NCBI GenBank assembly: GCA_018401215.1 | Contig: JAGYLA010000001.1 | Span: forward strand, 1-64,000 | DNA length: 64,000 nucleotides | Reading direction: 5' to 3' | DNA from: Bacilli bacterium | GTDB taxonomy: Bacteria > Bacillota_I > Bacilli_A > MAG-NZ | Shown: piece after piece, positions 1-64,000 of the stretch | Layout: each line of letters opens with the position of its first letter | How positions within the stretch are numbered: position 1 is the first letter of the stretch | Notes under the pieces: generated by a model | The model's input: only the letters and a program-made list of their open reading frames with translations | Told to the model about the DNA's origin: nothing | The model's database searches: none | Made by a program: the position numbers and the translations under genes

Positions 1-321
1 ATTGTTGTGAATTGCATTATCTTAGGCCGTGCAGAAGCATTTGCGGCCAAAAATGGTCCAATTGCCTCAATGGTCGATGGATTTGCAATGGGCACTGGTT
101 TCTTAGGTGGATTGACATTGCTTGCCATTTTCCGTGAAGTGTTCGGTTCTGGGTCGTTTATGGGCAATGAAATTACATTGATTACTGATTACAACTTCCA
201 ACTTCGATTACTGACGGCTCCAGCAGGAGCGTTCTTGGTCTTTGGATTGTTGGTTGCTCAAATTGTTAAATACAAGCAGTTCAAAGAAGACAAAGAAGCA
301 GCGATGGAGGCCACAGCATGA
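1..321 (+). CDS. rnfE: Electron transport complex subunit RnfE/RsxE, C-terminal part (5' end outside window)
   Basis: Frame open from base 1; NCIILGRAEAFA..DGFAMGTGFLGGLTLLAIFREVFGSGS is typical of RnfE; overlaps rnfA. Confidence 0.9.
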   Translation: MVVNCIILGRAEAFAAKNGPIASMVDGFAMGTGFLGGLTLLAIFREVFGSGSFMGNEITLITDYNFQLRLLTAPAGAFLVFGLLVAQIVKYKQFKEDKEAAMEATA

Positions 322-893
322 ATCTAATTGGGATTGCTTTTGGCGCGATTTTCGTTTCCAATGTTGTCTTGGCTCAGTTTTATGGATTGTGTTCCTTTCT
401 GGGTGTCTCCAAAAAACGTGGTCCAGCGTTATCCATGGGGGCAGCGGTTACCCTTGTCATTACCTTAAGTGCGATTATTTCTTGGGTGATTGATTATTAC
501 ATCCTTGTGCCATTTGATCTGCGTTATTTGAACACCATTGTATTTATTTTAGTCATCGCTGCGTTTGTCCAATTGGTTGAGATGACAATCAAACGTTTTA
601 GTCCACCACTCTATCAGTCACTTGGTGTGTATTTACCACTGATTACTACAAACTGTGCGGTGTTGGGGGTTGCCATCGACGCGACTCAACAATTGAGTTA
701 TAATTTTGTTGAAACGGCAACGTATGCGTTCTTTATCTCAGTGGGTTATGCTTTTGTCATCTACCTATTTAGTGCAATTCGTGAAGAGATGGATGCGTAT
801 GACGTACCAAGAAACTATCAAGGCCTTGGTGTTGGATTGATTACCGCCTTTATTCTTGCAATGGCGTTTTCTGGCTTTGTGGGGGTGGTTTGA
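318..893 (+). CDS. rnfA: Electron transport complex subunit RnfA
   Basis: 191 aa multi-TM protein, SNVVLAQFYGLCSFLGVSKK and TTNCAVLGVA motifs; ATGA overlap with rnfE. Confidence 0.93.
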   Translation: MNLIGIAFGAIFVSNVVLAQFYGLCSFLGVSKKRGPALSMGAAVTLVITLSAIISWVIDYYILVPFDLRYLNTIVFILVIAAFVQLVEMTIKRFSPPLYQSLGVYLPLITTNCAVLGVAIDATQQLSYNFVETATYAFFISVGYAFVIYLFSAIREEMDAYDVPRNYQGLGVGLITAFILAMAFSGFVGVV

Positions 894-1198
894 TGTTTGT
901 AGTATTGGGATTAGCATTATCGCTTAGTGTCGGTTTGGCCGTCATTTTGTCGTTTGCTTCAGAAGCACTCCATGTTCCAGAAGATCCACGATTGAATGAT
1001 TTGATTAATTTGCTCCCACTGGCCAACTGTGGTCAATGTGGAAACCCTGGATGCAAGGGGATGGCAGAAGCCATTTTAGGAGAAAATACTCGATTGTCGG
1101 CATGCAAGCCCGGTGATCAAGCAATGCGTGAGCGAATCCGTGAGTACTTGGAAACCCACCCAAGCGAAGAGGGCGAGTTTACAAAGGTAAAAATGTAA
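890..1198 (+). CDS. rnfB: RnfB-like protein, short form: N-terminal TM plus single [4Fe-4S] motif only
   Basis: TM helix then LLPLANCGQCGNPGCKGMAEAI...CKPG; stops at 102 aa without ferredoxin domains. Confidence 0.85.
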   Translation: MMFVVLGLALSLSVGLAVILSFASEALHVPEDPRLNDLINLLPLANCGQCGNPGCKGMAEAILGENTRLSACKPGDQAMRERIREYLETHPSEEGEFTKVKM

Positions 1199-1636
1199 AT
1201 GAAGAAGATTCTCTTGTTGGTGGTTGTTCTTGTTTTAGCAGCATGCGAACAACCAGCATATCGCATGGACAATTTGGACGATTACATCATGAATACTACA
1301 GTTCAAAAGGTCGATGTACGTGGCCAAGCAGAACGAGTAGCCAATGGGTATGTCGATTATTTTCAAGTCATTCCATTGTTTGAGTATTTAGCGGAAGAAG
1401 CGATTGATTTGTCCTTAGGGTACGACCGATTCCGTGCAACAGATATTAAAAACGAAGCTTTGCTTCGAACGTTGTTTGATGAAGAGGCAACTGCGATTGT
1501 CATTATGTGTAATAGTGGTGCGCGCAGCGCGTATGTCGTTGCAGTACTAGAACACCTCGGGTATGAGAATGTCTACAACTTAGGTGGGTATCAATCCTAT
1601 CAAGGGGCATACTATATACGTGGTCAGCAACAATAA
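1199..1636 (+). CDS. Rhodanese-like domain lipoprotein
   Basis: Lipobox VLVLAAC; VDVRGQAE and VIMCNSGARSAYVVAVLEHLGYENVYNLGGY rhodanese active-site loop. Confidence 0.85.
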   Translation: MKKILLLVVVLVLAACEQPAYRMDNLDDYIMNTTVQKVDVRGQAERVANGYVDYFQVIPLFEYLAEEAIDLSLGYDRFRATDIKNEALLRTLFDEEATAIVIMCNSGARSAYVVAVLEHLGYENVYNLGGYQSYQGAYYIRGQQQ

Positions 1637-1639
1637 AAC

Positions 1640-1666
1640 AAAACCCATCCGGATGGATGGGTTTTT
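1640..1666. terminator. Bidirectional terminator between convergent rnf and hyd operons
   Basis: aaaacccatccggatggatgggttttt: GC-rich stem flanked by A and T tracts. Confidence 0.85.
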
Positions 1667-1667
1667 A

Positions 1668-3458
1668 TTATCGATTAATAACTGACTTATCAAGATATGT
1701 TGTGTGTAAATATCGTTTTGCGGTTGGACTAGCCACTTCTTTGACTTTTGTTTTATAGAATTGGACCAATTCATTCGATGGTACATATTGGTTATCGTAA
1801 TGAATGGATTGTTCGAGACTTCGTCGACGAAGTGTGGTGACATCAAGACCGCTTTTATACTCTTCGCGTAGAATTGGTTGGCCACCGCCATTAATACAAC
1901 CTCCAGGACAACCCATGAATTCCACATAATGGAATTGTTCATAGGGAAGCCCTTGGGCTTTGTTTGATTCTTGGATTGCCAAGTAATCCATCATGTCTTG
2001 CATCCCTTTTCCACCTTGAGCAGAAGCGACCAAGACTTCTTGACCTTGGATCATCACGGTAGCTTTGAATAAGATTGAGTCAGCCTGCAACGGTTCATAC
2101 ACAATCTCTTGTGTAGGAGTTTCACCGGTTTGGCGTTGCGCTGTACGTAAGATTTGTTCCATCAATCCCCCATTGACTGTAGGGATTGCTAACGCATTTG
2201 CTGAGTGATCAAGTGGGCTCTCAATTGTCACTGGCGTGACATCATCAATGTCAATTCTAGCGTATTGAATCATTCGCGCGAGTTCACGTGTTGTAATGAC
2301 CGCATCGACGTTCTTGAGGCCATCGTTGACCATATCGTCACGGTCCGCTTCGGTTTTATGGGCCGTACATGGAGAAATTGTGACAACAAACAATTTGGTT
2401 GCATCAACCCCGTATACATCGTGAGCAATGAAATTCTTCACAAAACTCCCTTGCATCATGTGAGGTGCTTTGGCGGTTGAAATGTGAGACAACATCTCGG
2501 GATGGTTTTGTTCCGCGTAACGAATCCAACCTGCACTACAAGAACTAAATAGGGGGAATCGGTTTTGATCTTCTGGTTGAGCAAGTTCATGAAGTAGTTC
2601 ATGCGCACTCTCGACCACCGCAAAGTCTTGGGCCAAGTTTGTTGTTGTAATGTCATCAAAGCCCATCAATTGTAATGCACCAAAGATTTGACCTTCGTAG
2701 GTTTCAACAGGGGTTCCAATATCATACCCAAACTCTTCCCCGATTGCTGCGCGAACCGCAGGGTCAATTTGTGCAACGACAAACGTGTTAGGGTCATCGA
2801 GTGCTGCTTCGACGCGTTTGATGTGGTCGCGTTCAACAATTGCCGCAGTGGGACATACTTTTGTACACAGTCCACAACCGATGCAGTTGACTTCATCCAG
2901 CGACCCTTTGCCAAACACAGGGGAAATGACACTGTCATAGCCGCGTTCCATGTATTCCAAAACGCCTACTCCAGCAATTTGATCACACACAGCAATGCAG
3001 GAAGAACAATGGACACATTTGGATGAATCCAATGTGATGGAAGATGATTCATTGAGTTTTAGTTCTTTGCCTTCAAGCTCAAACGAATGTTTAAATACAT
3101 CATCCACGTTGTACAAACGCATCTGATCAAACAAGTCGCAATTTTTTTCTCGTGGACAAGTCCAACAATCAAATGAGTGATAACTAGCAAGCAATTCTAA
3201 AGTTTGTTTTCTTGAATTGTTAACGCGTTCGGTCTCGGTGTTGACAACCATTCCATCGGCAGCTTCTAACGTACATGTCGTTTGCAGTCGACTGCCGTTA
3301 ACTTCAGCAACACACATACGGCATGCTGCAATATCATTCAGGTCTTTTAAGTAACACAGCGTAGGGACATCAACCTGTTGAACTTGCAATACATCCAGGA
3401 CAGTTTGACCTTGTTCGGCTTCAACGACATTTCCATTGATTGTCATTGAGATTTTCAT
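1668..3458 (-). CDS. hydA: [FeFe] hydrogenase catalytic subunit (HydA type)
   Basis: 596 aa; N-terminal 2Fe-2S, two 4Fe-4S motifs (CVHCSSCIAVC, CIGCGLCTKVCP), H-cluster motifs SSCSAGW / SPCTAHK / EFMGCPGGCINGGGQP. Confidence 0.93.
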   Translation of the reverse strand: MKISMTINGNVVEAEQGQTVLDVLQVQQVDVPTLCYLKDLNDIAACRMCVAEVNGSRLQTTCTLEAADGMVVNTETERVNNSRKQTLELLASYHSFDCWTCPREKNCDLFDQMRLYNVDDVFKHSFELEGKELKLNESSSITLDSSKCVHCSSCIAVCDQIAGVGVLEYMERGYDSVISPVFGKGSLDEVNCIGCGLCTKVCPTAAIVERDHIKRVEAALDDPNTFVVAQIDPAVRAAIGEEFGYDIGTPVETYEGQIFGALQLMGFDDITTTNLAQDFAVVESAHELLHELAQPEDQNRFPLFSSCSAGWIRYAEQNHPEMLSHISTAKAPHMMQGSFVKNFIAHDVYGVDATKLFVVTISPCTAHKTEADRDDMVNDGLKNVDAVITTRELARMIQYARIDIDDVTPVTIESPLDHSANALAIPTVNGGLMEQILRTAQRQTGETPTQEIVYEPLQADSILFKATVMIQGQEVLVASAQGGKGMQDMMDYLAIQESNKAQGLPYEQFHYVEFMGCPGGCINGGGQPILREEYKSGLDVTTLRRRSLEQSIHYDNQYVPSNELVQFYKTKVKEVASPTAKRYLHTTYLDKSVINR

Positions 3459-4825
3459 GCGGCTACCTCATTGAAGCATTTGCCACAGCGGCAATGTTTG
3501 TCGCGAATATGTTCAACAAACTCATCCTCAAAACTATACAGTGCCGAATACATTGTCATGCCCATGGCAACGCCCAAGCCGCAAAGGCTCGCATCACGCA
3601 TGTGCTCAGCTAAGTCTTTCATTTTTTGTAAGTCATCCATGGTCGCTTCCCCTTCGATGATTTTTTCGAAAAACTGAGTCATTTTACGAGTCCCAGCTCG
3701 ACACGGGGTACAGCGCCCACAACTTTCAATCGCAAGCAAGTCGACATTGAAATGCATAAAATGCATCAAACAAGTGGAGTCATCAAGAAACACGGTACCA
3801 CCAGAACCAACCATGACTTGTCGTTTTTTGAACGTGTCGAATTGAATTGGCATATCGATGTCATTTGGTCCAAGCATCGTGATGTTAGGGCTACCTGTAA
3901 CAAATGCCTTGAATTGACGACCTTCACGCATTCCACCACCAAGCTCAATCAATTCACGAATCGTTGTTCCCAAAGGTACTTCGACGGTTTTTGGTTCCTT
4001 TAATTGACCAGTTAAGGTAAATACCTTTGTGCCTTCGCTTCCGGGTACGCCCATGGAAGCGAACCATTCACCACCATTGAGTAAAATTTGAGGAACAATC
4101 CCTAATGTTTCTACGTTATTGATGATTGTTGGTTTATTGAATAACCCTTCGATGGCGGGAAACGGTGGCTTGTTCTTTGAGTTACCACGAAGACCCTCGA
4201 TTGAAGAAATGATCGATGTTTCCTCACCGCAAATATACGCACCTGCACCACGGTACATAATGATGTCAAAATCAACGCCACTGCCCATGATGTTTTTACC
4301 CAACAGGTTTTTAGCGATTGCTTGTTCGATTGCATGTTCCATCGCACGTTGTGCTTCAGGATATTCATATCGGATATAGACATAGCCAATCGTTGCGCCT
4401 GTCGCAAACCCAGCTATGATCATGCCTTCAATCGCACAATGAGGATCTTGACGCATTAAGACACCATCAATTGTCGCAGCGGACTCGCCTTCATCGGCAT
4501 TCATGATAATGTAATGTTGTTTGTCGGATTTTTTGACAAAACTCCATTTCATCCCGGTAGGAAATCCCCCACCACTGCGGCCTTTTAACCCTGATTTCTT
4601 GACTTCTTCAATGACATCATCTGGGGTCATCGAAAACAAAACCTTATGCAAGGCCTTGTATCCATCTCTAGCGATATATTCATCAATGGAATACGGATCA
4701 ATGATGTAGGCGTTTTTTAATTTGATCCGTAATTCTTTGGTTTTGTCATGGCGCAAATCTTTATCAAATTTGTTACCAACCGATTGTAAAACTTCTTGTT
4801 GAATTCGGTTAAGTTCTTGTATCAT
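3455..4825 (-). CDS. hydB: NuoF-like NADH-binding subunit of hydrogenase (HydB type, short)
   Basis: GLKGRSGGGFPTGMKW, MNADEGE, ESCGRCTPCRAG; 456 aa; overlaps hydA. Confidence 0.92.
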   Translation of the reverse strand: MIQELNRIQQEVLQSVGNKFDKDLRHDKTKELRIKLKNAYIIDPYSIDEYIARDGYKALHKVLFSMTPDDVIEEVKKSGLKGRSGGGFPTGMKWSFVKKSDKQHYIIMNADEGESAATIDGVLMRQDPHCAIEGMIIAGFATGATIGYVYIRYEYPEAQRAMEHAIEQAIAKNLLGKNIMGSGVDFDIIMYRGAGAYICGEETSIISSIEGLRGNSKNKPPFPAIEGLFNKPTIINNVETLGIVPQILLNGGEWFASMGVPGSEGTKVFTLTGQLKEPKTVEVPLGTTIRELIELGGGMREGRQFKAFVTGSPNITMLGPNDIDMPIQFDTFKKRQVMVGSGGTVFLDDSTCLMHFMHFNVDLLAIESCGRCTPCRAGTRKMTQFFEKIIEGEATMDDLQKMKDLAEHMRDASLCGLGVAMGMTMYSALYSFEDEFVEHIRDKHCRCGKCFNEVAA

Positions 4826-5298
4826 GAGTGGTCCTCCAGGTTGTTTAGGTATTGACGAAGTTCTTGTTCTGAAACATGTAGATGCATGGTGTGATCAATT
4901 TCAACATTTGGTGAATGCTCACAGCGGCCAAAACAACGCCCAATTCGTAAACTAACTTCACCGTCCGCTCTGGTTTCACCGGGAGCGACTTGTAAGACTT
5001 CGCTTGCAACTGCCAGCAAGTGTTTGGACTCTTGCATATAACAAGACGTTCCTACACAGACTTCAATTACGTGATTACCAAGTGGGGTCATCGTAAAGTA
5101 ATCATAAAATGTGACGATACCACTAACTCTAGCAACAGATACGTTCATTACTTCAGCAATGACTTTTTGCGCGGCCACAGGAACACATCGAAATTGTTCT
5201 TGGGCAATATGAACCACAGGCAATAAGCCGTCCGGTCTATCTTTATAAGGCACGATGGCCTCTTTGAATGTTTGTAATGCTTCTTGAGTATATTCCAC
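4822..5298 (-). CDS. hydC: NuoE-like [2Fe-2S] subunit of hydrogenase (HydC type)
   Basis: GIVTFYDYFTMTPLGNHVIEVCVGTSCYMQ..., GRCFGRCEHSPNVEID; overlaps hydB. Confidence 0.92.
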   Translation of the reverse strand: MEYTQEALQTFKEAIVPYKDRPDGLLPVVHIAQEQFRCVPVAAQKVIAEVMNVSVARVSGIVTFYDYFTMTPLGNHVIEVCVGTSCYMQESKHLLAVASEVLQVAPGETRADGEVSLRIGRCFGRCEHSPNVEIDHTMHLHVSEQELRQYLNNLEDHS

Positions 5299-5371
5299 GA
5301 GTAAGGCTCCTTAATCAACTATGTTTATTGTACCGATGAAACCAATGAAATGAATGGCTTTTTAGCGAAAG

Positions 5372-5387
5372 TTTAACGTTCGTTCAA
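5372..5387. promoter_or_regulatory. Imperfect palindrome in the divergent hyd/lipoprotein intergenic region
   Basis: TTTAACG-TT-CGTTCAA, 6 of 7 arm positions pair. Confidence 0.35.
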
Positions 5388-5436
5388 TTTCATATTGTAT
5401 CAAATGTTACATAATAATTTCTTCGCTTTTGTGAAG

Positions 5437-5465
5437 TTGTTGCCCCTGAATGAAGGTGTTATAAT
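5437..5465 (+). promoter_or_regulatory. Sigma-A-like promoter for the large lipoprotein
   Basis: TTGTTG - 17 nt - TATAAT, about 20 nt upstream of ATG. Confidence 0.6.
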
Positions 5466-5485
5466 TGTGAGACACATGAGGCAAC

Positions 5486-8400
5486 ATGAAAAAAATATCT
5501 TTGTTCATTGCGATGACACTTCTTGTGATTGGGATTGGTGCTTGCGAATCAAATATTGTCGAAATCCCAATTGAGACCGAAGAACCGGTTGTACCAGTCG
5601 AACGAGAACCAGACACCAATGGCGTTGATTCTTCCCCTGAAGTCATTGTTGAATTTGTCGATCGTTTTATTACGGTGCCAGCAAACGTAGAGCGTCAACG
5701 TCGCTATTTACCAGGCACATATATGCTTTCAGAATCACGATCCAACGAACAAAGTGGATATGTTTTTTCTGTTGTTGTCATTGATGATTTTGGCTATATT
5801 GCCGGTGTTTATATTGATCAAACACTCTCAACAAGAAACCTATTTCGTAGTCCATCAGGAACGTTTTATGCATTTGTTCGAGGAAACCGAGTCAACATTC
5901 CTGATGCATATCGTGTGATTGAGCTGAAGACTCCGTTTGAATCGTATCCTACAACGAATGATGCGATTCGTACGACTGATTTGGTGGTTGGAATTGATGA
6001 TGAAGCGATTCGACAATTGGTTCGAATTCCTGTCAATGAGACCAAACAATTAGCAGCATCTCGTGTTGCAACGACCGGTGCACTTAATTATCAACAACAA
6101 ATGCAAGCTGTCGCTCAAAAAATTGTTGATGACAATACGACGTATGGCATCAATTTTATTGAAAAGAATGGTGTTATGACTGCATCAAACGTTGAAGGGG
6201 TTACCGAAGCTCTTGATGTGCCATTGTTTTTGGTCCAATCCATCTTAGATGGTCCTGCGGCATTGCCAGAAGATGCAACGCTGCGTTCATTGAGTCAACC
6301 TCGTTATGGTGTGTATGAAACAGGAATCTACACGACGTTTTCTCCCCTTTCTTATGTTGATGAGGGGCTTGTTCATGGATTCAGTATTGTTGTGGTAGAT
6401 GACTTTGGGCGAATGATTGGTGTGTATTTGGATGAAATTGTCGCCTCGACAGCCCGCTCTTCGGTTGTTGCCTCCAAACAAATCTTAAAAACAGCCGTTG
6501 GACTGTCTGCTACTCAAACATTGGAGTGGTTCGAACAAGCCAACATGGTAGCAAATCAAATCGTCTCTAACCAAGGAATTCAAGGAATCACCTTAGCAAC
6601 GCCGACTGAAGTGGTGGATGAAGTTCTTGCTGGTCAAGCGCCACTTCGAATTACAAACATGTCAAACATTACCATTCGTGCAAACGAAATTCTTCTAGCA
6701 ACCAAAGACAACCTAGCGCAAGCGATGGTTACGGATTATGTCGATGGAACGTATATCACTTCAAATTCATCCGCCTTTACTTACGTTACGATTCAAGACC
6801 AACAAATTGTTGATGTTTATGTCGACCGTTTTGTTTTGCGTGAGCAAGCACAAGTGTTTCGCCGTGGACAAGCAAGCAATGTGGAACGTATCGTCCGACA
6901 GTTTTCAACCCCAACCGGTAATGTCAGTGCAGATGTTTTGGTCTATTCTATTGGGGAATCGTATTATAGTGTTCACCGAGTGTCACAAGTTAACAACATA
7001 GTATTGCCGGCAAATCAAATCATTTCAATCGATCAAGCTATCGTCTTAACTGAGGAAGAGTTGGCCACAAAACGCCCTGTTCCAGGGATGCACACAGCTT
7101 CAAGTTTGCGCCGCGTTGATGCAGCTCAGGATACATGGGTGACCGACCAACAACAACTTGCGAATGCGATTGGAAACAAAGGAACGATAACCGATTTTCA
7201 AGTAGTGAATGGTCGCATTCCTAGCTTAACTTCAATTCCTCAACTACAAGTCGCAAATGTACTTGGGTTGGTTGCTGAAGGGTTGTATCAAGCCCGACAA
7301 GTGACAAGGTCTGGATTGAGTGTTCCGTTTATTGCTCAATCAACACCGCTTGCCAACGGGTCATACGTTAGCCATTCGGCACCTGACGTTAATGGTGCAA
7401 TTCATTTCACTTACATGGTGGTAAAAGACGGGGTGATTATTACTTGGATTGTCGATTCGACATTGCTTGTTGATGACACCTTACAATCAGTGATGGTTTC
7501 ATCACTGCCGCAAAAACAAGAGTTAATACAACTCTCCAATGCGCTACGTGAGTCCCAAACAACCATGTTGTATTCATTGATTGTTTCGCCAGCACCAAAC
7601 CCGACCATTCAATCGATTCAGTCCATAGATTTAAGAGACTCAGACAATGCACCACTACGTTTCGACGCTCATTACACAGTTCTTGATGACGTCATTCGTC
7701 AAGCAACAGAAGCCAAACAAACGCAAGACATTCGTTGGATTCGTGATTACTTTAACAACAGTGAAACGTACTTTAAATCCAAAACGCTCATTGAACAACA
7801 AACCACAAGCAACTGGTTGCCTAGTTCCATAACTGATCCTGCACTGAGTGATTCGTATCGATTGGAATGGCGAACAAGTGAGCGAGCATTGAGCTTAACG
7901 TTGCTTGGTCAGTCTTACTCGGCGTTTGTTTCACGCTTGGATGCAAGTTCCAATGCCTTTATTGAGTTGGAGATTTATCGTCCTGGACAAAACTTTGCGA
8001 TTTCAAGACAAGTCTTTGAATTACCCATGCGACAACGTACAGTATTTGGAACTACGTTACTTAATTCTCAGGCATTTGACTTGCCTAGTAACACGTTGTT
8101 AGCGGGCACACAATTTACTCTACCAAACTCAAATGAGCTCGCTGTCTCATGGCAAAGCACTCGTCCGCAAGTGATGAGTGCAGCAGGACTTACGGCCAAT
8201 GTGTCACAAGCAACACCCGTCGACATGATTGCTTACATTGATTTGGATGGCAATGGAGAACTGGGTCCCAACGAACCATCGCGAACGTATGCATTGACCA
8301 TTTTACCGTTACCGCTCGCATTAACACGCTTGCGTGCGGAATTGGATACGAATACCATTGGCGAATTTATTGGTAATCAAGTGACACTAGGAACCGCCTC

Positions 8401-9217
8401 TAGTGTGTGGGGATTGTCTTACACTTGGAGTGTCAACAACCAAAACGCGACGCTGATTGAAACTGCAGAAGCAACGCAGTTGTTTATTCGCTCATTGGAT
8501 GCTTCGCAAACAATTCAAGTAACTGCAACTATTAATGTCCCTAACAGTGACATTTCGACAACGTACAAGGTGGACACCGGGAACAAGCGTCAATACACTG
8601 AATTTGCGGCCATGGACTTGCCGGCCATGAACACTGACTCGGCCTTGATTCAGGGTGAATCTATTTTTGCGGACGATGCCACTCAAGGAGCATTTTATCG
8701 CAGTCAAATTCGTTTTTATACCACTGATTTTGGCCGATTTATTAATGCTCAAGGTGACGTCATTTATCAACATCCGACAATCGATGCCTGTTTTGAAGCC
8801 GTTGTGACATCAACATTCTCAGGGGGTGTCGTTGATGCTTCGGTTTCAGCATCCCATCCGTTTTGTGTCATGTCGTTAAAAACATTACAAGACCAAATGA
8901 ATGAGGACCGTGATCAACTTCAAGATTATGTGATTGATTTGGCGCTCACATCGCATGTGGATACACCGCTTCGATTGCCATTGCAAGGATGGGTGCATCA
9001 ACATCCCATTCGTTGGGAGGTCGTCGAAGGCCAAGAAGAACTACTCGACTACGTTGAGTTAAGCGGGTTAAGTAGTGGATTGGTGGTTGTGAAAACCTCA
9101 ACGAGTGATATTCCTGTTGGATTCTCGTTGCGACTCACTGCAGTGATTGATGTTACTGCTGGAACGCCACCTGTTGCCTCTACCAAAGAAGTGACCATTG
9201 AGGTACTAGGAGAATGA
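5486..9217 (+). CDS. Very large (1243 aa) surface lipoprotein with repeated FMN-binding-like domains and C-terminal Ig-like region
   Basis: Lipobox VIGIGAC; recurring GTYxxxS..(F/Y)..VVVIDDFGYIxGVYID blocks followed by ..EWFEQANMVANQIV.. and GVT-like motifs; C-terminal IRWEV..VEL..TLTAVIDV type Ig-like segment. Confidence 0.7.
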   Translation: MKKISLFIAMTLLVIGIGACESNIVEIPIETEEPVVPVEREPDTNGVDSSPEVIVEFVDRFITVPANVERQRRYLPGTYMLSESRSNEQSGYVFSVVVIDDFGYIAGVYIDQTLSTRNLFRSPSGTFYAFVRGNRVNIPDAYRVIELKTPFESYPTTNDAIRTTDLVVGIDDEAIRQLVRIPVNETKQLAASRVATTGALNYQQQMQAVAQKIVDDNTTYGINFIEKNGVMTASNVEGVTEALDVPLFLVQSILDGPAALPEDATLRSLSQPRYGVYETGIYTTFSPLSYVDEGLVHGFSIVVVDDFGRMIGVYLDEIVASTARSSVVASKQILKTAVGLSATQTLEWFEQANMVANQIVSNQGIQGITLATPTEVVDEVLAGQAPLRITNMSNITIRANEILLATKDNLAQAMVTDYVDGTYITSNSSAFTYVTIQDQQIVDVYVDRFVLREQAQVFRRGQASNVERIVRQFSTPTGNVSADVLVYSIGESYYSVHRVSQVNNIVLPANQIISIDQAIVLTEEELATKRPVPGMHTASSLRRVDAAQDTWVTDQQQLANAIGNKGTITDFQVVNGRIPSLTSIPQLQVANVLGLVAEGLYQARQVTRSGLSVPFIAQSTPLANGSYVSHSAPDVNGAIHFTYMVVKDGVIITWIVDSTLLVDDTLQSVMVSSLPQKQELIQLSNALRESQTTMLYSLIVSPAPNPTIQSIQSIDLRDSDNAPLRFDAHYTVLDDVIRQATEAKQTQDIRWIRDYFNNSETYFKSKTLIEQQTTSNWLPSSITDPALSDSYRLEWRTSERALSLTLLGQSYSAFVSRLDASSNAFIELEIYRPGQNFAISRQVFELPMRQRTVFGTTLLNSQAFDLPSNTLLAGTQFTLPNSNELAVSWQSTRPQVMSAAGLTANVSQATPVDMIAYIDLDGNGELGPNEPSRTYALTILPLPLALTRLRAELDTNTIGEFIGNQVTLGTASSVWGLSYTWSVNNQNATLIETAEATQLFIRSLDASQTIQVTATINVPNSDISTTYKVDTGNKRQYTEFAAMDLPAMNTDSALIQGESIFADDATQGAFYRSQIRFYTTDFGRFINAQGDVIYQHPTIDACFEAVVTSTFSGGVVDASVSASHPFCVMSLKTLQDQMNEDRDQLQDYVIDLALTSHVDTPLRLPLQGWVHQHPIRWEVVEGQEELLDYVELSGLSSGLVVVKTSTSDIPVGFSLRLTAVIDVTAGTPPVASTKEVTIEVLGE

Positions 9218-9747
9218 AGAACCAATTGATTCCAGCAATCACCAATGTCAAAGATTTAGAGTATTTTCTGACGTTGAATCATGACATTTGTGTGGTAATG
9301 TCGATTCACGTTTCCATGCTCAAACGTGTCGTAGAACGACTCAAAGCGCAAACCAAAACCGTTTGGCTCCATTTGGACTTGATTCCAGGCTTATCTTCGG
9401 ATGAACACGGCGCGGAATATGCTATTCAATATTTAAAGGTGGATGGGATTGTTTCGACAAAGACAAGTGCCATCAAAGCAGCAAAGAAAAAAAAGATTAC
9501 AGCGATCTTTCGAATCTTTTTGATTGATTCTGCATCAATGGACAAAAGCTTAGCTCGAGTCGATGAAATCAATCCTGATTATGTGGAGTTTTTACCAGCA
9601 TTAGCTCATCGAATCCTTCCAATCATTCAAGACCGATTGCATGTGCCGGTCATTGGGGGTGGGCTGATTCAAACGCAGTCTGACATTGATGACTGCTATG
9701 CCGAAGGAATGGTTGCTGTGACAGTCAGTAAGACCAACTTGTGGTAG
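9214..9747 (+). CDS. glpP: Glycerol-3-phosphate responsive antiterminator GlpP
   Basis: 177 aa: HLDLIPGLSSDEHGAEYAIQYLKVDGIVSTKTSAIKAAKK..., PVIGGGLI; ATGA overlap with the lipoprotein. Confidence 0.92.
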   Translation: MKNQLIPAITNVKDLEYFLTLNHDICVVMSIHVSMLKRVVERLKAQTKTVWLHLDLIPGLSSDEHGAEYAIQYLKVDGIVSTKTSAIKAAKKKKITAIFRIFLIDSASMDKSLARVDEINPDYVEFLPALAHRILPIIQDRLHVPVIGGGLIQTQSDIDDCYAEGMVAVTVSKTNLW

Positions 9748-9807
9748 CGTTTGCATATTAATGTTGTTTGGTCTATACTGTAAATAAGTTAATACATATC
9801 TGGAGAA

Positions 9808-9855
9808 ACAGAGCGAAGGAACCATGAACATTTAATGGCCTTTGCTCTGTTTTTT
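9808..9855 (+). terminator. Leader terminator, putative GlpP-controlled antitermination site
   Basis: acagagcgaagg / cctttgctctgt 12-bp stem followed by TTTTTT, just upstream of the glpA-like gene and downstream of glpP. Confidence 0.75.
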
Positions 9856-9869
9856 AGTGGGAGAAATCG

Positions 9870-11300
9870 ATGTACGATGTAATTATTATTGGTTCGGGGG
9901 TTGTCGGAGCGTTGCATGCTCGAGAACTTTCAAAGTATCCTCTTTCCATCTTGGTGTTAGAAAAAAATAACGATGTATCAATGGAAGCAACATTGGCGAA
10001 TTCCGCAGTGGTCCATAGTGGACACGATCCCAAACCCGGGTCGTTAAAAGCGAAGTTTAATCTGTTGGGAAACCGGATGTATCGTCAACTATCAAAGGAA
10101 CTTCACGTTCCGCTTTTGGAATGCGGCGGATTGGTTGTTGCTACTAGTCCAGAGGAAGAACAAGTGTTGGATGGGTTGTTCGAGCGCGCTGGAGTGAATG
10201 GCTTGCTTGAGAACGAATACCAAATGTTGACCCGTGAAGAAGCCTTAATACTTGAACCAAACTTATCAGACCAAGTATCAAAAGCAATGAGTTTACCGAC
10301 AACCGCAGTGACGTTTCCTTGGGAAATGGCGATTGCCGGTTTAGAAAATGCGATTAACAATGGGGCTCAATTGTTGATGAATCATGAAGTCACAGACATC
10401 ACACGTAGTGAGCATGGCTTTGTTGTTCATGCTGGTGGAGATGTGTTTGAAGCCAAAGCGATTATCAATTCAGCAGGCGCATATTCAGCCCACATTTCAG
10501 AAATGCTTCATCCGAAGTTTTTTACGATCACACCGCGTCGAGGAGAATATTTTGTCACCGACAACCGCTTTCCCATTGTGCAAACGGTTGTTTATCCTGC
10601 GCCTGGTAAAAAAGGCAAAGGTATCTTAGCAACCCCTATGGTTCACGGAAATACGTTGCTTGGACCAACCTCAAATTTTGTTGATTTTGATGCCCAACAT
10701 CAAACCACGCCAGAAGGATTAAACGAAGTCCGAAATAATATTACGAAAACAATCAAACATGTCCCTTTCGATAAAATCATTCGTTCATTCGCGGGGTCAA
10801 GGCCGACTGCGGATGCAGGAGATTTTATCATTGAGGAAACATCGCCTGGGTTTGTGAATTTGGGTGGGATTGAATCGCCTGGGTTAACAGCGGCTCCCGC
10901 GATTGCTAAGTATGTTGTCGAAGAGCTTGTTATTCCGCGCTTTTCGGTTCTGCCAAAATCTGATTTTGACCCGATTCGAAAAAAACGCGTCAAAATGCAT
11001 GAACTAACCATCAATGAACGCAATGAACACATCAAAGATAACGCCAAATACGGCCACATTGTTTGTCGCTGTGAAACCGTGACCGAAGCGGATTTAGATG
11101 CGATTCATCGCCCGGTTAGGGCACGTTCCCATGGTAGGGACCAAACTGCGTACCGAGCGGGTGCCGGGCGTTGTCAAGGAGCATTTTGTTCGCTTGAAGT
11201 GTTAAAGATTTTATCAAGAGAATTGAACATTGACCCAATCGATGTGGAATACAAACCAAGGTCGTTTGTCTTAGCAGCAAAAACGAAGGGGGCACAATGA
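9870..11300 (+). CDS. glpA: FAD-dependent glycerol-3-phosphate dehydrogenase/oxidoreductase, GlpA-like with C-terminal BFD-type 2Fe-2S domain
   Basis: GSGVVGALHARELSKY Rossmann motif; HIVCRCETVTEADLDAIHRPV..GRCQGAFC; contains a compensated frameshift near 11115-11160. Confidence 0.85.
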   Translation: MYDVIIIGSGVVGALHARELSKYPLSILVLEKNNDVSMEATLANSAVVHSGHDPKPGSLKAKFNLLGNRMYRQLSKELHVPLLECGGLVVATSPEEEQVLDGLFERAGVNGLLENEYQMLTREEALILEPNLSDQVSKAMSLPTTAVTFPWEMAIAGLENAINNGAQLLMNHEVTDITRSEHGFVVHAGGDVFEAKAIINSAGAYSAHISEMLHPKFFTITPRRGEYFVTDNRFPIVQTVVYPAPGKKGKGILATPMVHGNTLLGPTSNFVDFDAQHQTTPEGLNEVRNNITKTIKHVPFDKIIRSFAGSRPTADAGDFIIEETSPGFVNLGGIESPGLTAAPAIAKYVVEELVIPRFSVLPKSDFDPIRKKRVKMHELTINERNEHIKDNAKYGHIVCRCETVTEADLDAIHRPVRARSHGRDQTAYRAGAGRCQGAFCSLEVLKILSRELNIDPIDVEYKPRSFVLAAKTKGAQ

Positions 11301-12544
11301 AACACTATGATTTGATTGTGATTGGCGCTGGGGTGCCGGCATTGCGGCTGCCTTAAAAGCGTATGAGGCTGGAGTCTCATCCATTTTTAGTGCTTGAAAA
11401 GGACAAAGAAATGGGTGGCATTTTACAACAGTGTATTCACTCAGGATTTGGCGTCGAAATGTTCAAAGAAGATTTGACTGGCCCTGAATATGCCGAACGT
11501 TATATTGAAAAAATGCAATTAGCAGGACTTGAATTTCGCACCAATTCACTTGTCACGGAACTTCATGAAGACCGCACGCTGGTGTATACCAATCCGATTG
11601 AAGGGTATGTCGAAGTGCAAGGCAAAGCAGTTATATTAACCATGGGTTGTTTTGAACGAACCCCTGGGCAAATTAATTTATATGGGGATCGTCCAGCTGG
11701 AATCATGACCGCTGGGACTGCACAAAGTTTTTTAAACAAAGATGGGTTTTTGGTTGGGAAACGAGTCTTTATTCTGGGCTCGGGTGATATTGGTTTGATT
11801 ATGGCGCGGCGCATGACTCTAGAAGGGGCTGAAGTTCTAGGGGTTGCTGAGTTGAATCCATATTCAAGTGGCCTCGCCAGAAACATTGTTCAGTGCTTGG
11901 ATGATTTTGACATTCCTTTGTATTTATCGCATACCGTGATTCAAGTCATTGGCTCATCACGGCTAGAGTCCATTATCATCGCTGAGGTTGACGAACAAAA
12001 ACAACCAATTCCAGGGACCGAAAAAACATTTGAGGTGGATACCTTATTGCTCTCTGTTGGATTGATTCCGGATCGTCATTTGACCGCGCAAGCAGGAATC
12101 AAATTGCATCCACGTACAGGTGGTCCGATTGTCAACAATCGCTATGAAACCAATGTTCCAGGCATCTTTGCAGCTGGGAATGGATTGCATGTTCATGACT
12201 TGGTTGATTGGGTGTCGTTAGAGGGCGAACGAGCGGGTGAGAGTGCAGCACGGTATGTTCAAGGAGAGTTGACCGATGCGGAGTTGATTTCAACGGAACC
12301 GGGGAACGGAATTATTTATGTCGTTCCACATTACGTATTGAAACAAGTGGATGAAGATGTCCGGTTTTATTTTCGGGTCGATAACGTATACAAAAACGTC
12401 AAGGTCAATATTTACAAGGACGACGAGTTACTAAAATCACTCAAAAAGAATGTGATGGTTCCTGCGGAAATGGAAATGATCAAAGTCGCAAATCAAGATA
12501 TATTGGATGCAAGTCGTGTACGAATTGAGGTAGAAGTCTTATGA
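11297..12544 (+). CDS. Pyridine nucleotide-disulphide-type FAD oxidoreductase of the glp cluster, frameshifted at 5' end
   Basis: MKHYDLIVIGAG..AGIAAALKAYEAGVSS..LVLEKDKEMGGILQQCIHSGFG recovered by combining frames; intact ORF from 11363. Confidence 0.8.
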
Positions 12545-12894
12545 TCAAGGAAATGGTTTGTGTGGTTTGTCCCGTCAGTTGCCGAATGAAGGTTGATGTG
12601 AATGCCGCAGGTGATATTTTTGTCTCGGGAAATAAATGCAAACGGGGAGTGGTTTATGCTGAGAAAGAACTGACCAATCCAACGCGTAACGTATCCACCA
12701 CTGTTCGGATAGAACAAGGAGTTCATTCGCGTTTGCCTGTGAAATCAGATGTTGAAGTGCCGAAGGCATTGGTCCTAGATCTTGTCAAAGCATTGGATAA
12801 TGTATTGGTAACTGCACCAATTAAAATGGGTAGCGTTGTTGCTGAAAACGTCTTGGATAGTGGAATTAATTTTATTGCCACACGATCGATGTAA
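12541..12894 (+). CDS. DUF1667 domain protein of the glp cluster
   Basis: VCVVCPVSCRMKVDV...GNKCKRGVVYAEKELTNPTRNVSTTVRI. Confidence 0.88.
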   Translation: MIKEMVCVVCPVSCRMKVDVNAAGDIFVSGNKCKRGVVYAEKELTNPTRNVSTTVRIEQGVHSRLPVKSDVEVPKALVLDLVKALDNVLVTAPIKMGSVVAENVLDSGINFIATRSM

Positions 12895-12914
12895 ATAAAT
12901 TTAGTAAATAAAAA

Positions 12915-12943
12915 CGAAAAAGCCTTGAGTTGAGGCTTTTTTT
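12915..12943 (+). terminator. Rho-independent terminator after the glp operon
   Basis: aaaaagcctt gagt tgaggctttttt. Confidence 0.75.
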
Positions 12944-12971
12944 CATGTAATATTTTAAGTTGCAGGCCTTG

Positions 12972-13040
12972 AAGTGCGAGGTTGCTGACACACCAGGGAG
13001 CGTTGCCATTGTCCTGGGTCAGGTTTTCGCATCGAGCTAG
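12972..13040 (+). promoter_or_regulatory. Structured 5' leader of the S10 operon
   Basis: Nested pairing gtgcga...tcgcat, ctgac...gtcag, accagg...cctgggt, followed by gagctagct; resembles the rpsJ leader of Firmicutes. Confidence 0.6.
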
Positions 13041-13070
13041 CTAATCAAGATATTAGTGAAGGGAAGTATT

Positions 13071-13373
13071 ATGGCAAATAAAATACGTATCAAACTTCGT
13101 GCATACGATCACATGGTGATCGACCAATCTGCGATGAAGATTGTAGAAACCGCTAAAAAAACGGGTTCTACGGTAATAGGACCAGTTCCATTACCAACGA
13201 AAAAAGAGGTGTTTACTATTTTGCGTAGTCCGCATGTCAATAAGGACTCTCGTGAACAGTTTGAACGCCGAACTCACAAACGAATGATTGATATTTTGGA
13301 TCCCACTCCGCAAACAATTGATTCGTTGATGCACCTTGACTTACCGTCAGGTGTTGAAATCTTAATTAAGTAG
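13071..13373 (+). CDS. rpsJ: Ribosomal protein S10
   Basis: [33 protein letters not shown]. Confidence 0.97.
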
Positions 13374-13384
13374 GAGAGTTAGAC

Positions 13385-14014
13385 ATGGCTAAAGGAATCT
13401 TAGGACAAAAACTCGGTATGACACAAATCTTCAATAGTGAAGGTGTTCTTGTGCCTGTTACCGTAATTGATGTCAATGACAATGTCGTCTTGCAAAAAAA
13501 GAGCGTCACGACCGATGGGTATGATGCAGTCCAGTTGGGATATGGTACAAAACCTGAGAAATCAGCGAACAAACCAGAATTGGGACATTTAAAAGCAAGT
13601 AAATCGGCACCTAAGCGCTTCGTGAAAGAAATACGTCTGGCAGATATGTCGGAGTTTGAGGTTGGTGACGTCGTCCCTGCCACTATTTTCGAAGCCGGAC
13701 AGTATGTGGACGTTCAAGGAACATCCAAAGGAAAAGGGTTCGAAGGAACGATTCGTCGAAATAACCAAACCCGTGGACCAATGTCGCACGGATCACGTTA
13801 TCATCGCCGACCAGGTTCGATGGGTCCTGTTGCACCAAACCGTGTCGCCAAAGGGAAAATTATCGCTGGGCACGAAGGACACAAAACAACAACGCTTCAA
13901 AACTTACAAATTGTTAACGTTGATACGGCTCGTGGCATCATCCTGATCAAAGGAAATGTACCGGGACCTAATAAATCTTTTGTTCGCATTGTTCATGCGA
14001 TCAAAGGCCAGTAG
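13385..14014 (+). CDS. rplC: Ribosomal protein L3
   Basis: [10 protein letters not shown]..., [14 protein letters not shown]. Confidence 0.97.
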
Positions 14015-14032
14015 TCAGAGAGGAGCTTACAA

Positions 14033-14656
14033 ATGCCGAAAGTAGCATTGTTTAATCAAACAGGTAAGAAATTAAAAGACATTACCTTGTCGGATGCTGT
14101 GTTTGGGATTGAACCCAACCACCAAGCCCTCTATGACGTTGTCAAGGCGCAACAAGCCTCGATGCGACAAGGAAGTCAAAAAGCGAAAACCCGTGCTGAA
14201 GTTCGTGGTGGGGGTAGAAAACCATGGCGTCAAAAAGGAACTGGTCGTGCCCGTCAAGGGACGATTCGTGCTCCGCAATGGCGAGGTGGCGGGGTGGTCT
14301 TTGCACCAGTCCCACGTGATTATAGTATTCAAGTGAATAAAAAAGTTCGTCAGTTGGCTCTTCGTAGTGCATATTCTGCGAAGTTGTCTGCCAATGGACT
14401 TCAAGTGGTTGATTCCATTCAACTCGATGAATTCAAAACAAAAGCATTTCTTCAAATCCTTACGGACTTGAAGATGAGCGGACGTACGTTATTCATCTTG
14501 GATGAGTTAAATGAAATGGTCTTTCAATCAGCAAGTAACATACCTGGCGCCAACGTCTTTACTTGGAATCATGCAAGTGTGGTTGATATCTTAAATGCTG
14601 ACCATGTTGTTGTGACCCAAGGAGCGGTTGCTCGTCTTGAGGAGGTACTCGGATGA
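14033..14656 (+). CDS. rplD: Ribosomal protein L4
   Basis: RGGGRKPWRQKGTGRARQGTIRAPQWRGGG. Confidence 0.97.
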   Translation: MPKVALFNQTGKKLKDITLSDAVFGIEPNHQALYDVVKAQQASMRQGSQKAKTRAEVRGGGRKPWRQKGTGRARQGTIRAPQWRGGGVVFAPVPRDYSIQVNKKVRQLALRSAYSAKLSANGLQVVDSIQLDEFKTKAFLQILTDLKMSGRTLFILDELNEMVFQSASNIPGANVFTWNHASVVDILNADHVVVTQGAVARLEEVLG

Positions 14657-14937
14657 AAAGTCCCTATGATATTATTCGACGCCCAATCATTACTGAAAAA
14701 TCATTAAAGCTGGTTGAGTTGGGCAAGTATACCTTCGAAGTTGCTCAAGGCGTAAACCGCGTTGAAGTAAAAAAAGCGATCGCAGAAATCTTCTCGGTGG
14801 ATGTGGTCAAAGTCAATTTGATTAACGGCATTGCAAAACGTCGTCGAGTTGGCAAAAGCGAAGGACTCAAACCGAAAGTGAAGAAGGCAATTGTATCGAT
14901 CAAACCTGGTCAATCGATTGACGTCTTCGAAGTGTAG
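14653..14937 (+). CDS. rplW: Ribosomal protein L23
   Basis: IIRRPIITEKS...KYTFEVAQGVNRVEVKKAI. Confidence 0.96.
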   Translation: MKSPYDIIRRPIITEKSLKLVELGKYTFEVAQGVNRVEVKKAIAEIFSVDVVKVNLINGIAKRRRVGKSEGLKPKVKKAIVSIKPGQSIDVFEV

Positions 14938-14946
14938 GAGAATCTC

Positions 14947-15774
14947 ATGCCAATTAAAAATTATAAACCGACGACCAATGCTCGTCGTGGAATGAGTACG
15001 CTAGACTTTGCGGAACTCACAAAAAGTACTCCCGAAAAAACATTGCTTGCTCCCTTAAAGAAAAATGGGGGACGCAACAATATGGGGCGTCAAACCGTTC
15101 GTCATCAAGGTGGTGGACACAAACGCAAGTATCGTGTCATTGATTTCAAACGTAACAAGGATGGGATTCCTGCGACGGTAAAAGCGATTGAATATGATCC
15201 AAACCGCACATCAAACATCGCATTACTCTATTATGCCGATGGTGCAAAAGCGTATATTCTTGCTCCCAAAGGGTTGGCAGTAGGGACTGTGATTGAATCT
15301 GGTCCTAGTGCCGACATCAAAGTTGGGAACGCATTGCCTTTGATTAACATTCCAGTTGGGACAACAGTTCATAATGTGGAAATGCATCCTGGCTATGGTG
15401 GTCAACTAGCTCGCTCCGCTGGAGCAAGTGTTGAAATCATCGGTCGAGAAGACAAGTACGTTACTGTTCGCTTAAGCAGCGGTGAAGTCCGTCGAATCTT
15501 GAGTACGTGCCGAGCAACCGTAGGGGTTGTCGGAAACGAAGAACACAACTTGGTCAATTATGGTAAAGCCGGACGCAAACGTCACATGGGAATTCGTCCC
15601 ACAGTGCGTGGGTCCGTTATGAACCCGAATGACCACCCCCACGGTGGTGGGGAAGGTCGTGCACCAATTGGTCGTACGCAACCGGTTAGCCCATGGGGCA
15701 AACCTGCACTTGGTAAAAAAACTCGTCGTACACGAAAATCAGATAAATTGATTGTTCGTCGACGCGAATCGTAA
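14947..15774 (+). CDS. rplB: Ribosomal protein L2
   Basis: [43 protein letters not shown]. Confidence 0.98.
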
Positions 15775-15783
15775 GGAGGGACA

Positions 15784-16059
15784 ATGGCTCGTTCATTAAA
15801 AAAAGGTCCATTCGCTGACGATCACTTGCTAAAAAAAGTGAAAGTCTTGAATGACGCAAACAAAAAAACAGTAATTCAAACGTGGTCACGTCGCTCGATG
15901 ATTTTTCCAGATTTCGTCGGTCATACGATTGCGGTACATAACGGCAGAGAACATGTTCCTGTTTACATTACCGAAGACATGGTTGGACACAAGCTTGGTG
16001 AATTTGCACCAACAAGAACATATCGTGGTCATGACAAAGACAAAAAGGTAGGCAAATAA
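15784..16059 (+). CDS. rpsS: Ribosomal protein S19
   Basis: [16 protein letters not shown]. Confidence 0.97.
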
Positions 16060-16060
16060 C

Positions 16061-16396
16061 ATGGAAGTAAGAGCGCAAAAGCGAATGCTTCGTGTTGCCC
16101 CTAGAAAAGCCCGTTTGGTTACGGACTTGGTTCGTGGAAAAGATTGTGGACTTGCAATTTCCATTCTGCGTAACTCGAAAGTCTTTGTTGCCAAAGATGT
16201 GGAGAAGTTGATTCGCAGTGCCATGGCAAATGCCGAACACAATAACGACATGGACATCAATAATTTGTTCATTAGTAAAATTTACGCTGACGAAGGGCCA
16301 ACACTAAAACGTGTTCGCGCCGGATCACGCGGGAGTGCATCAAGAATCAATAAGCGAACTTCGACCATTACGGTCTTTGTCGCAGAGAAAGAATAG
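16061..16396 (+). CDS. rplV: Ribosomal protein L22
   Basis: [43 protein letters not shown]. Confidence 0.97.
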
Positions 16397-16407
16397 GAGG
16401 GAACAAT

Positions 16408-17058
16408 TTGGGTCAGAAAGTCAGTCCAGTAGGACTACGCGTTGGCGTTTATCGTGATTGGGATACCAAATGGTTCTTTGATCAAAAAGACGTTCCTGAA
16501 GTTCTTCATGAAGATTTATACATTCGTGAGTATCTTGAGAAACGATTCTACAATGCAGCCGTCTCGCGCATCGTCATCGAACGAAAAAGTAAAAATAAAA
16601 TTGACGTGATTTTATATACGGCAAAACCTGGGGTCATTATTGGCCAAGACGGAACGAAGAAGTTGGAAGCAGTTGCGGCGTTAGAAAAACAAACGCAAAA
16701 ATCTGTGATGATCAACATCATCGAAGTCCGTAAACCAGAAATGGATGCAACGCTTGTTGCAAAAAGCATCGCGGAACAATTAGAGAATCGTGCAAGTTTC
16801 CGTCGTGCACAAAAAGTCGCGATTCAACGTGCCATGAAAAACGGTGCACTGGGTGTGAAAACCTTAGTGTCAGGTCGCTTGGGTGGTGCAGAAATGGCTC
16901 GTAGTGAAGGATATTCCGAAGGGAATGTTCCGCTTCACACGTTACGTGCTGATATTGATTATGCTCATGCAGAAGCGATGACAACTTATGGAAAATTAGG
17001 GGTCAAAGTCTGGATTTATAAGGGCGAAATCATTACGAAGAAAACAAAAGGAGAGTAA
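16408..17058 (+). CDS. rpsC: Ribosomal protein S3
   Basis: [23 protein letters not shown] (TTG start). Confidence 0.97.
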
Positions 17059-17070
17059 CCGGTTATGTTG

Positions 17071-17493
17071 ATGCCGAAACGAACCAAATATCGTCGTCCT
17101 CATCGTGTTGCTCATGATAAAGGATACGCGAAAGGAAACAAAACGATTCAATTTGGAGAGTACGGATTAATTGCCATCCAATCAGGATGGATTACAAACC
17201 GTCAAATTGAAGCGGCACGTGTAGCGATGACTCGTTACATGAAACGTCAAGGGCAAGTATGGATTAATATTTTCCCGCACTTGGCGAAAACTCAAAAACC
17301 ACTCGAAGTCCGAATGGGGTCTGGAAAAGGATCACCAGAAGGATGGGTGGCGGTTGTCAAACGACAAAAAGTGATGTTTGAAGTCGGTGGTGTTCCCGAA
17401 GAAGTCGCGCGTGAAGCGCTTCGTCTAGCGATGCACAAACTGCCCATCAAATGTAAATTTATTCGTCGTGAAGAAGGAGGTATCGACGCATGA
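17071..17493 (+). CDS. rplP: Ribosomal protein L16
   Basis: [12 protein letters not shown]...[17 protein letters not shown]. Confidence 0.97.
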
Positions 17494-17690
17494 AAGCAAG
17501 CGAAATTCGTAAACTCGATACTGACTTGTTAGTCAAAGAAATTCAAACCAAGAAAAAAGAACTGTTTGATTTGCGATTCCAAGCTGCAGTCGGTCAATTG
17601 AGCGACACTGCGAAATTGTTATTGCTTAAAAAAGATATCGCAAGAATGTACACGATCATTACAGAACGTGAGAAAGGGATTAACGGATAA
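17490..17690 (+). CDS. rpmC: Ribosomal protein L29
   Basis: [14 protein letters not shown]...[14 protein letters not shown]. Confidence 0.96.
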
Positions 17691-17692
17691 TT

Positions 17693-17953
17693 ATGGAACG
17701 CAATCAACGTAAGGTATTTGTTGGAACAGTGGTTTCCGACAAAATGGATAAAACAATCACGGTGGCTGTTGAGTCCAAAAGCCGTCATCCCCTATACAAC
17801 AAATTAATCAAATCAGTCAAAAAAGTATCAGCTCATGATGAAGAAAATGTTGCCAAAACTGGTGATGTCGTAAAAATCATGGGGACGCGTCCAACGTCGA
17901 AGACCAAACGGTTTCGTCTCGTTGAGATTGTCAAAGAACACATCGAAATCTAA
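17693..17953 (+). CDS. rpsQ: Ribosomal protein S17
   Basis: [22 protein letters not shown]. Confidence 0.97.
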
Positions 17954-17967
17954 AGGAGGAACCGTCA

Positions 17968-18336
17968 ATGATTCAACAAGAGTCGCGTTTAGTTGTCGCG
18001 GATAACTCCGGAGCTCGTGAAATTCTGACGATCAAAGTATTAGGAGGAACGCGTCGTCGCTATGCCCAAATTGGTGATGTTATCATCGCTACTGTGAAAT
18101 CCGCAACTCCAGGTGGGCAAGTGAAAAAAGGAGAAGTTGTTCGTTGCGTCATCGTGCGCACCAAACATGGACTTCGCCGAACTGATGGCAGTTACATCAA
18201 ATTTGATGACAATGCCGCGGTCGTAATTCGAGATGATAAAACTCCTCGAGGAACAAGGATTTTTGGTCCAGTTGCTCGTGAACTTCGTGATAAACAATTC
18301 ATGAAGATCGTCTCTTTAGCGCCGGAAGTCTTATAG
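17968..18336 (+). CDS. rplN: Ribosomal protein L14
   Basis: [27 protein letters not shown]. Confidence 0.98.
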
Positions 18337-18344
18337 GAGGGTCT

Positions 18345-18653
18345 ATGAAACTAAAAAAAGGCGATAATGTGATTGTCTTGAGCGGAAAAGACAAAGGAAA
18401 AACAGGAACGATTACGAAAGTACTCGTAAAAACAAATCAAGTTGTGATTGATGGAGTCAATGTGATGAAACGTCACGAAAAACCAAGTCAACGCAACCAA
18501 GATGGTGGCATTGTCGAATTCAATGCTCCCATTCATGCATCCAATGTTGCTTATTTGGAAGGCAAGAGTGACACCCCAACCAAAATCGGATACAAAACTG
18601 AGAATGACCAAAAAGTTCGCTATGCGAAAAAATCTGGTCAGACGATAGCGTAA
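18345..18653 (+). CDS. rplX: Ribosomal protein L24
   Basis: [23 protein letters not shown]. Confidence 0.97.
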
Positions 18654-18662
18654 GGAGGAGAC

Positions 18663-19202
18663 ATGAGCCGATTACTCGAGCGATATCGACAAACCATCAT
18701 GCCTTCATTACTTAGCGAGTTTAAGTATGATTCGGTGATGGAAGTCCCTAAACTAGATAAGATCGTCATCAACATGGGTGTTGGAGATGCGGTCTCAAAT
18801 TCAAAATTACTTGATGATGCGGTGAATGAACTCACCGTCATCGCAGGACAAAAACCAGTAATTACCAAAGCGAAAAAATCAGTCGCGAACTTCAAAGTGC
18901 GTGAAGGCTATCCGATTGGTTGTAAGGTTACGCTACGTGGCGTTAGAATGTATGACTTCTTAGATAAGCTTGTCAGCATTGCACTCCCACGAGTACGTGA
19001 CTTTCGTGGTGTTAGCAAAGACAGTTTTGACGGCCGAGGGAACTATACCCTTGGGGTCAAAGAACAATTGATCTTTAGTGAAGTCGACTATGATCAAGTG
19101 AAAAAAATACGTGGCATGGACATCGTCTTGGTCACAACGGCAACGACCGATGAAGAAGCACAAAGTTTGCTTGCTCATCTGGGCGTGCCGTTTAAGAAGT
19201 AA
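18663..19202 (+). CDS. rplE: Ribosomal protein L5
   Basis: [13 protein letters not shown]...[25 protein letters not shown]. Confidence 0.97.
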
Positions 19203-19211
19203 GGAGAACCT

Positions 19212-19397
19212 ATGGCAAAAACATCGTTGAAAGTAAAACAATCCAGACCCGCGAAGTTTTCCACGCAAAGTTACACTCGATGTGTACGTTGTGGACGACC
19301 ACATTCTGTGCTTCGTAAGTTTGGTGTTTGTCGTATTTGCTTTAGAGAACTCGCATACAAAGGCCAACTCCCTGGCGTTCGTAAGGCCAGTTGGTAA
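19212..19397 (+). CDS. rpsZ: Ribosomal protein S14, zinc-binding type
   Basis: [38 protein letters not shown]. Confidence 0.97.
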
Positions 19398-19420
19398 GGT
19401 AGGAGGAACCAGATATGGTG

Positions 19421-19813
19421 ATGACTGATCCGATTGCGGATATGTTAACTCGTATTCGTAATGCCAATCAAATGTACAAAGAAACTGTCGAAATCCCAGC
19501 CTCGAGCGTAAAACGTTCGATTTTGGAAGTGCTAAAAAACGAAGGGTTCATTCGTGACTTCGAATGGATTAGTGATGAAAAACAAGGCATGCTTAAAGTA
19601 GAACTTGCGTATGCCACAAGCAAAGAACGAGTCATTAAAGGGTTGAAACGCATTTCAAAACCTGGGCTACGTGTCTATGCGAATCACGGTGAAATACCGA
19701 AAGTATTAAATGGACTCGGCGTTGCTGTTCTTAGCACCTCTAAAGGGGTGATGACAGGACAACAAGCCCAACGTCAAAAAATTGGTGGCGAAGTAATCGC
19801 CTACATCTGGTAA
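19421..19813 (+). CDS. rpsH: Ribosomal protein S8
   Basis: [38 protein letters not shown]. Confidence 0.97.
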
Positions 19814-19822
19814 GGAGGAGCT

Positions 19823-20359
19823 ATGAGTCGAATAGGAAAACTACCGATTGAACTTCCTGAAGGTGTAAACGTAACCATCGCCGCTGGCAATCTCGTGACG
19901 GTTGAAGGACCAAAAGGAACATTGAAACGTCAATTCCATGCGTTAATGAACGTAACGATGGATAACCGGATCATTACTGTTTCCCCAAAGGAACAATCCA
20001 ACAAAGCACGTGCATTGTACGGAACAACCCGCGCCGTGTTGAACAACATGGTTGTTGGCGTTAGTTCAGGATTTAGTAAATCATTAACAGTCAAAGGGGT
20101 TGGGTATCGTGCGCAGTTGCAAGGCGATACACTCGTCATTAACGCAGGATATTCGCATCCTGTGCAGTTGAAAATCCCAGAAGGTATTAGTGTTGAAGTC
20201 CCTAAACCGGTAAACATTACCGTTAGTGGCTATGACAAAGAAGTGGTTGGTGAATTTGCGGCAAACATTCGCGCTGTTCGCAAACCAGAACCGTATCTAG
20301 GCAAAGGCATTCGATACGACGATGAAGTAATCCGTCGTAAAGAAGGTAAGACCGCGTAG
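19823..20359 (+). CDS. rplF: Ribosomal protein L6
   Basis: MSRIGKLPIELPEGV; PEPYLGKGIRYDDEVIRRKEGKTA. Confidence 0.97.
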   Translation: MSRIGKLPIELPEGVNVTIAAGNLVTVEGPKGTLKRQFHALMNVTMDNRIITVSPKEQSNKARALYGTTRAVLNNMVVGVSSGFSKSLTVKGVGYRAQLQGDTLVINAGYSHPVQLKIPEGISVEVPKPVNITVSGYDKEVVGEFAANIRAVRKPEPYLGKGIRYDDEVIRRKEGKTA

Positions 20360-20376
20360 GAAAGGAGTAGACGTCT

Positions 20377-20727
20377 ATGATAAAGAAATTCGATCGACTA
20401 ACCAGTCGTGCAAAGCGCCGATTACGAATCCGCGCCAAAATATCTGGAACGGCCACTCTACCTCGCTTGAGTGTCTTTCGTTCTAGTAATAACATCTTTG
20501 CGCAACTCATTGATGATACGTCAGGTGCTACTTTGGTGGAGGCGTCCAGTTTGAAATCCGGAAAAGCTGGAAACATCGATCAAGCAAAAGCTGTCGGACA
20601 AGAATTAGCAAAAAAAGCGAAAGCCAAAAAAATTACCGAAGTGGTCTTTGACCGCGGAGGGTATTTGTATCACGGTCGTGTCAAAGCATTAGCAGACGCG
20701 GCGCGTGAAGCTGGCTTGCAATTTTAA
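20377..20727 (+). CDS. rplR: Ribosomal protein L18
   Basis: [19 protein letters not shown]...[28 protein letters not shown]. Confidence 0.97.
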
Positions 20728-20736
20728 GGGGGATTC

Positions 20737-21366
20737 ATGACAGAAGAGCAAAAAGTAGTTACTCCAGAAGCACCATCTGCTGAGGGTAGCTCGACACAAA
20801 ATCAAGGTCAGCGTCGTGATTCTTCCGCCAACAAAGGAAGACGTGGTGGCCGCGGTGGCGGCGATCGTCGACGTCAACGTCCGGAAAAATTATTTGAAGA
20901 ACGCGTTGTATCAATCAACCGTGTTACGAAAGTTGTTAAAGGGGGACGTCGTTTTCGTTTCTCAGCACTTGTCGTCATCGGTGATAAAAAAGGGAAAGTC
21001 GGCTTTGGTACTGGAAAAGCCCAAGAAGTCCCTGATGCAATTAAAAAAGCAATTGAAGCAGCCAAACGCAACATGATTGTTGTGCCAATGGTGGAGAAAA
21101 CCATTCCCCATCAAACACTGGGTCATTATGGGTCTGGCCGTGTCTTATTGAAACCAGCTAGCCCAGGGACCGGAGTCATTGCCGGTGGGGCGGTTCGTGC
21201 GGTACTTGAACTTGCGGGAGTCGAAGACATCTTGTCCAAGTCCTTGGGGTCTAATACCCCAATCAATATGGTGCGCGCAACATATGCTGGATTAAAAGGA
21301 CTTCGCACACGTGAAAGTGTTGCGGCGCTACGCGGCAAACTTCCCGAAGAAATCAGGGGGTATTAA
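20737..21366 (+). CDS. rpsE: Ribosomal protein S5 with long RG-rich N-terminal extension
   Basis: [40 protein letters not shown]-terminus rich in S/G/R. Confidence 0.97.
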
Positions 21367-21368
21367 CG

Positions 21369-21551
21369 ATGTCGCAGTTGAAAATTAAATTGGTCAAATC
21401 CACGATTGGTAAGCCGAAAAACCAAAAGTTAACGGCGATTGCCCTTGGATTGACAAAATTGCAACGCACCGTAACCAAACCCAACAATGAATACATTCGC
21501 GGAATGGTTGCGACAATTTCTCATTTAGTAGAAGTGGAGGAAGTTTCATGA
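21369..21551 (+). CDS. rpmD: Ribosomal protein L30
   Basis: [32 protein letters not shown]. Confidence 0.96.
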
Positions 21552-21985
21552 AACTTCATGACATTCGTCCGATTCAAAAAAACAAAGCTCGCAAACGAAT
21601 TGGTCGAGGGACCGGTTCGGGTTGGGGAAATACGTCTGGAAAAGGCCGAAATGGACAAAACGCCCGCAGTGGTGGTGGTGTTCGTTTGGGATTTGAAGGG
21701 GGTCAAACGCCGTTATTCAAGCGTTTGCCAAAACGTGGTTTCACCAACTTTACACGAACTGAATATGCGATTGTGAACGTCAGCGATTTGAATGTGTTTG
21801 ATGCTGGGTCTGTTGTTACCTTAGATGTGTTACTAGCAAAAAAAATTGTCCGTAAGGGACTATCTGGATTAAAAATCTTAGGTGATGGTGAACTCACAAC
21901 AGCATTAACCATTAAAGCGCAAAAAGTATCCGCTTCCGCGAAAGCGAAAATTGAAGCGGCAGGTGGACAGGTTGAGGTGATCTAA
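21548..21985 (+). CDS. rplO: Ribosomal protein L15
   Basis: [51 protein letters not shown]. Confidence 0.97.
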
Positions 21986-23259
21986 TGAAAACCTTAAAAC
22001 TCGTCTTCCAAAACAAAGAACTGCTGAAAAAAATCGCCTTTGTTTTTGCTGCATTCTTGTTGTACCGTGTTGCGGTATTTATTCCCATCCCAATGATTAG
22101 TGTTCCTGATGAACTCTTTAACAATGAGTTGTTAGGCTTCTTAAATGCCTTTACTGGTGGAGCGCTTGAAAACCTTAGTGTGATTTCTTTGGGAGTTGGA
22201 CCGTACATTACAGCGAGCATTGTTGTTCAAATCTTACAAACGGATTTGGTCCCAGTGTTGACGGAATGGTCCGAACAAGGTGAAGTAGGAAAACAAAAAA
22301 CAAATCAATTGACTCGTTATTTGGCGATTGGTTTGGCATTCATTCAAGCTTTAGCGATTACGATTGGGATTGATTCCTTGTCGGTTGGTGTATCACCAAC
22401 CCCGATTGTCTTTGTGTATTTGGCAATCATTATCACCGCAGGAACAAGTTTCTTGTTGTGGCTTGGTGACCAAATTACGGTCAAAGGCGTTGGAAACGGT
22501 GTGTCAATGATTATTGCTGCTGGGATCATTTCGAGTTTGCCTGCGACATTCATTACCTTATGGTCGTTATACATCACACCATTGTCTGCAGACTTCTCAA
22601 CGTATGTCTCGTTCATGATTGTGGTAGTGCTATACATTGCCATCTTGCTTGGTATCATCTTCATGCAAGCGGTAAACCGAAAAGTACCGATTCAATATGC
22701 AAACCGTTCTGGTCAATCAAAATTGAGTGGTAAACATGATTCGAACATACCAATCAAACTAAACTCAGCAGGCGTGATTAGTGTCATCTTTGCGATTACG
22801 ATACTTAGCTTACCGCTAACCATCGTCCAGTTTGCAAATTTGTCGGGCCCTGTTGCGACATGGATTACGGAAATCTTCTCAAGTACTCGACCAATCGGGT
22901 TTACGCTGTATATCTTTTTGATTTTTGTCTTTACCTTCTTTTATTCCTTCTTGCAAGTGAATCCAGAAAAGGTTGCGACAAATTTATCCAACCAAAATGC
23001 GTACATCCCAGGTGTTCGTCCGGGCAATGATACGGAAATTTATTTCAGTAAAATTCTCTTTAAAGTAACGTTACTTGGCGCAGTGTACTTAAGTTTCGTT
23101 GCCGTGGTTCCGATTTTGACAGCGTGGGCATTTGATTTACCACCTACAGTGTCTGTCGGGGGAACATCATTATTGATCGTTGTCGGTGTTGCGGTGGAAA
23201 CATTCAAACAGATTACCACCGAAGCGAACAAACAAGAATACAAAGGATTTATTCGATAA
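21985..23259 (+). CDS. secY: Protein translocase subunit SecY
   Basis: 424 aa polytopic protein in spc position; LGVGPYITASIVVQIL. Confidence 0.97.
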   Translation: MKTLKLVFQNKELLKKIAFVFAAFLLYRVAVFIPIPMISVPDELFNNELLGFLNAFTGGALENLSVISLGVGPYITASIVVQILQTDLVPVLTEWSEQGEVGKQKTNQLTRYLAIGLAFIQALAITIGIDSLSVGVSPTPIVFVYLAIIITAGTSFLLWLGDQITVKGVGNGVSMIIAAGIISSLPATFITLWSLYITPLSADFSTYVSFMIVVVLYIAILLGIIFMQAVNRKVPIQYANRSGQSKLSGKHDSNIPIKLNSAGVISVIFAITILSLPLTIVQFANLSGPVATWITEIFSSTRPIGFTLYIFLIFVFTFFYSFLQVNPEKVATNLSNQNAYIPGVRPGNDTEIYFSKILFKVTLLGAVYLSFVAVVPILTAWAFDLPPTVSVGGTSLLIVVGVAVETFKQITTEANKQEYKGFIR

Positions 23260-23930
23260 TGAGACTACTTGTCATGGGGCCTCCTGGTTCGGGAAAAGGG
23301 ACCCAATCGAAATTGATCACTGAAAAATATGGGATTCCCCATATTTCAACAGGCGATATGTTTCGAACTGCGATGCGCGAACAAACCCCACTGGGGATTG
23401 AAGCGGCATCCTACATTGAAAAAGGGTTGTATTGTCCCGACGATTTAACAATCAAGTTAATTTCAGACCGACTCAGTCGACCTGACTGTGAACAAGGGTT
23501 TTTGCTCGATGGATTTCCCCGCACGTTACCGCAAGCGGTGGCGCTTGATGGTGTTCTTGGCGAAGAGGGGAAAAACCTGTCTCACGTGTTGAAATTGGAC
23601 ATTGACTCGTACATGATTATCAAGCGATTATCGGGACGACGAATTTGTCCCAAGTGCGAGATTAGTTACCATGTCGATTACAGTCCACCAAAAGTAGAAG
23701 GTGTATGTGATGATTGTGGCGGAAAACTAATCATCCGTAGTGATGACAAACCAAAAACAGCAATCAAGCGACTTGAAGTTTATTTGCAAAACACGTACCC
23801 AATTATGGATCATTATGATCAACAAGACATTTTGTATCACATTGTAGGAGTTGGTGAAATTCCTAAAGTGTTCTCTCGCTTTGAAAAGGTGTTAGACAAT
23901 GGAACATCAAATGGCGACGAGCATTCATGA
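23259..23930 (+). CDS. adk: Adenylate kinase (zinc-type lid)
   Basis: MGPPGSGKGTQSKLI; CPKC..CDDC in lid. Confidence 0.96.
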   Translation: MRLLVMGPPGSGKGTQSKLITEKYGIPHISTGDMFRTAMREQTPLGIEAASYIEKGLYCPDDLTIKLISDRLSRPDCEQGFLLDGFPRTLPQAVALDGVLGEEGKNLSHVLKLDIDSYMIIKRLSGRRICPKCEISYHVDYSPPKVEGVCDDCGGKLIIRSDDKPKTAIKRLEVYLQNTYPIMDHYDQQDILYHIVGVGEIPKVFSRFEKVLDNGTSNGDEHS

Positions 23931-24700
23931 TAAACATCAAATCACCGCGTGAAATTGAATTGATGCGACATGCCGGGCACATTGTTGCCAAAGCGCATCA
24001 ACTCATTAAAGCTCATGTTCAACCAGGAGTCACGACCAAAGCGTTGGACGAGATGGTTCAACAATTGATTGAACAAGAAGGAGCAACCCCGAGTTTTTTG
24101 GGGTACCGAGGATATCCGGCATCGATATGTGCCTCGGTCAATGAAGAAGTTGTCCATGGCATTCCAAGTAGTCGACCATTGGTGGAAGGTGATCTCCTTT
24201 CGGTTGATATTGGTGTGCAATATCATGGGTATCATGGTGACAGTGCTTGGAGCTACCCAGTTGGGGTGGTATCCAAAGACATCGACCAACTTCTTCGCGT
24301 CACTGAACAATCGTTGTATGTGGCGCTTGACGCCGCAAAGGTTGGTGTTCCAGTCGGACACATCGGGGCGGCTGTGGAAGCATTCATCAAACCGTACGGA
24401 TATGGAATCGTGGAAGAATTCACGGGCCACGGAGTGGGACGGGAATTACACGAAGAACCACCGATTCCAAATTTTGGAGACCCCAATGAGGGGCCATTGT
24501 TGAAAGCGGGAATGACCTTAGCGATTGAACCAATGATTAACCTTGGCACAAAGCGTGTCAAAGTCTTACAAGATGGCTGGACGGCAGTGACCGCAGACCA
24601 TCAACCAAGTGCTCACTTTGAGCACACCGTCGTATTGACTGAATCAGGATACGACATCTTAACAACGACCAAGAAGGAGGACGCACATGGCAAAAGATGA
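23927..24700 (+). CDS. map: Methionine aminopeptidase type I
   Basis: [37 protein letters not shown]. Confidence 0.96.
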
Positions 24701-24905
24701 TGTCATTGAATTGCAGGGCACGATTACTGAAGTGTTGCCAAACACGCAATTTCGAGTGCTTCTAGAGAATGGTCACAAAGTCCTCGCACACGTTTCTGGT
24801 AAGATACGTATGCACTACATACGCATCTTACCGGGGGATAAAGTAACGGTGGAAGTTTCACCGTATGACATAACACGTGGGCGAATCACCTATCGTCATA
24901 AATAG
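24687..24905 (+). CDS. infA: Translation initiation factor IF-1
   Basis: [52 protein letters not shown]. Confidence 0.97.
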
Positions 24906-24925
24906 AACCCAAGGAGCAAAATAAA

Positions 24926-25039
24926 ATGAAAGTACGATCATCAGTTAAGCCGATTTGTGACAAATGCAAAGTCATTCGTCGCAAAGGGAAAGTCATGATT
25001 ATTTGTGAAAACCCTCGGCATAAACAACGTCAAGGATAA
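24926..25039 (+). CDS. rpmJ: Ribosomal protein L36 (absent from ORF track)
   Basis: Read from sequence: [37 protein letters not shown]. Confidence 0.96.
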
Positions 25040-25050
25040 GGAGATCAGAT

Positions 25051-25416
25051 ATGGCACGTATTAGTGGAGTCGATATTCCGCGCGAAAAGCGCGTCGTCAT
25101 TGCTTTGACGTATATTTTCGGCATCGGCAGTAGCCATGCCAAGCATATTTGTGAAGCATCAAAAGTTGACGAAAGCAAACGAGTGAAAGATTTAAGCGAT
25201 GCGGAATTGATCAAAATCCGTGAACAAGTTGGAAAGTTCATTACCGAAGGGGACTTGCGCCGCGAGGTAAATACGAACATCAAACGATTGATGGAAATTG
25301 GTTCATACCGTGGAATGCGTCACCGAAAAGGATTACCAAGTCGGGGACAAAATACCAAAAATAATTCTCGAACTCGCAAAGGACCTAAACGGACCATTGC
25401 GAACAAGAAAAAATAA
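25051..25416 (+). CDS. rpsM: Ribosomal protein S13
   Basis: [25 protein letters not shown]. Confidence 0.97.
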
Positions 25417-25429
25417 GGAGGGATGACAC

Positions 25430-25813
25430 ATGGCTGCAAAGACTGTACGTAAAAAACGTCGCACGAAACGAAATGTTCCAAGTGGAATTGCACACATCCA
25501 TTCCACCTTCAATAACACGATTGTTACCATCACTGACCCTTCAGGCAATGCACTTGCTTGGAGCAGTGGCGGAGCACTCGGATTCAAAGGAAGCAAAAAA
25601 TCGACACCGTTTGCTGCTCAATTAGCGGGCGAAGCGTGTGCTCGATCTGCATCCGAACAAGGAGTTCAAAAAGTAGAAGTGGAAGTCAAAGGTCCAGGTC
25701 CTGGACGCGAAGCTGCGATTCGCTCACTGCAAGTAGCAGGCTTAGAAATCACTTCAATCACTGATGTTACCCCATTGCCACACAATGGTGTAAAACTGAA
25801 AAAACGTCGATAA
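25430..25813 (+). CDS. rpsK: Ribosomal protein S11
   Basis: [30 protein letters not shown]. Confidence 0.97.
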
Positions 25814-25834
25814 AAATACGAAGGAGGCCGAAGT

Positions 25835-26780
25835 ATGAAAGAAATGAAATTCGAGAAGCCAAAGTCGTATGTTGAACCCTTTCAATTAGACGATACGTTT
25901 GGCAAGTTTGTCATCAAACCACTAGAACGAGGTTTTGGGATTACCTTAGGAAACAGCTTACGTCGAGTATTGATCTCGAGTATGCCAGGAGCAGCGATTA
26001 CCAATGTGGAAATCGAGGGTGCTCAACATGAATTCTCGGCAATGGAAGGAATTGTTGAAGATGTTACGGAAATCATCTTAAATTTAAAAGATGTCGTCCT
26101 GACAATTGATTCGACCAATCCTAACGTTGAAAAAACATTAGAAATCATCGCTGTTGGTGAAGGCCCTGTATACGCTGGCGATATTATTCACGATAGTGAT
26201 GTCAAAATCATCAACAAAGATAAAGTCATCGCTAACTTAGCAAACCATGGAAAACTAAAGATGCAACTCATCGCACGTTCAGGAATCGGTTATGTCGATG
26301 CCACAGAAAACAAGCGCAGTGATGATGCGATTGGATTCATTCCGATTGATAGTGTCTTTACTCCAATTCGTAATGTAAAATACAACGTCGAGAAAATCTT
26401 GGTCGATAATTCAACCGACCACGATGCACTCACGATTGAGATTTTAACCGATGGATCCATTGCCCGGAAGAGCGCGGGCTTTTCCAAAAATTATGAACGA
26501 TCACTTGGCGTTATTAATTGAGTTGTCTGAAAAAGCCAAAAACAGTTTCATCGTTGATCGCGAAGATACAGGTAGCGTGCAATTGGAAATGAGTATTGAA
26601 AAGGTGGACTTTAGTGTTCGTTCAGCTAACTCACTCAAACAGTACGGCATTTCAGCGGTTGAGGAATGATCAATAAATCAGAAGAAGGAAATGATGACAT
26701 GATCCAGTATTTTAGGACATGAAATAATTAAAAGTCAAAGATAGCTCGAAAGAACGAATTGTCTTTGAAGGAATTCATAA
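25835..26780 (+). CDS. rpoA: RNA polymerase alpha subunit, frameshifted in the second half
   Basis: Intact NTD to about 26470; CTD found in another frame (KIMNDHLALLIELSEKAKN...LEMSIEKVDFSVRSANSLKQYGI), tail further shifted. Confidence 0.9.
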
Positions 26781-26792
26781 GGAGGGTCGCTC

Positions 26793-27165
26793 ATGGCTGA
26801 GGATATCGAAAATTAGGCCGCACATCTGCGCAGCGCAAAGCGTTGCTTAGAGACTTGGTCACTGATTCATTATGGCAGAGCGTATTACAACAACTGAAAT
26901 GAAGGCTTGAGAGCTTACTCGCTTGCCGGACAAAAATGGTCACGCTAGGAAAAAAGGAACATTGGCGGCTCGTCGTCCAGCGGCACGAACGATTCATTCA
27001 AGAAACCGCTGGATGATCAATCTGGTTAAACAGCCTTACAAAAATTGTTTGATGACTTAGCACCTCGTTTTACCAAGGTGACAAGGTGGCTACCCGAGTA
27101 TTAAAAAGTAGGTCAAAATCATTGGAGACAGTGCAAATAATGCATCACTTAGGTTTGTTGAATAA
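26793..27165 (+). CDS. rplQ: Ribosomal protein L17, multiple frameshifts
   Basis: Fragments across frames: KLGRTSAQRKALLRDLVTD, MAERITTTEMKA, KMVTLGKKGTLAAR, IGDSANNASLRFVE; position after rpoA. Confidence 0.85.
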
Positions 27166-27188
27166 ACCCAACTAATGTTGGGTTTTCT
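27164..27188 (+). terminator. Rho-independent terminator ending the alpha operon
   Basis: aaacccaac taat gttgggttttc. Confidence 0.75.
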
Positions 27189-27253
27189 TTGATCAATTCT
27201 GATATAGCAGGTAAAAAAAAAAAAGAAAGACTATACTTAACTAGAGGCAGACA

Positions 27254-28365
27254 GTGAAGACAATTAAAAAACTAGAATTTAACCGGAGAGACTGTTCAGA
27301 TAATGCAGTCATCTATGCTGTAACCAAACAACAATTTTGAAATACGGTTCAAGTCTGATTGGTTTTATGCGTGGTTATTCAGGCTGTATCTGAGGATTTC
27401 ATTCCTCTCTTAGAAATATTTCTGGCATTATGCATACAGGTGGGACCATTTTAAAATCGTCCAACAAAGACAATTTATTTAAATACCGAGTGGTTGCAAG
27501 CGATGGCAGCGAATCTTTTGTGGATGTAAGTGATCAAGCCTTAGAAAATTTAAAGGAACTTGGCGTCGATGCCCTTGTTATTCTTGGCGGTGATGGGACA
27601 TTAACCTCAGCCAGAGATTTTGGGCGCAAGGGATTACCGGTCGTTGGGATTCCTAAAACGATCGATAATGATTTACCGGTGACTGATGTCACCTTTGGGT
27701 ACAATACGTCACTTGAGTCGATCACTGATGCACTTGATAAAATTGTTACAACCGCAGCGTCGCATGACCGCATCATGATTGTTGAAGTGATGGGTCGCAA
27801 TACGGGATGGCTTGCGATTGAAGGTGGATTAGCTGGTGGTGCCGATGTTATATTGATTCCAGAAATACCCTACGATTTAAACAAAATTGTGGAAAAGATT
27901 GAAGACCGAAATCGCCGTGGCAAACGCTTTACAATCATTGTGACTGCGGAAGGTGCTTTGGCCAAAGGTGGTTCTCAACACGTTCGTGAAATCGTCAAAG
28001 ATTCTGCGGATACGACACGCTTTGGTGGTGTCGGTGGTGCATTGATGCAAGAGTTGTTGAAACATATTCCAGAACAAGAAATTCGATATTCCAACCTTGC
28101 TTACATTCAACGTGGTGGGATTACCTCGCAATTTGACCGAGTGCTTGGTCTTCAATTTGGGGCAAAAGCCATTGATTTATTAATGGCAGGAACCTATTCG
28201 CACATGTTAACCTACAAAGAACATACGATTCAGCATTTATCATTAGAAGAAGTCATTGGTTCAGGAGCAACCGGAGAGACAAGCAAAGGGGGAACCAAAC
28301 TTGTTGATCCGAATGGATTGCTTGTGACGACCGCGAAAGGGCTAGGTGTTGTGTTTGGTGACTAA
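27254..28365 (+). CDS. pfkA: 6-phosphofructokinase family, 5' part frameshifted
   Basis: ALVILGGDGTLTSARDF, GIPKTIDNDLPVTDVTFGYNTS, VEVMGRNTGWLA; N-terminal fragments (GSSLIGFMRGYSG) in other frames; start uncertain. Confidence 0.88.
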
Positions 28366-29197
28366 GTATCCAGTGAGGGCGTTTTTACTAATAACGTACC
28401 TTCTTTCTACCGCAATCTTTAGTTTGTATCAATTCATTCCAACGATGTGGTTCACATTGTATTTTGCAGTGGCGATGTGGGTGCCAGGAATTGTGGCAAT
28501 CGTTATTCGCCGCGCTCAAGGTGTGCCCGTTCAACCTAGTTTGTATTTGACGTGGAAGTCCAATCGTTATGTGTGGCTAGCTGCCTTTACTCCAATGATG
28601 TTAATTGCTATTTTGGTGTTATTGAATATTGCGTTTACTAGTGCCAATTTTGAAATTGATTCACAAATTGTCACAGCGTTCAACGATCTTGATGTTGCCC
28701 CTGAGTTTCATCTTGCGTTGTTGATTGGTCAAACCGTCATCAATGGCTTTCTCGCTGGGATTACGATCAATGCGTTATTCGCTTTGGGGGAAGAAATTGG
28801 TTGGCGTGGTTTCTTACAAAAAGAACTCGGGTTTTTGGGATTATGGAAATCTGGTTTATTGATTGGTGCGATCTGGGGACTGTGGCATGCTCCACTAGTC
28901 ATTCAAGGATATAATTTTCCGCAAAACCCTATGTTAGGAGTCGGTATGATGGTTCTTGCTTGTGCGCCACTTGGGTTGATCATGAGTTACTTTGTTCAAC
29001 GCAGCGGAACCGTCATGAGTGCAGCATTTTTCCATGGTGTGTTTAACGCAGTAGCTGGAATTGGATTGGTTGTTCTTGATACCTATGTCGACTACATCCA
29101 CAACCCGTTTGGCATCGTAGCCATAATTGTCTATTCCAGTCTTGCCGGGTTCTTGTATGTGCTAGAACGCCGACGACAACGAAAAATTATTCTATAA
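28346..29197 (+). CDS. CPBP-family intramembrane metalloprotease
   Basis: GEEIGWRGFLQKELG and WGLWHAPLV motifs in a multi-TM protein; start uncertain. Confidence 0.85.
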   Translation: MLCLVTKYPVRAFLLITYLLSTAIFSLYQFIPTMWFTLYFAVAMWVPGIVAIVIRRAQGVPVQPSLYLTWKSNRYVWLAAFTPMMLIAILVLLNIAFTSANFEIDSQIVTAFNDLDVAPEFHLALLIGQTVINGFLAGITINALFALGEEIGWRGFLQKELGFLGLWKSGLLIGAIWGLWHAPLVIQGYNFPQNPMLGVGMMVLACAPLGLIMSYFVQRSGTVMSAAFFHGVFNAVAGIGLVVLDTYVDYIHNPFGIVAIIVYSSLAGFLYVLERRRQRKIIL

Positions 29198-29318
29198 ACC
29201 TAGCCAATATGAATTTTAATAGTGCACATTTTGTTAGGACGAACCAAACGATATGATACGATAGATTTACAACAAATTACACAACGAATTACACGACGGT
29301 TAGTGAAGGAGAATAGCA

Positions 29319-30119
29319 ATGAAAAAAATATTAGTATTAGCGTTTGTCGCATTTCTTGCAGCGTGTGCACCAGCAGAGGAAGCACCGCTACGAGTCGCAA
29401 TGGATTTAAATTATCCCCCTTTTGAAACAGTTGATGCAGACAATAATCCTGTTGGAATTAGTGTTGATGTCGCTGTTGCACTTGGTGAGTATTTAGGTCG
29501 TGAAATTGAAATTGTAAACACAGGCTTTGGTTCAATGATTCCAGCATTGAATGCTGGTGACGTTGACATTATCATCGGGTCAATGAGTATTACTGAAGCT
29601 CGTGCAGAAGTGGTTGATTTCTCAGATCCTTATTTCTACTTTAAGATCATATCCTTAGTCAACAAAGGATTTGCTGACGCAAATGGCTTAACAGAAGATT
29701 CAACAACCGAAGAATTGTTAGCGTTGGATGATGCCCGATTTGTTGGAATTGTTTCACAAGTAAGTGCTACCATTCCACAATCTTATGGCAAAGACGTTTC
29801 TGAATCCCCAGACTTGCCATCGGCAATTCTGTCTGTGGCTCAAGGAACCTCGGACATCTTATTGATGAGCGCGTTCCCTGTAGCGAATGGATTCCAATCA
29901 AACCCTGATACGACCATCATTGTTTATGATGCCTTTGTATCCAGTCCTATTGGGATGGCAGTTCGCAAGGGAGAACCGGATTTATTGAATCAAGTCAATG
30001 AGTTTATTGCTCAAATGTCTGACTCTGGAAGTACATATGATGTATTGTCCGCTAAGTTTGAAGAAGAAGTAACGTCAAGATTAGGTCGATTTGGATTAGA
30101 ATTCTTCATTAATGAATAA
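29319..30119 (+). CDS. Polar amino acid ABC transporter substrate-binding lipoprotein
   Basis: Lipobox FLAAC; LRVAMDLNYPPFETVDADNNPVGISVDVAVALGEYLGREIEIVN. Confidence 0.9.
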   Translation: MKKILVLAFVAFLAACAPAEEAPLRVAMDLNYPPFETVDADNNPVGISVDVAVALGEYLGREIEIVNTGFGSMIPALNAGDVDIIIGSMSITEARAEVVDFSDPYFYFKIISLVNKGFADANGLTEDSTTEELLALDDARFVGIVSQVSATIPQSYGKDVSESPDLPSAILSVAQGTSDILLMSAFPVANGFQSNPDTTIIVYDAFVSSPIGMAVRKGEPDLLNQVNEFIAQMSDSGSTYDVLSAKFEEEVTSRLGRFGLEFFINE

Positions 30120-30840
30120 GGTAATCTCGTATGTTCTCGCGATTGCAACATTTGCGGCGTTTGCCGCATTTGTTGTGTTGCGACAACAAACACCATTTCG
30201 ACCCGAGTTATTAGACGGCTATAATGCATTGGTTCTTGAAGGATTCTTCAACACGATCATTATTTCAATCATCTCTTTACTCGGAAGTGTTGTTTTGGGA
30301 TTCGTTTTTTATCTATTATCGGTCTCTAAAGTCCGATTTTTTGAAGCGTTTACTGATGTTTTCACTGAGATTATTTACGGAACACCCTTACTTGTTATGA
30401 TTGTTGTCATGGCGTTTGTGATTGGACCGGCCTTTGGCTCGTTTAACCGAAGCCTCATGGGGACATTAGGGTTGATCATTTACATCACCCCTTATATGAC
30501 AAATATTTACAAATCCGCGTTCTCAAGTATTGGCAATGACCAATACATGGCGATGGATTTGTTTGGATTCACCCCGTACCAACGATATCGATACATTATT
30601 ATTCCTCAAGTCGTGCGCATTTTAATGCCACCAATGATGAATAACTTCTCATTGATTATTAAAGGGAGTGCACTCCTCAACGTGCTCAGTTTGACGGAAT
30701 TATATTATGCGATTCGCGTTGTTCAATCACGCACGTTTGCCTTCGTTGAAGGATATTTATTGATGTGGGGGCTATATATCATTATTACCATTCCACTGTC
30801 ACAACTTACCAAATATGTTGAACGTAGGTGGTCCACATGA
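30112..30840 (+). CDS. Polar amino acid ABC transporter permease
   Basis: GFFNTIIISIISLLGSVVLGF...EIIYGTPLLVMIVVM; overlaps upstream SBP. Confidence 0.9.
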   Translation: MNKVISYVLAIATFAAFAAFVVLRQQTPFRPELLDGYNALVLEGFFNTIIISIISLLGSVVLGFVFYLLSVSKVRFFEAFTDVFTEIIYGTPLLVMIVVMAFVIGPAFGSFNRSLMGTLGLIIYITPYMTNIYKSAFSSIGNDQYMAMDLFGFTPYQRYRYIIIPQVVRILMPPMMNNFSLIIKGSALLNVLSLTELYYAIRVVQSRTFAFVEGYLLMWGLYIIITIPLSQLTKYVERRWST

Positions 30841-31541
30841 AACTATCGATTAGAGGCCTAACACATACATACGATGTCGATGTCATCAATGATTTGTCGC
30901 TGGAATTAAGTCAGTACAAATCGATTGCTCTGATTGGGGTTTCTGGGTCTGGAAAATCAACGCTACTTCGTATTATGTCGGGATTAGAACAACCAACCAT
31001 AGGTGAAGTTTGGATTGATGACTCACCAGTAAGTGACCCAGAGTATCGCAAACATGTTGGGTTTGTGTTTCAACATCACAACTTGTTTCCTCATCTCACG
31101 TTGAAACAAAACATTACCCTTGTTTTGGAAAAGACGCGTGATATGGGCAAAGAAGAAGCTGAAGCGATGGCGGTGGCACAACTCACTGCATTGCGGTTGG
31201 AAGACCAAATGGACAAGTTGCCAAAGAACGTATCGGGGGGCCAAGCACAACGTGCTTCGATTGCTCGCGCATTGTCCCTTGATCCAAATATCATCTTCCT
31301 AGATGAACCGACCTCGTCGCTAGACCCGATTCTTACGTACGAAGTCTTAACGGCGGTTGAAGAGTTGCGTGATTCTGGAAAACAGTTCATCTTTGTGACT
31401 CACGTGATGAGTTTTGTTCGTGATTTTGCTGACTATGTTATCTTCATGGAAAACGGAAACATTGTTGAACAAGGCCCTGTTAGTATCATCGAAACACCAA
31501 CCAGTCAAAGTTTGAAAGAATTTATGAAAAAAGTGCGATAA
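30837..31541 (+). CDS. Polar amino acid ABC transporter ATP-binding protein
   Basis: GVSGSGKSTLLRIMSGLE, NVSGGQAQRASIARALSLDPNIIFLDEPTSSLDP. Confidence 0.93.
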   Translation: MKLSIRGLTHTYDVDVINDLSLELSQYKSIALIGVSGSGKSTLLRIMSGLEQPTIGEVWIDDSPVSDPEYRKHVGFVFQHHNLFPHLTLKQNITLVLEKTRDMGKEEAEAMAVAQLTALRLEDQMDKLPKNVSGGQAQRASIARALSLDPNIIFLDEPTSSLDPILTYEVLTAVEELRDSGKQFIFVTHVMSFVRDFADYVIFMENGNIVEQGPVSIIETPTSQSLKEFMKKVR

Positions 31542-31570
31542 AAAACCCCGAGAAAATAGTCGGGGTTTTT
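31541..31570. terminator. Bidirectional terminator between ABC operon and photolyase operon
   Basis: aaaaaccccgagaaaatagtcggggttttt. Confidence 0.85.
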
Positions 31571-33005
31571 ACTTGGCTGTTCGGTACATCAAACTCATTC
31601 TTGGATTTGTCGATAATGTGTCACGATGACGATCGATAAAGGACCAATATAGTTGATGAAACGGACAAGCAGTTGGTCCTTCTTTGACCTTGGGGTCAAA
31701 GTAACAAGTTGAACAGTAATCGCTCATTTTATTGATGTAATTTCCGGTTGAGATATACGGCTTGGTTGACATCAGTCCTCCATCTGCGTATAGCCCCATT
31801 CCGTGGACGTTAGGTGTCACAACCCAATCATGGGAATCAATGTACATGCTATTGAACCAATCGGACACTTGAAGTGGTTCTACGCCAATTAAATTTGCAT
31901 AGTTTGACAGAATCATTAATCGTTGGATGTGATGATTGTAGCTATTGGCGATGGTTTCTTGAATTGTTTGATGCAAGCAATTCATTGATGTATCTGCGGT
32001 CCAGAAGAATTCCGGTAAATCTTGATGGTTGTTTAAGTGATTGATTAGTTTGTATTCGGGCATTCGCTCTTGATATACACCACGGATGTATTCTCGCCAT
32101 CCAAGGATTTGACGAATGAACCCTTCGACCGCTTCGATGGGGGCTTTGTTCGCCTCATACGCTTGTAATACCCGGTCTACGACCTCTTTGGGCGATAACA
32201 ATCCATTGTTCATATATAGTGACAACAACGCATGAGACATAAATGGATTGCCCTGGAGCATTGCATCTTGAACAACCCCAAAGGTTGCCAAATGATGGGT
32301 AATAAAGTGTTGTAACGCATCCAGTGCTTGCGCCCTTGTGACAGCGTAAAAGAACGGCGTATCACTTTTTGGATGATTTGGGTATTCTGTCGCAATGCGC
32401 TCAATCACTTCTTGCGTGATGGAATCGATGCTAACAGGAGCTGCAGGGGTATTGACGTAATCCTTGGGCGCTCGTTTTCGGTTTTCTCCATCAAACGAAT
32501 ATTTTCCTAAATGTGGTTTGTCGTTGTCCATTAAAATATTGAATCGCTTGCGCATCATGATGTAAAAGTTTGCCATTTTCCAGTGCTGTTGCTCACTAAA
32601 CCATTGATGAAGTTCGAAAGCAGTCAAATAGAAGAATTGGTCTTCAATAAACGTTGCGTTCTCAATATCCAACGTATCAAGCGCTGACTGTAATTCATTG
32701 ATGGTTGCTGTATCGATGGGTGAAACAAAGGTGACGACGTTAGATGCTGCATCGCACAATGATAAACATGCTTGAATATCCAATTCCCTTACAACAACAA
32801 CATTGTAGCCCTCTGTTTGAAGTTCTTGGGCAAAGTGTTCAACAATACTATGATGAAACACCAGACGAAATTGATGATACGGATACCTAGTATCCATCGA
32901 CGTTGGTAACATCAAAATGATTTGGTCGTCAAAGGTGATGGACGATAGGTCCAAATAGAGTCTTGATGCTTGATGTGAAAACAAATATAGTTGTTTTATT
33001 GCCAT
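31569..33005 (-). CDS. FeS-BCP-type (prokaryotic 6-4 photolyase-like) cryptochrome/photolyase
   Basis: 478 aa; YCSTCYFDPKVKEGPTACPFHQLYWSFIDRH...NPRMSLMYR plus upstream Cys in MNCLHQ, matching four-Cys FeS class. Confidence 0.88.
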   Translation of the reverse strand: MAIKQLYLFSHQASRLYLDLSSITFDDQIILMLPTSMDTRYPYHQFRLVFHHSIVEHFAQELQTEGYNVVVVRELDIQACLSLCDAASNVVTFVSPIDTATINELQSALDTLDIENATFIEDQFFYLTAFELHQWFSEQQHWKMANFYIMMRKRFNILMDNDKPHLGKYSFDGENRKRAPKDYVNTPAAPVSIDSITQEVIERIATEYPNHPKSDTPFFYAVTRAQALDALQHFITHHLATFGVVQDAMLQGNPFMSHALLSLYMNNGLLSPKEVVDRVLQAYEANKAPIEAVEGFIRQILGWREYIRGVYQERMPEYKLINHLNNHQDLPEFFWTADTSMNCLHQTIQETIANSYNHHIQRLMILSNYANLIGVEPLQVSDWFNSMYIDSHDWVVTPNVHGMGLYADGGLMSTKPYISTGNYINKMSDYCSTCYFDPKVKEGPTACPFHQLYWSFIDRHRDTLSTNPRMSLMYRTAK

Positions 33006-34357
33006 GGTAGACCTACAATCGGATCAGGATAACCAATGGTTGAACGTTGGCTACTAGACAGTTTGTTTACGAGGTAACGTTGATGGATTGGTAGCGCACT
33101 TAACTGAGGTAACCAACGAACAATGTACTCGGTTGATGCATCATATTGCGTTCCTTGTTTCATCACATTAAAGATACGGTGATCTCTTGGATCATTCCCA
33201 ACACCCGCAACATATCGCCAGTTACCAACATTACTTGACACATTATAATCAAGCAAATACGTCTCAAACATGGTTGCTCCAAGCGACCAAGGAAGCTTGC
33301 AGTAATGAACAAAGAAGCTTGCGACATTTTGTCGTCCTCGATTGCTCATCCAACCTGTTTTCACCAATTCCTTCATGTTTGCGTCAACAAGGGGGTATCC
33401 TGTTTGTCCTTGTAGTATTGCCAAAAAGAGAACTTGCTGCTTGGATGTCAGTTGAACAGGAAAATCCCATGGTTGAAAGAAGAATTGTTGTTCTTTAAGG
33501 TGTGTAAAGTAGAAGAAGTCTCGCCATAATAATTCAAACCATAACCAATAGGTAGATTCATTTGCTCCATGAATTGCTTCCGCTTCTTTGAGTGTTGCGT
33601 AAACTCTTCTTGGCGACAATGTTCCTAACGATAAATGCATCGATAGTTTGGAAGAATCATCCCAATCAAACATGCCGTTTCGTGTTTCTTTGTAAGTGCG
33701 TACTTTTGCACTTTCTATGCAGTAGTATTGGAGTCGATCAATCGCGTGCTCTTCTCCGGAAGGTATCAGCACTAACACTTCTTCAAAACCAAGAGATTTG
33801 ATTGAGGGTAACGAATATCGCACTCCATCCTGAAGAACATTTGGGCATTCTTGAGGCGCAGAAACCACAACAGTTTTTTCTACTTGTTTACGAAATGAAG
33901 TAAAAACGTCAGGGGTTTCTTCAATCGAAAAACCAAGCTGATCAGGATGAATCAACGAATAGCTTAAGCTTTCTTGAAATGTTGATTGATCGAATACTGC
34001 TTTCATCGCAAGGAACTGTTTGTGTTCTTCGGTTCCGGGATAGTCATTGTAAAAGACGGTTTCAATACTACTGGGGTTGACCTTAGCTTCTATATCAGCA
34101 ATATTTTGTATCACAAGTAATCCAATCCCTAGCGTCGTTAGTCGTTGGTGTAAGGATTCGATTGCTTGGTATATCGCGTTGGCCCTAGCATCTGAGATTG
34201 AGGGCAGCCCCTGTATTATTGTTGTTTTTTTGGGAAATAGTGTTACTGCAATAAGGGGGTTGCTACTTTTTGTTGCTGCAATAAATGCTGGATTGTCATC
34301 TAGACGTAAGTCATAGCGAAACCAAATAATATTGTGTTGTTCCATAATTGCCCCCAT
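32996..34357 (-). CDS. Cry-DASH-like deoxyribodipyrimidine photolyase
   Basis: IIWFRYDLRLDDNPAF; GQTGYPLVDANMKELVKTGWMSNRGRQNVASFFVHY; overlaps downstream photolyase by 10 nt. Confidence 0.87.
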   Translation of the reverse strand: MGAIMEQHNIIWFRYDLRLDDNPAFIAATKSSNPLIAVTLFPKKTTIIQGLPSISDARANAIYQAIESLHQRLTTLGIGLLVIQNIADIEAKVNPSSIETVFYNDYPGTEEHKQFLAMKAVFDQSTFQESLSYSLIHPDQLGFSIEETPDVFTSFRKQVEKTVVVSAPQECPNVLQDGVRYSLPSIKSLGFEEVLVLIPSGEEHAIDRLQYYCIESAKVRTYKETRNGMFDWDDSSKLSMHLSLGTLSPRRVYATLKEAEAIHGANESTYWLWFELLWRDFFYFTHLKEQQFFFQPWDFPVQLTSKQQVLFLAILQGQTGYPLVDANMKELVKTGWMSNRGRQNVASFFVHYCKLPWSLGATMFETYLLDYNVSSNVGNWRYVAGVGNDPRDHRIFNVMKQGTQYDASTEYIVRWLPQLSALPIHQRYLVNKLSSSQRSTIGYPDPIVGLPWQ

Positions 34358-34416
34358 TGAAATTATAGTACCATGACATAACTTGTTATTCTTTTACGGA
34401 CGCTATATGAGACGAA

Positions 34417-34442
34417 AAAAAAGGACTATTGTCCTTTTTCAT
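34417..34442. terminator. Terminator of the leucyl aminopeptidase gene (minus strand), possibly bidirectional
   Basis: gaaaaaaaaggactattgtcctttttc. Confidence 0.7.
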
Positions 34443-35850
34443 TGCTACGAAGAAATTGTATCGTAGTTCGCACCATGGCTCCGGTACCAAAGTTATCACT
34501 ATCGGTTGCGCTACCTGCTATATCGCAGTGAACCCATTTCGTTTTCGGTTCAATGAATTCCTCTAAGAATGCGGCAGCCGCGGAAGCACCACCACTTCTT
34601 GTACCTGCATTATCGATGTCTGCCACTTTACCTTGGATTGCTTTTTTAAAGAATGGACCAATGGGTAGTTCCCATGCAAGTTCATTTGTTTGCTCTGCTG
34701 CTTGCAAGAATTGATTGACCATGCTTTTTGAATTACTAAATACGCCAGTATATTTTCCTATGGCAACGATAACAGCACCAGTCAACGTTGCAAAGTCAAT
34801 GATTCGTGAGGCACCTTCTTTGGTTTGAGCAAACCATAAGCATCTGCAAGTGTCAATCGACCTTCTGTGCGGTAGAGAGAAGATTTCCAATCGTTTGCCG
34901 TTTTGCACAGTAACAAGCATCATCAGGAACAAGGGCTTCCACTCACCATATTGTCGGTTGGAAACAATAATCAATACAATCATTCTCTTTGAGTTTTAAT
35001 GTCGCAGCTGCTTCAAGGGTTCCTAGTACTGTTGCTGCTCCACCCATATCCAGATTTCATATTCTTTGAGTTTGTTTGATGTTGTATCCACCCTGTACAT
35101 CAAAAGATTAGTCTCTTTGCAACAAGAGCAATCAGGTCCTCATTTCTTTTACCTTAGTATTTTAATAACAATAAGTTTTGGTGGAACCGAAGACCATGGT
35201 TGACTGTAAAAAGGCAGTCATTCCTAAGGCTTCGATTTCTGGTTGTCATATCTTATATTCCAGTTTCAATCGTTTGGCCAACTACCCATAGTCAGCTGGT
35301 GAACTGTTAAATAGTTATATGAGGTAAATTCACTAGTGTTTTTGCACTGTTTGCCCCCGTACTAATAATTACCGCATCCACCAATTTCAGATGTTAAGAT
35401 CGGTTTGGCTATAGTAATATACATTGATTGCAACCGCAGGTTCGCAGTGCTTTTTAATTGATCAGACATGGCTTGTCTAGCACAACTCTTCAGCAGAAGC
35501 GTGCCTTCTGTCACTTTGGTGACTTTGAGACAAACGAATCAACAAACAAGCCCACATCACGTTTGAGTGCCTTGGTGACTTTTGAAAGGGGAGTTCTGAT
35601 ATTCACTTTCTGTTTTTTTCTTATCTCCCTAAACCCACTACTACTTGCTTCCTGGAGCAGCTAGTCCTGAGGTTGGTTGAAATCAGATTAATTTCACCGT
35701 GAGGTTGATAGAATTCCTCTTTTTAATGATTTCTTTAAGTATCACCAGGTATATCAAATTGAGGAAAGGCTGTAAACCTTTATCAAAGCATCAGAACGAC
35801 TATGGTTTCTTTGATAAGACTGTATGGGTGTTTTTTGCTTGGATAAACAT
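34426..35850 (-). CDS. pepA: Leucyl aminopeptidase (M17), N-terminal two-thirds frameshifted
   Basis: KEGASRIIDFATLTGAVIVAIGKYTGVFSN...IDNAGTRSGGASAAAAFLEEF; TAEGRLTLADAYGLLKPK recovered in another frame; RBS aggagaatcctATG on minus strand. Confidence 0.75.
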
Positions 35851-35989
35851 AGGATTCTCCTTTATATAAAGTTTAGTAATCATACCTCACAGGCTCATTA
35901 GCGGAAAGGGTGAATATATGCCAGCGTTTGTGTATAAAGGTCTATAATGAGTTTGGATTAGAAGGATTTCTATAGTATACTGATTTAAC

Positions 35990-37290
35990 TAGCGAGTGAT
36001 TTATCGACTCTGTTCCTTATGTTACGATTTGCATCTGGATTTTTCTTCAATACATGTTTAATGTTGTTGATAGTATTTATGCGGGTCAATTTGGGTACGG
36101 ATGCATTAGCGGGTCTTGCGTTGTCATTTCCAATTTTCTTTTGATTATTGCATTAAGTGGAGGTGTAGGAAACGGGACTTCTGCACTCACTGCGATTGCC
36201 CATGGCAAGCTTACGCTTGAAGGAATTTCATCCAACTCGTATTGAATGCAACTGCCTTATCTATAGTATTGGTGTCGTGTTTGGTTTGCTGCTCCATTTG
36301 CGGTAAGTCGTTGTTTCAGTTGATAGGTCTTCCAGTGAATGCCGCTTGGGAGTAGAGTATGCAGACCATTTTCTTTGGTGTTATTTTTACCTTAACTTCG
36401 CGTTCAATGGAATGTTGAGTTCGCAAGGGAGATACCAAAACCATTTCGTAATTACTTGATCTAAGTTCTTCTTAAATTTAATCTTAGACCCATTATTTAT
36501 TTTTAGTTTGGTTTGGTCTTCCAGCCCTTAGTGTTGCTGGGGTTACTCTTAACGATTGTTGTTCAAGCAATCGGTACCTGATATTGCTGGCATATAAAGT
36601 GACTACCTCGGATGCATTTGATTGAGTTGTTAAGAGCAATCTACGGTGTGTAGGTCACAACAAAGATCTCCTTCGACAAGAATTCCAGCCTCATTGAATT
36701 CAATAACGATTGCGCTTAGTTAATTTGTGATCAATTACTTTGTCTTATTATATGGGGGCGATACAACGATTGCCGCTTATGGAGTAAGTTGCGCATTGAA
36801 CAATTGATCTTGTTACCAACTATTGGCTTGACGTTGCTGTATTAGCATTGTTGGACAAAGCTTTGGCGCTGGGACACAACCCAAGTTCATGAGTACGAGC
36901 GTTAACTACCAAATATGGTGTGATAATCATGGGTGCTGGAATGGCGTTGTATTCTGTTTGCTCCATACTTGATACAGATATTTGATCGAACCCCAGCCAT
37001 GGTGGATGCTGGTGTGACATTACTTGCATTGCTACACTAGTCTTCATAGCTTACATTCATTTAAGACATTGATGCCACTCAGTTACTTTGCAAGGAAATT
37101 AAACAGCCTAATTTTGCAATTTACATCGATTTTCAATGATTATTACCATTTGCTGTGTTCTACTTTTGGGTACAACACTTGGTCTTGGATTTTTAGTGTG
37201 GTAGGAACATTGTCTTTGTGAACTGGGTTGCAGTTGCTATATCGCTTTAACATACCAACCGTGGTTGGAAGCGTCTCACGCCTCACAATG
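35990..37290 (+). CDS. MATE-family efflux transporter, heavily frameshifted; boundaries approximate
   Basis: NVVDSIYAGQFG and LAGLALSFPIFFLIIALSGGVGNGTSALTAIAHGK recovered from adjacent frames. Confidence 0.6.
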
Positions 37291-37466
37291 TAAAATTTTC
37301 ACAGTATGCATGAATATTATAAATCAAAAATTATGTTTCATAGAACTTGTTTTGATTTTCATTCAAATATTATTTATGGTAGATAAAAGGAATGTAAATC
37401 TTCTTTATTTTGATTATAAAACTAAAAATTATCCAGTGGCAGGCACCAGGCCTGAAGGAGAATAAA

Positions 37467-38300
37467 ATGGGTAAATAAAATTAGTTGTTGATAGTATGTC
37501 CTTAGTTGACTTAATGAAGGATAAATTAGATGCTGATGTTCTTCGTGCACTCGTAAATTTTGATGAAGAATACGTTGATGGAACAGATTTGTCCCAGAAC
37601 AGTTGGCCATAATGTTGACTGCTAAACCTGGTGTCCCTACAAACATCCCAGCTACGATTGGTAACCGTTGAAACGTATGAAGAAGCGAAAAGAGGCGGTT
37701 ATACCGATGTGATTGTTATTACAATGTCGGATGAATTAAGCCCAGTGGAACGTATGCAAATACTATTGCTACCAAAGACATGGTAGAAAGGAATTAATAT
37801 TCACATTGTGAATTCAGTGATGGTTGGATTGAATATCAACTAATGACAAAGCAAAAATGATTGATCAGGAAGAGAGTCTCCCAGAAGAGATTGTCGCCCA
37901 GTTAGAAAGCGTGAAAAGCAGCTACAAAATCTATATGGTCGTTGGCGACTTGAATCTATTACACAAAGGTGGACGCCTTAGTACGGTGAAATATACGATG
38001 GGTCAACTGGCTGAAAGTCAAACCAATCTTAACGGTAAAGGTGACTGGTTCAATTGAAGCAGCAGGTAGTACTCGTACAATGAAAAAGTCAGTTGATTTG
38101 TTATTAAAAACCATTGCGACAAAATATCCGAAAATTTCCGAACTCGCCATCTTGCATTCGGATGCGCCTGGTCGCTGGAAAGCGTTGTGAGAACTTATTG
38201 AAAACAAGAACACCATCGATTGAAATTATATAGTTGGTTTCAACCATTGGTGCTCACGTAGGGCTAGGTACTGTTGCCGTTACGTTTGACCGCTTGATTT
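37467..38300 (+). CDS. DegV family fatty-acid binding protein, heavily frameshifted
   Basis: Fragments LVVDSMS, KTPGVPT, TVETYEEAKR(E)GYTDVIVITMSDEL, YMVVGDLNLLHKGGRL, IGAHVG.GTVAVTF. Confidence 0.65.
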
Positions 38301-38311
38301 GTGTGCTCTCT

Positions 38312-38342
38312 AGAAAAAGACACTTTAAAGGTGTTCTTTTTC
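38312..38342. terminator. Terminator between degV-like and chr-like genes
   Basis: agaaaaagacactttaaaggtgttctttttca. Confidence 0.65.
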
Positions 38343-39450
38343 ATTGATAAGTTATAAGAAGAATGCACCCGACAACGGCACCAATCATCGTGAAACAGGA
38401 TTGGTCTTTGTCTTGGTAGAACGACAAAGGAGACGATGACAAGCAACAATGGAAGTAGACTATTCGGTATTGATTCCAATACAGCTTGATCGAACAATAC
38501 CCAAGTGACTTATTGCCATCAAGGCGATGCTTGCAATACTAACACCTTGCAGTACAGGTTTTTTAATAAAGGATGGTCTTTGAATTTGTCTACCTGCGGA
38601 TATAACAGCATTGAAGAAATGATGAATGATGGCGCAGATATAGCAATTGTTGCAAGGAGTTGCTCCTGGAAGATCCCCCAAAATAAACCCCACAAGGTTG
38701 CGGTTGTGAAGATGGGTCCTGGGTTAGTGCCTATTGCGACAGCGTCAATCAATTGATTCGATGTAATCCAGCCGAGTCGTTCCACAAAATCAGCATTGAA
38801 ATAAGCTAACAGAACGTAGCCGCCACCATAAGATGGAGTCAATCTTTAACATCGTCATAAACAATAAAATATCGTTGAGAAGGGTTCGACGACTCGAAAT
38901 TGAATTGAGGACGCTGAATCGCACCATCGTAACGGCATAAATGCAAGTAACCATAGCTCTCAGCGAATCAGTTATAAATAATGCCACAACAATAATCAAA
39001 ACGAACAAGCTTCTTGCGACCCATGTTGTTGAGATTTTTTGTGAGCCGAATCAGAATGCGATTGCGATTACTGCAATAATCACCGGAGTGATTCCTGCAA
39101 GCAACCGATTGAAAACTTCAAGTGACTCAAAACGGGTATATACAAGACTTAAGAGTAAGACTAAGACAAACGCAGGAAGATGAAACTGATTCCTGCAGTA
39201 GCAATCAATTGATTTTTGCGCGGTGATAACCAATCAAACTCGCCATTTCTGTCGAGTTTGGTCGGGGATGATTGATGACAATCATTTGAAGAAAGGTTTC
39301 CTGCGTTAACCATTGTCGCCGTTGCACAAACTCTCGTTCCATCAATCAATGTGTGTGCAGGACCTCAAATGCGTAGAGACCAATGTGAAAAACGCAGTAA
39401 TAATTTCAATATTTATTTTTCATAGTCCGATAATATCATGATAGTAAGCC
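38342..39450 (-). CDS. CHR-family (chromate transporter-like) permease, heavily frameshifted; 5' boundary approximate
   Basis: Fragments RRWLTQETFLQMIVINH, PNSTEMASLIGYHRAK, FNRLLAGITPVIIAVIAIAF, GGGYVLLAYFNADFVERLGWITSNQLIDAVAIG, LLATIAISAPSFI. Confidence 0.65.
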
Positions 39451-39563
39451 TTATTTTGCCTTGTAAAATAGAATTTACAGATTACTATTGCACATTACGA
39501 AGTAGTGGGTTATAGTAGAGATACATTACTTCATGTAATAAGTAATAAATGAAGAAGGTGCTA

Positions 39564-39877
39564 ATGGATACTCAATTTAAAAAGGCATTATCCCGAAGTG
39601 TGTGTGTTATCAGAACTCGATAAAACAGACAACTATGGATATTTGCTTGTGAAAACATTATCAACATTTAGGGTGGTGAGAGCACCATTTACGATGCTTC
39701 GCAAACTAACGCTAGAAGGCATTTTGGATCAATATGAAATGGAGAGTGCTGATGGTCCTACCGTAAGTATTATCGGCTTACTGGCAAAGGCAAAGAACGG
39801 GCTCATCAATTAAAAACAGGTCAACACATTCCATCAAAAGTAAATAAAGTCTTAGGAGGATCAAACGATGAATAAAC
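39564..39877 (+). CDS. PadR-family transcriptional regulator, frameshifted
   Basis: CVLSELDKTDNYGYLLVKTLSTF, MLRKLTLEGILDQYEMESADGPT, LTGKGKERAHQLK across frames. Confidence 0.7.
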
Positions 39878-41056
39878 ATGAATTTATTGCTGAATTATCT
39901 GTGTTACTGAAAGTCAAACAAGAAGACAAACATCATTGAAGAATACGAAAGCTATATTACAGAAGCTCTAGCTGACGGAGAACGAAGAAGATATCATAAG
40001 TAGTTTGGAGACGCCTGCGCAAATTGCTGAGCATGCAAACCTGGAGCTGGGCATCGATGCCAGAGCAGTCTCGATACATCTGATAAGTCGACCCAGTTCC
40101 CAAAGAATTCAAAGAAGTTCAGATTTCTTTAATGAATTAGACGACGAGTTGGAAAAAGCGTTCAAGGCAGTGAGAAAGCGATCAAACGAGGCAGGAGAAT
40201 CGATCAACAAGTCCATCAAAGGCATCTTTGGAGCACTGTTAGGCAAAGTCATGGATGGTGTGGATAAGTCGATCGATGAATTATTTATGGTTCTTGACAT
40301 CAGACGGCCTCGGTTGTAGCAGTACGTTTGATAATTCCAAGTGGAGTCGTATCTGTCACTGCAAACAAGTGACGATTCAAATTGATGATGAAAACTCTGA
40401 ATCACTATTTGTAGAACTTGTTCAAGGTCAATCCCAGTGGATAGTCAAGTATTTGCCGAGCTTCATTAAAACTAGACATTGCGTTTCCAGAGACGAGTCA
40501 ACTAGTGATTCGTGTGCCGCTGACTAGCATTAAGTTTGCTGAGAAAAAACGCTTGCGATTATATATTCCAGAACAGATGGAGCATATAAGCATCCGTTCC
40601 AATTGCCCGGTTAGCTTAAAGGACGTATCGACAAACATAGATTTGAAGGGTAGCCATGTGTGTACCATCAAAAGTGTCACCATGGAACAATTAACTGTGA
40701 GTGTCGAAGATGCGGCTTGCACGATCAAAGGAGCAAGTGTTAAAGCATTGGTTCTCCATGCTAATGATGCGCCAGTATCGATCAAAGATGTCGATGCAAC
40801 AAGCGTTCAATTACACGTTATGGATGGACCTGTGTCGATGAGTGGATTGCATGTTGATTCTTTGTGGATGGAGACAGGGGATGGACCAAAGACGGTTCGC
40901 CACTCCACCATCAAGGAAATGATCGTTCAAAGCACGGGCGGACCATTTAGTATGAAAGAACTTCACGTTGATGTGTTAAAAGGCCAAGTAGAAGGACATG
41001 CAGTCCATATGAAAGATTGTGTGGTCAAAGACAATCAACTGGGGGAAATCCGATGA
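39868..41056 (+). CDS. HAAS (DUF1700-like) plus DUF4097-like region, frameshifted before about 40505
   Basis: MNKHEFIAELSVLLK, IIEEYESYITEALADGE, SLETPAQIAEHANLELG; intact beta-helix-like 183-aa DUF4097-type ORF 40505-41056. One or two genes unclear. Confidence 0.6.
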
Positions 41057-41202
41057 ATAAAGAAGTGGTACGTTGGATTGTGTATGGGTTTTTAGGATTG
41101 GTAGCACTGACCATTGCGCTTGAATTGTTACCGTTTGTTTTGATTGGTGGATTGGTTTATTATGGCTATTTACGTTATGGAAAACGAGGAGGTCTTCGAT
41201 GA
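41053..41202 (+). CDS. Small membrane protein (49 aa)
   Basis: MNKEVVRWIVYGFLGLVALTIALELLPFVLIGGLVYYGYLRYGKRGGLR; ATGA overlap upstream. Confidence 0.6.
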   Translation: MNKEVVRWIVYGFLGLVALTIALELLPFVLIGGLVYYGYLRYGKRGGLR

Positions 41203-41348
41203 TTTCATTACTGCTACGATTGTTCTTGGTTGGGTTTATTTTGAGTGTTGTCGTCCAAGCGACGGCGTGGATGGTTCCTTACATCGTTGTTGGTTACATT
41301 GCGATGTACGTATACCAGCGTTATCAAAAGCGTGAAACGAGTCTATAA
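41199..41348 (+). CDS. Small membrane protein (49 aa)
   Basis: Read from sequence: MISLLLRLFLVGFILSVVVQATAWMVPYIVVGYIAMYVYQRYQKRETSL; ATGA overlap with upstream ORF. Confidence 0.55.
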   Translation: MISLLLRLFLVGFILSVVVQATAWMVPYIVVGYIAMYVYQRYQKRETSL

Positions 41349-41362
41349 TGACTCGTTTTTTG
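41334..41362 (+). terminator. Terminator overlapping stop codon of the small membrane ORF
   Basis: aacgagtctataatgactcgtttttt. Confidence 0.65.
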
Positions 41363-41386
41363 TACAATAGAGACAGAGGAACGCAA

Positions 41387-41776
41387 ATGTTAAAATTCAA
41401 AGCAGATAATATTGGTTGTGGTGATTGCCGGATGAAGGCGGTTGGAAACTTGGTGTCTAGTGGTGCAAAGAAAGTGTCATTTGACATGGCCAAATCACAA
41501 ATCGTTGTTGACCAAGGCCCACTTTCAACCGAACAGGTCATTGAGCTGATTGAAAAAGCATCCATCTTTGTGGAAGGGCTTGTCACAGACATTATCAAAT
41601 TCAAAGTCGAGTTTCAGCCAAATGACGAAGAAGAATTGTCCAAACTACTACAAGCACATCAACCAGAATTCAATGAACCAGGTACGATTACGTTTGATTC
41701 AAGTGTCGATGTGTACGACATCGAAGACTTACTGAGTGTTTATGGGTACAAGGTCCAACAAGTCATCAAAACATAA
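41387..41776 (+). CDS. HMA-fold-like protein with CGDC motif
   Basis: MLKFKADNIGCGDCRMKAVGNLVSSGAKKVSFDMAKSQIVVD; second degenerate domain without Cys. Confidence 0.55.
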   Translation: MLKFKADNIGCGDCRMKAVGNLVSSGAKKVSFDMAKSQIVVDQGPLSTEQVIELIEKASIFVEGLVTDIIKFKVEFQPNDEEELSKLLQAHQPEFNEPGTITFDSSVDVYDIEDLLSVYGYKVQQVIKT

Positions 41777-41803
41777 GCGGGGAATCCCCGCTTTTTTTTC
41801 GCT
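41777..41803 (+). terminator. Rho-independent terminator
   Basis: gcggggaatccccgcttttttttc. Confidence 0.8.
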
Positions 41804-41880
41804 CTCATAGCGGATATGATGTTGAATTTGATACAATAAGAAACGTTAAGAATCCACAAAATCACGGTTTTGGAGGCTGG

Positions 41881-42246
41881 ATGAAACGAGCTGACATTGT
41901 CTTAATTGTAGTGATTTTAGCCGCCTCAATTTTGGGATTTTTTGGATTGCGCCAAGTGTCTGATACGTACTTTTTAGAAATCATTTTTGATGGTGAACGA
42001 ATTCATTACGAGCAATTGAATGAGTCCTCCACTTCAAATTTGGTGATTGAACGGATTGGACGTGTTGAAATTGAGATTGTCAATGGAGTGGTTGATGTTG
42101 TTTCAGCATCGTCAAACCCCAATCAGATTTGTGTGTATGCTGCTCCTATTTCGCAAGACTCGTGGAATCCTAATATTATTTGTGCACCCAACCGTTTAAC
42201 AATACGAATCATCGGTGGTGCACCTGTTGTTGACGTCATAATTTAA
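41881..42246 (+). CDS. NusG domain II-like membrane-anchored protein
   Basis: N-terminal TM; VEIVNGVVDVVSAS..QICVYAAPI...NIICAPNRLTIRIIGG pattern. Confidence 0.7.
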   Translation: MKRADIVLIVVILAASILGFFGLRQVSDTYFLEIIFDGERIHYEQLNESSTSNLVIERIGRVEIEIVNGVVDVVSASSNPNQICVYAAPISQDSWNPNIICAPNRLTIRIIGGAPVVDVII

Positions 42247-42256
42247 AGGCAAATGA

Positions 42257-43063
42257 ATGAATGTCATTGAAGTCAAACATCTTGATTATTATTATCGATT
42301 GGAAGAAGGTCTTGTTGTGCAGGACATGTCTTTTACGGTGCAAGAAGGAGAATGGGTGACCATTCTTGGGCCAAACGGCTCTGGAAAGTCTACCTTATCC
42401 AAGCTAATCATTGGATTGATGGATGCCAAAGCAGGAGAAATCTATCTTTATGGCGATCGCGTTCATTCTGGAGCGTATGACATTCGTCAACATGTAGGCA
42501 TGGTGTTTCAAAACCCGGACAATCAATTTGTTGGCTCGACTGTGAAGGACGACATTGCGTTTGGCTTAGAAAACAAACAACTTCCTAGGGAAGTGATTGA
42601 ACAACGGATTCAACATTACGCCTCACTCGTAGGCCTTCAACAATTATTGGATGAAGAACCACATCATTTATCTGGTGGAGAAAAACAGCGGGTTGCGATG
42701 GCCTCAGTGCTTGCGTTAGAGACCAACATCATTATTTTGGATGAGGCCACGTCGATGCTTGACCCACTGGGGCGAGCTCAAGTTCTTGAAACCATTCAAC
42801 AACTCAAAGGAATGAATAAAACGATTCTTTCCATCACACATGACATTAGTGAAGCGTTACTTGCTGACCGTGTGTTAGTGATTGATCAAGGCAAGATTAT
42901 TGCGCAGGGGACTGTTGCCGATGTGTTTGCGCAAACAACTGTGCTTCAACAAGCACGGTTGGATGTGCTACCTTCGATGAAACTTCACCAAGCATTGGTG
43001 GCCAAAGGCTACCGTAATGACGAGGTATTGAGACAATTATGGCAATTACCTTTCAAAAAGTAG
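42257..43063 (+). CDS. ecfA1: ECF transporter ATPase EcfA1
   Basis: LGPNGSGKSTLSKLIIG; VFQNPDNQFVGSTVKDDIAFGLEN; LSGGEKQRVAMASVLA. Confidence 0.93.
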   Translation: MNVIEVKHLDYYYRLEEGLVVQDMSFTVQEGEWVTILGPNGSGKSTLSKLIIGLMDAKAGEIYLYGDRVHSGAYDIRQHVGMVFQNPDNQFVGSTVKDDIAFGLENKQLPREVIEQRIQHYASLVGLQQLLDEEPHHLSGGEKQRVAMASVLALETNIIILDEATSMLDPLGRAQVLETIQQLKGMNKTILSITHDISEALLADRVLVIDQGKIIAQGTVADVFAQTTVLQQARLDVLPSMKLHQALVAKGYRNDEVLRQLWQLPFKK

Positions 43064-43881
43064 GGTATCAATACCCACAACTTCAACAACAAAAATGGGC
43101 GATTTCTGAGATCGATCTTTTGATTGAGCCAACCAAGGAATTTGTTGCAGTGATTGGTCATACAGGTAGTGGAAAGAGCACATTGATTCAGCATATGAAT
43201 GCATTATTGACGCCAACTGTGGGACAGTTGAACGTGTTTCAACATGAAGTAGCCAAAGGCAAACCACTATCGCCGATTCGAAAACGTGTCGGTATGGTGT
43301 TTCAATTTCCAGAATATCAATTGTTTGAAGAGACAGTGGAACGTGACATCATGTTTGGACCACTCAATTTTGGCGTGTCCAAAGACGTTGCAGCCGCAAA
43401 AGCAGCAGAGGTATTGTCTGTTGTGGGGATGGATGAATCGTTTCTTTCACGGTCTCCATTCTCGTTATCTGGTGGTCAAATGCGACGAGTTGCGATTGCG
43501 GGAATTTTAGCAATGGAGCCGGATATACTTGTTTTGGATGAGCCTACGGTGGGTTTAGATCCTGCAGGACAAGAAGAGATGATGAAGTTGTTTACTTCTT
43601 TGCATGATGATTATCATAAGACATTAGTCATAGTGACGCATGACATGAACATTGTTGCAGAATACACCAAGCGTGTGCTTGTGATGAAGGCGGGACAACT
43701 AGTTTTCGATGGCTCGCCGCAGGCGTTATTTACCGATGATGCAGCACTTGAATTGTTTGAACTTGGTCGCCCTGACATGATGAATGTACTTGCTAGCATT
43801 GCGAACGCGGCGGGGACTAGTAAGGCCGCTTCAGTAATAACATTCGATCAAGTGGTTGCGTATTTATTGGAGCAAAGCTAA
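43039..43881 (+). CDS. ecfA2: ECF transporter ATPase EcfA2
   Basis: IGHTGSGKSTLIQHMNALL; VFQFPEYQLFEETVERDIMFGP. Confidence 0.93.
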   Translation: MAITFQKVGYQYPQLQQQKWAISEIDLLIEPTKEFVAVIGHTGSGKSTLIQHMNALLTPTVGQLNVFQHEVAKGKPLSPIRKRVGMVFQFPEYQLFEETVERDIMFGPLNFGVSKDVAAAKAAEVLSVVGMDESFLSRSPFSLSGGQMRRVAIAGILAMEPDILVLDEPTVGLDPAGQEEMMKLFTSLHDDYHKTLVIVTHDMNIVAEYTKRVLVMKAGQLVFDGSPQALFTDDAALELFELGRPDMMNVLASIANAAGTSKAASVITFDQVVAYLLEQS

Positions 43882-44834
43882 TGCAAGTTGTCATTGGTCA
43901 GTACATCCCAGCCAATAGCTGGGTTCATCGATTAGACCCACGAACCAAACTTGTTGGTTTGATTTTGTTAATTGTTTCAACATTCTTAATTCAAGAATTA
44001 ATAACAATGTTGAGTTTACTATTTGTAGTATTGGTATTGTTTGCTTCGTCAAAGATTCCCTTGAAACGCTTCTTTCGGGGGATTGCACCACTCTTGTTTT
44101 TGCTGACGTTTACGGTCATTTTTCAGCTGTTGTTAAATCGACAAGGAGAATTGTTGTATCAACGAACCGCCTATTTAGGATGGCAACAAGCACTGTTGAC
44201 CTTGATTGTGATTGTTGTTTATCAGTTATTAAAGCGGGTTACCCGTTATCGCTTTGCGATGTTTGTTCTTAGTTTGGTCGTTGTTTTTTATAGTATTCAG
44301 TTGGAGTTTGCTGGTTCTTGGTTGACGTTTGACATTGCGGTTTACCAAGGCGGCGTAGTCTTTGCATTGTTCTTGGTAACGCGAATTGTCATTTTAATTA
44401 CGTTATCGTCGTTGCTTACGCTAACCACCAAACCAACTGATTTGAACAATGGGTTGGAGGAAGTGATGAAACCACTCCGTCGGTTTAAAGTGCCGACAAA
44501 TGAAATTGCAATGATGATTGCGATTGCCTTACGATTTATCCCAACTCTTCTTGATGAGGCCAATAAGATCATGAAGGCACAATCATCCCGTGGGGTTGAT
44601 TTCAATGAGGGAACATTGCGTCAAAAAGTAACCCAGATTATTTCGTTGCTGATTCCGATGTTTATTATTAGTTTTAAGCGTGCTGATGATTTAGCCAATG
44701 CCATGGAGGCGCGAGGCTATGCGCCTGGTCGTATCCGTTCTAAATATGTAACGTTCCACATGCAAGTTCCCGACTATGTACTCCTTGCAGTGACGATTGG
44801 TTGGATTCCTGTGGTGGTGCTTCTTGGCTTATAG
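43881..44834 (+). CDS. ecfT: ECF transporter transmembrane subunit EcfT
   Basis: GQYIPANSWVHRLDPRTKLVGLILLIV; KAQSSRGVDF; AMEARGYAPG. Confidence 0.94.
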   Translation: MQVVIGQYIPANSWVHRLDPRTKLVGLILLIVSTFLIQELITMLSLLFVVLVLFASSKIPLKRFFRGIAPLLFLLTFTVIFQLLLNRQGELLYQRTAYLGWQQALLTLIVIVVYQLLKRVTRYRFAMFVLSLVVVFYSIQLEFAGSWLTFDIAVYQGGVVFALFLVTRIVILITLSSLLTLTTKPTDLNNGLEEVMKPLRRFKVPTNEIAMMIAIALRFIPTLLDEANKIMKAQSSRGVDFNEGTLRQKVTQIISLLIPMFIISFKRADDLANAMEARGYAPGRIRSKYVTFHMQVPDYVLLAVTIGWIPVVVLLGL

Positions 44835-45555
44835 AGTTGCTTGTACGGTCTCTTATGATGGCAGTGCGTATCATGGATGGCAACGTCAACCTCGGGAGTT
44901 GAGTGTCCAAGAAGTGATTGAAGCTAGTTTGCAACAACTTCATAATGGTGCTGAGATCAGCATTTATGGTGCTTCACGGACCGATCAAGGGGTGCATGCG
45001 CTTGGTCAAGTGTTTCATTTTGACACGACCATCGATATCCCAATTGAGCGAATGGCTTTGGCGATTAACACGTATTTACCAGAGGACATCTTTATTACTG
45101 AGGCCAAGGTGGTCGAAGATCACTTTCATGCTCGTAAAAGCGTCCTCAAGAAGACGTATTGTTATAAGCTCATGGTGAATCAGTATTTGCCGCACGAGCG
45201 ACATCGAATGGGGTTTTATAAAGGCGAGTTGAACCTTGAATCGATGCAACAAGCAATCAAGGAGCTAATTGGAACGCATGATTTTTCCGCTTTTACCCAA
45301 CATGCCACATACGACTCGTATGATAGAACCATTTATGCAGCGACACTTACTAAAACCGAAACTGGTCTAGAATTAATCATTACTGGTAGCGGGTTTTTAC
45401 GCCACATGGTTCGCATCATTATGGGAACGTTGTTGCTTATTGGTAGCAATCCATCGGTTAAAATCAAAGACATTCTAGCAAGCAAAGACCGACAACAAGC
45501 AGGCTTGAATGTTGCTCCAGAAGGGTTATACTTACTACAGGTGGATTATGAATAA
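44824..45555 (+). CDS. truA: tRNA pseudouridine synthase A
   Basis: YDGSAYHGWQRQP; GASRTDQGVHALGQVFHF; start (TTG) uncertain. Confidence 0.94.
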   Translation: MAYRVACTVSYDGSAYHGWQRQPRELSVQEVIEASLQQLHNGAEISIYGASRTDQGVHALGQVFHFDTTIDIPIERMALAINTYLPEDIFITEAKVVEDHFHARKSVLKKTYCYKLMVNQYLPHERHRMGFYKGELNLESMQQAIKELIGTHDFSAFTQHATYDSYDRTIYAATLTKTETGLELIITGSGFLRHMVRIIMGTLLLIGSNPSVKIKDILASKDRQQAGLNVAPEGLYLLQVDYE

Positions 45556-46171
45556 GGGATTGTTTATCACCTTTGAAGGTGGTGAAGGTAGTGGCAAAAG
45601 CACGGTGATTCAACAAGTCAAACAACAACTGTTAGACAAACAGTTGGATGTTTTCATTACCCGCGAACCTGGTGGTAGTGGCATTGGGGAAGAAATACGT
45701 CAAACCTTATTGAAACATGAAAACACCAACATGGACCCACTCACGGAAAGTTATTTGTTTGCGGCGGCTCGTCGTCAACATTTGATGGAATGTATTGTGC
45801 CTAAATTGGCGGCAGATGTGGTTGTGCTGTGTGACCGATACGTCGACTCTTCGATTGTTTATCAAGGGTATGCGCGAGGCATTGGCGTCGAACAAGTCGC
45901 TGCAATCAATAAAGTTGTGATTGAAGATTATGTTCCACAATTAACGTTTTTTATCGATGTTTCACCTGAGGTTGCTCTGGCACGGATTCAAACGGGTCGT
46001 GACCAAAATCGCTTGGATGTTGAAACAGCAGCTTTTCATCAAAAAGTTTATGAAGGTTATATGTTGCTTGCTGCGCAAACACCTCGCATCAAACGAATCG
46101 AAGGTGATCAACCGGTCGAACAGGTGGTTGCTGATATTATGAAATACATCAACGAGTATTTGCATGGATAA
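45548..46171 (+). CDS. tmk: Thymidylate kinase
   Basis: FITFEGGEGSGKSTVIQQV; TREPGGSGIGEEIR; DRYVDSSIVYQGYARG. Confidence 0.96.
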   Translation: MNKGLFITFEGGEGSGKSTVIQQVKQQLLDKQLDVFITREPGGSGIGEEIRQTLLKHENTNMDPLTESYLFAAARRQHLMECIVPKLAADVVVLCDRYVDSSIVYQGYARGIGVEQVAAINKVVIEDYVPQLTFFIDVSPEVALARIQTGRDQNRLDVETAAFHQKVYEGYMLLAAQTPRIKRIEGDQPVEQVVADIMKYINEYLHG

Positions 46172-47129
46172 ATCATTCCATTTTCGTCAACCATACGTCG
46201 CAGGACTACTAGAAAAAACCTTCGATAAGAAGCGTTTTTCTCATGCGTATTTGTTTGAAGGCGAGCGGGGGTCTGGCAAAATGGCCTTTGCGTTAGAATT
46301 AGCAAAAATGATGTTAGATACGACGTATCCAACCGCTTCAGCAATGAGTAAGATGATTGATGCAAACGCGTATGCGAACTTGTATGTAATTACACCTGAT
46401 GGAGCAACAATCAAAAAAGAACAAATCACCTATTTGATTAGTGAACTCAATAAAACCTCATTGGTTGAAGGGTCCCGTGTCTACATCATTCAAGACATTG
46501 AAAAGATGACCGCCTCTGCGGCCAATAGTTTATTGAAGTATTTTGAAGAACCTCATCCAAATGTGTATGCAATTTTATTGACTGAACAAATCAATCAAAT
46601 ATTAAAAACGATCATTTCTCGTTCGCAGCTAATTCATTTTCAAGCAGTTTCAAAAAATCAACTTCATAATGAGTTATTGCAGGCGGGGGTCAAGGACCCA
46701 TATGCCGCTCTTGCACCACTTGTGACTAGTACGTTTGAGGAAGCGATGACGTTATCAGAGCTCGATGAATTCCACCAAATGGTTGAAATTATTAAAGAGT
46801 TAGGAAACATCATGGCCAACCGATATTTCAACGCGTTTATTTACTTTCGCGATAAGGGTCAGTTCATTGGTCGTGATCAGATTGATTTATTCCTCCAGTT
46901 ATTGGTATATTATGTTAAAGATGTTGTGAACGAACAGACATCGCAAGCACTTTTGTATCAAGATGCAAAGAGTGTGAAGGAATTGGCCAAACGTCCGCCA
47001 AGTGAGTGGTTGCAACTATTAGAATTCTTAATGGAACAGCATGCTCATTTACGATATTATCCGAATGTTGGTCTTATGTTAGATCGTATTATGATGCGTC
47101 TAGACAGGAGATCCTATGAATCAAGTTGA
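46164..47129 (+). CDS. holB: DNA polymerase III delta-prime-like subunit
   Basis: KKRFSHAYLFEGERGSGKMAFALELAKMM; SAANSLLKYFEEPHPNVYAILLTE. Confidence 0.88.
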   Translation: MDKSFHFRQPYVAGLLEKTFDKKRFSHAYLFEGERGSGKMAFALELAKMMLDTTYPTASAMSKMIDANAYANLYVITPDGATIKKEQITYLISELNKTSLVEGSRVYIIQDIEKMTASAANSLLKYFEEPHPNVYAILLTEQINQILKTIISRSQLIHFQAVSKNQLHNELLQAGVKDPYAALAPLVTSTFEEAMTLSELDEFHQMVEIIKELGNIMANRYFNAFIYFRDKGQFIGRDQIDLFLQLLVYYVKDVVNEQTSQALLYQDAKSVKELAKRPPSEWLQLLEFLMEQHAHLRYYPNVGLMLDRIMMRLDRRSYESS

Positions 47130-47931
47130 AGTTGTTGCTGTTCAATTTACCAAGGTTGGAAAACCTTATTATTATTTGACAAAAGATTTGGCAATTCATG
47201 CCGATGATTTTGTTGTGATTGAAACCCAGCGTGGGTTAGAGATGGCAATGGTTCAAGGCGAACCAAAGCTCATTGAAGCAACCAAAGCCGAAGGGGAACT
47301 CAAACCAGTCTTGCGTTTGGCAACAGAAAAAGACATTGATACTTATATGAAACTTCGTGAACGTGCGAAAGCTGATTTCTCAACGGCAAAAATCGAAGCC
47401 TTCCGTTTGGACTTACCGATGAAAATTGTTGGTACGGTTTGGACACTTGATTCCAGTAAATTAACCATCACCTACACTGCAGATGAACGAGTTGATTTTC
47501 GAGAGTTGGTTAGTAAATTATCACGTTCGATGCAAACACGCATCGATATGCGTCAAATGGGCGAACGCGATGCGGCCAAACAAATTGGCGGAATTGGTTC
47601 GTGTGGCCGAGAATTATGTTGTTCGACGTTTTTAACAACGTTTGACCCGGTGTCGATTAAAATGGCAAAAAACCAAAACTTGTCATTGAATCCAGAAAAA
47701 ATCACAGGTCCTTGTGGCAAACTCAAATGCTGTATTTCCTTTGAAGACTCGATGTATACCGAAATGAAAGAAGGCCTTCCTAAATTAGGGTCTCGTGTTA
47801 GCTCATGTGGTTGCTCCAGCGGTGGTGGCTGCAAAGTCATCGATGTGAATGTTTTAAAAGAAGCGTTTACCATGGAAACCGAAGACGGTCGTAAGACGGT
47901 CACCAAAGAGGAATATCTTGCTGGTCAATGA
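47116..47931 (+). CDS. ricT: PSP1-domain protein, RicT/YaaT-like
   Basis: QIGGIGSCGRELCCSTFLTTFDPVSIKMAKNQNLSLNPEKITGPCGKLKCCISFE. Confidence 0.9.
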   Translation: MNQVEVVAVQFTKVGKPYYYLTKDLAIHADDFVVIETQRGLEMAMVQGEPKLIEATKAEGELKPVLRLATEKDIDTYMKLRERAKADFSTAKIEAFRLDLPMKIVGTVWTLDSSKLTITYTADERVDFRELVSKLSRSMQTRIDMRQMGERDAAKQIGGIGSCGRELCCSTFLTTFDPVSIKMAKNQNLSLNPEKITGPCGKLKCCISFEDSMYTEMKEGLPKLGSRVSSCGCSSGGGCKVIDVNVLKEAFTMETEDGRKTVTKEEYLAGQ

Positions 47932-48652
47932 TTTGCTTCATCGCAACGGATTACCAATCGTCCAATCGGACGATTCTTTTCGTTATACGCTTGATTCATT
48001 GTTGCTTGCATACTACACACCATTAGCACCATCGGCGACAAAAATCATTGATTTGTGTTCAGGCAACGCTCCGATTCCTCTGTATTTGTCGCTTCGAACA
48101 GCCGCTCAGATTGACGCGGTAGATCATCACAACCCCGCAAAAATAAATGGGGAAGCATCCATTCGTTTGAATCAATTGGAGGATCAAATTACCTATCACC
48201 TGTTGGACGCGACAACCTGCTATAAAACATTGGGTCACGATGTATATGACGTTGTGACCTGCAATCCACCTTATTTTTCTTCCTCGCAACATCAAATTAA
48301 ATCGAAGATACCACTGCAAGCATCGGCTCGTCATGAGGTCTCGATTACCTTGGAAGATGTCATTGTCGCTGGCAAACGACTGTTAAAAAACAAAGGGTTG
48401 TTGAGCTTGATTCACCGAACCGAACGGTTGGATGAACTATTGCAACTTTGTATCAAACACCAAATGGTTGTTAAAACCATGCGGTTTGTTCATTCGCAAG
48501 CAACGGAGCCTGCGAATGTTGTGTTGGTCACCATCAAAAAAGGTGCGAAATCTGGAAGTTTGCAAGTCTTACCACCAGTCATTACACTGGATGAATTTCA
48601 TCAGAATAGTGAACAAATCAAAGCCATTTATGATGGTCGGTTCGTGCTATAA
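47918..48652 (+). CDS. trmN6: tRNA1(Val)-A37-N6-methyltransferase-like protein
   Basis: SDDSFRYTLDSLLLAYYTP; DLCSGNAPIPLYLS; DVVTCNPPYF. Confidence 0.88.
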   Translation: MLVNDLLHRNGLPIVQSDDSFRYTLDSLLLAYYTPLAPSATKIIDLCSGNAPIPLYLSLRTAAQIDAVDHHNPAKINGEASIRLNQLEDQITYHLLDATTCYKTLGHDVYDVVTCNPPYFSSSQHQIKSKIPLQASARHEVSITLEDVIVAGKRLLKNKGLLSLIHRTERLDELLQLCIKHQMVVKTMRFVHSQATEPANVVLVTIKKGAKSGSLQVLPPVITLDEFHQNSEQIKAIYDGRFVL

Positions 48653-48672
48653 TAGGCTGTTGAGGTGAGATT

Positions 48673-49071
48673 ATGTTACTTGATTTATTAACAACAGAAG
48701 AAAAGCATGCGTTCCTAGATATTGCTGTGTACATGGTGAGTGTTGATGGAGCGATACAAGACAATGAGTCGAGTGAGTTACGACGATTGAACAATGAACT
48801 TGGGGAAGATGCGAAAAGCTATAAATCCGGTAGTTATAAAACAGCGATTAAATTACTTCATGGGTCTAACCAAGCACACAAACGAATTATCTTATTGAAT
48901 TTAATCACTTTAAGTATGTCGGATGATTTGTATCATGCAGAAGAACATTCCTTGATCGAACAATTGTTGGAGTCATGGGCCATTTCACCGAAGAAAAAAA
49001 CCGAACTCTTTCGTTTGGTGTATCAATTAAAAGATTTGCGTGAGAAAGCAAAACTTGTCATCAATGCCTAA
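48673..49071 (+). CDS. TerB-like/hypothetical protein
   Basis: 132 aa acidic helical ORF between trmN6-like and rsmI; good RBS. Confidence 0.6.
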   Translation: MLLDLLTTEEKHAFLDIAVYMVSVDGAIQDNESSELRRLNNELGEDAKSYKSGSYKTAIKLLHGSNQAHKRIILLNLITLSMSDDLYHAEEHSLIEQLLESWAISPKKKTELFRLVYQLKDLREKAKLVINA

Positions 49072-49888
49072 AGAACAACCCCAACCAACAACGCTTTATG
49101 TCGTTGCCACACCGATTGGTCATTTGAAAGATATGACATACCGGGCAGTGGAGACGTTAAAAAGCGTTGCTTTTATTTGGTGCGAAGATACTCGTGTGAC
49201 GCAAACATTACTCCACGCCTATGACATCAAAACACCATTGGTTAGTTATCATGACTACACCACTGATGATGAGTTAACCTACCGGTTGGCACAAGCGGCA
49301 GGTCAATCCATTGCCTTAGTTAGTGATGCCGGTACGCCCTTACTTCAAGACCCGGGATATGAATTGATTCAATATGCCATTGCCCATCACATTAACATTG
49401 AATCCATTCCTGGACCAAGTAGTGTGATCAATGCGTTGGTTGTGAGTGGGTTGGCCCCTTATCCGTTTACCTTTGCAGGATTTATTCCGGTCAAACAAAC
49501 CCAGCGGGTGACGGTTTTACAAACCTATTTGATGTTGCCACACACAATCATCTTCTTTGATACACCCAAACGAATTCAAGCAACCTTGCAGGCGTTGAAA
49601 ACATTACAAGTCAACCGACAAGTCGTTGTAGCGCGAGAGATGACCAAACAGTTTGAGACGATTTATCGTGGTTCGGTCGATGAACTGCTCGCAATGGACA
49701 TCAAAGAAAAGGGGGAACTGGTTTTGTTAATAGGACCCGCCACCCAAGCAAGTGGTGACCCGGTTGAGCAAGTGGCAACCATGGTAGCCCAAGGGATGAA
49801 ACCTGTGGATGCAGTAAAAACCGTCGCAAATTGGACGGGTGTGACAAAAAGTGAATTGTATGACAAATACAACAACCGCTCAAAATGA
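49064..49888 (+). CDS. rsmI: 16S rRNA 2'-O-ribose C1402 methyltransferase RsmI
   Basis: LYVVATPIGHLKDMTYRAVETL; EDTRVTQTLL; SDAGTPLLQDPGYELI. Confidence 0.95.
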   Translation: MPKEQPQPTTLYVVATPIGHLKDMTYRAVETLKSVAFIWCEDTRVTQTLLHAYDIKTPLVSYHDYTTDDELTYRLAQAAGQSIALVSDAGTPLLQDPGYELIQYAIAHHINIESIPGPSSVINALVVSGLAPYPFTFAGFIPVKQTQRVTVLQTYLMLPHTIIFFDTPKRIQATLQALKTLQVNRQVVVAREMTKQFETIYRGSVDELLAMDIKEKGELVLLIGPATQASGDPVEQVATMVAQGMKPVDAVKTVANWTGVTKSELYDKYNNRSK

Positions 49889-49911
49889 GCGGTTGTTTTT
49901 TAGCGAGTTAA
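49871..49911. terminator. Bidirectional terminator between rsmI and the thiF-like gene
   Basis: aacaaccgctcaaaatgagcggttgttttttagc. Confidence 0.85.
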
Positions 49912-50580
49912 TAATGTTTTTGTCGATGAAAAATCTTGAATATTAAAGGTTAGCAATTCATGTTGTAACCGGTCGTTATCTAATAATTGTTGTTTGATGA
50001 TTTCATACACCGCAATGTTACCAGTGATTGAACTCGTAAAGATTGGTTTGGAGGATTGCTTGGTCCGTTTAGGAACCAAGGCAAGGACTCGCTCCAAGTC
50101 ATTGCTGTTTGGTGATATCCATGCGATATATCCAATCAAATTACTATAATATGTGTAAAGCAATGGAATATTTGCCGCTCCGCAATGGGTCGCTAACAAT
50201 TGTTTGATGTCCAAGTCACCAGTTGCATCGATGACCACGTCATGGTTCTTGATGATTTTTGGTCCCAATGCGCTGGTGTACGTTAACGTTAATGTGTTGA
50301 TGTTAATGCGGTCGTTGATGTTGTCTAAAAACTTCTTCATAACCGCAGCTTTTGGTAAGCCAATCGTTTTGGTGTTGGAATAGATCAAGCGGTTCAAATC
50401 AGATTCATCGATGACGTCTTTATCGACGGCAGTGATGATGCTCACGCCAAAGCGTGCGAGTCCTTCGATGATCTGCGTACCAACACCACCACAGCCAATG
50501 ACACAAACTCGCATATTGTGAATGCGTTCGATGTCAGATTCGCTAAACAATGGCGTATTTTTAAGATACCGTTTTAACAT
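49900..50580 (-). CDS. ThiF/MoeB/TcdA-family E1-like protein
   Basis: RVCVIGCGGVGTQIIEGLARFGVSIITAVDKDVIDESDLNRLIYSNTKTIGLPKAAVM. Confidence 0.85.
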   Translation of the reverse strand: MLKRYLKNTPLFSESDIERIHNMRVCVIGCGGVGTQIIEGLARFGVSIITAVDKDVIDESDLNRLIYSNTKTIGLPKAAVMKKFLDNINDRININTLTLTYTSALGPKIIKNHDVVIDATGDLDIKQLLATHCGAANIPLLYTYYSNLIGYIAWISPNSNDLERVLALVPKRTKQSSKPIFTSSITGNIAVYEIIKQQLLDNDRLQHELLTFNIQDFSSTKTLLTR

Positions 50581-50703
50581 GACTTCACCGGGTCTATTCT
50601 ATCTCAGGCGGAGACTTTTCACAAACAAGAATCCATGGGATTGATTGGATTCTTTCTTTCAAAAGGTTACTGGACTTGCTACAATAAGTCAGTCGGAGGC
50701 ATC

Positions 50704-52602
50704 ATGAAAACACCGTACTATATCACGACCGCCATCGCGTATGCGTCAGGTCGTCCCCACATTGGGAATGTTTATGAAATTATCCTTGCGGATGCAATTG
50801 CACGCTTTCGCCGAATGCAAGGGTACGATGTGTTTTTTCAGACCGGTACGGATGAGCATGGACAAAAAATTGCTCAAAAAGCCGCAGATGCAAACGTTAC
50901 ACCAAAAGAGTATGTTGATACGATTCAGCAACAAATTGAATCGATTTTTCAACTTGTCAATATTTCGTATGACAAATTCATTCGCACCACCGACCCAGAT
51001 CATCAAGAACGGGTTCAAAAAATCTTTACTCGATTGATTGATCAAGGCGATATTTATAAAGGGTTCTATGAGGGGTTGTATTGTGTTCCTGATGAATCCT
51101 TTTATTCTGAAACACAACTGATTGATGGTAAATGTCCGGATTGTGGACGCGAAGTCATCCCGATGAAAGAAGATGCGTATTTTTTTAATTTAAAAAAATA
51201 CCAGCAACAATTGATTGATCACATTCAGGCAAATCCTGAGTTCATTCAACCTGAATCAAGAAAGAATGAAATGATGAAAAACTTTCTGGAAGCAGGACTT
51301 GAAGATTTGTGTGTCAGTCGAACCTCATTTGATTGGGGGGTTCAAGTTGTGAGTGACCCCGCTCATGTTGTTTATGTGTGGATTGACGCCTTAAGCAATT
51401 ACATTACTGGGCTAGGGTATGATGTCGATGGACAACACGGCGAGTTGTATAAGAGATACTGGCCAGCTGATGTGCATTTGATTGGCAAAGACATCTTGCG
51501 CTTTCATACCATCTATTGGCCGAGCATGTTACTCGCCTTGGGTGCTGAATTACCCAAACAAATTTTTGGTCACCCATGGTTGATGTCTGCCGAAGGAAAA
51601 ATGAGCAAGTCTGTCGGTAATACGTTATACACTGAGGACTTGGTTCAATTGTTTGGGGTGGATGCTGTTCGTTATTTTGTCTTACGTGAGACGCCATTTG
51701 CGTCTGATGGGACGATTTCCATTGAGATGATGGTCGAACGAATCAATACCGATTTAGCCAACACCTCGGGAAACTTACTGCATCGAACGATTTCAATGGT
51801 CCATCAATATTTTGCCGGCGTCATTCCGGTGATGACACAAATCAATGACTTGGATTTAGAAGTGCATACGCTTGTCTTGCAGACAAGCCAACAAGTATTT
51901 CGTTCCATGGACAAGTTGAAAGTATCTGAAGCGATTCAAGCCATCCAGGCAACGCTGCGCCGAACCAACAAATACATCGATGAGACAGAGCCTTGGAAGT
52001 TGATCAAACAAGGCAACGAAGAAGCAGCAAAAACGGTGCTATATACGATCTTGGAAACGGTGCGTCAAATGAGTGTGTTGTTATTACCGTTTATGCCAAC
52101 TACCGCACAAACCATCTTGGATCAATTAAAGACAAGTCACCGTGACTTTGCGTCTTTAGCGACATTTGGGCAGTTGGAATCACAGGCGGTAGAACCAAGT
52201 GAACCAATTTATCAACGCTTTGATTTGGCCGAAATTCAGGCAAAGTTTGCTGCGTTGCATGCCCCCCTTCGTGAAACCAAACCAGAAATCACTATCGATC
52301 AATTTTCAGCGCTTGACATGGTTGTTGGCAAAGTCTTGGCATGTGAAAAACATCCAAGTGCGGACCGGTTACTCGTTAGTCAAATCGACTTGGGGTCAGG
52401 TGATGTTCGCCAAATTGTCTCGGGGATTGCTGACCATGTGACGCCAGAAGCATTTGTTGGGTCTCATGTCGCAGTGGTTGCCAACATGAAACCGATTACC
52501 TTGCGCGGGGTGGAAAGTTATGGCATGATTCTAGCCGCAAGCATTGACAATGAACTTGAGGTTCTTGTCGCAAAACTACCGCCAGGAGCGAAAATATCTT
52601 GA
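50704..52602 (+). CDS. metG: Methionyl-tRNA synthetase with C-terminal tRNA-binding domain
   Basis: YYITTAIAYASGRPHIGNVYE; KMSKSVGN; C-terminal LDMVVGKVLACEKHPSADRLLVSQIDLG. Confidence 0.97.
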   Translation: MKTPYYITTAIAYASGRPHIGNVYEIILADAIARFRRMQGYDVFFQTGTDEHGQKIAQKAADANVTPKEYVDTIQQQIESIFQLVNISYDKFIRTTDPDHQERVQKIFTRLIDQGDIYKGFYEGLYCVPDESFYSETQLIDGKCPDCGREVIPMKEDAYFFNLKKYQQQLIDHIQANPEFIQPESRKNEMMKNFLEAGLEDLCVSRTSFDWGVQVVSDPAHVVYVWIDALSNYITGLGYDVDGQHGELYKRYWPADVHLIGKDILRFHTIYWPSMLLALGAELPKQIFGHPWLMSAEGKMSKSVGNTLYTEDLVQLFGVDAVRYFVLRETPFASDGTISIEMMVERINTDLANTSGNLLHRTISMVHQYFAGVIPVMTQINDLDLEVHTLVLQTSQQVFRSMDKLKVSEAIQAIQATLRRTNKYIDETEPWKLIKQGNEEAAKTVLYTILETVRQMSVLLLPFMPTTAQTILDQLKTSHRDFASLATFGQLESQAVEPSEPIYQRFDLAEIQAKFAALHAPLRETKPEITIDQFSALDMVVGKVLACEKHPSADRLLVSQIDLGSGDVRQIVSGIADHVTPEAFVGSHVAVVANMKPITLRGVESYGMILAASIDNELEVLVAKLPPGAKIS

Positions 52603-53456
52603 ATCTAGAAATTGAGTTTAAACGGTTATTGACCGTCACCCTTGGATCGTTTTTGGCGGTCTTTGGTTTAACGTTTTTTATTGTACCCAATGAACTGGTC
52701 TCGGGCGGATTGACTGGCTATGCGATTCTCACTCGATATGGACTGTCGTTGATTGATGTCGACATTAGTTTGAGTATCCTGGTCGCGATGGTAAACATTC
52801 CAGTCATGGTCCTTGGATTCATTGGTGTATCCAGGAAATTTGTGTATTATTCGATGTATTCGATTGTGTTACAAGTGGTGTTGATTGGTTTGTTAGAAAA
52901 TGTTGAACCGATCTTTGCGAATGATTTGTTTGCAGGTTCAATCATCGGTGGTTTGATTGTCGGCGTTGGTGCAGCCATTACACTAAAAGCAGGGGCATCT
53001 CTTGGTGGCCTTGATATTGTCAGTCAGTTTTTTGCTTTGAGATACAACATTAGTGTTGGGTACGTTAGTATTGTTGCTAATGGCGCCATATTGGTACTCG
53101 CCTTTTTGTTGTTTGATCCTAACATTGCGCTATATACCTTGTTGATGTTTGTTGTCATTAATATGGTGGTTGACCGCGTTCATACAGCGTACAAACGAGT
53201 TCGTTTGGAGATTGTGACAGGTAGTGGCGATGAAGTGAAACAAGAGTTGATTTCTCATTACATCCGCGGTATTACATTGATGGATGGTGTTGGAGCATAC
53301 ACAGGCAGCAAACGAACTGTATTGTTGATGGTGACCCAGTCCCACGAAGTCTATGATGTGCAAAAAACAATCCTAACGATTGATCCAGATGCGTTTATTT
53401 CCATGTCCCCAGTGCGTCTGTTGGCTGGTAAATTCAATAAAGTGGTGATTAAGTAA
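52599..53456 (+). CDS. YitT family (DUF161/DUF2179) membrane protein
   Basis: FFIVPNELVSGGLTGYAIL; KAGASLGGLDIVSQF. Confidence 0.9.
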   Translation: MNLEIEFKRLLTVTLGSFLAVFGLTFFIVPNELVSGGLTGYAILTRYGLSLIDVDISLSILVAMVNIPVMVLGFIGVSRKFVYYSMYSIVLQVVLIGLLENVEPIFANDLFAGSIIGGLIVGVGAAITLKAGASLGGLDIVSQFFALRYNISVGYVSIVANGAILVLAFLLFDPNIALYTLLMFVVINMVVDRVHTAYKRVRLEIVTGSGDEVKQELISHYIRGITLMDGVGAYTGSKRTVLLMVTQSHEVYDVQKTILTIDPDAFISMSPVRLLAGKFNKVVIK

Positions 53457-53459
53457 TTT

Positions 53460-54308
53460 ATGGAATTTGAAGCGAAGCGTTTATTTTATATTTTTATCGG
53501 AGCATTGACATATGCTGCTGGTATCCAAATGTTCATTGTTCCTCAAGGGCTCTATACTGGTGGACTGACGGGATACGGTGTATTGTTTGTCAATTGGATG
53601 GCACGCAATGACATTGTGTTGAATTTGGGTGTGGTTGTCTTTTTGTTCAATTTTCCAGCCTATGTGTTTGGCTATTTTAACGTCTCCAAAAAATTTGTCT
53701 TTTATTCATTGATTGGGTTAACGATGCAATCGTTGTTGCTTGGATTTGACTTATTTCCAACCTTACCAATTAGTGACCCATTAACTGCCGCAATCTTTGG
53801 TGGATTGTTTTTGGGGGCTGGCTTTGCGATTGTCTTGCGGCAAGGGGCAGCGCTTGGTGGGCTGTCGGTGATTTCTCAGTTTATTAATATTCGTTACCAA
53901 ACAAGCATTGGCTACGTGAACTTGATTGCGAATGCGGGAGTGATTGTGTTGTCGGCTTTGCTATTTTCACCGATGATAGCGTTGTATACCCTACTTGTGT
54001 TTGTGATGGTGTCTGTTGTCGTTGACCGCTTGTATACGGCGTATCGCCGCGTTAAGATGGAAATCATTACCGAACATGGTGATGCGATCAAAGCGATGCT
54101 GTTAGAAAAGTTTGCTCACGGGATGACCGTTGTTGATGCCAAAGGCGGATATACTGGTAACAATAAATCGTTGTTTTTTATGATTGTTTATTCGCACGAA
54201 GCCTATTACATCAAACAAGCAATTGTCTCGCTTGATCCCAAAGCGTACATTACAAGGGAAGATGTTTACATGATGAATGGGTCATTCAAACACGTGCAAT
54301 TGCCATAG
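53460..54308 (+). CDS. YitT family membrane protein (paralog of upstream gene)
   Basis: MFIVPQGLYTGGLTGYGVL; RQGAALGGLSVISQFI. Confidence 0.9.
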   Translation: MEFEAKRLFYIFIGALTYAAGIQMFIVPQGLYTGGLTGYGVLFVNWMARNDIVLNLGVVVFLFNFPAYVFGYFNVSKKFVFYSLIGLTMQSLLLGFDLFPTLPISDPLTAAIFGGLFLGAGFAIVLRQGAALGGLSVISQFINIRYQTSIGYVNLIANAGVIVLSALLFSPMIALYTLLVFVMVSVVVDRLYTAYRRVKMEIITEHGDAIKAMLLEKFAHGMTVVDAKGGYTGNNKSLFFMIVYSHEAYYIKQAIVSLDPKAYITREDVYMMNGSFKHVQLP

Positions 54309-54316
54309 GAGAGGTT

Positions 54317-54655
54317 ATGATTGAAGTTCGCCCATGGGGCTCGTATGAAGTGTTGCTTGATACACCAAGCTACAAGGTCAAACGCATTGTTGTCAACGCA
54401 AATCAACAGTTGAGTTATCAATACCACTATAAGCGTCAAGAACATTGGACAATGGTTGAAGGTCAAGCAGAAGTGGTGCTGGATGATGTGACATATTCGC
54501 TCACAGCAGGAGAACACATTTTCATTCCGCTCCAAGCAAAACACCGAATTAAAAACACTGGTTCTGTGCCTTTGGTTTTTATCGAAGTACAGACCGGGAG
54601 TTATTTTGGCGAAGATGATATTGTTCGTCTTGTCGATGATTATGGACGTCTATAG
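54317..54655 (+). CDS. Cupin, mannose-6-phosphate isomerase type II-like
   Basis: RPWGSYEVLLDTPSYKVKRIVVNANQQLSYQYHYKRQEHWTMVEGQAEVVLDD. Confidence 0.85.
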   Translation: MIEVRPWGSYEVLLDTPSYKVKRIVVNANQQLSYQYHYKRQEHWTMVEGQAEVVLDDVTYSLTAGEHIFIPLQAKHRIKNTGSVPLVFIEVQTGSYFGEDDIVRLVDDYGRL

Positions 54656-54667
54656 ACGTCCTTTTTG
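54643..54667 (+). terminator. Terminator after the cupin gene
   Basis: ggacgtctatagacgtccttttt. Confidence 0.75.
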
Positions 54668-54695
54668 ATAGATTAAATCTAGTGAAGTTGCTACA

Positions 54696-55256
54696 ATGAT
54701 GCGTATGAAACCAACAACCAAGCAATTATTTACTACATTTTTTAAAGTTGGCGCTTTTACGATTGGCGGCGGGTATGCGATGATTCCCGTCATCGAAGCC
54801 GAACTGGTCAACAAACAACATTGGTTAACCACCGATGAATTTTATGATGCAGTCAGTGTGGCCCAAGCGATTCCTGGGATTATTGCGGTTCACATGGCGA
54901 TGAATATGGGATACAAACTCGGTGGTGTCAAAGGGGCAGCGTTTAGTATGCTTGGTGTGATTTTACCTTCGTTTCTAATGATTCTTGGGATTGCGAGTTT
55001 GTTCTTGCAACTTGATGACATCAGTCCGCTTGTAACGTCTGCATTTCGGGGAATTCGTGTCAGCGTGGTTGCCTTGATTGTGTATGCTGGATACAGATTA
55101 TTCAATTCGTCTGCCAATCGTTGGAAGGTGCTGATTGGCGTTGCGATATTTTCCTTGGTGTATTTCACTACTGTCAATCCGTTTTTCGTGATTCTTGGTG
55201 TCGTTATTGTTGCGAACTTTTTACCACCAGGAGGACAAACCCATGCGAATCATTAA
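54696..55256 (+). CDS. Short CHR-domain chromate transporter-like protein
   Basis: FFKVGAFTIGGGYAMIPVIEAELVNKQHWLTTDEFYDAVSVAQAIPGIIAVHMA. Confidence 0.92.
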   Translation: MMRMKPTTKQLFTTFFKVGAFTIGGGYAMIPVIEAELVNKQHWLTTDEFYDAVSVAQAIPGIIAVHMAMNMGYKLGGVKGAAFSMLGVILPSFLMILGIASLFLQLDDISPLVTSAFRGIRVSVVALIVYAGYRLFNSSANRWKVLIGVAIFSLVYFTTVNPFFVILGVVIVANFLPPGGQTHANH

Positions 55257-55788
55257 TTTATGGTGGCAGTTTTTCTTGATTGGACTTGTCGCCTTTGGTG
55301 GTGGGACCGCAATCATTCCATTGTTGCAACGAGTGTTTGTTGACGATCAAGGGTGGTTGACCTTGCCGATGTTTGTCGACATTATTGGCTTGTCACAAGT
55401 TACACCAGGACCGATTGCAATCAACGCCGCAACGTTCATTGGATATCAAACAATCTTTTTGGATTCGGCTTCCATTCCACTAGCAGTGGTCGGTTCAACG
55501 GTCGCAACTCTAGGGGTGATTATGATGCCTTCATTGTTGATGGGACTTGTTCTGCGGTTTGAACAACGGGGCAATGTAAAACAACGAATGAATAAGATTC
55601 TGTGGTGGCTTCGTCCAGCTTTGGTTGGCTTGATTAGCGTCAGTGCAGTCACGATTGGTGAGTTGTCAATTGAAACTGGATTGCAAGTCGTTTTGTTTGT
55701 CATTGCATTCGGATTATTGCTTAGTAAAAAAGTTCATCCAATTGCGATTATCGTGCTTGGAGCAATTAGTGGAATATTGTTGTTTTAA
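55243..55788 (+). CDS. Short CHR-domain chromate transporter-like protein (partner)
   Basis: FFLIGLVAFGGGTAIIPLLQRVFVDDQGWLTLPMFVDIIGLSQVTPGPIAINAATFIGY. Confidence 0.92.
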   Translation: MRIINLWWQFFLIGLVAFGGGTAIIPLLQRVFVDDQGWLTLPMFVDIIGLSQVTPGPIAINAATFIGYQTIFLDSASIPLAVVGSTVATLGVIMMPSLLMGLVLRFEQRGNVKQRMNKILWWLRPALVGLISVSAVTIGELSIETGLQVVLFVIAFGLLLSKKVHPIAIIVLGAISGILLF

Positions 55789-55793
55789 ACTGC

Positions 55794-55822
55794 TTGACAA
55801 AGGCTCTTAAGGGTACTAATAT
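55794..55822 (+). promoter_or_regulatory. Consensus-like sigma-A promoter for rplM-rpsI
   Basis: TTGACA - 17 nt - TATAAT-like TAATAT. Confidence 0.8.
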
Positions 55823-55893
55823 AACAGTACTGCGTTTTTAATTACCAGCGATATGACACATTGCATTATCGTTACCATAGAAAGTAGAAAACC

Positions 55894-56328
55894 ATGAATT
55901 CATTTATGCAAAAAAAAGAAGCTGTTGAAAGACAGTGGCATGTGATAGACGCGTCAGGAACGCCACTTGGTCGTTTGGCATCTGAAGCGGCTTCCTTGAT
56001 CAAAGGAAAACACAAACCAACATTTACGCCCCATGTCGATGGTGGCGATTATGTCATTGTGATCAATGCGGACCAATTTGTTTTTACCGGCAACAAGGAA
56101 AATACAAAATTATATCGCAAGCATTCTGGTTGGATTGGTGGTTTGAAAACAAGAACCGGAAAACAAATGAAAGAATCCCATCCAGAAAAAGTCATTCAAC
56201 TTGCCGTTCATGGCATGTTACCAAAAACCAGACTGGGCGATAATATGCGAGTTCGTTTGTATGTTTACACCGACAGCAATCATCCACATGTTGCCCAAAA
56301 ACCTCAAAGCTATGTTGTGAAAGGATAA
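55894..56328 (+). CDS. rplM: Ribosomal protein L13
   Basis: [45 protein letters not shown]. Confidence 0.97.
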
Positions 56329-56332
56329 TCCA

Positions 56333-56731
56333 ATGGCAAAAGCACAAGTTCAATATTTAGGTACTGGCCGTCGCAAGCAATCCGTTGCTCGGGTACGTTT
56401 GCTCCCAGGAACTGGAAAGTTTTTAATCAATACCCGTCCATTTGAAGATTACATTCCTTCGGCACAAACTCGTCTTGATGTGATGCAACCTCTTGTATTG
56501 ACGAAAACAGAAAAGAATTATGATGTATTAGTCAATGTGTATGGCGGTGGCGTCTCAGGCCAAGCTGGCGCAATTCGTCACGGAATTTCTCGTGCACTCT
56601 TAGAAGTGTCGATCGATTTCAGAGGTAATTTGAAAAAAGCTGGGTTCTTAACTCGTGACCCAAGAGCCAAAGAACGTTACAAATACGGATTGAAAAAAGC
56701 TCGTAAATCCTCACAGTTCTCAAAACGTTAA
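56333..56731 (+). CDS. rpsI: Ribosomal protein S9
   Basis: [27 protein letters not shown]...[27 protein letters not shown]. Confidence 0.97.
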
Positions 56732-56738
56732 TCACGCT

Positions 56739-56764
56739 AAAGACATGGAAGCATGTCTTTTTTC
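56739..56764 (+). terminator. Terminator after rpsI
   Basis: aaagacatggaagcatgtcttttttc. Confidence 0.75.
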
Positions 56765-56823
56765 TATGGTAAAATTAACCCGACTCTTTTAGGGTTTATT
56801 GAGAAAAATTAAGGGGTTTTCAT

Positions 56824-57654
56824 ATGTTGCATGAGTCATTCGCAAATGAACGAACCAGATTAGTCAAACGATTTGTCCCTGGCTCGCTTGGGCTATTGTT
56901 GCTTGGGTTTATCTTGTCGTTTTTATGGATTTATTTTGCTGCACTCATGGTAGTTGGTGCAATCGGAATCGCTGTGTTTATGATTCAACTGCAACGAGCG
57001 ACCGCTTCATTCAAAGACACGATACTGGACCGTGTGTTGGAAGAATTTTTTGAAGAGTACTCTCACAACAAAACAGCAGGACTCTCGTTGTTTGATGTAT
57101 TGGAATCAGAGCTGCTTGATAAACCCGACCGCTATTTTGCGAATGATTTTATTCAAGGAGTCCATCAAGGGGTTGGCTTTGCGATGTCGGATGTGACGAT
57201 GCAGCGAGTGACCAGCAATGGTAAAACTACGACCGTGTCTACCTACTTTCGTGGTCCGGTGATGATTTTCGATTTTCATAAGGAAACGAAAGGGAAGTTG
57301 ATTGTGCAACAAACTCGCCGCGGGAAGTTGTTTACACAATACAAATCGGTTGCATTAGAGAGTGTTGATTTTAATAAGCGATTTCGCACGTATGCGACCA
57401 ATGATAAGTTGGCGTTCTTTATTTTAACGCCGCATTTTATGGAACGGATGCAACGCTTGGAAGATGAAATTCCTGGCAATTTTTATTTTTCATTCATTAA
57501 TGGGAAGATGTATGTCGCACTTCATAACAATCAAGACCTCTTTGAAGTCAATATGTTTGGTACAATTAGTGAGAAGATTTATGACCGGTTCTATCATGAA
57601 ATAAAAATTATAGTGGATTTGATCGAAGAACTTCGACTCAATCCCAACTTATAG
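56824..57654 (+). CDS. DUF3137-like membrane protein (LemA partner)
   Basis: Two adjacent TM helices then soluble domain with YFRGPVMIFDFHKETKGKLIV; directly upstream of lemA. Confidence 0.7.
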   Translation: MLHESFANERTRLVKRFVPGSLGLLLLGFILSFLWIYFAALMVVGAIGIAVFMIQLQRATASFKDTILDRVLEEFFEEYSHNKTAGLSLFDVLESELLDKPDRYFANDFIQGVHQGVGFAMSDVTMQRVTSNGKTTTVSTYFRGPVMIFDFHKETKGKLIVQQTRRGKLFTQYKSVALESVDFNKRFRTYATNDKLAFFILTPHFMERMQRLEDEIPGNFYFSFINGKMYVALHNNQDLFEVNMFGTISEKIYDRFYHEIKIIVDLIEELRLNPNL

Positions 57655-57663
57655 GAGGAATGC

Positions 57664-58206
57664 ATGGAATTTCTTTATCTTGGATTAGGTATTGTTGTCG
57701 TTGTTGGGTTGTGGTTTGTCTCTACCATGAACCGTTTTCGTGTGTTGCAAGTGAAAATCAATGAAGCACTTAGTGGTATTGATGTGGCGTTGACCAAACG
57801 TTTTGATGTATTAACGAAAATGTGGGACTTGGTGAAAAAGTATATGGAGTTTGAACAATCCACATTAGAAAAAGTGGTCAAACTTCGCCAAACTGCCAAA
57901 GCCACTGTTAGTGATCAACAAGAATTAAATAATGGGTTAAATGAAATGGCATCGCAGTTGAACGTGGTGTTGGAACAATACCCCGAACTGCGAGCAACCG
58001 AAAACATGCAAGAATTGCAGCGCAGTGTTCGAGATGTCGAAGAACATTTGCAAGCGGCTCGTCGACTGTTCAACTCCAACGTGTCCATCTACAATCAATC
58101 GATTGTTGTATTTCCCAATTCACTTGTCGCCTCAGCGATTCAAGCAACCAAATCAGAATTCTTTGAAGCCGATTCTGACAAACGAACTGACGTCACATTT
58201 AACTAA
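57664..58206 (+). CDS. lemA: LemA family protein
   Basis: NEALSGIDVALTKRFDVLTKMWDLVKKYMEFEQSTLEKVVKLRQTA; ARRLFNSNVSIYNQSIVVFPNSLVA. Confidence 0.92.
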   Translation: MEFLYLGLGIVVVVGLWFVSTMNRFRVLQVKINEALSGIDVALTKRFDVLTKMWDLVKKYMEFEQSTLEKVVKLRQTAKATVSDQQELNNGLNEMASQLNVVLEQYPELRATENMQELQRSVRDVEEHLQAARRLFNSNVSIYNQSIVVFPNSLVASAIQATKSEFFEADSDKRTDVTFN

Positions 58207-58232
58207 TCCCTCGCAAGAGGGATGTTCTTTTT
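58204..58232 (+). terminator. Terminator after lemA
   Basis: atccctcgcaagagggatgttctttt. Confidence 0.65.
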
Positions 58233-58279
58233 ATAGGGTAGAGTCTAAGGTATAATGGAGACAGAAAGTGAGTCCATTC

Positions 58280-59680
58280 ATGGTAAAAACTAGGTTTGCT
58301 CCAAGCCCTACTGGCTTTATTCACGTTGGTAATTTACGAACGGCAATTTTTACTTACTTGATTGCCAAACAACAAGGCGGTCATTTTGCCTTGCGAATCG
58401 AGGACACCGACCAAGGTCGCTTGGTGGATGGGGCACTAGATGCGATTAAAAATACGCTCACGGCTTGTGGCTTATTGTGGAACGAAGGGCCTGATGTCGG
58501 AGGACCTGATGGACCATACATTCAGTCGCAACGATTACCAATTTATCAGCAACACGCTCATCAACTTGTGGAAAGCAAGCGAGCGTATCGTTGTTACTGC
58601 GATGAAGCGCGGTTGGATTCACTGCGTGAGCTTGCTCAAGCAAACAAAGAAACCTTTATTTACGATCAGCACTGTTTAACGTTGTCTGATGAAACGCGGG
58701 CAAAGTATGAGCGTGAACAGACTCCATATGTGATTCGCCAATTAACACCAAGTACAGGGTCGACCTCATTTACCTGTGAGGTTTATGGTCCGATTACCAT
58801 TGAAAATGATCAAATTGAAGACCAGATATTACTCAAGTCTGATGGCTATCCAACGTACAACTTTGCCAACGTTGTGGACGATCATTTGATGCATATTTCA
58901 CATGTTGTACGGGGCAATGAATACTTGACTTCAACCCCTAAGTACACGTTGTTGTATCAAGCGTTTGGCTGGGAAGAACCACGCTACATTCATTTGCCGC
59001 TCGTTGTCAAAGCTGATGGAAAGAAACTATCAAAACGAGATGGTGACGCGTACTTCAGTGATTTTTTCAACAAAGGGTATTTGCCAGCAGCGATGGTCAA
59101 TTATTTGTCATTGCTTGGCTGGGCTCCTCCCACCAATCAAGAGATTTATAGCTTACCGCAATTAGTAGATGCGTTTGATGTCTCTCGCATCAATACAAGT
59201 CCTGCGGTGTTTGATGTTGCTAAACTCAATTGGGTCAATGCTCAATGGATCAAAGCATTGCCAGAAGCCGAGTACCTTGAGCTCGTCCTTCCTTTTATTC
59301 ATGCAGATGTTCAGATCCACACCAAACGTCAACTTGCGAGTTTGTTTCAAGAACGACTCGATTACTTGGCTCAAATTTCTGACCACATTGAACAGTTTTA
59401 TCATCCGACGCCTGATGCAGAGACACTAGAGTATATGAATGCTTCGGACCATTCTGTGGTACTACATGCGTTTGCTAGAGCATTAGAACCATTAGAGGAC
59501 TTCTCACCAGCAGCAATCAAACAATTGATCACTGATGTAGGTGTTGCGTGTAGCATCAAAGGCAAAGATTTGTTTATGCCAATTCGAATTCAAACAACTG
59601 GGGTGATGCATGGCCCTGATTTGCCTCGATCATTAGCAATTTTAGGGAAGACTGAAGTGTTGCGTCGCTTGAACGGATGA
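58280..59680 (+). CDS. gltX: Glutamyl-tRNA synthetase
   Basis: TRFAPSPTGFIHVGNLRTAIF; KLSKRDGDAYF. Confidence 0.96.
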   Translation: MVKTRFAPSPTGFIHVGNLRTAIFTYLIAKQQGGHFALRIEDTDQGRLVDGALDAIKNTLTACGLLWNEGPDVGGPDGPYIQSQRLPIYQQHAHQLVESKRAYRCYCDEARLDSLRELAQANKETFIYDQHCLTLSDETRAKYEREQTPYVIRQLTPSTGSTSFTCEVYGPITIENDQIEDQILLKSDGYPTYNFANVVDDHLMHISHVVRGNEYLTSTPKYTLLYQAFGWEEPRYIHLPLVVKADGKKLSKRDGDAYFSDFFNKGYLPAAMVNYLSLLGWAPPTNQEIYSLPQLVDAFDVSRINTSPAVFDVAKLNWVNAQWIKALPEAEYLELVLPFIHADVQIHTKRQLASLFQERLDYLAQISDHIEQFYHPTPDAETLEYMNASDHSVVLHAFARALEPLEDFSPAAIKQLITDVGVACSIKGKDLFMPIRIQTTGVMHGPDLPRSLAILGKTEVLRRLNG

Positions 59681-60831
59681 AAAAAGGACTCGTACTTGTC
59701 GCCATCTTGTTGTTGAGTGCGTGTGATAATCCACCGTTAGACATCCGTCAAGAACTATTAACAACATTAAGGGCGCAGCGCAGTTTTACTGTTGAAGAAT
59801 CCTTTGAATGGAATCGCTTTGCGACATTAAATGATGCGCCATGGAACCTTTTAGTTGAACTCAATACCACGATTGATTTTGAAAACAATCGCTATTTTGT
59901 CGATCACCAAATCGATGAAGAGACAAATATAAACCGTGTCGTTGAGCGCACGTTATTTGATGCTGCAAGTTATAAAAACATTTATTCACGCAATGCAGCG
60001 ATTCGCGTGGATCGACAATGGTACAACTTGGAATTGCCCCTGATCAATGCGATTGGATTAGGAAGTATTGACCCGGTGTATGTTGTTAGTGAATTGCTGT
60101 TGAACAACTCAGAATTGTATTACAAATCCGATGCGGGAGTAACGGGTGATATTAGTAGCTTTCGAATCGCAGTGGTGACGATTCCAAACGACGTCTTTGA
60201 GGACATCCTCGAACACACAGTTGCTCCGTATGTTGATTTTCCTTACACGTACACAGTGACAGCAGAGCTGCGGTTTAATGATGCGTATGAAATTACATCC
60301 ATTGCCTTTGACTTGAACCATTTGCTTCGTCAATACGAAGATTATTTTAGCGTCCAACAAGGTGCGATGTTTAACTCATTATCAGGAAGCTATTCCTTGG
60401 AGTATCGTAATTATAATGCTGTTAACGTGTCAGAATTACCAATTGGGATAACGTTCCAACCATCAACAATCGAACTTGCTGACGTTGCCTTGGCCGTCGA
60501 ACAGTCCACGATTCTTCAACCACTGTTTACGACCGTGGTTGATCAAGAAACGGGGGAGTCATCGCTGCAAACGACGCTTGTATTTGAACAAGCGGGTCGG
60601 ATTGCCCTGATTGAAGTGATTGGCATTTCAAAGGGACAAATCGTTTTCAATACTCAGCAGCAGATTGTCAGGATGCGTGCAGACCGACCGTTGCAACTTG
60701 AACAGATGAATACAAGTACACCGCTCGATGAATTGTACATAACGATTCGTTATCTTGAGCAGCAACGTTCGAATGTCGTTTTCGAAACATTGAATGCCAC
60801 TGCACTGTTACAAGCTTATTTTGGCGATTAA
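59677..60831 (+). CDS. Lipoprotein of unknown function (384 aa)
   Basis: MKKGLVLVAILLLSAC lipobox; ATGA overlap with gltX. Confidence 0.7.
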   Translation: MKKGLVLVAILLLSACDNPPLDIRQELLTTLRAQRSFTVEESFEWNRFATLNDAPWNLLVELNTTIDFENNRYFVDHQIDEETNINRVVERTLFDAASYKNIYSRNAAIRVDRQWYNLELPLINAIGLGSIDPVYVVSELLLNNSELYYKSDAGVTGDISSFRIAVVTIPNDVFEDILEHTVAPYVDFPYTYTVTAELRFNDAYEITSIAFDLNHLLRQYEDYFSVQQGAMFNSLSGSYSLEYRNYNAVNVSELPIGITFQPSTIELADVALAVEQSTILQPLFTTVVDQETGESSLQTTLVFEQAGRIALIEVIGISKGQIVFNTQQQIVRMRADRPLQLEQMNTSTPLDELYITIRYLEQQRSNVVFETLNATALLQAYFGD

Positions 60832-60849
60832 TTTTTCCAATCGATTTCG

Positions 60850-60877
60850 TTCAATAACGTGACCGGATTGATATAAT
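60850..60877 (+). promoter_or_regulatory. Promoter upstream of cysS
   Basis: TTCAAT - 16 nt - TATAAT close to ATG. Confidence 0.5.
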
Positions 60878-60886
60878 GAGAGAACA

Positions 60887-62212
60887 ATGAAACTATATAA
60901 CACACTAACAAATCAATTTGAGGAACTGCAGCCGATTGTACCTGGACGCATTAGCATGTACGTCTGTGGACCAACGGTGTATTCTCATATTCATATTGGC
61001 AACGCAAGACCGTTGATTGTTTTTGATGTCGTGCGTCGATACTTGATGCATCAAGGGTACGACGTTCGCTATGTCATGAACATTACTGACGTCAATGACA
61101 AAATCACTGAACAAGCAAGCAAAGAACAAACGAGCGAAGCACTGATTGCCCAAACGTATACGCAAAGTTTCTTTGATGATTTTACGAAGCTACAAAACTT
61201 ACCACCTTCCTCCTTCATTAAAGTAAGTGATTCGATCGAATCCATCATTCAGTACATCCAACGATTGATTGATGAGGGGTTTGCCTATCAAGTCGACAAC
61301 GATGTGTTCTTTCGCGTTGAAAAGATTGAAGAATACGGTCGTTTGAGTGGTCAAGTCAAAGCCGATTTGATCAGTGGGTCTCGAGTCGATATCGATCCGC
61401 GAAAAGAATCGCCGCTTGATTTTGTGATTTGGAAATCTAACGCGAATGCAGATTCGTTTGTATCCCCGTTTGGTCAAGGCCGACCAGGATGGCACACTGA
61501 ATGTAGTTGTATGATTGAAGATACCTTTTCATCACTCATTGATATTCATGGGGGAGGGTCTGATTTGCGGTTTCCTCATCATGAAAACGAAATGGCTCAA
61601 TCTTTAGCATTGAATAATCATACGTTAGCCAACGTGTGGATGCACAATGCCCGCATTGAGATGGGTGATGAAAAGATGAGCAAGTCCCTTGGAAACATTA
61701 TTGTTGTCAAGGACTTACTTCATGATTACGACCCCAATGCATTGCGATTGTATGTCTTATCCGTCCATTACCGTACGCCATTTTCGTTTCGCTTTGAACA
61801 AGTAGAATTTTATAAAACAGAATGGGAACGCATGCAACGCACGATGGTTCAATTGCATGTTGAACTTGATGTTCAACAAGCGTTCAACCAAAAAGTTGAT
61901 GAGACGTGGATTGATCGTTTGCACGGTGCGATGGACCAAGACTTTAACACTGCGAATGTATTGAGTGATTTGTACGCCATTATGAAATCGATCAATGCTG
62001 CGGTTCGTGCCAACGAGTCGCTTGTGATGGCGACGTTGTACAACACCGTCCTTGAGTACAGTTCCGTGCTTGGCCTACGCTTTGAGTTACCTCGCTTGAG
62101 TGCAAAAGACCGAATGCTCTATAGTGACTGGGTGGACGCCAGAGAAAGCAAAGATTATGATCGCGCTGATACCTTACGTAGTGCGTTAATGGAACGCGGG
62201 ATCTTAATGTGA
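60887..62212 (+). CDS. cysS: Cysteinyl-tRNA synthetase
   Basis: YVCGPTVYSHIHIGNARPLIVFD; KMSKSLGN. Confidence 0.97.
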   Translation: MKLYNTLTNQFEELQPIVPGRISMYVCGPTVYSHIHIGNARPLIVFDVVRRYLMHQGYDVRYVMNITDVNDKITEQASKEQTSEALIAQTYTQSFFDDFTKLQNLPPSSFIKVSDSIESIIQYIQRLIDEGFAYQVDNDVFFRVEKIEEYGRLSGQVKADLISGSRVDIDPRKESPLDFVIWKSNANADSFVSPFGQGRPGWHTECSCMIEDTFSSLIDIHGGGSDLRFPHHENEMAQSLALNNHTLANVWMHNARIEMGDEKMSKSLGNIIVVKDLLHDYDPNALRLYVLSVHYRTPFSFRFEQVEFYKTEWERMQRTMVQLHVELDVQQAFNQKVDETWIDRLHGAMDQDFNTANVLSDLYAIMKSINAAVRANESLVMATLYNTVLEYSSVLGLRFELPRLSAKDRMLYSDWVDARESKDYDRADTLRSALMERGILM

Positions 62213-62589
62213 ATGCGTTACAACTTGCGTACTTAGGGGATAGCGTATTGGAAGTGTATGTACGCAAGCATTTGTTACAGCAACAAATAGGTTCGATTGA
62301 GCAACTGCATAAGCGAACGGTTCATTTTACCAATGCAAAATCACAAGCAAAATTTTTGGAAGAGTTGATGTTAGAGTTGGATGACGATGAAATTGCTACG
62401 GTAAAAAAAGGCCGCAACTCTCAAGCCAGCCAAGGCAAAAAGTCAGCAACGATGATTGAATATAAATACGCAACAGGACTCGAGACATTACTCGGTCAAT
62501 TGTATTTGGATGACATTACTCGTCTAGAGACGGTGGTGCAACGCTACATAGAGATAGGAAGCAATCATGGCCATACGATTAAGCGGTAA
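62209..62589 (+). CDS. mrnC: Mini-ribonuclease 3
   Basis: LAYLGDSVLEVYVRKHLL; RGRNSQASQGKKSATMIEYKYATGLETLLGQLYL-like (KKGRNSQ...). Confidence 0.93.
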   Translation: MNALQLAYLGDSVLEVYVRKHLLQQQIGSIEQLHKRTVHFTNAKSQAKFLEELMLELDDDEIATVKKGRNSQASQGKKSATMIEYKYATGLETLLGQLYLDDITRLETVVQRYIEIGSNHGHTIKR

Positions 62590-63280
62590 GTTTGCGGTAA
62601 CAACCGCAGCTGAACACGAACGAAAATTCCATGAACTGTATATTTTGTATCAAAACCTCGGCAGTTTGGAATTTGTGATGAAGTATTGTGAAGCCAATCA
62701 TGTCTCGATTAAAATCATGAAGCGTCCAGAAATGGATGCGATGTTTGGTCAAAAGCATGGTGGGGTTGTTGCGATGGTCGAGGAGTATGAATACGTCGAC
62801 TTGTATGACATCTTAAAGCAAACGGACTCGCCGTTCATTGTTATCTTGGATGGCTTGGAAGACCCACATAATTTAGGGGCAGTGTTACGAACAGCAGAAG
62901 CAACAGGCGTTGATTGTGTGGTGATTCCCAAACACCACTCGGTCGGATTGAACGATACGGTTGCCAAAGTTGCTGTTGGGGCCATGGACTTGGTTCCTGT
63001 TGCACAAGTCACTAACATTACCAAAACAATTCAAGAGTTGAAAAAACTTGGATTATGGATTGTTGGATTAGAAGCAGATTCACCCCTGACGTATACCGAC
63101 GTCGATGGCAACATGCGAATTGCCATTGTGATTGGTAGCGAAGGCAAAGGAATGAGTCGACTCGTGAAAGAACAATGTGACTTCTTAGCGAGCATTCCGA
63201 TGAAAGGAACCATCAATTCGTTAAATGCAAGCGTGTCTGCTGCGTTGATGATGTATCACGTCTTTCTCCAACGTCAATAG
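62567..63280 (+). CDS. rlmB: 23S rRNA 2'-O-methyltransferase RlmB (SpoU/TrmH family)
   Basis: ILDGLEDPHNLGAVLRTAEATGVDCVVIPK; IGSEGKGMSRLVKEQCD; INSLNASVSAALMMY. Confidence 0.94.
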   Translation: MAIRLSGKFAVTTAAEHERKFHELYILYQNLGSLEFVMKYCEANHVSIKIMKRPEMDAMFGQKHGGVVAMVEEYEYVDLYDILKQTDSPFIVILDGLEDPHNLGAVLRTAEATGVDCVVIPKHHSVGLNDTVAKVAVGAMDLVPVAQVTNITKTIQELKKLGLWIVGLEADSPLTYTDVDGNMRIAIVIGSEGKGMSRLVKEQCDFLASIPMKGTINSLNASVSAALMMYHVFLQRQ

Positions 63281-63288
63281 GAGAAGCA

Positions 63289-63825
63289 ATGAACGATTAT
63301 GAATTGTTGTATTTGATTAGCGAGCGCAACGAAGATGCGCTTGCCTTAATGATTGAAAAGTATCAACCACTGATTGCCTCAAAGTGTTATCACTTTAAGA
63401 TTCGTCCCAGTGAACGAGACGATTTTATTCAAGAAGGCAATTTGATGTTACTGCATGCGATGAGGATATTTGACCCAACGTACCGTAAGACCTTTACTCG
63501 ATTTTTTGAGTTGATTTTAACCCGCAAATTCATGAATTTAATGACACCTTCCAGCAAGCAACCGATTTACTTTAGTGAAGAATTGTTTGAAACGATGCGG
63601 GTGGAAGAGTCAGTGACCTGGCGGTTAAATGAAGACCACTTAAGGATCGCCAAAGAGACACTGACAGCGTTTGAGTACGACATCTTTGTGGATCATTATC
63701 AACACGCTCACTCGATTTCACAGATTGCCGATGCCCGGTTGGTCTCAGCAAAGAAAGTGTACAACACGCTGTATCAGATTAAAACCAAGCTGAAACTCAG
63801 ACCTGATTTTCTTGACAAGATATGA
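63289..63825 (+). CDS. sigH: Sigma-70 family factor, SigH-like
   Basis: ERNEDALALMIEKYQPLIASKCYHFKI..ERDDFIQEGNLMLLHAMRIFDP; C-terminal HTH; synteny rlmB-sigH-rpmG. Confidence 0.82.
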   Translation: MNDYELLYLISERNEDALALMIEKYQPLIASKCYHFKIRPSERDDFIQEGNLMLLHAMRIFDPTYRKTFTRFFELILTRKFMNLMTPSSKQPIYFSEELFETMRVEESVTWRLNEDHLRIAKETLTAFEYDIFVDHYQHAHSISQIADARLVSAKKVYNTLYQIKTKLKLRPDFLDKI

Positions 63826-63864
63826 TTTAGTTGCTATATTTTACAAGCGATTGAGGGTATAGTA

Positions 63865-64000
63865 ATGCGTAAAAAAGTCATCTTGGTCTGTGAAGATTGT
63901 TTAGCCAGAAACTACCAAGTTCAAATTCAACCTCAGTCAACATCCAGGTTAGTACTAAAAAAATATTGTTCGACCTGTAAAAAACATACAATACATAAGC
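63865..64000 (+). CDS. rpmG: Ribosomal protein L33 (truncated by window end)
   Basis: Read from sequence: MRKKVILVCEDCLARNYQVQIQ...LVLKKYCSTCKKHTIHK. Confidence 0.9.
   Translation, partial: MRKKVILVCEDCLARNYQVQIQPQSTSRLVLKKYCSTCKKHTIHK

Follow-up and report, generated by a model that had tools for sequence, protein, structure and literature searches.

A giant lipoprotein encoded beside Rnf and hydrogenase genes contains four divergent FMN_bind-like repeats

Close to an rnf operon end and a hydrogenase locus, the 64,000-nucleotide stretch of Bacilli bacterium DNA analyzed here (contig JAGYLA010000001.1; "the window") encodes a very large lipoprotein, P0001. The question raised by this locus is what the repeated part of the protein is and whether it carries flavin at the cell surface.

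The P0001 gene and its neighbors

The P0001 gene occupies positions 5486 to 9217 of the forward strand and encodes 1243 amino acids, with codons 1 to 20 forming a signal peptide that ends at the lipobox Cys20 (5543 to 5545). The lipoprotein signal is MKKISLFIAMTLLVIGIGAC. An earlier reading made from the sequence alone (the sequence-only reading) had described a 1243-residue lipoprotein ORF and had quoted several peptide blocks from it, and the ORF, its length, and the blocks were all found as stated. The ORF is real and conserved, with homologues in 4/4 genomes of its order, and no long frame was found on its reverse strand. Promoter and terminator scans returned about as many sites as were obtained with shuffled sequence.

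The proximity to Rnf and hydrogenase genes that the same reading had pointed out also held. The end of an rnf operon (an rnfE fragment, rnfA, and a short rnfB) fills positions 1 to 1198 of the forward strand, and a gene for a rhodanese-like lipoprotein (1199 to 1636, forward; Pfam Rhodanese, E = 6.5e-8) lies directly behind rnfB. The adjacent reverse-strand locus at 1668 to 5298 contains hydA, hydB (NuoF-like), and hydC (NuoE-like) of a trimeric HydABC-type [FeFe] hydrogenase, and P0001 starts 187 bases from hydC, which runs divergently. To the right, the end of P0001 overlaps by 4 bases a forward-strand gene for a GlpP-type antiterminator (9214 to 9747; Pfam G3P_antiterm, E = 2.9e-53), after which come glycerol-3-phosphate oxidation genes.

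A similar arrangement was found in related genomes. In genome G002, an orthologue with 30% identity (L018:8012-11920) also lies beside divergent hydABC, and the G003 counterpart, a fragment (L022), has hydC and hydB next to it. Paralogues were present as three tandem copies besides the orthologue in G002 (L019), as fragments in G003 (L023 and L024), and as one gene in G001 (L020:6615-10745). A further copy in G001 (L021:10039-12803) is broken by several stops and is located upstream of rplC, the place of the intact orthologue in G002; hydABC, present there in G002, was not seen in the fetched stretch around the broken copy.

Several other features of these loci were recorded. The rnfB of the window (890 to 1198) encodes 102 amino acids and matches the RnfB model over its first half only, without the C-terminal ferredoxin part, and this short form recurs in five other genomes as open frames of 112 to 129 amino acids. 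The rnf operon of the genome that holds the window starts on contig C20 with a HydA-like protein (L025:3009-4754) that lacks the H-cluster cysteine motifs, having TSSNAGW, SPSTAAK, and NDTFGGLITGGGQP instead. In the hydA-like genes at the corresponding rnf place elsewhere, the second motif at least is still present (IMPCTAKK in L072 and IMPCTSKK in L070). A possible role for the HydA-like protein of L025 is that of an iron-sulfur subunit feeding electrons into Rnf. Farther along the window, at about 35000 to 40300, no ORF above about 107 amino acids was present across five kilobases; DegV-like and membrane transporter-like fragments are spread over different frames, which suggests gene decay or frameshift errors, and neither Rfam families nor tRNAs were found when sought in this interval. 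Positions 41881 to 42246 encode a protein with NusG domain II, behind which come genes for ABC transporter ATPases and a CbiQ-type protein; NusG_II genes were also found near FMN_bind-like lipoproteins in L070 and L080.

Four repeats of the FMN_bind superfamily and an Ig-like C-terminal part

Alignment and an AlphaFold model (pLDDT 71, pTM 0.67) divided residues ∼70 to 745 of P0001 into four repeat units. Repeat 1 (5693 to 6277, forward; residues 70 to 264) and repeat 2 (6305 to 6736, forward; residues 274 to 417) are divergent FMN_bind domains with worn acceptor sites, EGVT at Thr240 (6203 to 6205) and SNIT at Thr396 (6671 to 6673), respectively. Repeat 3 (6734 to 7324, forward; residues 417 to 613) and repeat 4 (7325 to 7720, forward; residues 614 to 745) are FMN_bind-like domains in which the acceptor is lost. 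In the model, each of the four units runs through three strands, a helix containing EWxEQ, an acceptor loop, and a final helix, and insertions are long in repeats 1 and 3. When aligned to each other with hhalign, repeats 1 and 2 gave a probability of 98% and repeats 1 and 3 a probability of 95%; these values, together with the matches to an outside FMN_bind-like subfamily as against controls, indicate that the repeats are not due to chance. The sequence-only reading had counted about five repeats, and profile analysis and the AlphaFold model upheld the repetition and corrected the number to four.

Searches of the whole of P0001 against Pfam and NCBIfam returned no match. The PF04205 gathering cut-off was not reached, and among nine members of the P0001 family only one matched the Pfam FMN_bind model, at no better than E = 0.3. 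A class-wide profile search with the P0001 family recovered single-, double-, and rhodanese-fused lipoproteins that share the P0001 repeat unit, and two short relatives, L038 (26.7 bits) and L033 (28.8 bits), scored above the Pfam FMN_bind cut-off of 22. The divergent FMN_bind subfamily was found in at least 133 of 395 genomes. Compared with it by hhalign, the families of repeats 1, 2, 3, and 4 gave probabilities of 98.4, 99.7, 98.8, and 99.4%, whereas no control, whether a reversed profile or one of the four C-terminal segments, exceeded 1.3%. The corresponding values for the P0001 repeats alone were 91, 98.9, 68, and 6%; repeats 3 and 4 are therefore recognized mainly via relatives, and repeat 4 by itself is too diverged and is recognized only via homologues. 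The subfamily in turn matched canonical FMN_bind members at 92 to 94%.

Structural comparisons were also made. The subfamily profile found 2KZX, a solved, uncharacterized protein that represents the subfamily and has TDAISGATIKV at the acceptor place, at E = 9.9e-19, while the whole-family P0001 profile gave a partial match only to 2KZX in the PDB. A Foldseek search with the four-repeat model gave no significant E-value; among the matches listed, only the FMN_bind protein 3O6U (probability 0.80, target TM 0.53, E = 0.3) had a probability above 0.11. The same structure was named as the closest structural homologue of two multi-flavin proteins in their characterization paper (PMC10339131). The predicted structure and its Foldseek matches agree weakly with the FMN_bind assignment. 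Profile comparison, the solved relative 2KZX, and the predicted topology give good support for placing the P0001 repeats in the FMN_bind superfamily, and the resemblance to FMN_bind proposed in the sequence-only reading is borne out for each repeat family.

The C-terminal part (7721 to 9214, forward; residues 746 to 1243) has an AlphaFold model with a pLDDT of 59 overall and 87 to 95 in the better blocks, with high confidence at residues ∼856 to 945, over which at least the part looks Ig-like. Foldseek returned matches to Ig chains, down to E = 1.9e-5, and weak Pfam aBig_2 matches were found in relatives; residues ∼800 to 1035 look Ig-like.

Flavin acceptor sites and the apbE and rnf context

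FMN is attached by ApbE to the last residue of the motif Dxx[ST]GA[ST] (PMC12052999; PMC8238504). A motif check of the whole of P0001 found this strict motif absent, in agreement with the sequence-only reading, which had seen no clear [ST]GAT motif; the nearest segments were SNVEGVT and NMSNIT. The VEGVTEA and NITIRA segments singled out in that reading proved to be the motif remnants of repeats 1 and 2. Because the motif that defines ApbE substrates was looked for and is absent, membership of P0001 among them is not well supported, although the protein may still work like one.

The acceptor position holds Ser or Thr in repeats 1 (Thr240) and 2 (Thr396) of P0001 and not in repeats 3 and 4. Among family members, the acceptor Ser/Thr of repeat 1 was kept in 3/3 hydrogenase-linked members, with EGVT in P0001 and AGVS/SGVS in the two orthologues (L018 and L022), and that of repeat 2 was kept in 8/8 members. 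The G002 orthologue reads DSIAGVS here. In the tandem paralogues the pattern is reversed: repeats 2 to 4 have [ES]GCT, TGVT, and [AT]GVS, and the repeat 1 site lacks Ser/Thr. Erosion has gone further in P0001 than in its orthologues. The motif is worn in 4/4 domains, and the acceptor residue is lost in two. Glu stands at the [ST] position in repeat 1, and Gly is missing from repeat 2. In published mutants, changing the Ala of the motif to Val keeps about half of the flavinylation, loss of Asp has a minor effect, and Ser is accepted (PMC12052999). Since these changes are tolerated, EGVT of repeat 1 is, by analogy, a plausible flavin acceptor; the mutants described there cover neither Glu at the [ST] position nor a missing Gly. 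Variant sites, such as AGTS and SGTT, also occur in the RnfG proteins of the P0001 lineage.

A search for an ApbE-like flavin transferase in the genome, suggested in the sequence-only reading, located one (G000:C1:128185-129087, E = 9.9e-65). It is of the lipoprotein type and lies 121 kb from P0001. The idea that its presence proves flavinylation of P0001 was rejected, since Rnf already requires ApbE and alone explains it. In related genomes the two genes are closer. The apbE of G002 is directly upstream of the orthologue, about 70 bases apart; that of G003 is beside the orthologue, with one in-frame stop in a fragmented assembly; and that of G001 follows the paralogue two genes downstream. 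Five more distant genomes had a single detected apbE, in each case no more than about 1.1 kb from the short relative. Among the matches listed, subfamily genes and apbE were at most 5 kb apart in 18 and at most 15 kb apart in 24 of the 60 genomes for which both were listed, with about 1 genome estimated within 5 kb by chance; related genomes in this count are not independent.

The rnf context was seen elsewhere as well. Five rhodanese-carrying relatives (L069 to L073), in five other genomes, lie convergently and immediately behind rnfB. There, the rhodanese is fused to FMN_bind-like repeats at the position where the window has its separate rhodanese-like lipoprotein. A scan of genome contigs gave one locus, in an Acholeplasma MAG, where two such lipoproteins come straight after rnfEAB. 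Taken together, the apbE and rnf context of the relatives points to flavin. Short FMN_bind-like lipoproteins also recur in one kind of gene cluster in four genomes (L075, L076, L077, and L080), together with apbE and a gene for a Hpre_diP_synt_I/ECF-type membrane protein; the cluster resembles a module for flavin supply and electron transfer.

Relation to known systems and likely function

In its predicted structure P0001 shows the unit layout of the PF04205 subfamily represented by 2KZX (strands, EWxEQ helix, acceptor loop, and final helix), and its repeat families match the subfamily profile, but it falls below Pfam detection, has long insertions in repeats 1 and 3, and has lost the strict [ST]GA[ST]. 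The closest published class is that of the multi-flavinylated proteins (Meheust et al. 2021, PMC8238504; SaFMN3 and CbFMN4, PMC10339131), which, like P0001, are exported, contain tandem FMN_bind domains, and are linked to apbE and often also to membrane electron-transfer systems. Those proteins have an intact motif in each domain and several covalent FMN, whereas P0001, with an export signal and four domains, has worn sites in at most two and strict sites in none, and, unlike them, has a large Ig-like part behind its FMN_bind domains. P0001 is probably a divergent variant of this class, set apart by its link to Rnf and hydrogenase genes and by the Ig-like part at its C terminus. The relatives L069 to L073 share its repeat subfamily and its place by rnf but have one or two repeats, mostly intact AGV[TS], and an N-terminal rhodanese where P0001 has the C-terminal Ig-like part. 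RnfG/NqrC offers a further parallel as an extracytoplasmic FMN_bind domain working with Rnf; RnfG, however, belongs to the Rnf complex itself as an integral subunit and has a single transmembrane helix, whereas P0001 is a lipoprotein, and its genome has a separate RnfG (L025).

P0001 is probably related, in a way not recognized before, to proteins that transfer electrons outside the cell. The reading that it carries at least one covalent flavin and acts in extracytoplasmic electron transfer near Rnf is held with about even confidence. We infer flavin attachment to P0001, Rnf as the donor, electron transfer as the function, and likewise a surface conduit. The four tandem domains would lie close to the lipid anchor, with the Ig-like part pointing away from the membrane. 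The ApbE of the genome probably flavinylates one or two domains (repeat 1 at Thr240 and possibly repeat 2 at Thr396), and repeats 3 and 4 would serve as spacers. P0001 would then most likely take electrons from the membrane Rnf complex and carry or buffer them at the cell surface.

The evidence can also be read as loss of flavin altogether in this lineage, with the FMN_bind fold now serving as a scaffold, either structural or for binding (as in an adhesin or a lipoprotein that docks a partner), and electrons transferred by other flavoproteins. Erosion of the motif in every domain, with the acceptor gone from two, fits this, as do the Ig-like half of the protein and the lack of an apbE beside P0001 in its own genome, unlike in G002 and G003. 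However, the acceptor Ser/Thr is retained in repeats 1 and 2 across the members noted above, and the orthologues retain apbE as a neighbor; such reuse is a real possibility, if a somewhat doubtful one. Noncovalent binding of FMN or another small ligand, for flavin capture, delivery to ApbE or Rnf, or signaling, would account for a fold kept while the covalent site was lost, and apbE neighbors fit a flavin-supply role, but nearly all single-domain relatives have kept the covalent acceptor, and this reading is improbable. That the FMN_bind resemblance is superficial and the fold unrelated is highly improbable: the missing family-model matches and the weak hhalign scores of the repeats when compared directly with a few canonical FMN_bind/RnfG domains from the order (0.3 to 36%) speak for it, while profile homology is strong when traced transitively by way of the subfamily, the controls are clean, and the subfamily matches a solved protein with an SGAT motif.

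A more specific scheme may be considered, although it is speculative and rather unlikely as a whole. In this giant Rnf/hydrogenase-linked lipoprotein family, some of the four FMN_bind domains would carry flavin and others would be flavin-free spacers. Different paralogues would have kept opposite domains (repeat 1 and the acceptor residue of repeat 2 in the hydrogenase-linked copies and repeats 2 to 4 in the tandem array), and together the domains would form an adjustable surface electron path from Rnf.

P0001 extends the multi-FMN_bind class to sequences missed by current family models, which suggests that surveys based on strict SGAT motifs or Pfam undercount the Rnf-linked extracytoplasmic flavoproteins in this bacterial class. 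Flavin attachment at the eroded sites, if it still takes place, would widen the range of substrates known for ApbE; if it does not, P0001 would be an example of a redox domain turned scaffold.
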